DNA of 64,000 nt, from contig NZ_CP113097.1 in assembly GCF_026625125.1 (NCBI RefSeq), forward strand, positions 4,698,001-4,762,000, in the 5' to 3' direction. Below the pieces are notes generated by a model, which worked only from the letters and a program-made list of their open reading frames with translations, did not search any database and was not told the DNA's origin. Source of the stretch: Pseudomonas putida. GTDB lineage: Bacteria > Pseudomonadota > Gammaproteobacteria > Pseudomonadales > Pseudomonadaceae. Positions within the stretch are counted from its first letter, which is position 1; each line of letters opens with the position of its first letter. This document shows positions 1-64,000 of this stretch, in pieces. The translations under genes and the position numbers were made by a program.

Positions 1-129
1 GCGCAGCAACTGCACGTCATCGACCTGACGCCGCCCATCCTCCACCAGCCAGGCCATCCCCGCCGCGAGCATCGCCAGTACCACCAACACCATCAGCAGT
101 GCGGCGCCCTGCTGTCGCTTGCCACCCAT
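1..129 (-). CDS. GspK-like type II secretion minor pseudopilin (5' end only)
   Basis: The first 43 codons of a gene that runs off the left edge, read on the minus strand from an ATG at 129. The protein begins with a short basic leader (MGGKRQQG), then a hydrophobic stretch ([20 protein letters not shown]) and a polar region. This is the layout of a prepilin leader cut after Gly by a prepilin peptidase. The residue five after the cleavage point is not Glu, which is typical of GspK, the pseudopilus tip subunit. From recall, P. putida carries a type II secretion locus beside this tat operon. Only the N terminus is visible, so another T2SS pseudopilin or a pilus-assembly protein (PilX type) remains possible. 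Confidence 0.55.
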
Positions 130-274
130 GGCGCAGCACTCCTCTTACCAGACAAGGCGCCAGTCAACAGGGGCGTTGTTGCAGGCAGATTGCAAATACC
201 TTGCAGTCATGTTCGCGTCATCTACGCGAGGCAGGATTGGCCTTTCTTTTCATGGCCTTACAGGAGTGGTCGTT

Positions 275-508
275 ATGGGTGGCATCGGAATCTGGCAACT
301 GGTGATCGTACTGCTGATCGTGTTTCTGCTGTTTGGCACCAAGCGCCTCAAGGGCCTGGGCAGTGATGTTGGCGAAGCGATCCAGGGCTTTCGCAAGTCC
401 ATGGGCGGTGACAGCGATGCCAGCACCGCAGCCACACCGCAGCAGGTACAACAGGAGCCACTGACCCGTTCGCCGGCCCCACAACCGCACGCGGATCGGC
501 AGGCCTGA
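275..508 (+). CDS. tatA: Twin-arginine translocase subunit TatA
   Basis: A 77-residue protein with an N-terminal membrane helix ([20 protein letters not shown]) containing the FGTKRLK hinge of TatA/E, an amphipathic helix ([14 protein letters not shown]) and a polar Gln/Pro-rich tail. TatA oligomers form the size-adjustable pore for folded Tat substrates in the inner membrane. I chose the ATG at 275 because GGAG lies 8 bases upstream and because TatA proteins begin directly with the membrane helix; the frame is open further upstream but lacks this layout. It is the first gene of tatABC and overlaps tatB by one base. P. putida is thought to have a second Tat operon elsewhere, so this may be an accessory copy. 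Confidence 0.93.
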
Positions 509-798
509 TGTTCGAGGTAGGCTTCAGCGAGATGCTGCTGGTAGGCATCGTCGCGCTGCTGGTGCTTGGCCCGGAACGCTTGCCCGTCGCCGCGCGTACG
601 CTGGGCCGTGGCCTGGGCCAGGCGCGCCGGGCAATGCGCGGGCTGCGCGCGCAGATGGAACGGGAAATCGACATGCCCGACCTCGACAGCGCGCCACTGC
701 AGCGCCTCGAGCAGCAACTGCGCCAGGGCATCAGCCTGAAGGCGGAACCGGCGCCTGACGCTGCACCCGTTACCGTCATTCGGGAGACCACCTCATGA
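508..798 (+). CDS. tatB: Twin-arginine translocase subunit TatB
   Basis: A 96-residue protein opening with [20 protein letters not shown], then the GPERLP hinge and a long amphipathic, Arg-rich helix (roughly residues 25-60). This is the canonical TatB pattern, including the Glu in the membrane helix and the Gly-Pro hinge. TatB joins TatC in the receptor that binds twin-arginine signal peptides. The start codon overlaps the tatA stop (TGATG) and the 3' end overlaps tatC by four bases, indicating translational coupling. The C-terminal tail is shorter than in E. coli TatB. Confidence 0.93.
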   Translation: MFEVGFSEMLLVGIVALLVLGPERLPVAARTLGRGLGQARRAMRGLRAQMEREIDMPDLDSAPLQRLEQQLRQGISLKAEPAPDAAPVTVIRETTS

Positions 799-1544
799 GC
801 ATCGCCCTGGACCCAGCGGCACACATGCCGCTCACCGGGCACCTGCGCGAACTGCGCAAGCGCCTGGTGCGCTGCCTGCTATTGGTCGCGGTAGTGTTCG
901 CCGGCCTGTTCCCTTTCGCCCAACAGCTCTACACACTGATTTCCGAACCGCTGCGCCGCTTCCTCCCGGAAGGCGCCAGCATGATCGCCACCAGTGTCAC
1001 CTCGCCCTTTCTCACACCGTTCAAGCTGACGGCGATGTGCGCGCTGTTCCTGGCCATGCCGCTGCTGCTGCACCAGGCCTGGGGCTTCCTTGCGCCGGGC
1101 CTTTACCGGCGCGAACGGCGCATCGCCCTGCCCTTGCTGGTGTCGAGCATCGTGCTGTTCTACGCCGGCATGGCCTTCGCGTTCTACCTGGTATTCCCCA
1201 TGATGTTCGGTTTCTTTGCCAGCGTGACGCCCGATGGCGTGGCGATGATGACGGACATCAGCCAGTACCTGGATTTCATCATGGCGCTGTTCCTGGCGTT
1301 CGGCCTGGCGTTCGAAATCCCAGTGGCAACGTTCATCGTGGTGTGGGTGGGGCTGGCCGATGTGGCCACGTTGCGGCGTAGCAGGCCCTACGTGATCGTT
1401 GGGTGCTTTGTGGTGGGGATGATTCTTACACCGCCGGACGTGTTTTCGCAGACGATGCTGGCAGTGCCCATGTGGATACTGTTCGAACTGGGCCTGGTGG
1501 CCTGCGCGCTGGTCCACAGCAAGGCGGGTGTGCCGACAACGTGA
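795..1544 (+). CDS. tatC: Twin-arginine translocase subunit TatC
   Basis: A 249-residue polytopic inner-membrane protein with six predicted hydrophobic segments. It has the N-terminal LTGHLRELRKRL motif that recognises the RR signal peptide, the conserved periplasmic loop (SEPLRRFLPEG) and the FxxFEIPV segment (AFGLAFEIPVATF). TatC is the signal-peptide receptor of the Tat translocase. It overlaps tatB through ATGA, completing a tatABC operon. A plausible client is encoded nearby: the multicopper oxidase at 10328-11713 has an RR leader. Confidence 0.95.
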   Translation: MSIALDPAAHMPLTGHLRELRKRLVRCLLLVAVVFAGLFPFAQQLYTLISEPLRRFLPEGASMIATSVTSPFLTPFKLTAMCALFLAMPLLLHQAWGFLAPGLYRRERRIALPLLVSSIVLFYAGMAFAFYLVFPMMFGFFASVTPDGVAMMTDISQYLDFIMALFLAFGLAFEIPVATFIVVWVGLADVATLRRSRPYVIVGCFVVGMILTPPDVFSQTMLAVPMWILFELGLVACALVHSKAGVPTT

Positions 1545-1640
1545 GAGGGGCATCAGCTGCTTCGGTAGCGCTGCCTCGTTAACTTCGTAATGCCTCGTCT
1601 ACATGCTGCTTGTTCATCCGATCCCATCGCGAGGAACACC

Positions 1641-3761
1641 ATGAACGAGCTCCTTGAAACTTCAGACGTCATTGACGACACCACATTCAGCAGCAGCCTT
1701 GCCCTGGAGCAGCTGGGCAATCTCGCCAAAACCCTCGATGCCCAGCTGTTCACCCACCTGTTCAGGTCGGTGTTCGGCAGTGGCTTCGCGCCTGCGGTAT
1801 TTGTCGAGTTGCAACGGCATTTGGCTGACGACACGCTGGCCAACCCCGCATTCAGGGTCGAGACGGGCCTGCCGACATGGACCGCCTATGACTCGGACGC
1901 GGAAGAGATCCAGGTACAGCGCGAAGTCATAGATCAGGCACTTGAAAATCCGGAGATCACCGCCACGTTGCTGTTGGCGCTGATGCAGATTTTTGCCCTG
2001 CATGTTCACAAGCAGCTTCGTCGATATGAGGGCGCAGCAGGCACCGAGCCGGCAACCGAGCCCCCACCAGAAAACCTCGGGGTCGCCTTTGCCCAGACGC
2101 TGCTCTTCTACAATGAGCCGATCGAAGCGGGTAGGACGTTCGCGATCTTTACCCACTCAGGCACTGAAACACCGTTGGTTGTGGCGTTCCCGACCCAGGA
2201 GCCACCCCACACTGACGAATTCGGTGCCGGCCGGGGCGACAAGAAAGCCAGCCATAGATCCTTCGGCCATGAATCGATTGAGGACGCACTGGAGGTCGCC
2301 GGCTTCGACAGCGCCCAGCGCAAGGCCATCTACTTCGGCAACTGGTTGCGGGACTACTCGCAACTGATTGACCCAAAACTGGTTCATCCGGTGCAAGGTG
2401 CAGGCGTCGATACCGCTGAAATCATTCAGAGCATCGCCAAAGGCCAACTGCCGAGAGTCTCGCGCAAGAAGCTGACAGCCATTGTCGACCTGTTTGCCCT
2501 GAAGGAATTCCATAGCCTGCAGCAGACACCCGAAGACCGCGCGCACTACCGGGTGACCCCACAGATGCTTGGGGTCTACCGGGCCCACGAACACATCGAC
2601 AACCCGACCACGCTGGACCGCAATGCCTTCGACCCGCGCAGCATCGACAAAGACTTCACTGCCCTTGTGTTCCCTGAACACAAGCAGAATGCGGTGCTAC
2701 CCAAGCGTTCGATGAAACGTTACATCCGCCGATCGATAGCCTACATGGTCAAACAGCTGGAGGCGGCCAAGAAGGAGGGCATGACTACCGAGGGCATGCG
2801 CCACTTTGGCGAGGCCTTGCACGTGCTCGAGGACTACTTTGCCCATTCGAACTTTGTCGAGCTCAGCTTGAAAAAACTGGGGCACGACAAGGTGCTGGTC
2901 TGGACCACGGGGATCGAGGCCAGAGAAAACAGCAGGCATGCCTGGCCTGTGGTCACCGGCATGTTCGGCGCTCTGGACATCGTCGGTAGCGTCGCCGACC
3001 CGCTGGCCAACTTGCTCTATGGTGATGCGTCATCCCCCACGCCCGAGCCTGGCGAACGCAGCGATTTCGACCAGGTCATGCTGATATTGCTCGAGGATGA
3101 GGATCCTCTGCTGCGCAATGCGTATGAGCTCTACCTGAAGGCCCGCGACAACGTACGTAAAAACGAGATCTACCGCTGGATCAACCAGGTGACAAAAGTC
3201 GCTCAGTTGCCCAACGAGGCGATTGGCTACGCCACCAACCTGATCAAGAAGCCCCTGCTCAAATGGGCAGGCGATCACATCGCAACCCTGCAAACGCTGC
3301 TGGACACTGACCCCAACAGCGATGCCAGCGCCCTGGCAACCCATTCACAACTGGCCAAGGACCACGACACGCATCCCTTCCACACCCTGGCGGTACAGAT
3401 GGCGACAGAAGCCGTGAAGGTCGTAGGCCAAGCGATGTTCGATCACTGGCAGGAAAACAGCGCAGCGTCTGGCGACCCCCGTGTATTGGCTGAGGGCATG
3501 ATTGTTCACCCCTACGACACCGACCGATTCGATCAGATCGTCAAGGACTGGGCGCTCGCCAATCCACAACGGATCGAGCAGGGGGAGTCCGTCGAAACGC
3601 TCAGGCAGTTGCAGACAGACGAATTGGCAGAAGCAATGAAGGGTATAGGGGAGGCGCTGGAGACTGTCGTCAAGCACGTCGAGGAAATAGAAAAAATAAC
3701 CGATACGAGCTTCTGGAGCATCGTCAACAGCCCGGACGCGGGCCCTTCGCCCTTTGGCTGA
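1641..3761 (+). CDS. Het-C domain protein (bacterial heterokaryon-incompatibility-C homologue)
   Basis: A 706-residue protein. The ATG at 1641 is preferred over in-frame ATGs from 1590 because GAGGA lies about six bases upstream. Around residue 231 it has YFGNWLRDYSQLIDPKLV, and around residue 394 HVLEDYFAHSNFVEL. Both match the characteristic blocks of the Het-C family (Asn-Trp-Leu-Arg-Asp-Tyr-Ser-Gln and His-x-Leu-Glu-Asp-x-x-Ala-His-Ser-Asn). In fungi HET-C takes part in self/non-self recognition cell death; the role of bacterial members is not established. The His/Asp/Glu-rich blocks could bind metal and resemble phospholipase C/zinc-dependent folds, but that is inference. No signal peptide is seen. 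It stands alone between tatC and the convergent YqfO-like gene. Confidence 0.8.
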   Translation: MNELLETSDVIDDTTFSSSLALEQLGNLAKTLDAQLFTHLFRSVFGSGFAPAVFVELQRHLADDTLANPAFRVETGLPTWTAYDSDAEEIQVQREVIDQALENPEITATLLLALMQIFALHVHKQLRRYEGAAGTEPATEPPPENLGVAFAQTLLFYNEPIEAGRTFAIFTHSGTETPLVVAFPTQEPPHTDEFGAGRGDKKASHRSFGHESIEDALEVAGFDSAQRKAIYFGNWLRDYSQLIDPKLVHPVQGAGVDTAEIIQSIAKGQLPRVSRKKLTAIVDLFALKEFHSLQQTPEDRAHYRVTPQMLGVYRAHEHIDNPTTLDRNAFDPRSIDKDFTALVFPEHKQNAVLPKRSMKRYIRRSIAYMVKQLEAAKKEGMTTEGMRHFGEALHVLEDYFAHSNFVELSLKKLGHDKVLVWTTGIEARENSRHAWPVVTGMFGALDIVGSVADPLANLLYGDASSPTPEPGERSDFDQVMLILLEDEDPLLRNAYELYLKARDNVRKNEIYRWINQVTKVAQLPNEAIGYATNLIKKPLLKWAGDHIATLQTLLDTDPNSDASALATHSQLAKDHDTHPFHTLAVQMATEAVKVVGQAMFDHWQENSAASGDPRVLAEGMIVHPYDTDRFDQIVKDWALANPQRIEQGESVETLRQLQTDELAEAMKGIGEALETVVKHVEEIEKITDTSFWSIVNSPDAGPSPFG

Positions 3762-3773
3762 AAACCACTGGTT

Positions 3774-4085
3774 TCAGAAATCCAGCAGGCGCCAGACCTC
3801 AAAGGCCGGCGTCTCGTACGGATGGCTCAGGCGCAGCGCAGCGACGACCTGAGCGATCAGGTCATCAGCCACCACCAGCTCCACCTTCCACTCCTCGACC
3901 ACCTCGACCTGGCCGGTTTGCCCGAGGAACGGCTGGCTGCCGTCCAACGGGCGAAACTGGCCCTGGCCGAGGGTTTGCCAGGCGCAGTGGTCGTAGTCGC
4001 CGATACGCCCGCCACCGGCGGCGAATACGGCGGCCTTGACCACGTCGACGTGGCTGGCCGGGACGAAGAAGGCGAGCTTGTACAC
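3774..4085 (-). CDS. YqfO/NIF3-associated small protein
   Basis: A 103-residue protein starting at a GTG (MYKLAFFVPASHVDVVKAAV). The fold signature is that of the CutA-like domain found inside NIF3/YqfO proteins: FVPASHVDVVKAAVFAAGGGRIGDYDHCAW near the N terminus and LRLSHPYETPAFEVWRL at the end. No catalytic activity is established for the stand-alone form. It begins four bases after the purL stop, so it is probably co-transcribed and translationally coupled with purL. The start is uncertain because the AAGG ahead of the GTG is very close. Confidence 0.75.
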   Translation of the reverse strand: MYKLAFFVPASHVDVVKAAVFAAGGGRIGDYDHCAWQTLGQGQFRPLDGSQPFLGQTGQVEVVEEWKVELVVADDLIAQVVAALRLSHPYETPAFEVWRLLDF

Positions 4086-4088
4086 GCC

Positions 4089-9742
<5,654 letters not shown>

Positions 9743-9751
9743 CGCTCAAGG

Positions 9752-9838
9752 CCCTATCACCGGCAAGCCGGTGCTCATAGGGGCAGCGCCAGTCTTGTCG
9801 TAGCGCCGCACCTGTAGACCGGTTTGCCGGCGATGCGG
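9752..9838. repeat. REP pair (inverted) between mltF and tadA
   Basis: Two REP-type palindromic units in opposite orientation: one around ATCACCGGCAAGCCGGTGCT (9757-9776) and one around ACCGGTTTGCCGGCGATG (9818-9835). They match the GCCGGCAAGCCGGC-type core typical of P. putida extragenic repeats. They lie between convergent mltF and tadA and may act as terminators or transcript stabilisers. Confidence 0.8.
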
Positions 9839-9848
9839 CCAGAACAGG

Positions 9849-10328
9849 CTAGGCCTTGGCCCGCCGGGCCTTGAAGAAGTCGCTGAGGATCTGCCCGCAT
9901 TCTTCAGCCAGTACCCCGCCCTCGAACATTACCCGATGGTTCAGAAAGCCCTGGCTGAAGAACTGCCCCTGGCTCTGCACGATGCCCGCCTTGGGCTCCA
10001 GCGCACCGTAGACCACCCGCGCCACCCGCGAATGCACGATCAACCCCGCGCACATGCTGCAAGGCTCCAGGGTCACGTACAAGGTGCTGCCCGGCAGCCG
10101 GTAATTGCTGGCGGATTTCGCCGCCGCGCGGATGGCGACCATTTCGGCATGGGCACTGGGGTCGCTGTCGATGATCGGCCGATTGAAGCCCTGCCCGATG
10201 ACCTGGCCGTGCTGCACCAGCACCGCCCCCACCGGCACCTCGCCCAGCGCGGCACCTTGTGCAGCCAGGTCCAGGGCCAGGCGCATGAACGCCTGATCAT
10301 GGCTGCGATCGATGATCTGTGGGCGCAT
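9849..10328 (-). CDS. tadA: tRNA adenosine(34) deaminase
   Basis: A 159-residue cytidine/deoxycytidylate deaminase-fold enzyme. The zinc site is visible as HAEMVAI (His plus the proton-shuttling Glu) and EPCSMCAGLI (two Cys). TadA converts A34 to inosine in tRNA-Arg(ACG), which is needed to read CGN codons, and is usually essential. The start codon overlaps the stop of the multicopper oxidase gene, so both are probably on one transcript. Family length and motifs are normal. Confidence 0.96.
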   Translation of the reverse strand: MRPQIIDRSHDQAFMRLALDLAAQGAALGEVPVGAVLVQHGQVIGQGFNRPIIDSDPSAHAEMVAIRAAAKSASNYRLPGSTLYVTLEPCSMCAGLIVHSRVARVVYGALEPKAGIVQSQGQFFSQGFLNHRVMFEGGVLAEECGQILSDFFKARRAKA

Positions 10329-11713
10329 CAGACCACCGCAATCGCGGCCATCAGGCCGGTTTCCATGTGGTCGATGACGTGGCAGTGGAACATCCAGGTA
10401 CCTGGATTATCGGCCACCAGCGCCACTTGGGCCCGCTCGTTCTTGCCCAGCAGGTAGGTATCGGTGAACCACGGCTCGACGATCTTGTGCCTGTTGGAGG
10501 CAATCACCTTGAAGCTCATGCCATGCAGGTGAATCGGGTGCTGGTACTGGGTCATGTTCTTCAACTCGAAGATGTAGCTCTTGCCTTTTTGCAGCGTGGC
10601 GATCGGCCGGTCGGCGCAGGTCTTGTCGGTGATGTCCCAGGCCTGACCATTGATCTGCCACAGGCTAGGCGGCCTGCCATTGTCGGTGTTGACCGAAACC
10701 TTGCCCACCCATTCGAAATTGAAGTTCAGCTTTTCGGCATTCTCCAGGTCCGGCTCGGCCACCGGGTTCGGTGGCAAGGCAGGCGGCCAGTCGCTGGGGG
10801 CATCATTGCTGGGCACCGAGCGCAACGTGCCCAAGCGGACGAAGCCATCGCGCAGGGAAATTTCTTCACCTGCCTGGGGGATGCGGATCGCCAGACAGAT
10901 ACGCATGCCTGGCCCCAGCCAGTACTCGTCATCGAGCACACGCGGGGTGACCGGATTGCCATCGAGGGCATAGATTCTGGCCTCGTGATCACCGCCCTTG
11001 AGGTTCAGGCGATAGGTCCAGGTGTTGTCCAGGTTGAGCAGACGCAGGCGCACAACCTGCCCGGCCGGTAATTCGGTTACCGCATCAGCCTGGCCATTGA
11101 TAGTGATCAGCCGGCCAGCGGTACCATTGCGCGCCGCTTCGCGGGGGATGCTGAACGGCAGCCAGGCCCCCTGCTCGTCCACGTGCCAGTTCTTCAGGCT
11201 CAGCGTGCGCTCATGCACAAAACCGGTGGGCTCGCGCTCCTCGACGATCAGTGGGCCGACCAGGCCGCGCCCGAGCTCTTCAGAGCTGCTGACGTGCGGG
11301 TGATACCAGTAGCTGCCGGCGTCAGGCACGCGGAACTTGTAGTCGAAGTACTCGCCCGGCTTGACCGGCAACTGCGACACATACGGCACACCGTCCATTT
11401 CCAGCGGCAGGCGGATGCCATGCCAGTGAATGGTGGTTTCCACCGGCAGGTGGTTGATGAAGCGCACCCGCAACCAGGTGCCCTGGCGGACCCGCAGCTC
11501 GGTACCGGGTGCCGACGGGCCGAAGGCCCAGGCCTCGGTCTTGAAGCCAGGCACGAGCTCGACCTCCAGAGGCGCCGCGATCAGTTCGTAGTCGTGCCCG
11601 GCATTCTCATCCTCGACCTTGCCCAGCCAGTACCGCGCTGCGCCTCCGGCGCCCAGGCCTACTACAACCAGGCCAGTGAGGCCCTTGAGCATTTGTCGAC
11701 GGGTGAAGGACAT
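10328..11713 (-). CDS. Tat-exported multicopper oxidase
   Basis: A 461-residue protein. The ATG at 11713 is preferred over an upstream TTG at 11740 because it yields a compact twin-arginine leader, MSFTRRQMLKGLTGLVVVG. Copper sites are visible: TIHWHGIRLP and YWYHPHVSSS in the N-terminal domain, then HPIHLHGMSF and MFHCHVIDHMETGLM at the C terminus (type 1 copper Cys, two His and Met, and type 2/3 His pairs). The family oxidises phenolics, Cu(I) or Fe(II) with four-electron reduction of O2 in the periplasm. The substrate cannot be read from the sequence; CueO-like Met-rich inserts are not obvious. It is a probable Tat client, upstream of and coupled to tadA. Confidence 0.9.
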   Translation of the reverse strand: MSFTRRQMLKGLTGLVVVGLGAGGAARYWLGKVEDENAGHDYELIAAPLEVELVPGFKTEAWAFGPSAPGTELRVRQGTWLRVRFINHLPVETTIHWHGIRLPLEMDGVPYVSQLPVKPGEYFDYKFRVPDAGSYWYHPHVSSSEELGRGLVGPLIVEEREPTGFVHERTLSLKNWHVDEQGAWLPFSIPREAARNGTAGRLITINGQADAVTELPAGQVVRLRLLNLDNTWTYRLNLKGGDHEARIYALDGNPVTPRVLDDEYWLGPGMRICLAIRIPQAGEEISLRDGFVRLGTLRSVPSNDAPSDWPPALPPNPVAEPDLENAEKLNFNFEWVGKVSVNTDNGRPPSLWQINGQAWDITDKTCADRPIATLQKGKSYIFELKNMTQYQHPIHLHGMSFKVIASNRHKIVEPWFTDTYLLGKNERAQVALVADNPGTWMFHCHVIDHMETGLMAAIAVV

Positions 11714-11848
11714 CGGTGCGGGTACCTCGTTTGAGCGCAATCAAGCTGCCAGCACGGCTGGCGATGAAGGGCGAATACGATACACCTGCAAATGCGAAAG
11801 ATTAAGTGAAGTCTCGTCGCAGGGGGCTCATCGGCCTTCCCAGATACA

Positions 11849-11874
11849 ACAAGGGCGCCTTGCGGCGCCCTTGT
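11849..11874 (-). terminator. Hairpin terminator candidate downstream of guaA
   Basis: A perfect 11-bp inverted repeat, ACAAGGGCGCC / GGCGCCCTTGT with a four-base loop, eight bases past the guaA stop on the minus strand. The 3' tail is only weakly U-rich. It also lies upstream of the multicopper oxidase gene, separating the two minus-strand units. Confidence 0.7.
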
Positions 11875-11882
11875 GGCTCAAC

Positions 11883-13460
11883 TCATTCCCACTCGATAGT
11901 GGCCGGCGGCTTGCTCGACACGTCGTAGGTGACGCGCGAGATACCGTCGATTTCGTTGATGATACGGCCGCTGACAGTCTCCAGCAGGTCGTAAGGCAGG
12001 TGCGCCCAGCGCGCGGTCATGAAGTCCACGGTCTCGACAGCACGCAGGGCCACGACCCAGGCGTAGCGACGGCCGTCGCCCACGACACCCACCGACTTCA
12101 CCGGCTGGAACACCACGAACGCCTGGCTGGTCTTGTGGTACCAGTCGGCCTTGCGCAGCTCTTCGATGAAGATGTGGTCGGCGCGACGCAGAATGTCGGC
12201 GTACTCCTTCTTCACTTCACCGAGGATCCGCACACCCAGGCCTGGGCCTGGGAACGGGTGGCGGTAGACCATGTCGTACGGCAGGCCGAGTTCCAGGCCG
12301 ATCTTGCGCACTTCGTCCTTGAACAGTTCACGCAGCGGTTCGACCAGCTTGAGGTTCATTTCCTCCGGCAGGCCACCCACGTTGTGGTGCGACTTGATCA
12401 CGTGAGCCTTGCCGCTCTTGGCGCCGGCCGACTCGATCACGTCCGGGTAGATGGTGCCCTGGGCGAGGAACTGGATGTTTTCCAGTTTGCTGGCTTCGGC
12501 GTCGAACACGTCGATGAAGGTACGACCGATGATCTTGCGCTTCTTCTCCGGGTCGGCTTCGCCTTCCAGGTTGTCGAGGAACTGCTTCTCGGCATCGGCA
12601 CGGATCACTTTTACGCCCATGTTCTCTTTGAACATGGCCATCACCTGATCGCCTTCGTGCAGACGCAGCAGGCCGTTGTCGACAAAGACGCAGGTCAGCT
12701 GGTCGCCGATGGCGCGGTGCAGCAGCGCAGCGACCACCGAGGAATCGACACCGCCAGACAGGCCCAGCAGAACGTTGGCCGAGCCGACTTGCTGACGCAC
12801 CTGGGCGATGGCGTCTTCGACGATGTTCGAAGGGGTCCACAGGGCTTCACAGCCACAGATGTCCTGCACGAAGCGGGACAGGATGCGACCGCCCTGCTTG
12901 GTGTGGGTCACTTCCGGGTGGAACTGCACACCGTAGTAGCCGCGCGCGTCGTCGAACATGCCGGCGATCGGGCAGCTCGGGGTGCTGGCCAGGATGTTGA
13001 AGTTGCCCGGCATCTGGGTGACCTTGTCGCCGTGGCTCATCCACACGTCCAGGCCCAGTACGCCGTCGCCATCGACGTGGTCTTCGATGCCGTCGAGCAG
13101 GCGGCTCTTGCCGACCACGTCAACACGGGCATAACCGAACTCGCGCAGGTCCGAACCTTCGACCTTGCCGCCCAGTTGCTCGGCCATGGTCTGCATGCCG
13201 TAGCAGATGCCCAGCAGCGGTACGTTCAGGTCGAACACGGCCTGCGGAGCACGCGGGCTGTTGGCTTCGTGGACCGACTCGGGGCCGCCGGCGAGGATGA
13301 TGCCGCGCGGGTTGAATTCGCGGATCGCTTCATCGTCCATGTCGAACGGATGCAGTTCGCAGTAGACACCGATCTCACGCACGCGGCGGGCGATCAGCTG
13401 GGTGTACTGAGAACCGAAATCGAGGATCAGGATGCGGTGAGCGTGAATGTCGAGGGCCAT
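11883..13460 (-). CDS. guaA: GMP synthase (glutamine-hydrolysing)
   Basis: A 525-residue enzyme converting XMP to GMP with ATP and glutamine. The N-terminal class I amidotransferase has the nucleophilic Cys in LLGICYGMQ and the His/Glu pair in [10 protein letters not shown]. The ATP-pyrophosphatase domain has the PP-loop GLSGGVDSS, and the C-terminal dimerisation domain ends in PPATIEWE. It lies downstream of guaB with about 120 bases of repeat-rich spacer, forming the usual guaBA operon. Confidence 0.98.
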
Positions 13461-13475
13461 GACTCAATCTCTGGT

Positions 13476-13579
13476 GCAGCTGCAAGCGTCTAGCTGCGAG
13501 CTGCAAGTTGATCGGGGAAAACGCGGTAGCTGCTGCAACGCAACTACCGCTTGGAGCTTGCTACTTACCGCTGGAGGCT
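13476..13579. repeat. Inverted repeat array in the guaB-guaA spacer
   Basis: The spacer contains an AGCTGCAAG-rich unit (about 13476-13507) and its inverted counterpart (CTTGGAGCTTGC, 13550-13561), flanking a hairpin with arms GCGGTAG (13522-13528) and CTACCGC (13543-13549). The same AGCTTCAAGC/AGCTGCAAGC repeat family recurs at 57234-57324. It is probably an extragenic palindromic element modulating guaBA transcript ends. Confidence 0.6.
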
Positions 13580-15693
<2,114 letters not shown>

Positions 15694-15885
15694 GGGCGAA
15701 ACGGGCCTGGGGATTGCGGTGGTCGGGCAATTCTACCGTTCACGCGCCCAGGTAGCGACCTGGTCAGCGCAAGGCCGCAGGCGCCATCGCTGCAACAGCC
15801 GAGGCCTCTGTGCGCAACCACCTAGTCCAAGGCAAAATTGCCCCCTGCACTTGGCGCCCTCCCCCCACCCCCTTATCATGCCCCC

Positions 15886-17265
15886 ATGATCAAAGACCCC
15901 TTCGAACGACTCGGCCTGGACCGCGAGGTCCTCACCGTCAGCCAGCTCAACGGCCGTGCCCGTGTGCTGCTGGAAGACGTGTTCCGCAGTGTCTGGGTGG
16001 AAGGCGAGATATCCAACCTCGCCCGCCCGGCCTCCGGCCACATGTACTTCACCCTCAAGGACAGCGGCGCCCAGGTGCGCTGCGCGCTGTTCCGGCAGAG
16101 CGCCACGCGGGTCCGCCAGGCCCTGCGTGATGGCCTGGCAGTGCGAGTGCGTGGCAAGGTCTCGCTGTTCGAAGGCCGTGGCGACTACCAGTTGATTCTC
16201 GACACAGTCGAACCGGCCGGTGACGGCGCCCTGCGCCTGGCCTTCGAGGCACTGAAGGAAAAGCTCGGGGCCGAGGGCCTGTTCAGTGCCGAACGCAAGA
16301 AGGCGCTGCCAGCCCACCCGCAACGCATCGGCATCATCAGCTCGCCCACCGGTGCGGTCATCCGCGACATCATCAGCGTCTTCGGCCGCCGCGCTCCGCA
16401 AGTCGAACTGAACCTGATCCCCACAGCGGTGCAGGGCCGCGAAGCCATCGCGCAGATCGTGCGCGCGATTCGCCTGGCCGACAGCCGCGGTTTCGATGCC
16501 CTGATCCTGGCCCGTGGCGGCGGGTCGCTGGAAGACCTGTGGTGCTTCAACGAAGAGGCCGTGGCGCGTGCAATCGCGGCCTGCGTCACACCGATCGTCA
16601 GCGCCGTGGGCCATGAGACCGACGTGTCGATCAGCGACTTCGTTGCCGATGTGCGCGCCCCTACGCCCTCAGCCGCTGCCGAGCTGCTTGCCCCCGATAA
16701 CAGCGGGCTGCAGCAGCGCCTTGAGGGGCTGCAGCGGCGCCTGCTGCTGCGCATGCAGAACCGCCTGGCCCACGACCGCCTGCGCCTGGAATCGCTGACC
16801 CGGCGCCTGCGCCACCCCGGCGAGCGCTTGCGCCAGCAGGCCCAGCGCCTGGACGACCTGGACATGCGCCTGCGCCGCGCGTTCCTGCAGGGCCTCAACC
16901 AGCGCCGCGAACGCCTGGCGCGCCTGGACACACGCCTGGCCGCGCAACATCCGGGGCGCACGTTGAAACTGCTCAGCCAACGCCTGGACAGCCTCGCCGA
17001 GCGCCTGCCGCGGGCCATGCGCGAGGTGCTCAAGGACCGTCGCCAGCGCTTTCAGGCGCAACTGCAGACGCTGCAAGTGGTCAGCCCGTTGGCGACCCTG
17101 GCACGCGGCTACAGCATCCTGCTCGACGAGCATGGCCAAGCCATCCGCAGTGCCGAGCAAACCCGCAACGGCCAGCGCCTGACAGCCCGCCTGAATGAAG
17201 GCGAATTGCAGGTGCGCGTCGAGGACAACCACCTGACTCCGGTCACCCTTTCCCTACTGGACTGA
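15886..17265 (+). CDS. xseA: Exodeoxyribonuclease VII large subunit
   Basis: A 459-residue protein from ATG 15886 (MIKDPFERLGL); family members start here with an OB-fold (VLTVSQLNGRARVLLED... VEGEISNLARPASGHMYFTLKD). The catalytic region has IGIISSPTGAVIRDI, LARGGGSLEDLWCFNEE and SAVGHETDVSISDFVADVRAPTPSAAAE. A long Arg/Leu-rich coiled coil (about residues 265-400) is typical. With XseB it degrades single-stranded DNA processively from both ends. The next gene starts three bases after its stop. Confidence 0.97.
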   Translation: MIKDPFERLGLDREVLTVSQLNGRARVLLEDVFRSVWVEGEISNLARPASGHMYFTLKDSGAQVRCALFRQSATRVRQALRDGLAVRVRGKVSLFEGRGDYQLILDTVEPAGDGALRLAFEALKEKLGAEGLFSAERKKALPAHPQRIGIISSPTGAVIRDIISVFGRRAPQVELNLIPTAVQGREAIAQIVRAIRLADSRGFDALILARGGGSLEDLWCFNEEAVARAIAACVTPIVSAVGHETDVSISDFVADVRAPTPSAAAELLAPDNSGLQQRLEGLQRRLLLRMQNRLAHDRLRLESLTRRLRHPGERLRQQAQRLDDLDMRLRRAFLQGLNQRRERLARLDTRLAAQHPGRTLKLLSQRLDSLAERLPRAMREVLKDRRQRFQAQLQTLQVVSPLATLARGYSILLDEHGQAIRSAEQTRNGQRLTARLNEGELQVRVEDNHLTPVTLSLLD

Positions 17266-17268
17266 CAC

Positions 17269-18096
17269 ATGCCCCGCCTGTTCGCCCCTCTGCTTGCCCT
17301 ATCCCTGTTGTTGCTGGCTGGCGGCGCCCAGGCCAGCTACATCACCCGCACCCTGAACAAACCTGTCCCGGGTGGCGTTGCCGTGGTCGATCTGGGCCCG
17401 GCGGCCACAGCGCCGAGCGCACGCTTCGACGGCAAGCCGGTGCTGGTGGTCAAAGAGCAGGACAACTGGCTGGCCATCGTCGGCATTCCACTGACGCAAA
17501 AGCCCGGCACGGCCGTGCTGTCCCAAGGCGGGCGCACCCTGCCGTTCAGCGTTGGCACCAAGAAGTACCCCGAGCAGCACATCACCCTGAAGAACAAGCG
17601 CCAGGTCAACCCTAACCCCGCCGACCTCAAGCGCATCGACCGTGAACTGGCCGAGCAGATCAAGGCCTACCGCAGCTTCAGCCCCAACCTGCCGAGCAAC
17701 CTGATCCTCGACAAGCCGGTCAGCGGCCCGCTGTCGAGCAAGTTCGGCGTTCGCCGCTTCTTCAACGGTGAAGAGCGCAACCCGCATGCGGGGCTGGATT
17801 TCGCGGTGCCAGCCGGCACGCCGATCAAGACACCGGCCAATGGCAAGGTGATTCTGGTGGGCGATTATTTCTTCAATGGCCGCACGGTGTTCGTCGACCA
17901 TGGGCAGGGCTTCATCAGCATGTTCTGCCACATGTCGAAGATCGACGTGAATGTCGGCCAGCAGCTGCGCCGCGGGGATGTGGTGGGCAAGGTTGGGTCG
18001 ACCGGGCGGGCGACCGGGCCGCACATGCACTGGAACGTTAGCCTGAATGATGCGCGGGTGGATCCGGCCATCTTCATTGGGGCGTTCCAGCCTTGA
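17269..18096 (+). CDS. LytM/M23 family peptidoglycan-associated metallopeptidase
   Basis: A 275-residue protein with a signal peptide (MPRLFAPLLALSLLLLAGGAQA). The C-terminal peptidase M23 domain has zinc ligands in NPHAGLDFAVP (His and Asp) and MHWNVSL (His-x-His), plus the second His in MFCHMSK. With all ligands present it is likely an active endopeptidase rather than a degenerate LytM activator such as EnvC. It would act on peptide cross-links in the periplasm. It starts three bases after xseA and is probably co-transcribed, although no functional link to exonuclease VII is known. Confidence 0.9.
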   Translation: MPRLFAPLLALSLLLLAGGAQASYITRTLNKPVPGGVAVVDLGPAATAPSARFDGKPVLVVKEQDNWLAIVGIPLTQKPGTAVLSQGGRTLPFSVGTKKYPEQHITLKNKRQVNPNPADLKRIDRELAEQIKAYRSFSPNLPSNLILDKPVSGPLSSKFGVRRFFNGEERNPHAGLDFAVPAGTPIKTPANGKVILVGDYFFNGRTVFVDHGQGFISMFCHMSKIDVNVGQQLRRGDVVGKVGSTGRATGPHMHWNVSLNDARVDPAIFIGAFQP

Positions 18097-18100
18097 TCCG

Positions 18101-18250
18101 TGGCGCCTTCATCGCCGGCAAGCCGGCTCCCACATGGATTTGCGCCGGCTTTGAGATATCGGGCAAGACGCTCGCTTCCACAGGTAAAGCGCTGGCCGGA
18201 AGAACTGCGCGGTCGTGGTGGGAGCCGGCTTGCCGGCGATGGGGCCCGCC
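18101..18250. repeat. REP pair (inverted) upstream of leuA
   Basis: REP units in opposite orientation: CATCGCCGGCAAGCCGGCTC (18109-18128) and GAGCCGGCTTGCCGGCGATG (18222-18241), perfect inverted copies about 95 bases apart. The remaining DNA up to the leu leader (18251-18420) has no gene. It turns A+T-rich around 18300-18380 and includes a weak hairpin AAATCT/AGATTT followed by T residues, likely the leuA promoter region. Confidence 0.85.
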
Positions 18251-18420
18251 CTTTTGCACCCCTTGGCTTGATTTGCGCGATCAAAAAATACCGCGCAACA
18301 GGTGTAAAGCTTGAGACGAATAACCGCCATAAAATCTCGCCATAAAGATTTTTTTAAGCATTTATCTCAATTTTTCGGCAGCGCTTGCCATCCCTCACCC
18401 CACTGGTTAGGGTTGAAGGC

Positions 18421-18498
18421 ATGAAAACCACCAGCACCCTCATCCTGCTCCGACAACATCGCAGCCTTTGCCTGGTCAGCGCCCGACTACCAGGCTGA
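18421..18498 (+). CDS. Leucine-rich leader peptide of leuA
   Basis: A 25-codon open frame beginning ATG AAA ACC with a GAAGG ribosome-binding site just upstream. It encodes MKTTSTLILLRQHRSLCLVS and then ARLPG. Six of 25 codons are Leu (CTC, CTG, CTC, CTT, CTG, CTA), with Ile and Val nearby, and it sits 75 bases before leuA. This is the classic composition of a ribosome-mediated attenuation leader sensing charged tRNA-Leu. I could not find a convincing U-tailed terminator between leader and leuA, so the mechanism (attenuation or translational coupling) is inferred. Confidence 0.65.
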   Translation: MKTTSTLILLRQHRSLCLVSARLPG

Positions 18499-18573
18499 TC
18501 GCGTCGCCTCGCCTCTTCATCTCGTTATCGCTCGGCAGGCCCGATCTCGGCCGCACACAAAAGGATTGCTTCC

Positions 18574-20247
18574 ATGACCATGCTCAAAGACCCTTCGAAG
18601 AAGTACCGCGCCTTCCCGACCATCGACCTGCCAGACCGTACCTGGCCGTCGAAGACCATCACCGAAGCGCCGATCTGGTGCAGCTCGGACCTGCGTGATG
18701 GCAACCAGTCGCTGATCGAGCCGATGGACTCGGAGAAGAAGCTGCGGTTCTGGAAGACCTTGGTGCAGGTTGGCGTGAAGGAAATCGAAGCCTCGTTCCC
18801 GTCCGCCTCGCAGACCGATTTCGACTTCGTGCGCACCTTGATCGAAGAGGGTCACATCCCGGATGACACCACCATCCAGGTGCTCACCCAGGCCCGTGAA
18901 GACCTGATCGCGCGTACTTTCGAATCGCTGCGCGGGGCCAAGAAGGCCATCGTCCACCTGTACAACGCCACCAGCCCGTCGTTCCGCCGCATCGTCTTCA
19001 ACCAGGACAAGCAAGGCGTCAAGGACATCGCGGTGAACGCGGCCAAGCTGTTCGTCAAGTACGCCGCCCAGCAGCCGGAAACACAGTGGACATTCCAGTA
19101 CTCGCCGGAAACCTTCAGCGCCACGGAGCTTGAGTTCGCCAAGGAAGTCTGCGACGCAGTCATCGAAGTGTGGAACCCGACGCCTGAGCACAAGGTCATC
19201 CTCAACCTGCCGGCCACCGTGGAAGTTGCCACGCCGAACATCTACGCCGACCAGATCGAGTGGTTCTGCCGCAACATCAGCCGCCGCGACAGCGTGATCA
19301 TCAGCCTGCACTGCCACAACGACCGTGGCACCGGCATCGCCGCCACAGAACTGGGCCTGATGGCCGGTGCCGACCGTGCCGAGGGCTGCCTGTTCGGCAA
19401 TGGCGAGCGTACCGGCAACGTCGACCTGGTGACCCTGGCGCTTAACCTCTACACCCAGGGCATCGACCCACAACTGGACTTCTCCGACATCGACGGCGTG
19501 CGCAAGGTGGTCGAAGAGTGCAACCAGCTGCCGGTTCACCCGCGGCATCCGTATGTCGGTGACCTGGTACACACTGCGTTCTCCGGCTCGCACCAGGACG
19601 CCATCCGCAAGGGCTTCGCCAAGCAGCAGGAAGGCGAGCTGTGGGAAGTGCCGTACCTGCCGATCGACCCGGCCGACATCGGCCGCAGCTACGAGGCCGT
19701 GATCCGCGTCAACAGCCAGTCGGGCAAAGGCGGCATCACCTACCTGCTCGAGCAGGAGTACGGCATCAGCCTGCCGCGCCGCATGCAGATCGAGTTCAGC
19801 CAGGTGGTTCAGGGTGAAACCGACCGCCTTGGCCTGGAAATGACCGCGCAGCAGATCTACAGCCTGCTGCACAAGGAATACCTCCAGGCCAACAGCCCGT
19901 ACGCACTGGTCAGCCACCGCCTGCAGGAAGAAAACGGCCACAGCGCAGTGGAAGTGGAAGTCGCCGGTGAAGGCGAAACTACCCTGCACTGGCGCGGCAA
20001 GGGCAATGGCGCCCTCGAAGCCCTGGTAGCCGGCCTGCCGGTTGCGGTGGAGATCATGGACTACAACGAGCACGCCATCGGTGCCGGCACCAATGCCAAG
20101 GCCGCGGCCTACATCGAACTGCGCGTGGCCGGTGGCCGCCCTGTGCACGGCGTGGGTATCGATGAGAACATCACCACGGCCAGCTTCAAGGCACTGTTCA
20201 GCGCGCTGAACCGCTCGCTGAGCCAGCAAGAGGCCAAGGCCGCGTAA
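18574..20247 (+). CDS. leuA: 2-isopropylmalate synthase
   Basis: A 557-residue enzyme condensing acetyl-CoA with 2-oxoisovalerate, the first step of leucine synthesis. The DRE-TIM domain shows [14 protein letters not shown], the metal-binding HCHNDRGTG and [13 protein letters not shown]. The C-terminal part (from about residue 430) is the leucine-binding regulatory domain ending in [13 protein letters not shown]. The length matches the long LeuA form. It is preceded by a Leu-rich leader peptide. Its last 13 codons and its terminator have a diverged second copy at 27265-27357, marking the island boundary. Confidence 0.98.
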
Positions 20248-20261
20248 CTTGCCCCCCCAAA

Positions 20262-20293
20262 AAAGCCCGCATCTGTGATGCGGGCTTTTTTTT
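20262..20293 (+). terminator. Rho-independent terminator of leuA
   Basis: Stem AAAGCCCGCATC / GATGCGGGCTTT with loop TGT, followed by a T-run of eight in total. The A-run on the other side makes it potentially bidirectional, so it could also end the convergent MFS gene. A second, slightly diverged copy occurs at 27327-27357. Confidence 0.95.
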
Positions 20294-20325
20294 ACCCTGG
20301 ATTCACCAGTTGGACTGTCAGCCAG

Positions 20326-20343
20326 CTTAAACAACAGTTTAAG
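20326..20343. repeat. Small hairpin at the left end of the island
   Basis: Perfect arms CTTAAAC and GTTTAAG with a four-base loop, lying 14 bases beyond the MFS stop codon. It is followed by AAAAATC on the plus strand. It could be a weak terminator for the MFS gene; there is no U-tail in that direction. Confidence 0.35.
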
Positions 20344-20357
20344 AAAAATCAGGCCCG

Positions 20358-21551
20358 TCAGTCAGTATGAGGACTACCCATTTTCACTTTCAACGAAGCG
20401 ACTGCCATAGGTGCGAGCCCTAACCCTACGGGCACAATACCCGCAAGTATGGCTACAGCGCTGCCAAAAGAACTGCTTATCAACCCTGCCAATGGGACAG
20501 AAAGCAGCATCGAAACTTTGAAGAGTGCACTGGTAATTCCGGTGACTCTGCCAAGCAAAGCCGCGGGTACCAGCGCCTGTCTCAATGTCCAAGCTGTAAT
20601 GATCACATAGGCCCCAAAGAAGCCCACGAAAAAGGCCGACACATAGTAAGACTCAAACGTTCCTAGTCCAAGTGGCGACACCCCTGATGCAGCCATTCCA
20701 GCACTGCATGTACACACAGCAATGCGGGTATTTAATGCACGCATCATCCTCGGTGCGACTAATCCGGAAAAAATGGAACCCAAAGCATATGAAACCAAAA
20801 GGAATGGTGTTTCGCTGATATTGAATACCCCACTGTCCGCAGCACTCAGGAGCACGAAAAAAAGATAAATAGCTGTGAAGGCATTATTGCCCACGACGAT
20901 ATAAACAACATGCACCAGCGGCTTGTTTTGCACAAGCGCCCTATAGCTGGAGATAAAGGAAGTGGGGACAACCGGGGCGATGCGAGGCGGGAGTTCGAAA
21001 GAGGAGTAGCGATACAGAAAACTTGAAAGCAAAAAACAAATGGAAGCACCATAAAATACTACCGCCGGATTTTGCAACATCAAAAAATATGAGACGGCGA
21101 CGGGCGATAGGATGAGCGCACAGTGCTCGACGATAAGTAATCGTGCATTCATGCGCGGGAGTAAATCTTTATGGAGGATACGGGGTATCAGGCAAGCACG
21201 AAGATTGCTGAGTATATATATCCCGATGGAAATCACACTTAATAGAACAAACGTCTCTAACAACGTCCATCCCCCTCGCCGAATCGCATACAACGCCACA
21301 TCACAGCATAGCCCCAGCGCGACCAAGAAACCTAAGGCTCGCGAGCGAACTCCATCCACAAGTCTCCCAGCCCAATAACCAAAGGCAACTGGACCTAAAT
21401 AAACGGTCGCTCTTAGCAGCGCTGAGAAAACTTCATCCCCCGACCCACTTAGCCTGCTTAGCGGTACGTAGATAAAAATCACCTGCGTTGCACACGCCTC
21501 GACAAAGAAAGCAAGAAGCAGACATGTTATTGCCTTTGATTGATTGTTCAT
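20358..21551 (-). CDS. MFS transporter, probable exporter of the cluster product
   Basis: A 397-residue polytopic protein with about 12 hydrophobic segments and the loop GYWAGRLVDGVRSRALG, a variant of the MFS motif A (G-x-x-x-D-R) between helices 2 and 3. A second motif-A-like stretch (IFSGLVAPRMMRAL) follows the middle loop. It is the only gene of the island on the minus strand and is divergent from pepM across a 210-base region with an operator-like dyad. Export of a toxic phosphonate and self-protection is the obvious role but is inference. The start ATG at 21551 lacks a strong ribosome-binding site. Drug:H+ antiporter is the alternative general description. Confidence 0.8.
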   Translation of the reverse strand: MNNQSKAITCLLLAFFVEACATQVIFIYVPLSRLSGSGDEVFSALLRATVYLGPVAFGYWAGRLVDGVRSRALGFLVALGLCCDVALYAIRRGGWTLLETFVLLSVISIGIYILSNLRACLIPRILHKDLLPRMNARLLIVEHCALILSPVAVSYFLMLQNPAVVFYGASICFLLSSFLYRYSSFELPPRIAPVVPTSFISSYRALVQNKPLVHVVYIVVGNNAFTAIYLFFVLLSAADSGVFNISETPFLLVSYALGSIFSGLVAPRMMRALNTRIAVCTCSAGMAASGVSPLGLGTFESYYVSAFFVGFFGAYVIITAWTLRQALVPAALLGRVTGITSALFKVSMLLSVPLAGLISSSFGSAVAILAGIVPVGLGLAPMAVASLKVKMGSPHTD

Positions 21552-21624
21552 AATTAACTAGTTACAAATCAATCAACGAAGCGTAAATCGCGGCCAATCT
21601 ACCGTCAACCAGCAGATTAGGTTG

Positions 21625-21648
21625 AATTGTCACCTGACAGTGACAATT
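21625..21648. promoter_or_regulatory. Operator-like dyad in the divergent MFS/pepM promoter region
   Basis: Perfect 9-bp arms AATTGTCAC and GTGACAATT separated by CTGACA. The symmetric core TGTCAC-N6-GTGACA is the same as in the 18-bp palindrome at 39583-39600. It lies between the divergent MFS and pepM genes, 114 bases before the pepM start, where a regulator could control both. No regulator gene is present in the island. A transcript hairpin is the alternative. Confidence 0.5.
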
Positions 21649-21761
21649 TTATCCCTGGAAGAGCAAATGTAAAAAAAACATACAGGGCATTGAGTTTTTC
21701 ACCAAGTGCGACTAAGACTGAATCAGCAACTCATCCACAACAACAAAAAACGGAGTTTGTG

Positions 21762-22646
21762 ATGTCAAGAAAAAAAACTGTAGGAAGTTTCCGAAAACTA
21801 TTATTCAACGGCAGGCTCGACCTGATTCTGGAGGCCCACAATGGGCTCTCCGCTAGAATAGTCGAGGAAACGGGCTATCCAGCTATTTGGGCGTCGGGAC
21901 TCGCTATTTCCTCAGCGATGGGGCTTCGCGATTGCAATGAGGCATCATGGAGTCAGGTCATGGAGGTTGCTCAATGCATAGCTGACGCAGTAAATATCCC
22001 TGTTCTTTTCGACGGAGATTCAGGCTTCGGTAATTTCAATAATGTAAGGCACATAGTTAAGCGCCTGTCGCACTATGGGATAGCTGGAGTTTCTTTAGAA
22101 GACAAACAGTTTCCTAAAATGAACTCGTTCGTCAGCCATGAGCACGCACTTAGTAGCGTGGATGAATTTTGCGGAAAGATTAAAGCTGCGCAGGATTCGA
22201 AACGGGACGATGACTTTATCGTTATTGCTCGTACAGAAGCATTGGTAGCCGGAATGAGTGTCCAGGCGGCTTTGAAACGAGCGGAGCAGTACTACGAAGC
22301 AGGTGCCGATGGAATTTTTATACACTCCAAAGAGACAGACGGATTCGACGTATTGGAATTCAGTAAGTGCTGGGCAGGACGCTGCCCTTTGATAGTCGCC
22401 CCAACAACCTACAAAAACGTGTCGACGGAGCTACTACAGGAAGTTGGGGTCTCGGTGTATATATGTGCAAACCAAATGATGCGGGCCTCATTGCTTGCAA
22501 TGCGAAATGCAGCAGCACAAATTCAGGCAGACAATAGCATCTGCAACATCGACAATAACATCTGTTCGCTCTCCGAAGTATTTCAACTTCTGAACTACGA
22601 CGAACTGAAGGATGCGGAGCTGATTTATGCTCGACAAGAAAGCTAG
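21762..22646 (+). CDS. pepM: Phosphoenolpyruvate mutase (phosphonate C-P bond formation)
   Basis: A 294-residue member of the isocitrate lyase/PEP mutase superfamily. It carries the diagnostic PEP mutase signature EDKQFPKMNS at residues 113-122 (EDK-x5-NS), which separates it from methylisocitrate lyases. EAHNGLSARIVEE (24-36), IWASGLAISSAMGLRD (42-57) and FDGDSGFGNFNN (83-94) match PEP mutases over the whole barrel. It isomerises PEP to phosphonopyruvate, the entry step of nearly all phosphonate natural products. I chose the ATG at 21762 (GGAG six bases upstream) over 21627, whose extra 45 residues have no family counterpart. The equilibrium favours PEP, so the condensing enzyme at 25560-26711 should drive the reaction. 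Confidence 0.96.
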   Translation: MSRKKTVGSFRKLLFNGRLDLILEAHNGLSARIVEETGYPAIWASGLAISSAMGLRDCNEASWSQVMEVAQCIADAVNIPVLFDGDSGFGNFNNVRHIVKRLSHYGIAGVSLEDKQFPKMNSFVSHEHALSSVDEFCGKIKAAQDSKRDDDFIVIARTEALVAGMSVQAALKRAEQYYEAGADGIFIHSKETDGFDVLEFSKCWAGRCPLIVAPTTYKNVSTELLQEVGVSVYICANQMMRASLLAMRNAAAQIQADNSICNIDNNICSLSEVFQLLNYDELKDAELIYARQES

Positions 22647-23187
22647 CATGCAGGCTGCCTGCCACATGCTCAAAACAATCATGCTTGAATGTAAAAAAGT
22701 AAAGCTTAGCAACGGCGAGACACTCTTGGAGCACTCGCTTTGGAGTGCTCACCAGGCATTGACTGAGGGCTGTGCGGAAGAACTGATTGTCGCAGCGTTA
22801 TTCCACGACATTGGCCATTTCCTATGCAACAGTGACCCGGAAATGACTCCATATGAAAAGGACTGCCAGCATGCTGATCTGGGTGCCCAATGGCTAAACC
22901 GATGGTTCCCTCAGTCAGTCTGCATCCCCATTCAACTCCATATCGATGCAAAGCGATACTTAATCACCGTTAATGAAAACTACAACGATCAACTGAGTTC
23001 GGGATCACTGTCAAGCTTACTTAACCAGGGGGGACGTATGACAAGCGAAGAAATCTTGGCATTTCAAAACCAGCCATACCACCATGACGCGCTATCCATC
23101 CGAAAATTTGATGACACGCCGTATGACAATGGATTCGTGAATGCGTATTCAAGGTATGAAAAAATCATCATGGCCGTAATGAGGTGA
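22627..23187 (+). CDS. PhnZ-like HD-domain (mixed-valence diiron oxygenase family) protein
   Basis: A 186-residue HD-fold protein overlapping pepM by 20 bases (GGAG seven bases before the ATG). Putative metal ligands are H36, H60-D61 (FHDIGH), H82, H105 and D162 (RKFDD), almost the spacing I recall for PhnZ (H34, H58, D59, H80, H104, D161). PhnZ and TmpB are non-heme diiron oxygenases that oxidatively cleave C-P bonds of hydroxyphosphonates, and the closest catabolic relatives work on phosphonates. The PhnZ Tyr-x-x-Glu lid pair near residues 24-27 is not evident here. Inside a biosynthetic operon it may tailor or oxidise an intermediate, or remove a dead-end product. A nucleotide phosphohydrolase is the less likely alternative. 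Confidence 0.8.
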   Translation: MLDKKASMQAACHMLKTIMLECKKVKLSNGETLLEHSLWSAHQALTEGCAEELIVAALFHDIGHFLCNSDPEMTPYEKDCQHADLGAQWLNRWFPQSVCIPIQLHIDAKRYLITVNENYNDQLSSGSLSSLLNQGGRMTSEEILAFQNQPYHHDALSIRKFDDTPYDNGFVNAYSRYEKIIMAVMR

Positions 23188-23190
23188 TGA

Positions 23191-24506
<1,316 letters not shown>

Positions 24507-24524
24507 CATTAAAAACAACAGACC

Positions 24525-24558
24525 AGGTGGCATAGGATAATTTTCACACTAGCCACCT
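24525..24558. repeat. Hairpin in the only gap of the biosynthetic operon
   Basis: The 172-base gap between hppE and psf3 contains arms AGGTGGC (24525-24531) and GCCACCT (24552-24558), then a small CTAG-AAAA-CTAG hairpin (24560-24571), then GGCAT/ATGCC around 24596-24610. No U-tail follows any of them. They could partly end transcription after hppE or process the mRNA, leaving a separate promoter for the second half. No clear promoter could be assigned. Confidence 0.35.
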
Positions 24559-24678
24559 TCTAGAAAACTAGTCACTGACGCAAGCTCAACCGGCAGGCAT
24601 CAAGCATGCCGTGCTGCACTCCTTTATCTACTTGAAATTGCAGGTATGCATGCCTTGTGAATTATAGAGGATCAAACC

Positions 24679-25563
24679 ATGACTATCACCGTCGGATTAA
24701 TTGGCCTAGGTCAAATGGGTCATGCCATATGCCATCGACTTCTAGACACTGGCGTCGAGGTATTAATCCACAACCGCACGTACGAAAAAGCTGAAAAACT
24801 GATACACCGAGGCGCACTTTGGAAAAACAACTTGAGAGAGCTCGCAGCTAACGCAAACATTATTCTTGTATGTGTTAGCGGAGAAAGTGCACTACGGGCA
24901 ATCTATTACTCAGATACTGACGGACTGCTTTATTCGCTCCAGGAAGGAAAAATCGTAATTGACTTCAGCACCTTATCAGCGGAGTCTGCGGTCAACCTAC
25001 ATGAAGCGTTCGGAAATATCGGTGTGAGTTATATCGAATGCCCGATCTCTGGGGGAGTAATGGGCGCTCTCCAGGGAAAATTATGCTCTATAGTCTCAGG
25101 TAATGAACAAGCCTACTCATCGGCACATCCCATACTCATAAAAATCTGCAAAACAATCAACTACGTTAAACAACCTGGAAAGGCACAGCAACTTAAAATC
25201 CTCAACAATCTGGCAGAGTCTATCAATCTAGCAGGGGCCCTGGAAGTTATTCATCAAGGGCAGGCGTTGGGCTTGGATCTCGAATCAATGGTGAAGGTAT
25301 TCACTTCCTGCCGCGGTCGTTCTGCCTACATGCATGTATCGCTGAACTATATTCTCTCAGGGTTGACAACTAGTCATGTGACGCTGGCCGTCCGCTGTAA
25401 AGATTTGGAATTGGCGCAATCTCAATTACCAGACCTTAAGGCTTATCCAGCAACAGCGATGGCGATCCAATGCTTCATCGACGCCAGACACGCCTTTGGC
25501 GACGACGTTGACCAATGCCAATACTTTTCACTACTCGCTCAACGACGGAGTGTTACATCATGA
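24679..25563 (+). CDS. psf3: Beta-hydroxyacid dehydrogenase family reductase, Psf3-like (2-oxopropylphosphonate reductase)
   Basis: A 294-residue NAD(P)-dependent enzyme of the 3-hydroxyisobutyrate/6-phosphogluconate dehydrogenase family. The N-terminal Rossmann motif is GLIGLGQMG (6-14), the substrate-binding loop is CPISGGVMGA (121-130) and the catalytic Lys173 lies in QLKILNN with N176/N177. In P. syringae, Psf3 of this family reduces 2-oxopropylphosphonate stereospecifically to (S)-2-hydroxypropylphosphonate, the HppE substrate. An AGAGGA element precedes the ATG. It follows the 172-base gap and overlaps the condensing enzyme by four bases (ATGA). The assignment to phosphonate chemistry rests on context. 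Confidence 0.85.
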   Translation: MTITVGLIGLGQMGHAICHRLLDTGVEVLIHNRTYEKAEKLIHRGALWKNNLRELAANANIILVCVSGESALRAIYYSDTDGLLYSLQEGKIVIDFSTLSAESAVNLHEAFGNIGVSYIECPISGGVMGALQGKLCSIVSGNEQAYSSAHPILIKICKTINYVKQPGKAQQLKILNNLAESINLAGALEVIHQGQALGLDLESMVKVFTSCRGRSAYMHVSLNYILSGLTTSHVTLAVRCKDLELAQSQLPDLKAYPATAMAIQCFIDARHAFGDDVDQCQYFSLLAQRRSVTS

Positions 25564-26711
25564 ATCTACGCCAAGATATTATCGTCGAAGACACGACATT
25601 ACGAGATGGCGAGCAAGCACCTGGCATTTCGTTTGGAAGAGCAACTAAACTAAAGATATTCGATGCCCTTATCGACGCGGGCATACGCTGGATTGAAGGC
25701 GGCATATATGCGATGGGCGGCACTGAGAGTCGAACATTAAGTGAGATGCTAGAGCGCACACAGGGAACTGATATTCGACTGGTAGGCTGGAATAGAGGGA
25801 TACGTGCAGACGTAGAAGCATCACTCGACGCAGGCTACCGATACATACATATCGGGTTACCCACCTCAGAGGTCCACCTGAAGCACAGCATAAACAAATC
25901 AAAGGACTGGCTTGTCAGACAGGCATGCGAATTAATAGACTGTGCAAAGCAACGCGATGTATTTGTCTCCATCAGCGCTGAAGATGTTGCCCGCTCAGAC
26001 TTGTCATTTGTCGTTGATTATGCCGGCCACATCTGCGAAGCGGGAGCCGATAGGTTACGGCTCTCTGACACGATTGGAGTGCTTACGCCTGAACAGTACC
26101 ACTCCATCATCCGTACAGTGGTATCCGCAGTGGAGATTGATACCCAGTGCCATGCTCATAACGACTTCGGCCTCGGTGTAAGCAATACATTATCCGGTTT
26201 GCAGGCAGGCGCAAAATATTTTCATGCCACTGTAAACGGTATTGGTGAACGAGGGGGAATGCCTGACCTGGCGCAAATGGTAATGTCCCTAAAAATTCAA
26301 TACGGGATTGACCTTGGTGTTAAGCCGGAAAAGCTTCAAACACTCTCTGAGATTGTCGCCAATGCAACTGGCTCTCAAATCAATCCTTGGCAGCCCATCG
26401 TGGGCAGCAATATTTTTTCTCACGAGTCAGGTATTCACACAAAAGGCACTCTCAACAACGGCAAGTCATTCGAGCCTTACGACCCAAGCGTGATGGGGCG
26501 CGAACGTCACATTATCGTCGGTAAACATTCTGGACGCGCCTCAATAAAATACGCATTGGACCAATTGCAAATCACATGCTCAGATGATGAAGTCCAGCAA
26601 TTGCTGCAATTGGTAAGAGAGGTATCCATGATTAAATCAAGTGCCATAAGCCTTACCGATGTGGCCATGCTTTGCTCCACTATAAAGAAAGGAAGGCAAC
26701 ATGGAGTTTAA
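25560..26711 (+). CDS. psf2: 2-phosphonomethylmalate synthase, Psf2/FrbC-like DRE-TIM condensing enzyme
   Basis: A 383-residue member of the homocitrate/isopropylmalate synthase family: EDTTLRDGEQAPG (10-22, catalytic Arg15 and metal Asp16), CHAHNDFGLG (197-206, metal His pair), NGIGERGGMPDL and the C-terminal GKHSGR. It should condense acetyl-CoA with phosphonopyruvate to 2-phosphonomethylmalate, pulling the unfavourable PepM equilibrium. It lacks the long regulatory domain of LeuA (383 against 557 residues) and is far more like homocitrate synthase (NifV/FrbC) than the neighbouring leuA, so it is not a local duplicate. The ATG at 25560 (overlapping the psf3 stop) is preferred over 25515. 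It overlaps the last cupin gene by 11 bases. Confidence 0.88.
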   Translation: MNLRQDIIVEDTTLRDGEQAPGISFGRATKLKIFDALIDAGIRWIEGGIYAMGGTESRTLSEMLERTQGTDIRLVGWNRGIRADVEASLDAGYRYIHIGLPTSEVHLKHSINKSKDWLVRQACELIDCAKQRDVFVSISAEDVARSDLSFVVDYAGHICEAGADRLRLSDTIGVLTPEQYHSIIRTVVSAVEIDTQCHAHNDFGLGVSNTLSGLQAGAKYFHATVNGIGERGGMPDLAQMVMSLKIQYGIDLGVKPEKLQTLSEIVANATGSQINPWQPIVGSNIFSHESGIHTKGTLNNGKSFEPYDPSVMGRERHIIVGKHSGRASIKYALDQLQITCSDDEVQQLLQLVREVSMIKSSAISLTDVAMLCSTIKKGRQHGV

Positions 26712-27261
26712 CATCACAGCAAGACTCGATGACCTTCAGAAATTAATACAAAAACGAAAAATGACTTTAGATAATATTCGAGGCCTCTATGATAGAACCA
26801 TCGACGGCATTACAATTAACTCTACGCAGCTTAAAAAAATTGCCCAATATCTTAACGTCACAGCAGCCTATGTGATTGACGAATTAGGCGGCGAGTACGA
26901 TAAATCTCAAAGCTGCGTTTTCGGCGGACTCATCCGATTCGATCGCCTACGGCACGTGCAGGGTGAGCCTGCCTATTTTTACCGCCACTTACTCAAGACA
27001 ACTTCAGATAAAAATCTGCTGGTACTCAGGACTACCCCTCTATTCCCATCGGCCGAGAAGGCAATACTAAACGCCGGACATAAGGCTAGAGAATTCGTAT
27101 ACATTCTCTCTGGGACAGTAGGGGTTAAATGGGGAAGTCATCCACATCTTCACAACGAGGTACTAAATGAGGGAGATTCCATTTTCATTGAAGAATGGAC
27201 TCCTCATTGTTTCTATAAACTTGAACCGGATTCACAAATTCTCGCGATTGACTACCTTTAA
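26701..27261 (+). CDS. Second HppE-like non-heme iron cupin (function unassigned)
   Basis: A 186-residue protein with the same architecture as HppE: an HTH-like helical domain with K20 in RKMTLDN, then a cupin. The iron triad is intact: H127 and E131 (GHKAREFVYILSG) and H169 (WTPHCFY). The block VGVKWG and GDSIFIEEWTPH are closer to the Streptomyces HppE sequence as I recall it than the first cupin is. The Tyr102 equivalent is Ala91; Tyr103 and Tyr105 equivalents (Y92, Y94) are kept. It could be a second epoxidase, an oxygenase acting on a phosphonate intermediate (HepD/MpnS relatives share the cupin), or a regulator. It is the last gene of the operon, overlapping psf2 by 11 bases. Confidence 0.8.
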   Translation: MEFNITARLDDLQKLIQKRKMTLDNIRGLYDRTIDGITINSTQLKKIAQYLNVTAAYVIDELGGEYDKSQSCVFGGLIRFDRLRHVQGEPAYFYRHLLKTTSDKNLLVLRTTPLFPSAEKAILNAGHKAREFVYILSGTVGVKWGSHPHLHNEVLNEGDSIFIEEWTPHCFYKLEPDSQILAIDYL

Positions 27262-27264
27262 CTA

Positions 27265-27306
27265 CTGTCACAGTCGCTGAGCCGGGAGAAAGCCAAATCG
27301 ACTTAA
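27265..27306 (+). pseudogene. Remnant of a diverged leuA 3' end
   Basis: Fourteen codons reading L-S-Q-S-L-S-R-E-K-A-K-S-T-stop align without gaps to the true leuA end [17 protein letters not shown] (20206-20247). The last island gene stops only three bases before it. With the terminator copy behind it, this shows that a leuA tail from a related but different genome was left at the right junction. It has no start codon and no function as protein. Confidence 0.8.
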
Positions 27307-27326
27307 GCGGTGCCGCGATGAACGAG

Positions 27327-27357
27327 AAAGTCCGTATCTTTGATGCGGGCTTTTTTT
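27327..27357 (+). terminator. Second copy of the leuA terminator, ending the phosphonate operon
   Basis: AAAGTCCGTATC pairs with GATGCGGGCTTT across a TTT loop, followed by T residues. Compared with the leuA terminator, two C-to-T changes convert G-C pairs to G-U pairs, so the stem is kept. The 16 bases GATGCGGGCTTTTTTT are identical in both copies. It now terminates the biosynthetic operon. Confidence 0.88.
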
Positions 27358-27365
27358 AACCTATA

Positions 27366-27463
27366 CCGGCCTTTCGCGGGTCAACCCGCTCCCATAGAGA
27401 CTTCACAGAATTCGAAAGCTGTGCAATGCCTGTGAAAGCGAGGTTACCCGCAAAAGGGTCGGC
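27366..27463. repeat. REP-like pair (CGCGGGT variant)
   Basis: Inverted units CGCGGGTCAACCCGCTCCCA (27375-27394) and AGGTTACCCGCAAAAGGGTC (27442-27461), a variant of the Pseudomonas REP family with GCGGGTnnACCCGC cores. They lie between the island terminator and the eda terminator. Confidence 0.6.
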
Positions 27464-27487
27464 ACTGGCAATTCAAAAACGTCGGGC

Positions 27488-27514
27488 AAAAAAAAGGGCG
27501 CCGACCAAGCGCCC
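27488..27514 (-). terminator. Rho-independent terminator of the zwf-pgl-eda operon
   Basis: On the minus strand, stem GGGCGC / GCGCCC followed by a run of eight T residues, about 30 bases past the eda stop. Confidence 0.85.
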
Positions 27515-27546
27515 CATAAGCCGTAAAGCACACAACAAATTCAGTA

Positions 27547-28221
27547 TCAGTCCAGCAAAGCCATCGCCTCGGCGCTACACGCTTCGATCCGCGCCCAGTC
27601 GCCGTTCTTGATCCAGCTGCTGTCGAGCATCCAGGTTCCGCCCACGCACATCACATTGGGCAGCGCCATGTAGTTGCGCACGTTGGCCGGGTTGACCCCA
27701 CCGGTAGGGCAGAATCGAATATCACCGAACGGGCCACCAAAGGCCTTGATCGCTGCCACGCCGCCACTGATTTCCGCCGGGAACAGCTTGAAGCGGCGGT
27801 AACCCAGGGCATACCCCATCATGATTTCCGAAGGCGTGCTGATGCCCGGCAGCAATGGGATATCGCTGTCCACCCCAGCCTCGAGGATGTCCTGGGTGAT
27901 CCCGGGGGTAACGACAAACTGCGCGCCAGCGGCTTCAACCGCTGCAAACATGCTGCGATCGAGCACCGTACCGGCGCCGACACACAGTTCCGGACGCTGC
28001 TCACGCAGCACCTGGATAGCCTTCAGGCCATACTGCGAGCGCAGGGTTACTTCCAAGGTGCGGATACCACCAGCGGCCAGGGCATCGGCCAGCGGCAGGA
28101 TGTCTTCCTCACGGGCGATGGTGATCACCGGCAGGATGCGCGCCGCCCCACAGATCGCATCGATCCGGGCGGCTTTCTCGGCCATCGAGAGCAGAGGCTG
28201 GGGGCGTTCAAGGGTGGTCAT
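27547..28221 (-). CDS. eda: 2-dehydro-3-deoxyphosphogluconate (KDPG) aldolase
   Basis: A 224-residue enzyme splitting KDPG into pyruvate and glyceraldehyde-3-phosphate, the last step of the Entner-Doudoroff route. The Schiff-base Lys lies in RRFKLFPAEISGG, the general base region is RILPVITIAREED, and the phosphate site is CPTGGVNPANV. I chose the ATG at 28221 (MTTLERPQPLLSM) with AAGGA upstream; an earlier in-frame ATG at 28248 would overlap pgl. It is the last gene of zwf-pgl-eda. Confidence 0.97.
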   Translation of the reverse strand: MTTLERPQPLLSMAEKAARIDAICGAARILPVITIAREEDILPLADALAAGGIRTLEVTLRSQYGLKAIQVLREQRPELCVGAGTVLDRSMFAAVEAAGAQFVVTPGITQDILEAGVDSDIPLLPGISTPSEIMMGYALGYRRFKLFPAEISGGVAAIKAFGGPFGDIRFCPTGGVNPANVRNYMALPNVMCVGGTWMLDSSWIKNGDWARIEACSAEAMALLD

Positions 28222-28238
28222 GACAGTGGATCCTTTGC

Positions 28239-28952
28239 TCATGGGCACCAGTAGATGTCCAAGGGGTCGTGAAGAAAGGCGCGAATCGGCATTTCATTGA
28301 GGTCGTTGCCCGCCAGCGCGGCGCGCAGGGTAGCGAGTTTGCCCGGGCCCTGCACGGACAGCGCGATGAACGCGGCGCTGGCCAGCAGGGAACGGGTCAG
28401 CGAAAGGCGCTGGTGCGGCACGCTCGGCGCCAGCAACGGCAGGCAGCGGCGCGTGCTGTTCAGGTCCAGGCCTTCGGCCAGATTCGGGCTGCCGGGGAAC
28501 AGCGAAGCGGTATGACCATCGTCGCCCATGCCCAGTACCAGCACGTCGATGGCCGGCAGATCGGCCAATGCCTGGTCGGCTTGGGCGGCCGCCGCGTCGA
28601 GGTTCTCGGCCTGCTGATACAGCCCGACAAAACGAGCCTTGGCAGCGCCCCCCTGGAACAGATGGCGGGCCAGCAAACCGGCATTGCTGTCGGCGTGCTC
28701 AACCGGCACCCAACGCTCGTCGGCCAGGCTGACGGTGACCTTGGACCAGTCCAGGGCCTCGGTCGCCAGCTTCTCCAGGAACGGCACCGGGCTGCGGCCA
28801 CCGGACAACACCAGGCAAGCCCGCCCTTTCGCGGCGATGGCTGCGCGCAAGCGCTCGGCCACATCAGCCGCCAATGTTGCCGAAAGTACGCGGGCATCAT
28901 TCAGCTGATGCGCCTTGACCGATGTCGGCAAATTCAATTCAGATATCCCCAT
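28239..28952 (-). CDS. pgl: 6-phosphogluconolactonase
   Basis: A 237-residue DevB/SOL-type lactonase with [12 protein letters not shown] and [15 protein letters not shown], both hallmark loops. It hydrolyses 6-phosphogluconolactone to 6-phosphogluconate. The ATG at 28952 has GGGAGG six bases upstream and overlaps the zwf 3' end by 14 bases, supporting it over the more upstream 28970 start. It is the central gene of zwf-pgl-eda. Confidence 0.95.
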
Positions 28953-30408
28953 ACCACGCCCTCCCATCACGTGTAATCAGTGCGATCGAGCTCATCGGCC
29001 CCCAGGACCCAGCCGCATACGGCTTGGGCGCATCGCCGGCGCTTTGCCAGCCCGCGATCAACTGGTCGCACCACTTCCAGGCATATTCGATTTCATCCTT
29101 GCGCACGAACAGGTTCTGGTTGCCGCGCATCACCTCGAGCAGCAGGCGTTCGTAGGCATCCGGAATCCGCGCGGTGCGCCAGGTGTCGGAAAAATTCAAT
29201 TGCAAGGGGCCGCTGCGCAGTTGCATGCCTTTGTCCAGGCCCTGCTCCTTGGTCATCACACGTAGAGAGATGCCTTCACTCGGCTGCAGGCGGATGATCA
29301 GTTTGTTGCCGACCTGCAAGCGCTGCTCCGGGGCGAAGATGTAGTGCGGCGTCTCCTTGAAGTGGATGACGATCTGCGACAGCTTCTGCGGCATGCGCTT
29401 ACCGGTACGCAGGTAAAACGGTACCCCCGACCAACGCCAGTTACGAATATCGGCACGCAGGGCGACGAAGGTTTCCGTGTCGCTCTGGGCGTTGGCGTTG
29501 TCTTCCTCCAGGTAACCCGGCACCGGCTTGCCGTCGCTGTAGCCGGCGATGTACTGGCCGCGCACCACGCGGGTACTCAAGCCCTCGCCAGTGATCGGGG
29601 CAAGGGCCTTGAGCACCTTGACCTTCTCGTCGCGGATGCTGTCGGCTGAAAGCTCGCTGGGCGGGTCCATGGCGATCAGGCACAACAGCTGCAGCAGGTG
29701 GTTCTGAATCATGTCGCGCAGCTGGCCGGCCTTGTCGAAATAGCCCCAACGGCCTTCGATGCCGACCTTCTCGGCCACGGTGATTTCCACGTGGGAGATC
29801 GAGTTCTGGTTCCACTGGGTTTCGAACAGGCTGTTGGCGAAGCGCAGGGCGATCAGGTTCTGCACCGTCTCCTTGCCCAGGTAATGGTCGATGCGGTAAA
29901 CACGGCTTTCCGGGAAGAACCGCGCCACGGCGTCGTTCACCCGGCGCGATGACTCAAGATCGTGCCCGATGGGCTTTTCCAGCACCACCCGGGTGCGCGC
30001 GGCAAGGCCCGCCTTGTCGAGGTTTTCGCAGATCGCGCCGTACACGGCCGCCGCAGTGGCGAAATAGGCAATCAGTGGCAGCTCGGCAGGTGCCTGCTCA
30101 GCCAGGGCCTGGTAGCCGTCCGGCTGCAGGAAGTCCAGGTGCTGGTAACGCAGACGCCCCAGAAAACGCGCCAGCGCCGCAGGCTCCAGATCAGCCTCCG
30201 CCACGTGCTTGCGCAGATGGGCCTCGATGGTATTCAGGTGCTCCTGTACGCTGCCAGGCTCGCGCGCCAGCGCCAGCAGGCGAGTATCGGCGTGCAGCAA
30301 ATTGGCGCGGTCGAGCTGGTAGAGCGCAGGAAACAGCTTGCGCAATGCCAGGTCGCCCAAGGCGCCAAACAGGGCAAAGGTGCAAGGTTCAACACTGATC
30401 GCAGCCAT
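28939..30408 (-). CDS. zwf: Glucose-6-phosphate 1-dehydrogenase
   Basis: A 489-residue enzyme oxidising glucose-6-phosphate to the lactone with NAD(P)+. The N-terminal nucleotide-binding motif is [13 protein letters not shown] and the catalytic His lies in [10 protein letters not shown], with Lys in EKPIGHD. It is the first gene of the zwf-pgl-eda operon and divergent from hexR; the shared 202-base region holds a HexR operator candidate. Confidence 0.98.
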
Positions 30409-30471
30409 GATGTTGGTTCTTTCCTAAAGTTGGCCTAGGAATACCGCTTTCACATACGATTTTCAAGAGAA

Positions 30472-30494
30472 AATGTAGTAAAAACCACAACATT
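30472..30494. promoter_or_regulatory. HexR operator candidate between zwf and hexR
   Basis: Imperfect dyad with arms AATGTAGT and ACAACATT around an A-rich centre; the minus-strand reading TTGT-N7-ACTACA deviates by one base from the TTGT-N7/8-ACAA consensus known for P. putida HexR. Its position between divergent zwf and hexR fits repression of both. Confidence 0.6.
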
Positions 30495-30610
30495 ACACAC
30501 ACGTGTTACAGATAAGTGGTGCGCCACCCGCACCGACAGTACGATAGACGACTGTGCAAAAAGCCTGCTGCTCCGCCAGCCGGCTGTCTTCTCGACCCAA
30601 GGACACACCC

Positions 30611-31483
30611 ATGGACCGCGTGCGAAACCTCCTGGAGCAGATCCAGGGACGCCTCGACGAGCTGAACAAGGCCGAACGCAAAGTCGCCGAAGTCATCCTG
30701 CTCAACCCGCAACAAGCCACCCGTTTCAGCATTGCCGCACTGGCCCAGGCGGCCAAGGTCAGCGAACCGACCGTCAACCGCTTCTGCCGCTCGTTCGGCG
30801 TCAGCGGTTACCCCGAGCTCAAGCTGCAGCTGGCGCAAAGCCTCGCCAGTGGTGCGGCCTATGTCAGCCGCGCGGTCGAGGCCGATGACGATCCTGCAGC
30901 CTACACCCAGAAGATCTTTGCCAGTGCGATCGCCTCGCTCGACAGCGCCTGCCAGCAGCTTGACCCGCAGCAGGTCAGCCGCGCCGTGGACATGATGATC
31001 CAGGCCCGGCAGATCCACTTCTTCGGCCTGGGCGCGTCCGCCCCGGTAGCCCTGGACGCCCAGCACAAGTTTTTCCGTTTCAACCTCGCCGTCTCGGCCC
31101 ACGCCGACGTGCTGATGCAGCGCATGCTGGCTTCGGTGGCTCACACTGGCGATCTTTTCGTGATCATCTCCTACACCGGGCGCACCCGCGAACTGGTGGA
31201 GGTAGCGCGCCTGGCCCGTGAAAACGGCGCCTCGGTGCTCGGCCTGACCGCCGCCGGCTCCCCCTTGGCCCAAGCGTGCAGCCTCAGCCTGCACATCCCG
31301 CTACCGGAAGACACCGACATCTACATGCCGATGACGTCGCGGATCATCCAGCTTACCGTGCTCGACGTACTCGCCACCGGGATGACCCTGCGCCGCGGTG
31401 TGGACTTCCAGCCGCACCTGCGCAAGATCAAGGAAAGCCTCAACGCCAGCCGCTACCCGATCGAGGACGACGAACTCAGCTGA
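30611..31483 (+). CDS. hexR: RpiR-family transcriptional repressor HexR
   Basis: A 290-residue regulator: N-terminal HTH_6 domain ([21 protein letters not shown] and [15 protein letters not shown]) and C-terminal SIS sugar-phosphate domain with [15 protein letters not shown] and [13 protein letters not shown]. In P. putida HexR represses zwf-pgl-eda, edd-glk and gap, and is released by KDPG. The ATG at 30611 ([10 protein letters not shown]) follows the family start; the extra upstream residues are dispensable. It overlaps the mutarotase gene tail to tail by eight bases. Confidence 0.96.
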
Positions 31484-32330
31484 GCCGGTGCGCCTGCAGC
31501 CGCAAATGGGCGCGCTGCCCCGGCGCCAGGCTCAGGCCTTCACCGCTGCCGCTGGCCGCCTCGACACAGACGAAACCCTGGCACTCGCGCCCGCTCACAC
31601 CCATCAACGGGCGGTTGCCGGGGTGCCAGACCACGGTATCGTCACTGTCACCGGTATCGATGCACAGTTCACGCTGCCAGGCCGGGTCCTGCAGCTGCAC
31701 GCGCGGCGTGCCGGGATAGACCTTCTGGCAGCCGCCCTTGAGCTTCAACGCGCCGTCTTCGCGGCAGGCTTGCCGGCTCAGACGGTCATAGCCTTGGATA
31801 TCTTCAAGCCCGGACAGCGCTATCTCTGAAACGTCGCTGATACGCCAGTAGGCCAGCAGTGCATGGCTCAACTGGCAGGGTTCGCTGTCCTGGTGCTCGG
31901 TACTCAAGCTCAGTTCCATGCGGCTGCCCAGGCGGGCATGCAGGTCGACCTGCCAGTCGCACAAGTCCAGGCGCCACTTCAGGCTCACGCCCTCCTCGTC
32001 CTCACGGCTGTCCACCAGCTTCCAGTCCAGCAGGCGCGCCCAGCCGTGGGCAGGCCACAGGTCCTCGCTGGGGTGGCGACCATACCACGGCCAACACACC
32101 GGCACGCCCCCACGGATCGCCCCCACCTGCGGCCACTGCTCGGCACACCACAACCAGGGCCGCTCACCGGCCGGCTGGAAGTGCAGCAGTTGCGCACCCT
32201 GGCGGCTGAACACCGCCTGGCAACGGGGGTGGTCAATGATCAGCACATCGCGCTGCTGGTAACGCTCCCACTCGAATGTCGGCCTGGGCCGCTGTGCGGT
32301 AAAGAAGCGATGTAGCGGATGTTCAGGCAT
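31476..32330 (-). CDS. D-hexose-6-phosphate mutarotase (aldose 1-epimerase family)
   Basis: A 284-residue protein with [25 protein letters not shown] and the C-terminal catalytic Glu region [11 protein letters not shown]. These are features of YeaD-type glucose-6-phosphate 1-epimerases. It would equilibrate alpha and beta anomers of hexose 6-phosphates ahead of Zwf. The ATG at 32330 ([10 protein letters not shown]) is preferred; sequence upstream of it in frame is low-complexity. It lies between hexR and oprB. Confidence 0.88.
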
Positions 32331-32375
32331 GGTTCCAAGCTCTTGTTGTTTGAGATAGCGCTGTCTCGGCCTATC

Positions 32376-32408
32376 CCCGACAACCACTGCAAGCCAGTGG
32401 ATGCCGGG
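32376..32408. repeat. Interrupted hairpin between oprB and the mutarotase gene
   Basis: CCCG and CGGG form outer pairs and CCACTG / CAGTGG inner pairs around a five-base loop, with 4-by-4 internal mismatches. On the plus strand it is followed by AGCCGTTTTT. It could terminate or stabilise the oprB transcript from the other strand; the assignment is weak. Confidence 0.35.
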
Positions 32409-32447
32409 AGCCGTTTTTGGATTGGCGTAAATTTACAACAAATAGGC

Positions 32448-33791
32448 TCAGAATGACGACTGAATCTTCAAACCAGCGACCAGCGCGTTGTCCACCTCGT
32501 CCACCCCACCGGGGCTCTTGATGTACTGAAGGTTCGGGCGAACGGTCAGCCAGTTGGTGACGTGGAAGCCGTAATAGAGCTCGGCGTTGTATTCGGTGCG
32601 CTGCAGCGGCACGAAGCCCGGGTTGTCGTAGTCATTTATGCCACTCTGGGCATTGAGCTGTTCGGCACGCTTTTTCACGTCATCGTTGACATGGATGCGG
32701 GCGATACCAAAGCCGATATCGTCCTTGGGCCGGGCATCGAAGGCGCCTTTGTAGACCAGCCCTACCTGCTGGTAGTTGTCGACCACGTTGGTCGCTTTGT
32801 CATGCACGGTGAAGTTGGCGAACAGGCTCAGACCGCGGCTGGCGTCGCCACCATGGGCGGTGACCTGCTGCTGCGCAACCACCCACCAGCCATGCTTGCT
32901 GGAGTGTGACTTGAAGCCGGCGCCGCTGATCCCTTGCGGGTTGCCATTGACGTCCTCGTAGACGTCTTCGGCATCAGCCGTGCTGTAGTAGTAGCCCAGG
33001 CGGTACTCGCCCGGCAGGCCGTTCACGTGCGGTGACCAGACCGCCTCCACCGGCAGGATCGCCCCCTTGGTGCCGCTGCCGCTGAGCTTGAAGCCGTTGC
33101 CGGTTTCCAGGTTGGAAGGGTTCTGCTCGAACGCGCCGACCTGGACGAAGAACTCTGGCGTGATGTTGTACTTGACCCGCAACGCCCACTGGCTGACCGG
33201 CCAGTTGTACCAGATGCCGCCGACCCAGTTGCCCACCTGCGATCCACAGAAGGCCAGGTTCTGGAAGTCACAGGGGAAGCTGTTGAAGTCCTCGCCCTCG
33301 CCGAACCGGCCAAATTTCACATCCAGGGCACCGTCGAAGTACTTCTGCTTGATCCACATCTGGGTCAAGCGCCAGGTCTGGCCGCGCCCCCATACCTCCT
33401 GCACCGAACTGAACTGGCCGGCCCGCGGGTCGCTGATGCGGTCATTGGAAAGGTTGCGGCCACTTCGCTCGGTGATCGCCAGTTTGAACTCGGCATCGTG
33501 CCAGCCAAAGATCTTCTGCAGGTCCAGGTGCGCGCCGAGGGCGAACTGGTCGCTGTAGCGCGCGGTCTTGTCGTCGTTGTAGCCGCCATTGAGGTTACCG
33601 GCGACCTCGCCTACATAGTCGAGGGTGAAGTCGTAGCCTTTTTCCAGCAGCTCGGTACGCGTTCCCCCCCAGTCGCCGGTCATCCATTTCGATTCGCTGG
33701 AGAAGGCCTCGGCGGCCTGGGCCCCACTGCTCCCAACCATGGCCAGCAGGGCCAGCGAGCCCAAGGTCCTTATGCGATTGCGCTGTTCCAT
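32448..33791 (-). CDS. oprB: Carbohydrate-selective porin OprB
   Basis: A 447-residue outer-membrane protein with a signal peptide (LGSLALLAMVGSSGAQA) and OprB-family features: MTGDWGGTRTELLEKGYDF near the N terminus and a C-terminal beta-strand ending in Phe. It forms the glucose entry channel. It lies directly downstream of gtsABCD on the same strand, as in P. putida. An AATAAGAA motif adjacent to its ribosome-binding site suggests Crc/Hfq translational repression. Confidence 0.95.
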   Translation of the reverse strand: MEQRNRIRTLGSLALLAMVGSSGAQAAEAFSSESKWMTGDWGGTRTELLEKGYDFTLDYVGEVAGNLNGGYNDDKTARYSDQFALGAHLDLQKIFGWHDAEFKLAITERSGRNLSNDRISDPRAGQFSSVQEVWGRGQTWRLTQMWIKQKYFDGALDVKFGRFGEGEDFNSFPCDFQNLAFCGSQVGNWVGGIWYNWPVSQWALRVKYNITPEFFVQVGAFEQNPSNLETGNGFKLSGSGTKGAILPVEAVWSPHVNGLPGEYRLGYYYSTADAEDVYEDVNGNPQGISGAGFKSHSSKHGWWVVAQQQVTAHGGDASRGLSLFANFTVHDKATNVVDNYQQVGLVYKGAFDARPKDDIGFGIARIHVNDDVKKRAEQLNAQSGINDYDNPGFVPLQRTEYNAELYYGFHVTNWLTVRPNLQYIKSPGGVDEVDNALVAGLKIQSSF

Positions 33792-33808
33792 CCCTTTGCG
33801 TCCTCTTT

Positions 33809-33816
33809 TTCTTATT
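33809..33816 (-). promoter_or_regulatory. Crc/Hfq catabolite-activity motif before oprB
   Basis: AATAAGAA on the minus strand fits AAnAAnAA exactly and lies just upstream of the AGAGG ribosome-binding site of oprB. Hfq/Crc bind such motifs in P. putida to repress sugar-uptake mRNAs. Confidence 0.6.
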
Positions 33817-33831
33817 GATGGTGTCGACGAT

Positions 33832-34986
33832 TCAACGGCTCTTGAGGTGAGTCACGTTGTCCTTCACTGAAACGTTGGCAGTATTCAAGTCCAGGCGTTC
33901 GCCGCTGGCGGCGTCAAACAGCAGCACCCGAGCCGGGTCGAACTGCAGGTTAAGGCTGTCACCGACCCGGCACGCCACATCCGGCGCCAGGCGGCAGCAC
34001 ACTTTGGTCTGGTTGAGGGTGACGAAGACCAAAAGGTCGGGGCCGGTAGGCTCGGTTACCTGTACCTCGGCGCGAATGCCCGGCAGGCCATTGCCCTCGC
34101 CGGTACCCAGGCTGATCTGCTCCGGGCGGATGCCGAGGATGACCTCGCGCCCGTCGAGTTCGTCGACGGCCATGCCCAACGGCAGCTCGCAACGTGCCTG
34201 GCCGCTGTCGAGCAGGGCCAGCAGGCGCCCGTCCTGCCTGGCCAGGCGCACCGGAATGAAATTCATCGGTGGCGAGCCGATGAAGCTGGCGACGAACTGA
34301 TTGGCCGGGTCGTTGTAGATCTGTTGCGGGGTACCGAACTGCTGAATGATGCCGTCCTTCATCACCGCAACCTTGTCGCCCAAGGTCATGGCCTCGATCT
34401 GGTCGTGGGTGACATACACCGTGGTGGTTTTCAGTCGCTGGTGCATCAGTTTCATTTCCGTGCGCATCTCGACGCGCAGCTTGGCGTCGAGGTTGGACAA
34501 CGGTTCGTCGAACAGGTAGATCTTCGGCCGCCGCGCCAACGCGCGGCCCATCGCCACCCGCTGCTGCTGGCCACCGGACAACTGCGCCGGCTTGCGTGCA
34601 AGCAGGTGTTCGATCTGCAACAGCTTGGCCACACGGGCCACTTCCTCGTCGATCGCGGCCTGCGGCATCTTGCGGATCTTCAGGCCGAATTCGATGTTCT
34701 CGCGCACGCTCATGGTCGGATACAGCGCGTAGGACTGGAACACCATGGCGATGTCACGATCCTTGGGGCTCATGCCACTGACATCCTGATCATCGATGAG
34801 AATCGCGCCGCCGCTGATGTTTTCAAGGCCCGCGATGCAGTTCATCAACGTCGATTTACCGCAGCCCGAAGGGCCGACCAAAATCAGGAATTCGCCATCC
34901 TTGATCGACAGCTGAATGTCCTTGAGGGTGTCCGGCAGGCCGCTGCCGTAGGTCTTGTTCACATTACGAAGTTCAAGCGTTGCCAT
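33832..34986 (-). CDS. gtsD: Glucose ABC transporter ATP-binding protein
   Basis: A 384-residue MalK/UgpC-type ATPase: Walker A GPSGCGKST, signature LSGGQQQRVAMGRA, Walker B/D-loop LFDEPLSNLDAKLR, switch His in VYVTHDQ, and a C-terminal TOBE regulatory domain (about 240 onward, with LGIRPEQI). It energises glucose import with GtsA-C. It begins three bases after the gtsC stop and is followed by oprB. Confidence 0.96.
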   Translation of the reverse strand: MATLELRNVNKTYGSGLPDTLKDIQLSIKDGEFLILVGPSGCGKSTLMNCIAGLENISGGAILIDDQDVSGMSPKDRDIAMVFQSYALYPTMSVRENIEFGLKIRKMPQAAIDEEVARVAKLLQIEHLLARKPAQLSGGQQQRVAMGRALARRPKIYLFDEPLSNLDAKLRVEMRTEMKLMHQRLKTTTVYVTHDQIEAMTLGDKVAVMKDGIIQQFGTPQQIYNDPANQFVASFIGSPPMNFIPVRLARQDGRLLALLDSGQARCELPLGMAVDELDGREVILGIRPEQISLGTGEGNGLPGIRAEVQVTEPTGPDLLVFVTLNQTKVCCRLAPDVACRVGDSLNLQFDPARVLLFDAASGERLDLNTANVSVKDNVTHLKSR

Positions 34987-34989
34987 GAC

Positions 34990-35835
34990 TTACCCCTTGA
35001 CCGCGCCGGCTGTAAGCCCGCGAACGAAATACTTGCCTGCCACCACATAGACCAGCAGGGTTGGCAGGCCGGCGATCATCGCCGCCGCCATGTCGACGTT
35101 GTACTCCTTGGCCCCGGTACTGGTATTGACCAGGTTGTTCAACGCCACGGTGATCGGTTGCGAATCGCCGCTGGAGAACACCACGCCGAACAGGAAGTCG
35201 TTCCAGATCTGGGTGAACTGCCAGATCAGGCAGACCATGATGATGGGTGTCGACATCGGCAGGATGATGCGGCGGAAAATGGTGAAGAACCCGGCACCGT
35301 CCAGGCGTGCGGCCTTGACCAGCGCATCGGGAATGCTCACATAGAAGTTGCGGAAGAACAGCGTGGTAAAGGCCAGGCCATAGACCACGTGCACCAGCAC
35401 CAGCCCGCTGGTGGTGCTGGCCAGGCCCAGCTTGCCGAGGGTGAACGAGGCTGGCAGCAACACGGTCTGGAACGGCAAAAAGCAACCGAACAACAGCAGG
35501 CCGAAAAACAACTGGGACCCACGGAACCGCCACATCGACAGCACATATCCGTTGAGTGCACCAATGGCGGTCGAGATCAGCACCGCTGGCACGGTGATCA
35601 TGATCGAGTTCCAGAAATAGCCGCTGACCGTGCCCCAGGCCTTGACCCAACCGATGCCGCTGACCACGGTCGGCCAGCTCAGCAAGTTGCCGGTACTGAT
35701 GTCCTCCGGCGTTTTGAAGCTGGTCAGCAGCATCACCACAAGCGGCACCAGGTAAAGCAGCACGGCGGTCAGCAACACCGCGTGAATGGCGATGCGGCTG
35801 ATGCTCGGCAGCGGTTTTTCGATAGGGCTATGCAT
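34990..35835 (-). CDS. gtsC: Glucose ABC transporter permease GtsC
   Basis: A 281-residue inner-membrane permease (MalG type), six hydrophobic segments. The EAA loop is KAARLDGAGFFTIFRRIILP, which contacts the ATPase. The ATG at 35835 (MHSPIEKPLPS) overlaps the end of gtsB by eight bases; the longer upstream frame lies inside gtsB and has no membrane character. It pairs with GtsB. Confidence 0.95.
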   Translation of the reverse strand: MHSPIEKPLPSISRIAIHAVLLTAVLLYLVPLVVMLLTSFKTPEDISTGNLLSWPTVVSGIGWVKAWGTVSGYFWNSIMITVPAVLISTAIGALNGYVLSMWRFRGSQLFFGLLLFGCFLPFQTVLLPASFTLGKLGLASTTSGLVLVHVVYGLAFTTLFFRNFYVSIPDALVKAARLDGAGFFTIFRRIILPMSTPIIMVCLIWQFTQIWNDFLFGVVFSSGDSQPITVALNNLVNTSTGAKEYNVDMAAAMIAGLPTLLVYVVAGKYFVRGLTAGAVKG

Positions 35836-36736
35836 GGCGTTTGCTCCGCAGCTCCGAGTACAGGTAAGGCACGAGAATCGCCAGGATCGCCCCGAGCATG
35901 AGGATGGCACTGGCCGAGCCCATGCCCATCTGGCCGCGGCTGAAGGTGAACGAGTACATGAACATGGCCGGCAGGTCGGACGAGTAGCCCGGGCCACCGG
36001 CAGTCATTGCGGCCACCAGGTCGAAGCTTTTGATCGCAATGTGCGAGAGGATCATCAGCGAACTGAAGAACACCGGGCGCAGGCTCGGCAGCACCACGGT
36101 CCAGTAGATGCGTGGCAGGCTTGCACCATCCATCTGTGCAGCACGGATGATCGACTGGTCGACCCCGCGCAGGCCGGCAAGGAACATCGCCATGATGAAA
36201 CCCGAGGCTTGCCATACGGCGGCGATGACCAGGCAGTACACCACGCGGTCGGGGTCGATCAGCCAGTCCAGGCGGAACCCTTCCCAGCCCCAGTCACGCA
36301 ACAGCTTGTCCAGGCCCATGCCAGGGTTGAGCAGCCATTTCCAAGCGGTACCGGTGACGATCATCGAAAGGGCCATGGGGTACAGGTAGACCGTGCGGAT
36401 GAAACCTTCGCGGCGGATGCGCTGGTCGAGCAGCACCGCCAGCAGTACGCCGATGGCGAGGCTGATACCGATGAACAGCCCGCCGAACACCAGCAGGTTC
36501 TTGCTCGCCACCCACCAGCGATCGTTGTCGAACAGCCTGGCGTATTGCGCAAGGCCCGCCCACTTGTAAGTCGGCAGGAAGGTCGAGGTGGTGAAGGACA
36601 GGACGAACGTCCACAGGATGTAGCCGTAAAAGCCAACCAGGACGATGAACATGCTCGGTGCCAGCACCAGCTTGGGTAGCCAGCGCTGCAGCGCATCCAG
36701 GGGAGCGGCCCGCAGTTGGGCGGTTGCTGTAGTCAT
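35828..36736 (-). CDS. gtsB: Glucose ABC transporter permease GtsB
   Basis: A 302-residue MalF-type inner-membrane permease with multiple hydrophobic segments and the EAA loop RAAQMDGASLPRIYWTVVLP. It forms the translocation channel with GtsC. It is separated from gtsA by a 148-base gap containing a REP pair, a common device to raise binding-protein transcript relative to permease. Confidence 0.95.
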   Translation of the reverse strand: MTTATAQLRAAPLDALQRWLPKLVLAPSMFIVLVGFYGYILWTFVLSFTTSTFLPTYKWAGLAQYARLFDNDRWWVASKNLLVFGGLFIGISLAIGVLLAVLLDQRIRREGFIRTVYLYPMALSMIVTGTAWKWLLNPGMGLDKLLRDWGWEGFRLDWLIDPDRVVYCLVIAAVWQASGFIMAMFLAGLRGVDQSIIRAAQMDGASLPRIYWTVVLPSLRPVFFSSLMILSHIAIKSFDLVAAMTAGGPGYSSDLPAMFMYSFTFSRGQMGMGSASAILMLGAILAILVPYLYSELRSKRHA

Positions 36737-36780
36737 GATGTGATTACCCGGGGCCTGGGCAGCCCCTGTATTGACGGTAC

Positions 36781-36880
36781 TGGCCTCATCGCCGGCAAGC
36801 CAGCGCCCACCGGTACGCCACAGTTTTCAAAGGCACCGAAGCAACTGTGGGCGCCGGGTTGGCGGCGATGGGGCCATCAG
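36781..36880. repeat. REP pair between gtsA and gtsB
   Basis: Inverted units CATCGCCGGCAAGCCAGCGC (36787-36806) and GCGCCGGGTTGGCGGCGATG (36851-36870) inside the gts operon. REP hairpins after a binding-protein gene typically protect the upstream mRNA. Confidence 0.8.
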
Positions 36881-36884
36881 GTTT

Positions 36885-38171
36885 TCACTTGGCCGATCTG
36901 ATCGCCGCAGCCAGCTTCTTCGCTGCATCTGCAGGGTCTGCCTTGGGGTCGTTGATGTAGTTGGTCACCACATCGAAGAAGGCGCCCTGCACGGCCAGCG
37001 TGGTGGCCATGTTGTGCGCCATGCTCGGCTGCAGGCCGCCGGTCTTGGCGTCGGCCATGAAGTCCTTGGCAGCCGTCTGGGCGCAGGCGTCGAAGCCGTA
37101 GGCGCTCATGTCCGCGAGCATGTCGTTACGAACGGGAATGGAGCCTTTGTTGATGCTGAAGACCTTCTGGAAGTCCTGGCCCAGCACCTTTCTGGCGATG
37201 TCCTGCTGGCCAGCGGCCGTGCCTTCGTCGTTCTGCTTGAACACCACCAGCGAGTCGATGTTGTACAGGAAAGCCTTGTCGGTGCCAGGGAACGCTACGC
37301 ACTGGTAGTCCTTGCCAGCGGTCTTCTTGGCCAGGGTCCATTCGCTCTTGGCCCAGTCCCCCATGATCTGCATGCCGGCCTTGCCATTGATGACCTTGGC
37401 CGCTTCCAGGTTCCAGTCCTGGCCTTTGCCGTCGGGGTCCATATAGGTGGCGACCTTCTTCAGCTCGGTCAGTGACTTGACCATCTGCGGCCCGGTCAGC
37501 GTGGCTTCATCGAGGTCGACCAGCGCTTTCTTGTAACCGTCTGCCCCCATCACCGACAGGACCACACTCTCGAACACCGTGCTGTCCTGCCATGGCTGGC
37601 CGCCATGGGCGAGCGGGATGAAGCCGGCGGCCTTGAGTTTTTCGGCGGCGGCGTAGAATTCGTCGAGGGTGGTCGGCGCCTTGTCGATGCCGGCCTTCTT
37701 GAACACTTCAGGGTTGATCCACAGCCAGTTGATGCGATGGATGTTCACCGGCACGGCCACGTAGTCACCTTCGTACTTGACGGTATCGGCGACTTTCTTG
37801 TCGAGCAGCGAGTCCCACTTCTCCTGCTTGGCCACATCCTTGAGCACATCCGGGTCCAGCAGGCCGGTGGAAGCCCATTCCTGGATGTCCGGCCCCTTGA
37901 TCTGGGCGACACCCGGCGGGTTACCGGCCACCGCGCGGCTCTTGAGCACGGTCATGGCCGTGGCCCCACCACCACCGGCAACAGCTCCATCCTTCCAGGT
38001 GAAGCCATCCTTCTCGACCTGGGCCTTGAGCACATCGACCGCCGCTTTTTCCCCACCGGAAGTCCACCAGTGCACCACTTCGACACTGCCTTTGGAGTCG
38101 GCGGCGAAGGCATTGAGCGGGAACAGGGAGGCGAAGGAAATGGCGGCAGCGAGGCGGAGAGTCGAATTCAT
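36885..38171 (-). CDS. gtsA: Periplasmic glucose-binding protein
   Basis: A 428-residue family 1 solute-binding protein with signal peptide ([17 protein letters not shown]) and the sugar-binding N-terminal region [20 protein letters not shown]. Aromatic-rich [15 protein letters not shown] is typical for MalE-like sugar binders. It delivers glucose to GtsBC. An AACAACAA motif directly upstream of the ribosome-binding site implies Crc/Hfq control. It is the first gene of gtsABCD-oprB. Confidence 0.96.
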
Positions 38172-38184
38172 CGGAGTACCTTTC

Positions 38185-38192
38185 TTGTTGTT
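38185..38192 (-). promoter_or_regulatory. Crc/Hfq catabolite-activity motif before gtsA
   Basis: AACAACAA on the minus strand (AAnAAnAA) immediately upstream of the GAAAGG ribosome-binding site of gtsA. Confidence 0.65.
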
Positions 38193-38275
38193 ATGCCGGG
38201 CAAGTCGAGCGCTTGCATTGCATGGAGTCTAATCAGAGTGCCCGCTGCGTCAGGTAACGAAGCGATGCGTGAATG

Positions 38276-39502
38276 TCATCGTTTGGTTACATTGCGCGCC
38301 AGTGCGCTGGCCAGGCTGGGAGCCAGGGGCAGCGTTGGCAGCAGTACAGCCTGGTAGGCGTGATAGAGGTCTGGCTTGCCAGCCCAGATCGTCGCCGCTG
38401 GCTGATTGTCCGGGCCGAGTTCGTGGTGCCAGCTTCCGGCTGCGTGGTCGATGAAGTGGGTGTCGATGAACGCCCAGAAACGCCGGTACCATCGTTCGTA
38501 CTGTTGCTCGCCGGTTCGCCGCAGCAGCGCTGCGGCGCTGGCGCAGGCTTCGGCATGCACCCAGTGCAGGCGCTCGCGCACCCTGGGCCGATCGTCCCAG
38601 CCCAGGGTGTAGACGATGCCCTCGGCACCATCGACGCTCCAGGCATGGGTGCAGGCGTTGGCGAACAAGCCCCGCGCACAGGCCAGCAGCCATGCCGGAA
38701 CGGGAAGCCCGGCCTGACGACGTGCAGCTTCGAGGTGAAGGGCCAGACGGGACCACTCGAATGCATGGCCTGGCGTTGTGCCGTAAGGGCGGAAGTGGTC
38801 TGCAGGATTGTCTTGGTTGTATTCGGGGAGCGGTTGCCAGTGCGCATCGAAATGTTCGATTACCCGGTAGCCACCGGCGCCAGCATGGCCGTGAATGATG
38901 CGTTCGACGATACGCAAGGCGCGCTCTAACCAACGCACATCACCGGTCACGTCTGCCAGGGCGAGGAAGGCCTCGGTGGCGTGCATGTTGCTGTTGGCAC
39001 CGCGATAGGCTTCGGGCTGCTGCCAGTCGCTGGAAAAGGATTCGCGCATAGCACCCTCCTCTTCGCTCCAGAAGCGCTCTTCGATGACCTGTATCGCCTG
39101 CGCCAGCAACCCCTGTGCGCCCGCAGCGCCCGCCACCACGGCAGAGCTGGCGGCAAGCGCGACGAAGGCATGCAGGTAAGCCGCCTTGCCATTGTCGCCC
39201 TGCCCGTGCGGCCGGGCGAACCAACCGCCGTACTCGGCGTCGCGCAAAGGCCCGCACAAGGCGTGTACACCGTGCTGTACCAATGCCAGGCAGCCAGGCG
39301 CCCCCTGGAGGTGGGCCAGGGCGAAGCTGTGGGTCATGCGTGCGGTGTTCATGGTCTCGGCGACAGCCGTAGGGGGCAGATTGCCGCGGGCGTCGAGATT
39401 GCCGAAACCTTCGGGGGCTTGCGAGGCCTTGGCGAAACGGAGCAGCCGCTCGCCCTCGCTTGCGAGCCAGGCGGTATGTTCCGGGGAATCGATGTAGTCC
39501 AT
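38276..39502 (-). CDS. AGE-family epimerase/isomerase (probable D-mannose isomerase)
   Basis: A 408-residue (alpha/alpha)6-barrel protein of the N-acylglucosamine 2-epimerase family: RMTHSFALAHL, NSNMHATEAFLALAD, GTTPGHAFEWSRLALHLE and LHWVHAEACASAAALLRRTG contain the conserved His/Arg/Glu of mannose isomerase/YihS. It would interconvert mannose and fructose or a similar ketose. It sits between gtsA and gtrS in the glucose locus. Cellobiose epimerase is less likely on context. Confidence 0.85.
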   Translation of the reverse strand: MDYIDSPEHTAWLASEGERLLRFAKASQAPEGFGNLDARGNLPPTAVAETMNTARMTHSFALAHLQGAPGCLALVQHGVHALCGPLRDAEYGGWFARPHGQGDNGKAAYLHAFVALAASSAVVAGAAGAQGLLAQAIQVIEERFWSEEEGAMRESFSSDWQQPEAYRGANSNMHATEAFLALADVTGDVRWLERALRIVERIIHGHAGAGGYRVIEHFDAHWQPLPEYNQDNPADHFRPYGTTPGHAFEWSRLALHLEAARRQAGLPVPAWLLACARGLFANACTHAWSVDGAEGIVYTLGWDDRPRVRERLHWVHAEACASAAALLRRTGEQQYERWYRRFWAFIDTHFIDHAAGSWHHELGPDNQPAATIWAGKPDLYHAYQAVLLPTLPLAPSLASALARNVTKR

Positions 39503-39582
39503 GCTCCTGCTTCTTCCCTGTGTGAGGTTTGCAGATTCTAGCCAGCCGTCCTGGCTGGGATGTCACGAAGGCTTGCGGCTAT

Positions 39583-39600
39583 GTCACCGATCGGTGACAC
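39583..39600. promoter_or_regulatory. Perfect 18-bp palindrome between gtrS and the AGE gene
   Basis: TGTCACCGATCGGTGACA is a perfect palindrome 81 bases upstream of the AGE-family gene and about 10 bases beyond the gtrS stop. A third TGTCAC half-site occurs at 39562-39567. It has the look of a dimeric repressor operator. The half-sites and six-base spacing equal those of the dyad in the phosphonate island. Confidence 0.55.
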
Positions 39601-39609
39601 ACCCTACCT

Positions 39610-41064
39610 TCACTCAACGCCACGCGGCAGATGGAGGGTCACGCGCAAGCCGCCCTCGCGCAAGTTGAGCAGGCTCACCTCCCCCCCATGGCTGTGGGCA
39701 ATGTTGCGTGCAATCCCCAAGCCCAAGCCATACCCCTGCTGCTGCCCGGCCAGCCTGAAATGCGGCTCGAACACCTGCTCAAGGCGCTGCTGTGGCACGC
39801 CCGGGCCTTGGTCATCCACCTGCAGGACAAAGCCCTGCGCGCTGTCGATGATGCGCAGGTGGGCACGCTCGCCGTATTTGATGGCATTGTCTATCAGGTT
39901 GCCGATGCAGCGGCGCAAGGCCAGCGGCTTGCCCGGATACGGCGCCAGGGCCTGGCCTTCCACGGTGATGCGGCCATCCCCCAGATACGGCTCGGCGAGA
40001 ATCTCCAGGACCTGGTTGAGATCGACCGGCTCGATGTTCTCGTGGATGTCAGTGTCTTTCACGCATTGCAAAGCGCCTTTGACCAACAGCTCCAGCTCAT
40101 CGAGATCCTGACTGAACTTGGCCTGCATGCGCTCATCTTCCAACAGTTCCACACGCAGCCGCAGCCGGGTGATAGGCGTGCGCAGGTCGTGGGAAATGGC
40201 GCTGAACAACTGACTGCGCTCGGTGAGGTAGCGGCTTATACGCTCACGCATGCTGTTGAACGCTCGCCCGACCTCGACCACCTCGCTGCCACCGCCCTCG
40301 GGCACTGGCGCCACATCGGCGCCCAGCGACAGATCCCGCGCGGCCCGCGCCAGGCGTTTGAGTGGCCAGCTCTGCCAGTGCACCAGCAGGCCGATGAACA
40401 ACAGCAGCAAGGCGGTGGTCAGGACGATGAAGCCGATCTGCTGGCGTGGCAGGCGCTCGGCTTCAAGGCTGGTGTAGGGCTCAGGCAGCAACGAGGCGAT
40501 GTACAGCCACTCGTCTTCGCCCAGGCGAATCTGCGTGACCAGTACGGGCGGGTTGAGTGGCTCCAGGGTCAGCGAGTAATGCGCCCAGGAACGCGGCAGC
40601 TCATCGAGCTTGAGGCCGCTGTTGAAGATGCGCAGGTCATCGGGGGCGACGAACTCGACGGAAATTTCCATCTGGGCGCCCAGCCGTTCATGCAGTACCT
40701 GCTGAAACACTTCGATCACCGCCCGCTTGCGTGGCGTTAGGGGCAATACCGGCATGTCCAGGGGCTTGTCGTTGAGCGACACGAAAAAACGCGTCCCCCC
40801 CATGCTGCGCAACTGGTCCAATACCATCGGCCGGTAGGCCACCGGCAAAGAACGGAAATAACTGACGCTGGCACTCATCGAATGGGCCAGGCTGCCGGCA
40901 CTGGCGCGCAGGCCTTGCATCTGGCTGGCACGTAGCTGCGTGACCCAGATGACGCTGGACAAACCCTGCGCCAGCAGCACCACCAGCAAGGTCAACAGCA
41001 GCATGCGCCCCAGCAGCGAGCGCGGCAGCAAGCGCCAGCGCCGCTCAGGACGCACAGCAGACAT
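39610..41064 (-). CDS. gtrS: Glucose-responsive sensor histidine kinase
   Basis: A 484-residue kinase with an N-terminal membrane helix (LLLTLLVVLLAQGLSSVIWV), a periplasmic sensor, a second helix (IGFIVLTTALLLLFIGLLVH), HAMP, phospho-His region AISHDLRTPITRLRLR, N-box GNLIDNAIKYGERA and G boxes DDQGPGVP and GYGLGLGIARN. It pairs with GltR, whose gene overlaps it. In pseudomonads this pair controls glucose transport and metabolism (also called gltS in P. putida). The ATG at 41064 was chosen; a GTG at 41085 is possible. Confidence 0.92.
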   Translation of the reverse strand: MSAVRPERRWRLLPRSLLGRMLLLTLLVVLLAQGLSSVIWVTQLRASQMQGLRASAGSLAHSMSASVSYFRSLPVAYRPMVLDQLRSMGGTRFFVSLNDKPLDMPVLPLTPRKRAVIEVFQQVLHERLGAQMEISVEFVAPDDLRIFNSGLKLDELPRSWAHYSLTLEPLNPPVLVTQIRLGEDEWLYIASLLPEPYTSLEAERLPRQQIGFIVLTTALLLLFIGLLVHWQSWPLKRLARAARDLSLGADVAPVPEGGGSEVVEVGRAFNSMRERISRYLTERSQLFSAISHDLRTPITRLRLRVELLEDERMQAKFSQDLDELELLVKGALQCVKDTDIHENIEPVDLNQVLEILAEPYLGDGRITVEGQALAPYPGKPLALRRCIGNLIDNAIKYGERAHLRIIDSAQGFVLQVDDQGPGVPQQRLEQVFEPHFRLAGQQQGYGLGLGIARNIAHSHGGEVSLLNLREGGLRVTLHLPRGVE

Positions 41065-41770
41065 GCGCAGCGAGCAGGTACCCACTGCCGCGTACCGTGC
41101 GGATCAGCCGTGGCGGTTTGTCGGTGTCGCGCAGACGCTGGCGCAGGCGGCTGACCGCCATGTCAACGATACGGTCCAGCGGCATCGGCTCACGGCCACG
41201 GGTAGCGTTGCCGATGGTATCGCGGTCGAGGATCTGCTGAGGGTGATCGAGAAACAGCTTGAGCAGGGCGAAGTCGGCACCGGAAAGGATCACCTCTTCT
41301 CCATCGCGGTGGAACAGCCGATGGCTGACCGTGTCCAGGCGCCAGTCGTCGAAGGCCAGTACCGCGCTGGCTGGGGCGGCCTGGCCGAATTCCGCGCGCC
41401 GCAGCAGGGCCTTGATGCGCGCCTGCAGCTCCCGCGGGCTGAACGGCTTGCCCAGGTAATCGTCCGCCCCGAGCTCAAGGCCGATGACCCGGTCGGCCTC
41501 GTCGGAACTGGCGGTCAGCATGATGATCGGTACCCGCGACTGGCGCGGGTGCTGGCGCACCCAGCGACACAGGCTGAAGCCGTCCTCGTCGGGCAGCATC
41601 ACATCGAGAATGACCAGATCGCAGTGAGTGTTTTCCAGAGCGTGGCGAAAACCTTGCCCATCGGCTTGGGCATGCACCTGAAAGCCAGCGCGGCTCAGAT
41701 AGGTTTGCAACAGCTCGCGGATTTCCTGATCGTCATCCACCATCAGGATCGATTTACCGGCAGTGCTCAA
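41045..41770 (-). CDS. gltR: OmpR-family response regulator GltR
   Basis: A 241-residue regulator: receiver domain with acidic pocket MVDDDQE and phospho-Asp in LVILDVMLPDEDG, Lys in YLGKPFSPRE, and a winged-helix DNA-binding domain from about 140. The only start that keeps the first beta-strand is TTG at 41770 (encoding L-S-T-A-G-K-S-I-L-M-V-D-D-D), with GAGGG upstream; the longer frame to 41908 overlaps the glk 3' end. It overlaps gtrS by 20 bases. It governs glucose-uptake genes. Confidence 0.92.
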   Translation of the reverse strand: MSTAGKSILMVDDDQEIRELLQTYLSRAGFQVHAQADGQGFRHALENTHCDLVILDVMLPDEDGFSLCRWVRQHPRQSRVPIIMLTASSDEADRVIGLELGADDYLGKPFSPRELQARIKALLRRAEFGQAAPASAVLAFDDWRLDTVSHRLFHRDGEEVILSGADFALLKLFLDHPQQILDRDTIGNATRGREPMPLDRIVDMAVSRLRQRLRDTDKPPRLIRTVRGSGYLLAAHVCCAS

Positions 41771-41835
41771 GGTGTCCCGCCCTCTTGTTGTCGCAGGTCT
41801 TTTGCCTGCTTTGGGGGCCGCGTTGCGACCCCCTC

Positions 41836-42795
41836 TCAGTGATCCAGAGCCTGCTGTAATGCCACGCCAGCGCCCAGCAGTCCAGAAAACTCTGCCGTCA
41901 CCAACCACACCGGCACACCCGCGAAATACCCGCTCATGCAGCCCTTGTCGGCAAAACTTGCAGCAAACCCGCTACGCATGAACAGCTCGGCAAAGCGTGG
42001 AATCACACCGCCGACAATATAAACCCCACCGCGCGCGCCAAGGGTCAGAACATTGTTACCTGCAACACGCCCGAGGAAGCGGCAGAACTGTTCGACGACC
42101 GCCAGAGCCCGAGGCTCACCACTCAGGGCGGCATCGGTGATTTCGGCTGGTGTCTTGTGCCGGACCGTATCACCGTCCAGCGCACAGATGGCCTGATACA
42201 AACGCAGCAGGCCGCCACCGCTGAGCACGGTTTCAGCGCTGACATGGCCAATCTGCCCGTGAATCTGCTGATGGATCGCCGCTTCGCGGGCATTGCCTAC
42301 CGGCAGGTCGACGTGCCCGCCCTCACCGGGCAACGCCAGCCAATGCTGCTCACCCAGGCGCAGCAGGCTGCCGACGCCAAGGCCGGTGCCCGGCCCGATC
42401 ACCAGTGCAGGTCGCGCCGGGTCGGCCTTGCCAGGGCACACCTGGCGCACCTCGTGCGCTTGCAGGCGGGTCATGCCCAGGGCCATCGCCGTGAAGTCAT
42501 TGATCAGCAGCAGCTGGTCAACCTGCAATGTCTTGCAGAACGCACTGCGGCTCAGCCGCCAATGATTGTTGGTAAAGCGAAACTCATCACCGTCGACCGG
42601 CCCGGCCACCGCCAGGCACACCGCCGACAACCCGCCACGGGCGATGCCTTGGCCGTGCAGGTAAGCTTCGATGGCTTGCTCCGGGCTGGTGTAGTCAGCC
42701 GTGGCGAAAACTTTCACCTGGTGCAGCTGGTTGTCACGCCACAACGCAAAACGGGCATTGGTGCCACCGATGTCGCCAACCAGCAGGTCCTTCAT
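41836..42795 (-). CDS. glk: Glucokinase
   Basis: A 319-residue ROK-unrelated bacterial glucokinase with phosphate loop [15 protein letters not shown], sugar site [12 protein letters not shown] and [12 protein letters not shown], and the ExGH motif [11 protein letters not shown]. It phosphorylates internal glucose with ATP. It overlaps edd by four bases, forming the edd-glk-gltR-gtrS operon. Confidence 0.97.
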
Positions 42796-44618
42796 TTGAG
42801 GTTCTCCAGGGCCGAGGTAAAGGCGCTGGCGCCCTGCTCGGCCGAGCTGAACGCCATGCGCATGAAGCCGAACAGCTCGCGCCCGCAGCCCAGGTCGTTG
42901 CCCTGGGGCGGCGGAGGCAGGTCGCGGCTGGCCAGTTCCTCGGCCGACACCTTGAGCTGCAGCGTGCCTTCGACACCATCCACCCGCACGATATCACCAT
43001 CGCGCACCCGTGCCAGCGGCCCACCATCGAAGGCTTCAGGGCAGACATGGATAGCGGCCGGGATCTTGCCGGATGCACCCGACATGCGCCCATCGGTGAC
43101 CAGTGCGACTTTATAGCCGCGGTCCTGCAGCACACCGAGGAACGGCGTCAGCTTGTGCAGCTCCGGCATGCCGTTGCAACGCGGCCCCTGGAAGCGCACC
43201 ACAGCCACGAAGTCGCACTCCAGTTCGCCGGCCTTGAACGCGTCAGCCAGCGCATGTTGGTCCTGGAACACCCGTGCCGGGGCCTCGACCACCTGATGCT
43301 CGGGGGCCACCGCAGACACCTTCATCACGCCGCGCCCAAGGTTGCCTTCCATCACCCGCAGCCCGCCTTCGGCCGAGAACGGCCGCGCCACCGGCCGCAG
43401 GATGCTCTCGTCCAGGCTCTGCTGCGGGCCTTCGCGCCAGACCAGCTTGCCGTTGTCGAGGAACGGTTCCTGCGTGTAGCGGCGCAACCCATGGCCGGCG
43501 ACGGTGTTGACGTCTTCGTGCAGCAAGCCGGCATCGAGCAGCTCGCGGATCAGGAACGACATGCCGCCGGCAGCCTGGAAGTGATTGATGTCGGCCTTGC
43601 CGTTGGGGTAGACGTGGGACAGGGTCGGCACCACCTCGGACAGGTCGGCCATGTCCTGCCAGGTGAGCTGGATACCTGCCGCCTGGGCGATCGCCGGCAT
43701 GTGCAGGGTGTGGTTGGTAGACCCGCCGGTGGCATGCAGGGCCACGATGGAGTTGACCAGCGATTTTTCATCGACGATCTCGCCCAAGGGCATGAAGCTG
43801 CCACTGGCCTTGGTCATGCGCGTCACTTGCTGCGCGGCCTCGGCGGTCAGCGCGTCGCGAAGTGGCGTGTACGGGTTGACGAAGGAGGCGCCCGGCAGGT
43901 GCAGCCCCATCACCTCCATCACCAACTGGTTGGTGTTGGCGGTGCCGTAGAAGGTGCACGTGCCCGGGCTGTGGTAGGACTTCATCTCCGACTCCAGCAG
44001 CTCCTCGCGGCTGGCCTTGCCCTCGGCATAGCGCTGGCGCACATCGGCCTTCTGCTTGTTGGAGATACCGGAAACCATTGGCCCACCCGGCACGAAAATG
44101 GTCGGCAGATGGCCGAAGCGCAGCGCGCCCATCATCAAGCCGGGAACAATCTTGTCGCAAATGCCCAGCATCAGCGCAGCGTCGAACATGTTGTGCGACA
44201 GTGCCACTGCAGTGGACATGGCGATCACCTCACGGCTGGCGATGGCCAGTTCCATGCCAGGCTCACCCTGGGTCACGCCATCGCACATGGCCGGCACACC
44301 ACCGGCGAACTGGCCGACGGAGCCAACCTCGCGCAGGGCCTTCTTGATCTGTTCGGGGAAATGCACGTACGGCTGGTGCGCTGAGAGCATGTCGTTGTAG
44401 GCCGAGACGATGGCCACGTTGGCAGCGTTCATCAGGCGCAGGCTCTGCTTGTCGTCGGCGCCACACCCGGCCACGCCATGGGCGAAGTTGGCGCACTGCA
44501 GGCTGGCCCGCATGGGTCCGTCACTGGCCGCGCCGCGAATCAGCTGCAGGTAGCGTTCACGGGTGGCACGGCTGCGTTCGGTCAGCCGTTGGGTGACCTC
44601 AAGGATGCGCGGGTGCAT
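42792..44618 (-). CDS. edd: Phosphogluconate dehydratase
   Basis: A 608-residue IlvD/Edd-family [4Fe-4S] enzyme converting 6-phosphogluconate to KDPG. Iron-sulfur Cys residues are seen in [21 protein letters not shown] and the [12 protein letters not shown] region; [17 protein letters not shown] is the C-terminal family block. It is divergent from gap across a region holding two HexR operator candidates. Confidence 0.97.
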
Positions 44619-44740
44619 GTACTGGACTCCAGGCTAGCGGTAAGGGCGGTTTACCAGGCATTTCCCCTCCAAACGATTGCGGCCTAGGCTCCTGTGTAAG
44701 AGACCCTGCGCATCGAGACGGCGGCATGCCCGACCACTCG

Positions 44741-44756
44741 TTGTATATTTAAACAA
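44741..44756. promoter_or_regulatory. HexR operator candidate (edd side)
   Basis: TTGTATATTTAAACAA fits TTGT-N8-ACAA exactly, 123 bases upstream of edd in the edd-gap intergenic region. Confidence 0.75.
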
Positions 44757-44803
44757 AATACTGCCAGTAAAAAGGCTTGTTTTCTATCGCTCAGTGAATA
44801 ATC

Positions 44804-44818
44804 TTGTAATTCCAACAA
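44804..44818. promoter_or_regulatory. HexR operator candidate (gap side)
   Basis: TTGTAATTCCAACAA fits TTGT-N7-ACAA exactly, 65 bases upstream of the gap start. The AACAACAA overlapping its right edge also fits a Crc/Hfq motif but is far from the start codon. Confidence 0.75.
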
Positions 44819-44882
44819 CAAAACCGTTTCAGTGAAGCTGCTTCGTGCCAAAGGTTTCACTCGAACTGCCAGAGGTACTGCC

Positions 44883-45884
44883 ATGACACTACGTATCGCC
44901 ATAAACGGATTCGGCCGCATCGGTCGCAATGTCCTGCGCGCACTGTATACCCAAGGCTACCGCCACGACCTGCAGGTCGTCGCCATCAACGACCTGGGCG
45001 ACAGCAGCATGAACGCCCACCTGCTCAAGTACGACAGCGTACACGGTACATTCGATGCGTCGGTGCAAGCCGATCACGAGAGCCTGACGGTCAATGGTGA
45101 CCGTATCGCGGTAAGCGCCATCCGTAATCCGGCCGAGCTGCCCTGGAAGGCGGAGGCGATCGACGTGGTGTTCGAGTGCACCGGGCTGTTCACCGACCGC
45201 GCCAAGGCCGCAGCGCACCTGGCAGCGGGGGCTGGCAAGGTGATCGTCTCGGCACCGGCCAAGGGCGCCGACGCCACCGTGGTGTACGGCGTCAACCACG
45301 ACATTCTGCGTGCCTCGCACCAGGTCATTTCCAACGCCTCCTGCACCACCAACTGCCTGGCGCCGATCGCCCAGGTACTGGACCGCGAGTTCGGCATCGA
45401 GCAGGGGCTGATGACCACCATCCATGCCTACACCAACGACCAGGTGCTGACCGACGTCTACCACAGCGACCCGTACCGGGCGCGCTCGGCCACCCAATCG
45501 ATGATCCCGAGCAAGACCGGCGCCGCCGAAGCCGTGGGCCTGGTCTTGCCAGAACTGGCCGGCAAGCTCACCGGCATGGCGGTACGGGTGCCGGTGATCA
45601 ACGTGTCGCTGGTCGACCTGACCGTCAACCTCAAGCGCGAGGCCACGGCCGAGCAGGTGAACCAGCTGTTCCTCGAAGCCAGCCGGCACTCCAAGGTGCT
45701 CGGCTACAATGCCCTGCCGCTGGTCTCCTGCGATTTCAATCACAACCCGTTGTCATCGATCTTCGATGCCAACCATACCCGCGCCAACGGCAGGATGCTC
45801 AAGGTGCTGGCCTGGTATGACAACGAGTGGGGCTTCTCCAACCGCATGCTGGATAACTGCCTGGCGTTGTGCAGCGCCCGCTGA
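44883..45884 (+). CDS. gap: Glyceraldehyde-3-phosphate dehydrogenase, type I
   Basis: A 333-residue enzyme with N-terminal Rossmann start [19 protein letters not shown], the active-site [13 protein letters not shown] and C-terminal [14 protein letters not shown]. It oxidises G3P to 1,3-bisphosphoglycerate. The ATG at 44883 gives the standard family start. It is divergent from edd and probably HexR-controlled (the gap-1 position of P. putida). Confidence 0.97.
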
Positions 45885-46005
45885 GCACGCCCGCTGCGCC
45901 AGGAACGACGTTGGGGCTGCTCAGCAGCCCTTACGCGCCTTTACGCCGCGCCCTCAGACAATCTTTACCTTTTCCTAACAATTCCAGGCTTGACCTCCAG
46001 GCAAG

Positions 46006-46022
46006 ATGATAAGCATTATCAT
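46006..46022. promoter_or_regulatory. Fur box upstream of the heme-uptake sigma factor
   Basis: ATGATAA-GCA-TTATCAT, a perfect 7-bp inverted repeat closely resembling the Fur consensus, 27 bases before the sigma factor start. Iron-repressed expression is expected. Confidence 0.85.
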
Positions 46023-46048
46023 TAACCTTTCGTCGGCCAGGTCCCCCT

Positions 46049-46561
46049 GTGAGTCAGTCCCGGTTCAATTCTGTCTTCCTCGTTCAGCGCCTCCCCCTAC
46101 TGCGAACCTTGCAACGCATGGTGGGCAACCCCAGCACCGCCGAGGACCTGCTTCAGGAAACCTACCTGCGGGTGTCCCGCGCCTTGGGGGAGCGGCCCAT
46201 CGAACACCTTGAGCCTTTCGTCTTCCAGACCGCGCGCAACCTGGCCCTGGACCATCTGCGCGCACGCCGGGTGCAGGCGCGCATGCTGGTGGACGATGTG
46301 CCCGAAGAAATCCTCCACAACGTCGCCGCGCCGCTGAGCAGCAGCGAAGATGCCGCACACGCCGAGCAACTGCTCAAACACCTGAGCGTCAGCCTCAACC
46401 AGTTGAGTGAACGTCAGCAGCGTATTTTCATCCTCAGCCGCCTGCACGGTGCCAGCTACCTGGAAATTGCCGAGCAACTGAATGTCTCGGCCAGCACGGT
46501 CCAGAAGGAACTGAAGCTGATCATGGCAATCTGCATGGGTGTGGCCGAACGCTTGAAGTGA
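46049..46561 (+). CDS. FecI-type ECF sigma factor
   Basis: A 170-residue sigma-70 family protein. Region 2 includes NPSTAEDLLQETYLRVSRAL and the -10 recognition helix FQTARNLALDHLRARR; region 4 is LSERQQRIFILSRLHGASYLEIAEQLNVSASTVQKEL. The start is a GTG at 46049. With the following FecR and TonB receptor it makes a cell-surface signalling trio activated by heme. A Fur box precedes it. Confidence 0.92.
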   Translation: MSQSRFNSVFLVQRLPLLRTLQRMVGNPSTAEDLLQETYLRVSRALGERPIEHLEPFVFQTARNLALDHLRARRVQARMLVDDVPEEILHNVAAPLSSSEDAAHAEQLLKHLSVSLNQLSERQQRIFILSRLHGASYLEIAEQLNVSASTVQKELKLIMAICMGVAERLK

Positions 46562-46651
46562 GGCGACCGCTGGCCACCCTACTTCGGCGAAGCGCTTGCC
46601 ACGCCCCGCCTAAGCCTTGATCATTCGGGAAAATCATTTCAAGGATTCACC

Positions 46652-47614
46652 GTGACCGACAGCTGCGCCCCTCGCCCGCCCACCAACGGGCCCAATGCCC
46701 GTGCCCGAGCGATGGACGAAGCGCTGGACTGGCTGGTACGCCTGCAATGCGCCACAGAAGCCGACACCCTGGCCTTCGAGCAGTGGCTCAGTGCTGCGCC
46801 GGAAAACGCCGAAGCCTACGTCGAAGCCGAAGCCCTGTGGAACGGTTCCCCCCTGCGTCAGGCTGCCATGAAGATGGACCAGGGCCGGCGACGCTCGGTA
46901 GGCGGGCGCCTGCGCGCCCACTGGAAACCCCTGGCCACTGCCGCAGTGCTGCTGGTCGGCCTGTTCACGGTCGGCAACCTGCCGATGCGCCTGCAAGCTG
47001 ATCATCTGACCGTGGTGGGCGAGCGTCAGCGCCTGCAACTCGATGACGGCGCCAAGGTGCTGCTCAATACCGACTCGGCCTTCGCCAGCGACCTGCGCGA
47101 CGGCCGTCAGGTGGCCCGGCTGCTACAAGGCGAGGCGTATTTCCAGGTACCCGGTGGCAGCCACCCCCCCCTGGAAGTTCAGGCCGGCCCGCTACGGGCA
47201 CAGGTGCGCGACACGGATTTTGCCGTGCGCTACCTCGATGGCGAAGCACAGGTCCGGGTACAGCGCGGCGATGTCGACCTGCAGGCCGCCAGCGACCAGC
47301 GGATCCGCCTGAGCGCCGGCGACAGTATCAGCGTCGGCCCGAAAGGCTTCGGCCAGCGCCAGCGCCCGGACATGCACAAGGACCTCGCCTGGGTCGATGG
47401 GCGCCTGGTGTTCGAAAACTGCCCACTTAGCCAGGTGCTGGCCGAGGTGCGGCGCTATTACCCTGGCTGGATCATCAACCGCAACGCCCACCTGGGCGAT
47501 ATCGCGGTCACCGGCAACTACCGCCTCGACCAGCCGCTGGAGACCTTGCGGGCGCTGGCCCATATCACCTCGGCACAGCTGCACGAATACCCCGCCGTGG
47601 TCATCCTCAACTGA
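46652..47614 (+). CDS. FecR-family anti-sigma factor
   Basis: A 320-residue inner-membrane signal transducer: cytosolic N-terminal sigma-binding region (DEALDWLVRLQCATEADTLAFEQWL), one membrane helix (about residues 90-110, PLATAAVLLVGLFTVGNL) and a periplasmic FecR domain plus a C-terminal STN-like region (LSQVLAEVRRYYPG). The start is GTG at 46652 with AAGGATT upstream. It relays the occupied receptor signal to the sigma factor. Confidence 0.92.
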   Translation: MTDSCAPRPPTNGPNARARAMDEALDWLVRLQCATEADTLAFEQWLSAAPENAEAYVEAEALWNGSPLRQAAMKMDQGRRRSVGGRLRAHWKPLATAAVLLVGLFTVGNLPMRLQADHLTVVGERQRLQLDDGAKVLLNTDSAFASDLRDGRQVARLLQGEAYFQVPGGSHPPLEVQAGPLRAQVRDTDFAVRYLDGEAQVRVQRGDVDLQAASDQRIRLSAGDSISVGPKGFGQRQRPDMHKDLAWVDGRLVFENCPLSQVLAEVRRYYPGWIINRNAHLGDIAVTGNYRLDQPLETLRALAHITSAQLHEYPAVVILN

Positions 47615-47740
47615 CCTGAAGATTATTTTTACGCGATCGCCCAGGCCCGCCCGTCTCGTTATAGCCAATGCAACTGATTCTTGTTTGAAAACAGGAACGG
47701 TAATCACCTATAACAGTTCGCGCGTCAGGGAGCGCTTTCG

Positions 47741-50326
47741 ATGTCCACAGGTCCAACTCGCCCGTCCCACCTTCCCCGCCGTACCGGCCAACTGTCCCTG
47801 CTGACCCTGGCCCTGCTCGCCAGTGGCGCCTGCAGCCTGCCGGCGCTGGCCGCGGACCCTGCGCAGGCAACAACCCCGCGCATGGGCGGCTACCGCTTCA
47901 GCATCGCCCAGCAGCCCCTGGTCGAGGCCGTCAACGCCTTCAGCCAGGTGACCGGCTGGCAGGTAGGCTTCAGCGCCGAACTGGCCGAGGGTGTGGATTC
48001 GCCAGGCGTCCGCGGCTCGCTGCCTCCGGAAGCAGCGCTGAAACAACTGCTGCAAGGTACCGGCCTGGGCTATCGCAAGATCAGCAACGGTAATGTGGTG
48101 CTGGAGCGTCAGGCGGGCAACGCCATTGCCCTGCAGCAAATGACCGTCAGCGCGACCCGCAGCGCTCAGGATGTCAGCCAGGTACCCAGCACCGTGAGCG
48201 TGCAGACCCGCGAACAGCTGGACCGGCAGAACGTCAATGACATCCAGGAACTGGTGCGCTACGAGCCTGGCGTGTCGGTCGGCGGCGTGGGCCAGCGCAG
48301 CGGCCTGAACGGCTACAACATCCGCGGTATCGACGGCGAGCGCATCCTCACCCAGATCGACGGTGTGTCGATCCCCGACAGCTTCTTCTACGGCCCCTAC
48401 GCCCAGACGCAGCGCAACTACGTCGACCCGGAAATCGTCAAGCGCGTGGAGATCCTGCGCGGCCCGGCCTCGGTGCTGTATGGCAGCAACGCCATCGGTG
48501 GCGCGGTGAGCTACTTCACCCTCGACCCGGACGACATCATCAAGCCCGGCAGGGATGTGGGCGCGCGCCTGAAGACCGGCTACAGCTCGGCCGACGATAG
48601 TTGGCTGACCTCTGCCACCGTGGCCGGCCGCCAGGGCGACTTCGACGGCCTGCTGCATGTGAGCCAGCGCAATGGCCACGAAACCGAATCGTATGGCGAA
48701 CACGGCGGCACCGGGCTGTCACGCACCGAAGCCAACCCGGAAGATGTGCGCACCACCAACGTGCTGGCCAAGCTGGGCTGGAACTATGCCGACGACGCAC
48801 GCTTTGGCTTGACCTATGAGCGCTACAAGGACGACCGCGACCAGAACATCCTCAGCGCCGTGGGAGGGCCGTTCATTCCAGGCTTTGGTGCCATGAACTC
48901 CTACCGCACGCGCCAGGGCAACGACACCGTCACCCGCGAGCGCTTCGGCATCAACCACGAGTTCGGCCTCGACAGCCTGGTCGCCGACCACGTGAAATGG
49001 AGCCTGAACTACCAGATCGCCAAGACCGACCAGCGTACCGATGAGCTGTATGTCGCGTCGGGGCGGCAGGTGCTGCGCGACCGCCAGACCACCTACAAGG
49101 ACCGCCAATGGGTGTTCGATGCCCAGCTGGACAAAGCTTTCAGCATCGGCCAGACCGATCACCTGCTGACCTACGGCACCACCATAAAGCATGAAGAAGT
49201 GACCGGCTCACGCAGCGGCTCCGGCACCTGTGTGGCCATTGGCGGTACCTGCACCGCCATCGGCCAGGACAGCTCGCGCGACGGCCAGGCCCTGGTCAGC
49301 GATTTCCCGGACCCGACCATCAACACCTACAGCCTGTTCGTGCAGGATGAGATCCGCTGGAACAACTGGACCTTCCTGCCCGGTGCCCGCTACGACTACA
49401 CGCGCATGGAGCCGAAATTCACCGACGAATTCCTGCGGGGCATCCAAGGCTCCGGAGCCGCACCTGGCAGCCTCGATGATTCGGACAAGAAGTGGCACCG
49501 CTTGTCGCCCAAGTTCGGCCTGACCTACGCCTTCAACGAAAACTACACCTGGTACGGCCAATACGCCGAAGGCTTCCGCACACCGACTGCCAAGTCGATG
49601 TACGGCCGCTTCGAGAACCCGACACTGGGCTACAGCGTGCAGGGCAACCCCGGGCTTGAGCCGGAGAAGAGCAAGAGCTACGAGACCGGCCTGCGCGGCA
49701 ACTTCGACGCCGGTAACTTCAGCGCTGCGGTGTTCTACAACAAGTACCGCGACTTCATCGACGAAGACGCCGTGCAGTCGGCCAACCTGGAAACCACCTT
49801 CCAGGCCAACAACATCAAGCACGCCACCATCAAGGGCGCAGAGGTCAAAGGCCGCCTCAACCTCGACCATTTCGGTGCTCCGGAGGGGCTCTACACCCAA
49901 GGCTCGATCGCCTACGCCCACGGCCGCAACGACGACAACGGCCAGCCGCTGAACAGCGTCAACCCACTGACCGGCGTGTTCGGCCTGGGGTATGAGCAGC
50001 CCAATTACGGTGGTCTGTTGAGCTGGACCCTGGTCAAGCGCAAGACCCGCGTCGACGACACTACGTTCTTCGCCCCGGACGGACAGAGCTCGCAGTTCCG
50101 TACCCCTGGCTACGGCGTGCTGGACCTGAGCGGTTTCTACAAGGTGACCGACGACGTAACGGTCAACGCTGGGCTGTACAACCTGACCGACAAGAAATAC
50201 TGGCAGTGGGATTCGGTGCGCGGCTACGACGGCCAGGGTGAGGCGGGCGTGACCCAGCCGGCCAACCTCGACCGCCTGACCATGCCAGGGCGCAACTTCG
50301 CCATCAATGTGGTGTGGGATATCTGA
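47741..50326 (+). CDS. TonB-dependent heme receptor with signalling (STN) domain
   Basis: An 861-residue outer-membrane receptor. After a signal peptide come the STN signalling domain (FSIAQQPLVEAVNAFSQVTG), the plug (ELVRYEPGVSV, YNIRGIDGERILTQIDG, VEILRGPASVLYGSNAIGG) and a 22-strand barrel. FRTP and NPGL in AEGFRTPTAKSM and VQGNPGLEPEKS correspond to the FRAP/NPNL heme-receptor box. The STN domain means it can switch on the neighbouring FecR/sigma pair, as HasR does. No HasA hemophore gene follows; a heme oxygenase gene does. Confidence 0.92.
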   Translation: MSTGPTRPSHLPRRTGQLSLLTLALLASGACSLPALAADPAQATTPRMGGYRFSIAQQPLVEAVNAFSQVTGWQVGFSAELAEGVDSPGVRGSLPPEAALKQLLQGTGLGYRKISNGNVVLERQAGNAIALQQMTVSATRSAQDVSQVPSTVSVQTREQLDRQNVNDIQELVRYEPGVSVGGVGQRSGLNGYNIRGIDGERILTQIDGVSIPDSFFYGPYAQTQRNYVDPEIVKRVEILRGPASVLYGSNAIGGAVSYFTLDPDDIIKPGRDVGARLKTGYSSADDSWLTSATVAGRQGDFDGLLHVSQRNGHETESYGEHGGTGLSRTEANPEDVRTTNVLAKLGWNYADDARFGLTYERYKDDRDQNILSAVGGPFIPGFGAMNSYRTRQGNDTVTRERFGINHEFGLDSLVADHVKWSLNYQIAKTDQRTDELYVASGRQVLRDRQTTYKDRQWVFDAQLDKAFSIGQTDHLLTYGTTIKHEEVTGSRSGSGTCVAIGGTCTAIGQDSSRDGQALVSDFPDPTINTYSLFVQDEIRWNNWTFLPGARYDYTRMEPKFTDEFLRGIQGSGAAPGSLDDSDKKWHRLSPKFGLTYAFNENYTWYGQYAEGFRTPTAKSMYGRFENPTLGYSVQGNPGLEPEKSKSYETGLRGNFDAGNFSAAVFYNKYRDFIDEDAVQSANLETTFQANNIKHATIKGAEVKGRLNLDHFGAPEGLYTQGSIAYAHGRNDDNGQPLNSVNPLTGVFGLGYEQPNYGGLLSWTLVKRKTRVDDTTFFAPDGQSSQFRTPGYGVLDLSGFYKVTDDVTVNAGLYNLTDKKYWQWDSVRGYDGQGEAGVTQPANLDRLTMPGRNFAINVVWDI

Positions 50327-50343
50327 CTGAGCTGATCGGTACT

Positions 50344-50434
50344 GGCCCTATCGCCGGCAAGCCCCCACAGCTACGCCACTGAACCTGAGGGCAGTGGCTA
50401 CCCTGTGGGAGCCGGCTTGCCGGCGACAGGGCCG
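50344..50434. repeat. REP pair between the heme receptor and heme oxygenase genes
   Basis: Units CCCTATCGCCGGCAAGCCCC (50346-50365) and GAGCCGGCTTGCCGGCGACA (50409-50428) in inverted order. Confidence 0.85.
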
Positions 50435-50525
50435 TTACTGACAACACGAAAAACCAGTTTTTTTACTCTCCCCACGCCGCTGTTTCGTCTTGTCCCTAGA
50501 CGCCACCCATTCCCAAGGAAACACC

Positions 50526-51119
50526 ATGACCGACCGCCCAGCCCTGCGCTCGCAACGTCTCAACCAGGTCACCCACGCACCGCACACCGAGCTCGATGCG
50601 CTGGTCAAATCGCATGCGCCGTTCGACAGCCGCGAGAGTTTCGCCCGCTTCGTCGTCGCCCAGTACCTGTTCCAATCCGAACTGCAGGCCCTGTACAACG
50701 ACCCGAAACTGATCGCCATCGTGCCTGACCTGGCCCAGCGCTGCCGCGCCGAACAAGCCCGCCTGGACCTGGCAGACCTCAACACCGAAGTACCGGCTGC
50801 AGTACCCGGCGCCTTGCGCGACCCAAGCCTGGCAGAGGCGTTGGGCTGGATCTTCGTCTCCGAAGGCTCCAAACTGGGCGCCGCATTTCTGATCAAACGG
50901 GCCGTGGCCCTGGGGCTGTCCGACAGCTTTGGCGCACGCCACCTGGGCGAACCGGCCGGAGGCCGCGCCGAAGGCTGGAAGCAGTTCACCCGAACCCTCG
51001 ATGGCCTGGCGCTGTCTGCCGAAGACGACGCTGCAGCCGAGCGCGGCGCTGTGGCCGCCTTCGAGCGCTTCACCGAACTGCTCAAACATGCCTACGCCGC
51101 CGACCGCGCGCTGGCCTGA
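50526..51119 (+). CDS. Heme oxygenase (biliverdin-producing)
   Basis: A 197-residue all-helical protein of the heme oxygenase family; the proximal heme His lies in THAPHTELDALVKS, and the distal helix has GWIFVSEGSKLGAAFLIKRA, the HemO/BphO-type Gly-Ser-rich segment. It opens heme to biliverdin, CO and iron. The ATG at 50526 follows AAGGAAAC. Located after the heme receptor it completes a heme-iron acquisition locus. Confidence 0.88.
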   Translation: MTDRPALRSQRLNQVTHAPHTELDALVKSHAPFDSRESFARFVVAQYLFQSELQALYNDPKLIAIVPDLAQRCRAEQARLDLADLNTEVPAAVPGALRDPSLAEALGWIFVSEGSKLGAAFLIKRAVALGLSDSFGARHLGEPAGGRAEGWKQFTRTLDGLALSAEDDAAAERGAVAAFERFTELLKHAYAADRALA

Positions 51120-51173
51120 TATGCTCTACCCGGCCGCCCTTCCGGTGGCCGGACCGTTTTCTGCAGTGAGACC

Positions 51174-51581
51174 ATGACCCGACCTGCCCGCTCGAAACTT
51201 TCGCGCCTGCTCTATGGCATTCTGGCTTACGTGAGCCTGGGTATCGGCCTGGTCGCCATCGTCATTCCTGGCCTGCCGACCACCGAGTTCATCCTCCTGG
51301 CTGCCTGGGCAGCGACACGCAGCTCGCCGCGCCTGTCGGCATGGCTGGAGAACCACAGGCTGTTCGGCCCCATCCTGTTCAACTGGCGCAATGGCAAGGT
51401 CATCCAACGCCGAGCGAAGGTCAGCGCAACCCTCAGCATGCTGCTGTGCGCTGGCCTGATGCTGGCGTTCCTCGACCATCACTGGCCGGTGTTTCTGGCC
51501 ATCGCCGGCATGGCCCTGGGCAACCTGTGGATCTGGTCACGGCCAGAGCAGGCATGCCCGCCTGCGTCACAGGCTCAGTAG
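51174..51581 (+). CDS. YbaN family (DUF454) inner-membrane protein
   Basis: A 135-residue protein with three to four hydrophobic helices and the family signature GLVAIVIPGLPTTEFILLAAWAATRSSPRL followed by WLENHRLFGPILFNWR. Function unknown; the family often sits near heme or iron genes. It converges with the ArcD-like gene, overlapping it by 15 bases. Confidence 0.85.
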   Translation: MTRPARSKLSRLLYGILAYVSLGIGLVAIVIPGLPTTEFILLAAWAATRSSPRLSAWLENHRLFGPILFNWRNGKVIQRRAKVSATLSMLLCAGLMLAFLDHHWPVFLAIAGMALGNLWIWSRPEQACPPASQAQ

Positions 51582-52994
51582 CCCTGAATACAGCGCATAA
51601 GCGGCCAGGGCCGCGCCAATCAGCACCGCGGCAAAGATCACCTTCTCCCACGTGGTGAACAGCACCTGGCCTTGCTCACGCTTGGCCCGGGCGAACAGGA
51701 TCACCCCTGGCGCGTACAGCAATGCCGAGAGCAGCAGGTACTTGAGCCCACCGGCATACAGCAGCCACACCGCATAAACCAGCGCCACCAACGCCACCAA
51801 CAGGTCCTTGCGGCGCAGCGCCTCCTGCCCGGCATAACTGTCCCCGCGCAGCGCCAACAGCACCGCATAGGCAGCCGACCATAAGTACGGCACCAGGATC
51901 ATCGACGACGCCAGGTAGATCAGGCTGGTGTAGGTACCCGCCGAAACCAGGGTGATCAGCAAGAACCCCTGGATCATGCAGTTGGTCAGCCACAGGGCAT
52001 TGGCCGGCACATGGTTGGCATTTTCCTTGGCCAAAAAGCGCGGCATGGTCTTGTCCCGGGCCGTGGCGAAGAGGATTTCTGCGCACAGCAGCGCCCAGGA
52101 GAGCAAGGCGCCGAGCAGCGAAACTGCCAGGCCGATGCTGATCAGCAACGCGCCCCATGGCCCGACGATGTGCTCAAGCACCGAGGCCAGTGAGGGGTTC
52201 TGCAAGCCGGCCAGTTCCGGCTGGGTCATCACCCCCAGCGACAGCACGTTGACCAGCACCAGCAGCGCCAGTACCCCGAGAAAACCGATCACCGTGGCCT
52301 TGCCCACATCCGTCCGGCGCAGCGCCCGCCCCGAATAGACGCTGGCGCCTTCGATGCCGATGAACACGAATACGGTGACCAGCATCATGTTGCGCACCTG
52401 GTCCAGCACATTGCCGAACTGCGGGTTGCTCACGCCCCAGATATCCCGAGTGAAGATGTCGGCGCGGAAGGCGAAGGCGGCAATGACGATGAAGATCAGC
52501 AGCGGCACCACCTTGGCCACGGTGGTCACCTGGTTGATGAACGCCGCCTCCTTGATGCCACGCAGCACCAGAAAGTGCACCGACCACAGCAGCAACGAGG
52601 CACAGCCGATGGCAATGGGCGTATTGCCCTCACCGAACACCGGAAAATAGAAGCCAAGGGTACTGAACAGCAGCACGAAGTACCCCACGTTGCCCAGCCA
52701 GGCGCTGATCCAGTACCCCCACGCTGACGAAAAGCCCATGTAATCGCCAAACCCTGCCTTGGCATAGGCATACACCCCTGAATCCAGCTCAGGCTTGCGG
52801 TTGGCCAAGGTCTGGAACACGAAGGCCAGCGCCAGCATGCCCACCGCCGTGATACCCCAACCAATCAGCACGGCACCGACATCCGCGCGCGCGGCCATGT
52901 TCTGTGGCAACGAGAATATACCGCCGCCGATCATCGAACCGACCACCAGTGCTATCAACGCGCCTAAGCGCAGTTTCTGTCCTGGTTCGCCCAT
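51567..52994 (-). CDS. Arginine/ornithine antiporter (ArcD-type), second copy
   Basis: A 475-residue APA-superfamily permease, about 13 hydrophobic segments, beginning [24 protein letters not shown]. It is strongly similar along its whole length to the arcD product at 53431-54858 (same length, nearly identical motif order such as [14 protein letters not shown] and [14 protein letters not shown]). It is divergent from that gene. It probably arose by duplication; substrate may have drifted (arginine/ornithine or another basic amino acid pair). Confidence 0.9.
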   Translation of the reverse strand: MGEPGQKLRLGALIALVVGSMIGGGIFSLPQNMAARADVGAVLIGWGITAVGMLALAFVFQTLANRKPELDSGVYAYAKAGFGDYMGFSSAWGYWISAWLGNVGYFVLLFSTLGFYFPVFGEGNTPIAIGCASLLLWSVHFLVLRGIKEAAFINQVTTVAKVVPLLIFIVIAAFAFRADIFTRDIWGVSNPQFGNVLDQVRNMMLVTVFVFIGIEGASVYSGRALRRTDVGKATVIGFLGVLALLVLVNVLSLGVMTQPELAGLQNPSLASVLEHIVGPWGALLISIGLAVSLLGALLSWALLCAEILFATARDKTMPRFLAKENANHVPANALWLTNCMIQGFLLITLVSAGTYTSLIYLASSMILVPYLWSAAYAVLLALRGDSYAGQEALRRKDLLVALVALVYAVWLLYAGGLKYLLLSALLYAPGVILFARAKREQGQVLFTTWEKVIFAAVLIGAALAAYALYSGLLSL

Positions 52995-53430
52995 GCGATT
53001 CCCCGTCTGTCGTTCGTGTTGTCATACCGCTGAAACAGCTTTATCAGTATATGAATAAGGCTGCTTATAATAGACAAAGCCATTAAAGCTATAGCACTCA
53101 TAACTCTTTTGTCTATACCAGCTATCCCAGATAAACGCTTGTCCGACGTGCAACTTTAATCCCTCGATCACCCCTGGGATTTGTTGAGAAAAGTTTGCGA
53201 AAACTGCAAAAGCGACTAGCGTCAGAGTTCGCAGGCTGAACACGGCGTTTGTTTTGGTTGTGCATGGAGGTGCCAGGGTACAGGGCCTGCAACAGGGCTG
53301 TCGGCACGCTCCAGGAGTCAAGTGAAGGAAATTTCCTACTTCACAACGCCATGAACTGATCCATGTCAGATCATGGCCACGGCGACGGATTTATTCTGTC
53401 GTCAACGTTCTCCTGGTATGGAGTTGTTAA
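52995..53430. other. 436-base divergent region between the two arcD genes
   Basis: No convincing gene. Right of the minus-strand start it holds an A+T-rich stretch (53041-53120) with an inverted repeat TAGACAAA (53071-53078) / TTTGTCTA (53108-53115) and a TATAAT hexamer (53065-53072 area). Further right is a candidate Anr box and -10 region for arcD. A 99-residue minus-strand open frame (53022-53321) lacks a ribosome-binding site and family features. Confidence 0.6.
53356..53369 (+). promoter_or_regulatory. Anr/FNR box candidate for the arcDABC operon
   Basis: CTGAT-N4-GTCAG departs from TTGAT-N4-ATCAA in three positions but is centred at 53362.5, exactly 41.5 bases before the start expected from a TATTCT -10 at 53392-53397. 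This is the class II geometry used by Anr. The arc operon is oxygen-controlled by Anr in pseudomonads. Confidence 0.5.
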
Positions 53431-54858
53431 ATGTCTGATTCTTCCGGAAAATTAAAACTTGGCGCACTCGTTGCCCTCGTCGTCGGTTCGATGATTGGTG
53501 GCGGTATATTCTCGTTGCCACAAAACATGGCCGCGAGCGCAGGCGTCGGCGCCGTACTGATCGGCTGGGCAATCACCGCAGTGGGCATGCTGACCCTGGC
53601 CTTCGTGTTCCAGACCCTGGCCAATCGCAAGCCTGATCTGGACGGCGGGGTATACGCCTACGCCAAGGCCGGCTTCGGTGACTACATGGGTTTCTCCTCG
53701 GCCTGGGGCTACTGGATCAGTGCCTGGCTGGGCAACGTCGGTTACTTCGTGCTGCTGTTCAGCACCCTAGGCTACTTCTTCCCCATCTTCGGCGAAGGCA
53801 ACACCCCGGCCGCCATCATCGGCGCATCGGTGCTGCTGTGGGCAGTGCACTTCCTGGTCCTGCGCGGCATCAAGGAAGCGGCGTTCATCAACCTGGTCAC
53901 CACCGTTGCCAAGGTGGTACCACTGGTGCTGTTCGCGCTGATCTGCCTGTTCGCCTTCCGGCTCGACATCTTCACCGCTGACATCTGGGCCACCGGTACG
54001 CCGGAACTGGGCAGCGTGATGAACCAGGTGCGCAACATGATGCTGGTCACCGTCTGGGTGTTCATCGGCATCGAGGGGGCGAGCATTTTCTCCTCGCGAG
54101 CGGAAAAACGCGCCGACGTCGGCAAGGCCACGGTCATCGGCTTCATCACCGTGTTGCTGTTCCTGGTGCTGGTCAACGTGTTGTCGCTGGGTGTGATGAC
54201 TCAACCGGAACTGGCCAAACTGCAAAACCCGTCGATGGCGGCCGTGCTGGAGCACGTGGTTGGCCATTGGGGCGCGGTGCTGATCAGCGTCGGCCTGATC
54301 ATCTCGCTGCTCGGCGCACTGCTGTCGTGGGTGCTCCTGTGCGCCGAGATCATGTTCGCCGCAGCCAAAGACCACACCATGCCGGAGTTCCTGCGCCGCG
54401 AAAATGCCAACCAGGTGCCGGCCAACGCCCTGTGGCTGACCAATGCCATGGTGCAGATCTTCCTGGTGATCACACTGTTCTCCGCCAGCACCTACCTGTC
54501 ACTGATCTACCTCGCCACCTCGATGATTCTGGTGCCCTACCTGTGGTCGGCAGCCTATGGCTTCTTGCTGGCCATGCGCGGTGAAACCTACGAGCAGGCC
54601 GCCAGCGAACGCAATAAAGACCTGCTCATCGGCGCCATCGCACTGATCTACGCCATCTGGCTGTTGTATGCAGGCGGCATGAAGTACCTGCTGCTCTCGG
54701 CCTTGCTGTATGCCCCTGGGGTCATCCTGTTCGCCAAGGCCAAGCGTGAAATTGGCCAACCGATCTTCACCAACGTGGAAAAACTGATCTTCGCGGCTGT
54801 GGTCACCGGCGCCCTGGTGGCGGCCTATGGCCTGTATGACGGCTTCCTGACCCTGTGA
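53431..54858 (+). CDS. arcD: Arginine/ornithine antiporter
   Basis: A 475-residue APA-family antiporter with about 13 membrane segments (start [24 protein letters not shown]). It exchanges external arginine for ornithine and feeds the arginine deiminase pathway. It is the first gene of arcDABC, 32 bases before arcA, and is paralogous to the divergent gene at 51567-52994. Confidence 0.96.
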
Positions 54859-54890
54859 CCCACGTCATCGCTCAATTGGAGGAAAGAACC

Positions 54891-56144
54891 ATGTCCGCTG
54901 AAAAACAGAAGTACGGTGTGCACTCCGAAGCCGGCAAACTGCGCAAGGTAATGGTGTGCGCCCCAGGGCTTGCGCACAAGCGCCTGACCCCGAGCAACTG
55001 CGACGAACTGCTGTTCGATGATGTGATCTGGGTCGACCAGGCCAAACGCGACCATTTCGACTTCGTCACCAAGATGCGCGAGCGCGGCGTGGATGTGTTG
55101 GAGATGCACAACCTGCTGACCGATATCGTGCAGAACAAAGACGCGCTGAAGTGGATCCTTGACCGCAAGATCACCCCTGACACCGTAGGTGTGGGGCTGA
55201 CCAACGAAGTGCGCAGCTGGCTCGAAGGCCTGGAGCCGCGCCACCTCGCCGAGTTCCTGATCGGCGGTGTGGCCGGCCAGGACCTGCCGCAGAGCGAGGG
55301 CGCCGACGTGGTCAAGATGTACAACGACTACCTGGGCCACTCCAGCTTCATTCTGCCACCGTTGCCGAACACCCAGTTCACCCGCGACACCACCTGCTGG
55401 ATCTACGGCGGGGTTACGCTGAACCCGATGTACTGGCCGGCACGACGCCAAGAAACGCTGCTGACGACCGCCATCTACAAATTCCACCCGCAGTTCACCG
55501 GTGCCGACTTCCAGGTCTGGTACGGCGACCCGGACAAAGAACACGGCAACGCCACCCTTGAAGGCGGTGACGTGATGCCGATCGGCAAAGGCATCGTGCT
55601 GATCGGCATGGGCGAGCGCACTTCACGCCAGGCCATAGGGCAACTGGCGCAGAACCTGTTCGCCAAGGGCGCAGTGGAGAAGGTCATCGTTGCCGGCCTG
55701 CCGAAATCGCGCGCGGCGATGCACCTGGACACCGTCTTCAGCTTCTGCGACCGCGACCTGGTGACAATCTTCCCCGAGGTGGTGAAAGAAATCGTGCCGT
55801 TCATCATCCGGCCGGACGAAAGCAAGCCCTACGGCATGGACGTGCGCCGCGAGAACAAGTCGTTCATCGAAGTGGTGGGCGAGCAACTGGGGGTCAAGCT
55901 GCGCGTGGTCGAGACCGGCGGCAACAGCTTCGCCGCCGAGCGCGAACAGTGGGATGACGGCAACAACGTGGTGGCGATGGAGCCTGGCGTGGTCATCGGC
56001 TACGACCGCAACACCTACACCAACACCCTGCTGCGCAAGGCTGGCATCGAGGTCATCACCATCAGTGCCGGCGAGCTTGGCCGGGGCCGTGGCGGCGGCC
56101 ACTGCATGACCTGCCCGATCGTGCGTGACCCCATCGATTACTAA
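54891..56144 (+). CDS. arcA: Arginine deiminase
   Basis: A 417-residue guanidino-group hydrolase converting arginine to citrulline and ammonia. Catalytic Cys lies in [11 protein letters not shown] at the C terminus; [23 protein letters not shown] holds the catalytic Asp/Glu region and [12 protein letters not shown] the conserved N-terminal block. The ATG at 54891 has GGAGGAAAG upstream. Second gene of arcDABC. Confidence 0.98.
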
Positions 56145-56212
56145 CGACCATTTTCCCGGCTGCCCCCACAAGGCGGTGGCCGGGCCGATTACCGAACTCA
56201 AGGAGAATCACC

Positions 56213-57223
56213 ATGGCGTTCAACATTCACAACCGCAACCTGCTCAGCCTCGAACACCACACCACCCGCGAGCTGAAGTACCTGCTGGACCTGTCCCGCG
56301 ACCTCAAGCGTGCCAAGTACACCGGGACCGAGCAGCAGCACCTGAAGGGCAACAACATCGCCCTGATCTTCGAGAAAACCTCGACCCGCACCCGCTGCGC
56401 CTTCGAAGTGGCCGCTTATGACCAAGGTGCCAACGTCACCTACATCGATCCCAACTCTTCGCAGATCGGCCACAAAGAAAGCATGAAGGACACCGCCCGG
56501 GTACTGGGGCGCATGTACGATGCCATCGAGTATCGCGGCTTCAAGCAGGAAATCGTCGAAGAGCTGGCCAAGTTCGCTGGGGTGCCGGTGTTCAATGGCC
56601 TGACCGACGAGTACCACCCGACCCAGATGATCGCCGATGTGCTGACCATGCGTGAGCACAGCGACAAGCCGCTGCACGACATCAGCTATGCCTACCTGGG
56701 CGACGCCCGCAACAACATGGGCAACTCGCTGCTGCTGATCGGCGCCAAGCTCGGTATGGACGTGCGTATCGCTGCGCCAAAAGCGCTGTGGCCTCATGAC
56801 GACCTGGTCGAGCGCTGCAAGAAATACGCGGAGGAAAGCGGTGCACGCATCACCCTGACCGAGGACCCGAAAGCCGCGGTCAAAGGTGTGGACTTCGTGC
56901 ACACCGACGTCTGGGTGTCGATGGGTGAGCCGATCGAAGCCTGGGGCGAGCGCATCAAGCAGCTCAAACCCTATCAGGTGAACACGGAACTGATGAAATC
57001 CACCGGCAATCCGCGGACCAAGTTCATGCACTGCCTGCCGGCCTTCCACAATTCCGAGACCAAGGTCGGCAAGCAGATCGCCGAACAGTACCCGGACCTG
57101 GCCAATGGCATCGAAGTGACCGACGACGTGTTCGAGTCGCCCGCCTGCATCGCTTTCGAACAGGCGGAAAACCGCATGCACACGATCAAGGCGATCCTGG
57201 TGTCGACCCTGGCTGATCTTTAA
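56213..57223 (+). CDS. arcB: Catabolic ornithine carbamoyltransferase
   Basis: A 336-residue transcarbamylase with carbamoyl-phosphate loop [23 protein letters not shown], and the ornithine-side Cys in MHCLPAFHN. The length and first residues ([20 protein letters not shown]) match the catabolic ArcB that phosphorolyses citrulline to ornithine and carbamoyl phosphate. Third gene of the operon. Confidence 0.97.
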
Positions 57224-57233
57224 ACGCTGAATA

Positions 57234-57324
57234 GCTGCAAGCCTCAAGCTCCAAGTTACAAGAACAGCGGCACATGACTGCAGCCCGCCTCATCTTGAGC
57301 TTGTAGCTTGGCGCTTGAAGCTGC
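57234..57324. repeat. Inverted repeat in the arcB-arcC spacer
   Basis: GCTGCAAGCCTCAAGCTCCA (57235-57254) and TTGAGCTTGTAGCTTGGCGC (57295-57314) form an inverted array of the same AGCTNCAAGC family seen in the guaB-guaA spacer. It can fold in the arc mRNA. Confidence 0.65.
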
Positions 57325-57342
57325 CCACACAAGGACATTCCC

Positions 57343-58272
57343 ATGCGTATCGTTGTAGCATTGGGCGGCAACGCCCTGCTGCGTCGCGGCGAGCCCATGA
57401 CCGCTGACAACCAGCGCGCCAATATCCGCACCGCCACCGAGCAGATCGCCAAGATTCACCCTGGCAACGAGCTGGTCATCGCCCACGGTAACGGTCCCCA
57501 GGTTGGCTTGCTGTCATTGCAGGCCCTGTCGTACAAACCTGATGAAGCCTACCCGCTGGACGTGCTTGGCGCCGAAACCGAAGGCATGATCGGCTACATG
57601 ATCGAACAGGAGCTGGGTAACCTGCTGGCGTTCGAAGTGCCGTTCGCCACCCTGCTGACCCAAGTCGAAGTCGATGCCAACGATCCGGCCTTCAAGGACC
57701 CTACCAAGTTCATCGGCCCGGTCTACAGCAAGGAAGAAGCCGAACGCCTGGCCAAGGAAAAAGGCTGGGTAGTCAAGGCCGACGGCGACAAGTACCGCCG
57801 CGTGGTGGCCAGCCCCAAACCCAAGCGCATCTTCGAGATCCGCCCGATCAAGTGGCTGCTGGAAAAAAACAGCATCGTGATCTGCGCCGGCGGTGGCGGC
57901 ATCCCCACCATGTACGATGAAAACCGCAAGCTCAAAGGCATCGAAGCGGTCATCGACAAGGACCTGTGCTCGGCGCTGCTGGCCGAGCAACTGGAAGCCG
58001 ACCTGCTGATAATCGCCACTGACGTCGATGCGGCTTACATCGACTGGGGCAAGCCCACGCAAAAAGCCATTGCCCAGGCCCACCCCGACGAACTCGAACG
58101 CCTGGGCTTCGCCGCCGGCTCCATGGGGCCGAAGGTGCAGGCCGCCAGCGATTTCGCCCGCGCCACCGGCAAGGTCGCGGTGATCAGCTCGCTGGAGAAT
58201 ATCGAGGATATCGTCAAGGGCACCGCCGGCACCCGTGTTTCAACCGCCAAGCCAGGCATCAGCTACCGTTGA
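57343..58272 (+). CDS. arcC: Carbamate kinase
   Basis: A 309-residue amino-acid-kinase-fold enzyme forming ATP from carbamoyl phosphate and ADP. Motifs: [27 protein letters not shown] and [13 protein letters not shown]. Last catalytic gene of arcDABC; it is followed 56 bases later by a small DUF5064 gene. Confidence 0.97.
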
Positions 58273-58328
58273 CTGCAGTAGGCGGGCGCCGGCCGCCCGC
58301 CATTTTCGACCCTTCGGAGGATTCCGCC

Positions 58329-58697
58329 ATGGCCCAGTTCGAACCTGGTCACGTGCATATCGAGCGCACTGCGCTGAATACCAATGACCACAGCTACGAC
58401 CTCAACATCGAGTACGAAGCGACCCAGGATCCCAAGGAAGGCCGAGGTGTGCAGTTTCGCCTGCATGGAAGCATCGAGGGCAAACCGGTGGATGAAACGT
58501 TCTTCCTGGCCAAAGACCAGGTCTTGCCGAGCTTTTTGATGGTGCTCAGCCGCAAGGCGCAGAATCACCTCACACCACCCAAGAAATTTGAAACGCTCAG
58601 TTCACCGCACAAGATCTACGACCAGATGTTCGAGGACATCCGCGCCAAACTGGATGTGAAGTCCGGCGATCCGATCAAGCCTGAACATTTAGAGTGA
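58329..58697 (+). CDS. DUF5064 family protein, downstream of arcC
   Basis: A 122-residue soluble protein (MAQFEPGHVHIERTALNTND...). It fits a small Pseudomonas-restricted family (DUF5064) of unknown function. A GGAGG ribosome-binding site precedes the ATG at 58329. Position after arcC suggests co-transcription with the arginine deiminase operon, hinting at a stress or low-oxygen role, but no motif supports a specific activity. Confidence 0.8.
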   Translation: MAQFEPGHVHIERTALNTNDHSYDLNIEYEATQDPKEGRGVQFRLHGSIEGKPVDETFFLAKDQVLPSFLMVLSRKAQNHLTPPKKFETLSSPHKIYDQMFEDIRAKLDVKSGDPIKPEHLE

Positions 58698-58699
58698 AG

Positions 58700-58790
58700 C
58701 CAATCGCCGGCAAGCCGGCCCCCACAGGCACCCCGCCGAGCCTCAGGCAAGCGGGGTATCTGTGAGAGCCGGCGTGCCGGCGATTGGGTT
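58700..58790. repeat. REP pair downstream of the arc operon
   Basis: Units CAATCGCCGGCAAGCCGGCC (58701-58720) and GAGCCGGCGTGCCGGCGATT (58766-58785) in inverted order between the DUF5064 gene and the TyrR-like gene. Confidence 0.85.
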
Positions 58791-58846
58791 CAACCCTGCT
58801 CCCAAGGCATACTACCGCCCTCCCCGGCCATGACCCCCGCCTCCCC

Positions 58847-60355
<1,509 letters not shown>

Positions 60356-60507
60356 AGGGTTCGCCACCCGCCCCTGTATTTTCGGCGTAAATTCCGAGTG
60401 TTTATCAGGTTTTTCCTACCCGCATAACGCAGGCACTGCACCTACACTCGCTCCCCTCAGGCGCACCAAGGACTGTTCGCCGCTAAACAGAGCAGAGAGT
60501 ACCTTGC

Positions 60508-61713
60508 ATGCTTGCACTCGATTTCTACGGCACACTGGCGGCCGCTTCGCTGGTGCTCCTACTGGGGCGCGTCCTGGTAAAACGCGTCGGTTTTCTGCGC
60601 ACTTACAATATTCCCGAACCGGTAGCCGGCGGTTTGCTGGTTGCCCTGCTGCTTCTGGGCCTGCGCGCCATGGACATCCAAGTGCAGTTCGATACGTCCT
60701 TGCAAACGCCCTTGATGCTGGCATTTTTTTCCACCATCGGTTTGAGTGCCGACATCGCCAGCCTGAAAAAAGGCGGGCGAATTGTCGGTGTCTTTCTGAT
60801 GGCGGTCACCGGGCTGCTGGTGGTGCAGAATGCCCTGGGCATTGGCCTGGCCAAGGCGCTGGGGCTCGACCCGCTGATGGGTTTGCTGTCCGGTTCGATT
60901 TCCCTGTCGGGCGGCCACGGCACGGGCGCTGCCTGGGGCGCCACCTTCAGCGAGAAATACGGCCTGGTTTCCGCCACCGAGCTGGCACTGGCCGCTGCCA
61001 CGTTTGGCCTGGTGCTGGGTGGGCTGATTGGCGGGCCTGTCGCCCGCCTGCTCATCAGCCGTGTGCAGACACCGGAGTTGGAACAGGAAATACCCCGTGC
61101 ACCCAAGGGTTTCGAGCAACCGAACCAAGAACGCTTGATCACGCCATTTTCAATGATCGAAACCCTTACGCTGATCGCCGTCAGCTTGATGGCGGGCACC
61201 CTGTTGAACAAGCAGCTGCATGAGACCGCATTCGAATTACCGACATTCGTATGTGTCTTGTTCGTCGGTGTCATGCTGCGCAATGGGCTTTCAGCATTCG
61301 GCCGCTATCAGGTCTTCGAGCGCGAAGTATCGGTACTGGGCAATGTCAGCTTGTCGCTGTTCCTGGCGATCGCGCTGATGTCGCTGAAACTCTGGGATCT
61401 GGCGGCACTGGCTTTGCCATTCTTCGCGCTGCTGGCAGCGCAGACCTTGCTCATGGCGCTTTTTGCCATATCCGTGACATTCCGGATCATGGGCAGCAAC
61501 TACGATGCAGCCGTACTGGCGGCAGGACATTGCGGTTTCGGGCTGGGCGCAACGCCAACGGCCATTGCCAACATGCAAGCGGTCACGCAACGCTTCGGGC
61601 CTTCGCAAATTGCCTTCCTGGTGGTGCCGATGGTCGGGGCGTTCTTTATCGACATCATCAATGTGGTGGTGATCAAGCTGTACCTGGCGCTGCCGTTTTT
61701 TGGCGCAAGCTGA
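60508..61713 (+). CDS. gltS: Sodium/glutamate symporter
   Basis: A 401-residue ESS-family transporter with about 10-12 hydrophobic segments and the duplicated Gly-rich re-entrant motifs GSISLSGGHGTGAAWG and AGHCGFGLGATPTAIANM. It imports glutamate with Na+. It starts 152 bases after the TyrR-like gene. No convincing sigma-54 promoter was found in the gap. Confidence 0.95.
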   Translation: MLALDFYGTLAAASLVLLLGRVLVKRVGFLRTYNIPEPVAGGLLVALLLLGLRAMDIQVQFDTSLQTPLMLAFFSTIGLSADIASLKKGGRIVGVFLMAVTGLLVVQNALGIGLAKALGLDPLMGLLSGSISLSGGHGTGAAWGATFSEKYGLVSATELALAAATFGLVLGGLIGGPVARLLISRVQTPELEQEIPRAPKGFEQPNQERLITPFSMIETLTLIAVSLMAGTLLNKQLHETAFELPTFVCVLFVGVMLRNGLSAFGRYQVFEREVSVLGNVSLSLFLAIALMSLKLWDLAALALPFFALLAAQTLLMALFAISVTFRIMGSNYDAAVLAAGHCGFGLGATPTAIANMQAVTQRFGPSQIAFLVVPMVGAFFIDIINVVVIKLYLALPFFGAS

Positions 61714-61803
61714 TAACGCTAGGTCACGATGCTTACGTCGAAAGTAGAAATACTATGAGTCGGAATCTCCCGGCCTGAGGCGACCGGGAATTCCTTGCTG
61801 CAA

Positions 61804-62070
61804 TTATGAATGTTTGAAGCCCGGCAAACCTTGCTCAGCTCGCCACCTCTTCACTTCATCGACCACACTTTGAGGGGAATCTTTAATGCCTACTTTTGAA
61901 GGGTAAAAAATCAGATCAGAACCCAATGGGTGCTCAGACAGCCGCTCAAATTTCATCATACCGTCTGTGTGTTTTCGATCCGTGGGGTAAAGAACCGGAT
62001 CTCCATGGTAGATCCCATAAACAAGCCGGAAAAATGCTTCTTCCGTGTAATCAGATATTGTCTCTTTCAT
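61804..62070 (-). CDS. Colicin/pyocin DNase immunity protein
   Basis: An 88-residue acidic protein of the Im2/Im9 family: ISDYTEEAFFRLV at the N terminus, LSEHPLGSDLIFYPS in the helix II-III region that binds the nuclease, and WRAEQGLPGFKHS at the C terminus. It binds and neutralises the DNase encoded upstream. Its start overlaps the toxin stop by four bases, giving coupled translation. Confidence 0.95.
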   Translation of the reverse strand: MKETISDYTEEAFFRLVYGIYHGDPVLYPTDRKHTDGMMKFERLSEHPLGSDLIFYPSKVGIKDSPQSVVDEVKRWRAEQGLPGFKHS

Positions 62071-63992
62071 AGCTCTTTTTTCTCCACATGTGCTTCAATG
62101 TGAAACTTTGGCGACAGGATAGTCATGTTCTCCACATCATAAACCGCGCCCCCATCAACAATTCGCTTTATGTGATGGATCTCAAATTTCCACCGTTGCC
62201 CTACCCGCTCATTTTTCCGTACAGGAGGTGCCAAACCACGACGCATAATCAAGAGTTCACCTAAATCAAACTGCCCCTCAAACAACGGGCTGCGCCCAAT
62301 CAGCTGCCATAGCCGCCTGCGAAATGCACCGAAACTGCTGAATTTCTTCCCTCGCAGTTTACTGGCTATCTGAGCAGGAATCGGAGCCCCCTCTCGATTC
62401 CCTTCATACAGAAATTGACCCTGTATCAGCCGCCCTTTACCTGTCACCACCCCTGGCATGTTCCGGGGGCTTTTGAACATCACATAGAGCGGCGGCAACC
62501 CGGAGTCGGCCGGGAAGATGATGACATAGTCATCGAACCCAATATCTGGCAGGTCAGGATAGATGTCGAGCCGGCCTTCAAGCGGCTCCAGCATCGGCCC
62601 AACCAGCGCCGTTATGGGAGGCGGTAGGGCCGGCAAGGCTGTGGAACTGTCAGTCGGCTCGACTGCAGGCGTCCAAACCAGCGTTCTGGGTGGCACGTCA
62701 TCAGTGGTGACGATGTACTGACCGTTTTGCGCGTCGTACTGCGCCGCCAGGACCGGTACGGCGCAAGAGATGACGGCGCCATCAGTACGGGCGGCGAACA
62801 GTTCGGTTGGCCCGATCTGCTCGCGCTTGTCGCCCATCCGTATCGGCAGGTCGACCGCACCTCGCTCGATGGCCGCAGCCTGAGCAGCAGCATCGAGTTC
62901 GACCGTGAGGTCAGTCAGCGGCGCGCTCAGAACGTAGTTGTGTTGCAACTCCCCATTGCCCAGCTTGGGGGAATACAGCAACGCAAAAGTCCCCACCAGG
63001 AACGGCCCCACCACCGCTTCGATCGATGCAGCGCCCAGCGATGCAACTGCAGCGCGTATCGCTGTGCCCAGCGTCAAACCGGCGTCAAGCACTGGCGCGG
63101 CGCCTCGGGCCATGACGACCGCCGGATTTACCGCAAGCCCAGTGAGCAGGACTTCGTAAGTGTTGGCCTCACGAATGGCCTTCTCTGCCAACGTCCGCTC
63201 GACCGCTGCCTTGGCAGCGACCTCACGCGCTCTGGCTTGTGCTTCAGCAATGGCGCGTACCCGCGCCAAAGCCTCTTCATGGTCTCTCTTCAGCGCCTCT
63301 TCATGGGCTCGGGCCATCGCTTCGGTATGGGCCTGTCGCTGAGCTTCGGCTTGCACTTCAGCGTTCGCAACAGCCTGTTCTAACGTCGCGATCTGAGCGT
63401 GAAGTATTTGAATTTCTGCTTCACGTAGCTGAACGGTATAGGCCGCCTTGTACGCGTTTTTCAATGCTTGTTTCAGCGCTGGGGGCCCTAAGCGCGACTG
63501 TTGGATAAGTCGATGCGTCGCCATTGCGTAGTCGACGGGGCTTTTGCCGAAAGGACTGGAACCGAAATAACTGTTGGCTGCGACGCGTTGCGCATTTAAG
63601 TCATTGACCTTCCTTTCAATAAGCACGTGACGTGCGGCAATGTCACCTCTCAGCGCATCAATAGGGGATGAAGGGTGCCCTCCCAACGTCTGGCGAATCG
63701 TCCGTGCATCGGAATCGATGTGCTGAGCGGCCACGGACAAATTTACCAGGTATTCATTTCTGGCATCACCATCGGCGCCCTTCATTGCATAAGGCGCTTT
63801 GTGATAGAACTCAATTTTCTGCCGCCCATCCTTACTGCGTACATCCAGCCCTCTGAACCAATCTTCTTGGTGACCCTTAACGAACGGCGGCAATGGCCCT
63901 GAGTGCCCAGGCGGTATTACAGAACCGCCCACCGGAGGCTTTCCCCCTATAAACGTATAATCCAACTCAATTTGCCTGCGCTTTCTCGACAT
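62067..63992 (-). CDS. S-type pyocin/colicin-like HNH DNase bacteriocin
   Basis: A 641-residue toxin. After a Pro/Gly-rich N terminus there is a long Ala/Glu/Arg coiled coil (about residues 200-275), a pyocin S translocation-type region, and a C-terminal HNH nuclease (GVVTGKGRLIQGQF, then SFGAFRRRLW). The metal-dependent motif is visible: H606-H607, N622, H631 and H635, as in colicins E2/E7/E9. It degrades the DNA of related bacteria. The ATG at 63992 has AAGGA just upstream, so the gene is probably complete, with promoter and any P-box beyond the window. It is followed by the immunity gene. Confidence 0.93.
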   Translation of the reverse strand: MSRKRRQIELDYTFIGGKPPVGGSVIPPGHSGPLPPFVKGHQEDWFRGLDVRSKDGRQKIEFYHKAPYAMKGADGDARNEYLVNLSVAAQHIDSDARTIRQTLGGHPSSPIDALRGDIAARHVLIERKVNDLNAQRVAANSYFGSSPFGKSPVDYAMATHRLIQQSRLGPPALKQALKNAYKAAYTVQLREAEIQILHAQIATLEQAVANAEVQAEAQRQAHTEAMARAHEEALKRDHEEALARVRAIAEAQARAREVAAKAAVERTLAEKAIREANTYEVLLTGLAVNPAVVMARGAAPVLDAGLTLGTAIRAAVASLGAASIEAVVGPFLVGTFALLYSPKLGNGELQHNYVLSAPLTDLTVELDAAAQAAAIERGAVDLPIRMGDKREQIGPTELFAARTDGAVISCAVPVLAAQYDAQNGQYIVTTDDVPPRTLVWTPAVEPTDSSTALPALPPPITALVGPMLEPLEGRLDIYPDLPDIGFDDYVIIFPADSGLPPLYVMFKSPRNMPGVVTGKGRLIQGQFLYEGNREGAPIPAQIASKLRGKKFSSFGAFRRRLWQLIGRSPLFEGQFDLGELLIMRRGLAPPVRKNERVGQRWKFEIHHIKRIVDGGAVYDVENMTILSPKFHIEAHVEKKEL

Positions 63993-64000
63993 GCATCCTT

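Follow-up and report, generated by a model that had tools for sequence, protein, structure and literature searches.

The closest described system is the psf cluster of Pseudomonas syringae PB-5123, from which a fosC gene is reported in the available part of PMC12037509. Fosfomycin-like biosynthesis is also attributed to other pseudomonads: the accessible text of an eLife 2021 paper describes such a cluster, with homologues of Psf1, Psf2, Psf3 and Psf4, in P. fluorescens Ps833 (PMC8719888), and a 2026 preprint, in its accessible portion, lists a fosfomycin family 'in pseudomonads' (PMC12871164). The preprint also covers the Burkholderia flavophos (bsf) clusters, which have PepM, 2-phosphonomethylmalate (2-Pmm) synthase and PsfC in common with the fosfomycin route, and branch off at 3-oxo-4-phosphonobutanoate via a beta-keto acid cleavage enzyme. 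Among papers listed in an open-licence library, and judged mostly from their entries, none was seen to deal with a fosfomycin cluster of the P. putida group, and the available parts of PMC13302981, PMC12288639 and PMC6804068 contain nothing on a psf cluster.

The window, by which we mean the whole 64,000-nucleotide stretch of P. putida contig NZ_CP113097.1 analysed here, contains a psf-type operon of seven genes (21762-27261), all on the forward strand (Table 1). Like PB-5123, it has PepM, a 2-Pmm-synthase-type enzyme, and relatives of PsfC, Psf3 and Psf4 identified by PDB match; it differs in that its genome has no FosC match. We estimate a probability of roughly 75% that the locus represents a horizontally acquired psf-type fosfomycin pathway. 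Spacing between consecutive genes is -20, 3, -4, 172, -4 and -11 nt, as befits the strand-coherent operon recognised in the earlier note, and the reading frames of all eight genes (the seven and a divergent MFS gene) are intact, each running to its own stop. Promoter and terminator scans of the locus performed no better than shuffles. The MFS gene lay outside the interval of the earlier note, whose text also did not name the PhnZ-like HD protein.

Table 1. Genes and flanking features of the psf-type locus, in window coordinates.
Feature	Position	Strand	Evidence and remarks
leuA 3' end + terminator, native, left flank copy	20215..20296		leuA flank comparison
MFS transporter, probable exporter	20358..21551	-	divergent from operon; PF07690; 44% identical homologues beside G390/G245 clusters
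PepM (Psf1), PEP mutase, 294 aa, ATG start	21762..22646	+	TIGR02320 above cut-off; EDK-x5-NS; 71-72% to G390/G245
HD-domain oxygenase, PhnZ/TmpB kind	22627..23187	+	top PDB match TmpB 5e-21, PhnZ next; 50-53% to G390/G245
PsfC, PHP-fold iron enzyme	23191..23940	+	7rty PsfC 3.5e-89, 56% identity
HppE1 (Psf4), predicted (S)-2-hydroxypropylphosphonate epoxidase	23937..24506	+	5u55 2.1e-75; Psf4 clade 100/96
Gap of 172 bp	24507..24678		G390/G245 have FosC-like kinase + thymidylate-kinase-like genes here
Psf3, NAD(P)-dependent dehydrogenase, predicted 2-oxopropylphosphonate -> 2-hydroxypropylphosphonate	24679..25563	+	5u5g 1e-97
Psf2, predicted 2-phosphonomethylmalate synthase	25560..26711	+	PF00682, PF22617; start taken at the ATG overlapping psf3 stop
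HppE2, second divergent HppE-family cupin oxidase	26701..27261	+	Psf4 6e-19; own clade 100/99
leuA 3' end + terminator, diverged second copy, right flank	27274..27361		local score 33

The best PDB matches of the pathway enzymes are far beyond chance, and the catalytic motifs of PepM, PsfC, HppE1 and HppE2 are, as read from their alignments, intact. The PEP mutase, for which an EDK-x5-NS motif had been noted, carries EDK-QFPKM-NS at residue 113 and scores 329.8 bits, above the 319.55-bit cut-off of the NCBIfam equivalog model for PEP mutase. The proposed PHP-fold PsfC has crystallised PsfC (7rty) as its sole PDB match at E 0.001 and aligns end-to-end with 13 relatives; D7, H9, H11, E45, H46, H136, H137, D187 and H189 show no variation across the 14 rows, one of which is crystallised PsfC. 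The iron triad of HppE1 is exactly the H127/E131/H170 first noticed, its best PDB match is the (S)-2-HPP epoxidase Psf4, and it is 63% identical to a P. syringae epoxidase (P0021). Phylogeny places it inside the Psf4 clade (support 100/96), in agreement with the earlier attribution of these enzymes to the P. syringae route; 15/15 rows of that clade, window HppE1 among them, retain Arg97, Tyr103, Tyr105 and Asn135 as well as the iron ligands. The dehydrogenase was also correctly anticipated as Psf3-type, insofar as its best match, 5u5g, deposited as '6-phosphogluconate dehydrogenase', is what we take to be Psf3; the assignment rests on this identification. The Psf2/FrbC-like condensing enzyme indeed belongs to the homocitrate/isopropylmalate synthase family, and shares 56% identity with its positional counterpart in a Burkholderia stagnalis cluster and 68% with that of G245; family and neighbourhood beside pepM together identify it as a putative 2-Pmm synthase.

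While the gene and family assignments are direct observations, the chemistry is modelled on characterised relatives. PepM would convert PEP to phosphonopyruvate, which Psf2 would condense with acetyl-CoA to 2-phosphonomethylmalate; PsfC would then yield 3-oxo-4-phosphonobutanoate, whose loss of CO2 would give 2-oxopropylphosphonate. Reduction of the latter by Psf3 to (S)-2-hydroxypropylphosphonate, and closure of the epoxide by HppE1, would produce fosfomycin for export by the MFS protein. Judged from sequence, the pathway as far as fosfomycin appears well supported.

The two closest complete relatives, in the Pseudomonas genomes G390 (locus L013) and G245 (locus L014), are arranged as PepM-HD-PsfC-HppE1-...-Psf3-Psf2-HppE2, and an MFS gene lies close by. 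The window cluster had been called reordered and set apart by its extra oxidases; the former description is not supported, since the genes of G390 and G245 follow this order too, and the latter does not single out this genome, since the HD and HppE2 genes occur in both relatives. They differ in the FosC-like kinase and thymidylate-kinase-like genes that occupy the position of the 172-bp gap, and in two further genes next to the MFS gene, one of them a DUF6065 gene and the other assignable to no known family (scanned in L013; the L014 counterparts are 72% and 56% identical). The psf2 gene of G390 is split by an apparent frameshift. More distant is a locus in G208 (L015), whose gene list resembles that of Ps833 with PsfC also present, but which has another gene order, 31-57% identity and an FAA hydrolase gene, and lacks HD and HppE2 within the cluster.

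No significant kinase remnant was found in the 172-bp gap by tblastn (best E in the window 0.25), and FosC had no match in the window's own genome in a search that matched G390 and G245. Of two matches there to FosA/Fos_GSH (NF000496), neither exceeded the cut-off (best 43.8 vs 180 bits). The kinase of the relatives, which would be a protection gene and not a biosynthetic step, is not a sure FosC: the G390 and G245 copies score 277 and 211 bits, below the NCBIfam cut-off of 350, the former is just over the isopentenyl phosphate kinase cut-off (120.6 vs 120), and isopentenyl phosphate kinase (1.9e-20) ranks ahead of FomA (6.4e-13) in the PDB. The host encodes MurU (343 bits, cut-off 250), and no GlpT-family importer in it scored over the family cut-off. 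P. putida recycling mutants have raised fosfomycin susceptibility, according to the available part of PMC5371407. Protection probably comes from the intrinsic fosfomycin tolerance of the host, with MurNAc recycling via MurU and no GlpT-family importer above the cut-off, rather than from a dedicated kinase.

HppE2 has an H127/E131/H169 iron triad and forms a separate clade of the HppE tree. Arg97 of S. wedmorensis HppE is, we presume, a substrate contact; this position is Val in all five HppE2 members, which have Arg at position 106. Elsewhere Arg97 is kept in 15/15 members of the Psf4 clade and in all but one of the 21 others (20 of 21); the exception is P0048, with K97, whose row adjoins HppE2 in the tree. 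Ranks 1-23 of a Foldseek search with the predicted HppE2 model are all Psf4 or HppE, with Psf4 best, at a modest TM-score of 0.56 and rmsd of 12.6 that may reflect misplacement of the two domains in the model. By alignment and model, HppE2 keeps the iron triad and HppE fold without Arg97, and V97 with R106 suggests a substrate other than that of the usual HppE. The HD protein retains the His/Asp positions conserved between the mixed-valent diiron oxygenases TmpB and PhnZ, but its gene lies within a biosynthetic operon; it scores 141 bits against TIGR03276 (cut-off 214.6), and its scores against the named catabolic families stay below cut-off.

Neither HppE2 nor HD fits into the five-enzyme route, so the final compound may be a different one. 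Most likely they perform a conserved accessory step, either tailoring or clearing off-pathway phosphonates. We only tentatively entertain the idea that they form a conserved iron-oxygenase pair in a subgroup of psf clusters, acting beyond fosfomycin or on a parallel branch towards an undescribed phosphonate, with an HppE2 substrate other than 2-HPP. It is likewise possible, if rather doubtful, that fosfomycin or 2-HPP is an intermediate from which HppE2, HD or both make a different final phosphonate, such that fosfomycin kinases are not needed. The presence of both genes in 3/3 clusters of this order (window, G390 and G245), a retained HppE2 triad combined with the substitution at position 97, and the lack of FosC and over-cut-off FosA matches in the genome are all in keeping with that alternative; G390 and G245, however, combine HppE2 and HD with a FosC-like kinase, which is what one would expect were fosfomycin itself produced, and a kinase of this kind inside their clusters is a pointer to fosfomycin.

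A product could also fail to appear, were the cluster silent or functionally decaying under natural conditions despite its complete sequence. The host and G215, the source of the P. putida strain HAI-2 locus, are one species, and the attribution to a P. putida-like organism thereby holds. In HAI-2 a deletion takes hppE1, psf3, psf2 and hppE2 (4/7 genes) and the end of psfC, and the HD gene has a premature stop. This broken copy and the absent kinase genes, in which the window departs from its two closest complete relatives, also count against fosfomycin production as the main reading. We nevertheless regard silence or decay as unlikely, given eight open genes, intact PepM, PsfC, HppE1 and HppE2 motifs, and HppE1, HppE2 and PsfC protein clusters with 17, 19 and 21 member sequences, respectively (which need not represent different strains). 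A flavophos-like product via the 3-oxo-4-phosphonobutanoate branch is very improbable: PepM, PsfC and 2-Pmm synthase are indeed common to the Burkholderia flavophos clusters (available portion of PMC12871164) and to the similar B. stagnalis cluster, but the latter has a beta-keto acid cleavage gene, which the window operon lacks, and no Psf3 or HppE match was found at the B. stagnalis locus, whereas the window operon has matches to Psf3 and Psf4.

The preferred reading, a horizontally acquired fosfomycin pathway, draws on composition. GC content in the cluster is 43-49% and GC3 0.42-0.54, whereas the genes leuA, eda and zwf have 63% and 0.76-0.85, and the cluster looks like part of an acquired stretch of DNA. 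A duplicated leuA 3' end flanks the cluster, the second copy with a local score of 33 exceeding the maximum of 15 obtained in 200 shuffles. As donor of the second leuA end, none of 19 leuA loci (window and congeners) was better than the window's own leuA. A clean empty site at leuA-eda was considered and rejected: in four relatives that have these flanking genes, 3.4-6.1 kb of other DNA lies there, in part common to them and devoid of psf genes, which marks the interval as a variable spot.

The earlier claim that such a cluster is undescribed is only partly right: it stands for the P. putida group as far as the open-licence listings go, and lapses for fosfomycin-like clusters at large, which are known from P. 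fluorescens Ps833 (PMC8719888) and listed for pseudomonads (PMC12871164), in the available text of both. New here are the missing kinase genes relative to G390 and G245, the separate HppE2 clade, the low-GC cluster with its leuA duplication, and the loss in HAI-2. A complete, putative fosfomycin-type pathway is now placed in a P. putida-like species, which supplies a natural contrast between clusters that have a FosC-like kinase and those that do not, and, in one species, between an intact copy and a decayed one; moreover, attention is drawn to two conserved iron oxygenases outside the assigned steps of a pathway that serves as a model for unusual iron chemistry. As to distribution, a genome-collection scan with the PsfC alignment returned one locus only, that of HAI-2, a viral scan returned none, and PsfC occurred in 1/369 genomes of a class-wide sample, the window's own. 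Plasmid searches gave no match for HppE1, one distant match for PsfC (Burkholderia, 38%) and, with the whole locus as query, 31 records that matched only in short pieces, PEP mutase genes among them. A phage-family scan of three proteins matched only the MFS protein, to a single family of unknown function.

The earlier note had read this locus as a complete fosfomycin pathway of the Pseudomonas syringae type, and that reading is sound: PepM, PsfC, Psf3, Psf2 and HppE1 all find their matches on one strand, in a seven-gene operon that encodes PepM, a PhnZ/TmpB-like HD-domain oxygenase (HD), PsfC, the Psf4-like epoxidase HppE1, Psf3, Psf2 and a second HppE-family cupin oxidase, HppE2. Intergenic gaps are, in order, -20, 3, -4, 172, -4 and -11 nt, and all seven reading frames run uninterrupted to their own stops. 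Fosfomycin, or a compound closely derived from it, is the probable product. The cluster is a further member of an already known family, and interest in it is raised by the two oxygenases HppE2 and HD and by the lack of a FosC-like kinase.

Features of the leuA-eda interval (window positions)
Feature	Position	Remark
Native leuA 3' end and terminator	20215-20296	
MFS gene	20358-21551	divergent from operon
Seven-gene operon	21762-27261	forward strand
Diverged copy of leuA 3' end and terminator	27274-27361	right of operon

Among the core enzymes, PepM exceeds the PEP mutase equivalog cut-off and carries the motif EDK-x5-NS. The only PDB match of PsfC at E 0.001 is the crystallized PsfC itself (E 3.5e-89), and in an alignment with 13 relatives D7, H9, H11, E45, H46, H136, H137, D187 and H189 are invariant in all 14 rows; we infer that some of these nine positions bind the iron atoms. 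The dehydrogenase matches PDB entry 5u5g (1e-97), titled 6-phosphogluconate dehydrogenase, which we take to be Psf3 of P. syringae, the enzyme for the step from 2-oxopropylphosphonate to 2-hydroxypropylphosphonate. This identification agrees with PMC8719888, in which the Psf3 homologue of the P. fluorescens Ps833 cluster is named as a 6-phosphogluconate dehydrogenase. Psf2 belongs to the homocitrate/isopropylmalate synthase family and shows 56% identity with its counterpart in the matching place of a Burkholderia stagnalis cluster, whose gene content is that given for flavophos clusters; these end with a 2-phosphonomethylmalate synthase gene, and the formation of that intermediate and the chemistry of PsfC are taken as described in the same source (PMC12871164). 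HppE1 retains H127, E131 and H170, matches Psf4 in the PDB (5u55, 2.1e-75; substrate (S)-2-hydroxypropylphosphonate, according to the PDB titles), and shows 63% identity with the P. syringae epoxidase P0021. A tree was built of 40 HppE-like proteins, excluding two fragments (P0044, P0050) and with P0047 trimmed to 192 residues; in it, HppE1 and P. syringae Psf4 fall in one 15-member clade (support 100/96); as HppE1 lies inside the Psf4 clade, the possibility raised in the earlier note that these enzymes group outside the Psf/HppE clades is dispelled for this protein.

HppE2 belongs to a distinct five-member clade (support 100/99; closest row P0048), the deeper branching order being unsure given long branches, most of all that of Streptomyces wedmorensis HppE. 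The iron triad, Asn135, Tyr103 and Tyr105 are kept in all five members, and Lys20 in four. At the position of S. wedmorensis Arg97, which presumably contacts the substrate phosphonate, all five have Val, against Arg in 15/15 rows of the Psf4 clade and in 20 of the 21 remaining rows, P0048 (Lys) being the sole exception; position 106 is Arg throughout the HppE2 clade and also in P0048. An AlphaFold model of HppE2 (13 alignment rows; mean pLDDT 86, pTM 0.56) has Psf4/HppE structures as its best 23 PDB matches, at modest TM-scores (0.56 for the first). On our reading, HppE2 is an oxidase of the HppE family whose substrate has changed. The best PDB matches of HD are TmpB and PhnZ, which cleave the C-P bond of 1-hydroxyphosphonates (PMC10574752). 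The cluster-type HD protein looks like a lineage of its own, since counterparts in the related clusters of two Pseudomonas genomes, G390 and G245, are 50-53% identical to it, versus 35-39% for other PhnZ-like genes across nine genomes including its own. A second PhnZ-like HD gene of the same genome (C1 339565-339972, outside the window) shows 36% identity.

The cluster also differs in composition from its surroundings, with GC of 43-49% and GC3 of 0.42-0.54 across the operon and MFS genes, versus 63% and 0.76-0.85 in the adjoining leuA, eda and zwf; two further lower-GC stretches (55-58%) lie at 52000-55000 and 60000-64000. The two leuA ends align with a score of 33, and none of 200 shuffles scored above 15; among 19 leuA loci (the window and congeners) the right-hand copy is best matched by the window's own leuA. 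Four P. putida-like relatives share these flanking genes; in each of them the leuA-eda interval lacks psf genes and holds 3.4-6.1 kb of other, partly shared DNA; the interval is a variable insertion spot. P. putida HAI-2, of the same species as the window's genome (one contig, 5.86 Mb), carries a decayed cluster (L011 7168-10760): a deletion matching ~23878-27462 has removed hppE1, psf3, psf2, hppE2 and the psfC end, and a premature stop interrupts the HD gene, while pepM and the MFS gene remain open.

Gene order in G390 and G245 is that of the window, with the difference that in both genomes the HppE1-Psf3 interval holds an extra amino-acid-kinase-family gene and a thymidylate-kinase-like gene. 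The top-scoring family of both amino-acid kinases is NCBIfam FosC (277 and 211 bits, under the cut-off of 350); the G390 kinase is barely over the isopentenyl phosphate kinase cut-off (120.6 vs 120) and finds isopentenyl phosphate kinases as best PDB matches, with FomA lower in the list. Because the gene sits within the cluster, a fosfomycin kinase is the likelier reading. The FosC model (182 positions) covers only residues 85-265 of the 266-aa G390 kinase (L013 10916-11716), so the FosC sequence underlying it may lack part of the N-terminus. A FosC family search of five genomes gave matches in G390 and G245, and none in the window's genome, HAI-2 or G208, a further Pseudomonas genome with PsfC; a fosC gene has been reported for P. 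syringae PB-5123 (PMC12037509). The window's genome yielded neither FosA (top score 43.8 vs 180 bits) nor GlpT-family matches over cut-off (51 matches, top 244 vs 407.75 bits), and encodes MurU (343 vs 250 bits). P. putida MurNAc-recycling mutants are more susceptible to fosfomycin (PMC5371407). Intrinsic tolerance may render a kinase dispensable.

PsfC occurs in five of 398 Pseudomonas genomes, namely the window's own, HAI-2, G390, G245 and G208, and HppE1 matches in seven, four clear (these without HAI-2, which had no match) and three weak (E 4e-5 to 6e-4). An apparent frameshift, whether genuine or due to misassembly, splits psf2 of G390 (L013 13233-14364). The G208 cluster differs in order, includes an FAA hydrolase gene, and resembles the gene list given for P. 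fluorescens Ps833 in PMC8719888. A class-wide sample gave one PsfC match in 369 genomes, the window's own, and a GTDB r220 pattern scan, which needs exact peptide words and may omit neighbours of the window's genome, gave one PsfC locus, in HAI-2. The window's protein clusters represent 17 (HppE1), 19 (HppE2) and 21 (PsfC) member sequences, not necessarily from different strains. A protein search lists 14 PsfC-like proteins, some of them named as coming from P. guariconensis, Vibrio mediterranei and unclassified Pseudomonas. The P. guariconensis protein (P0008) has 225 aa and an unrelated tail, and no HppE homologue listed is named from that species, which perhaps holds another decayed cluster. 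Vibrio diabolicus, Xenorhabdus, Pectobacterium and Photorhabdus have HppE-like proteins (P0033-P0035, P0037, P0039) with 51-54% identity to HppE1; the PsfC search named none from these species, and their HppE-like proteins may form an epoxide via a different route.
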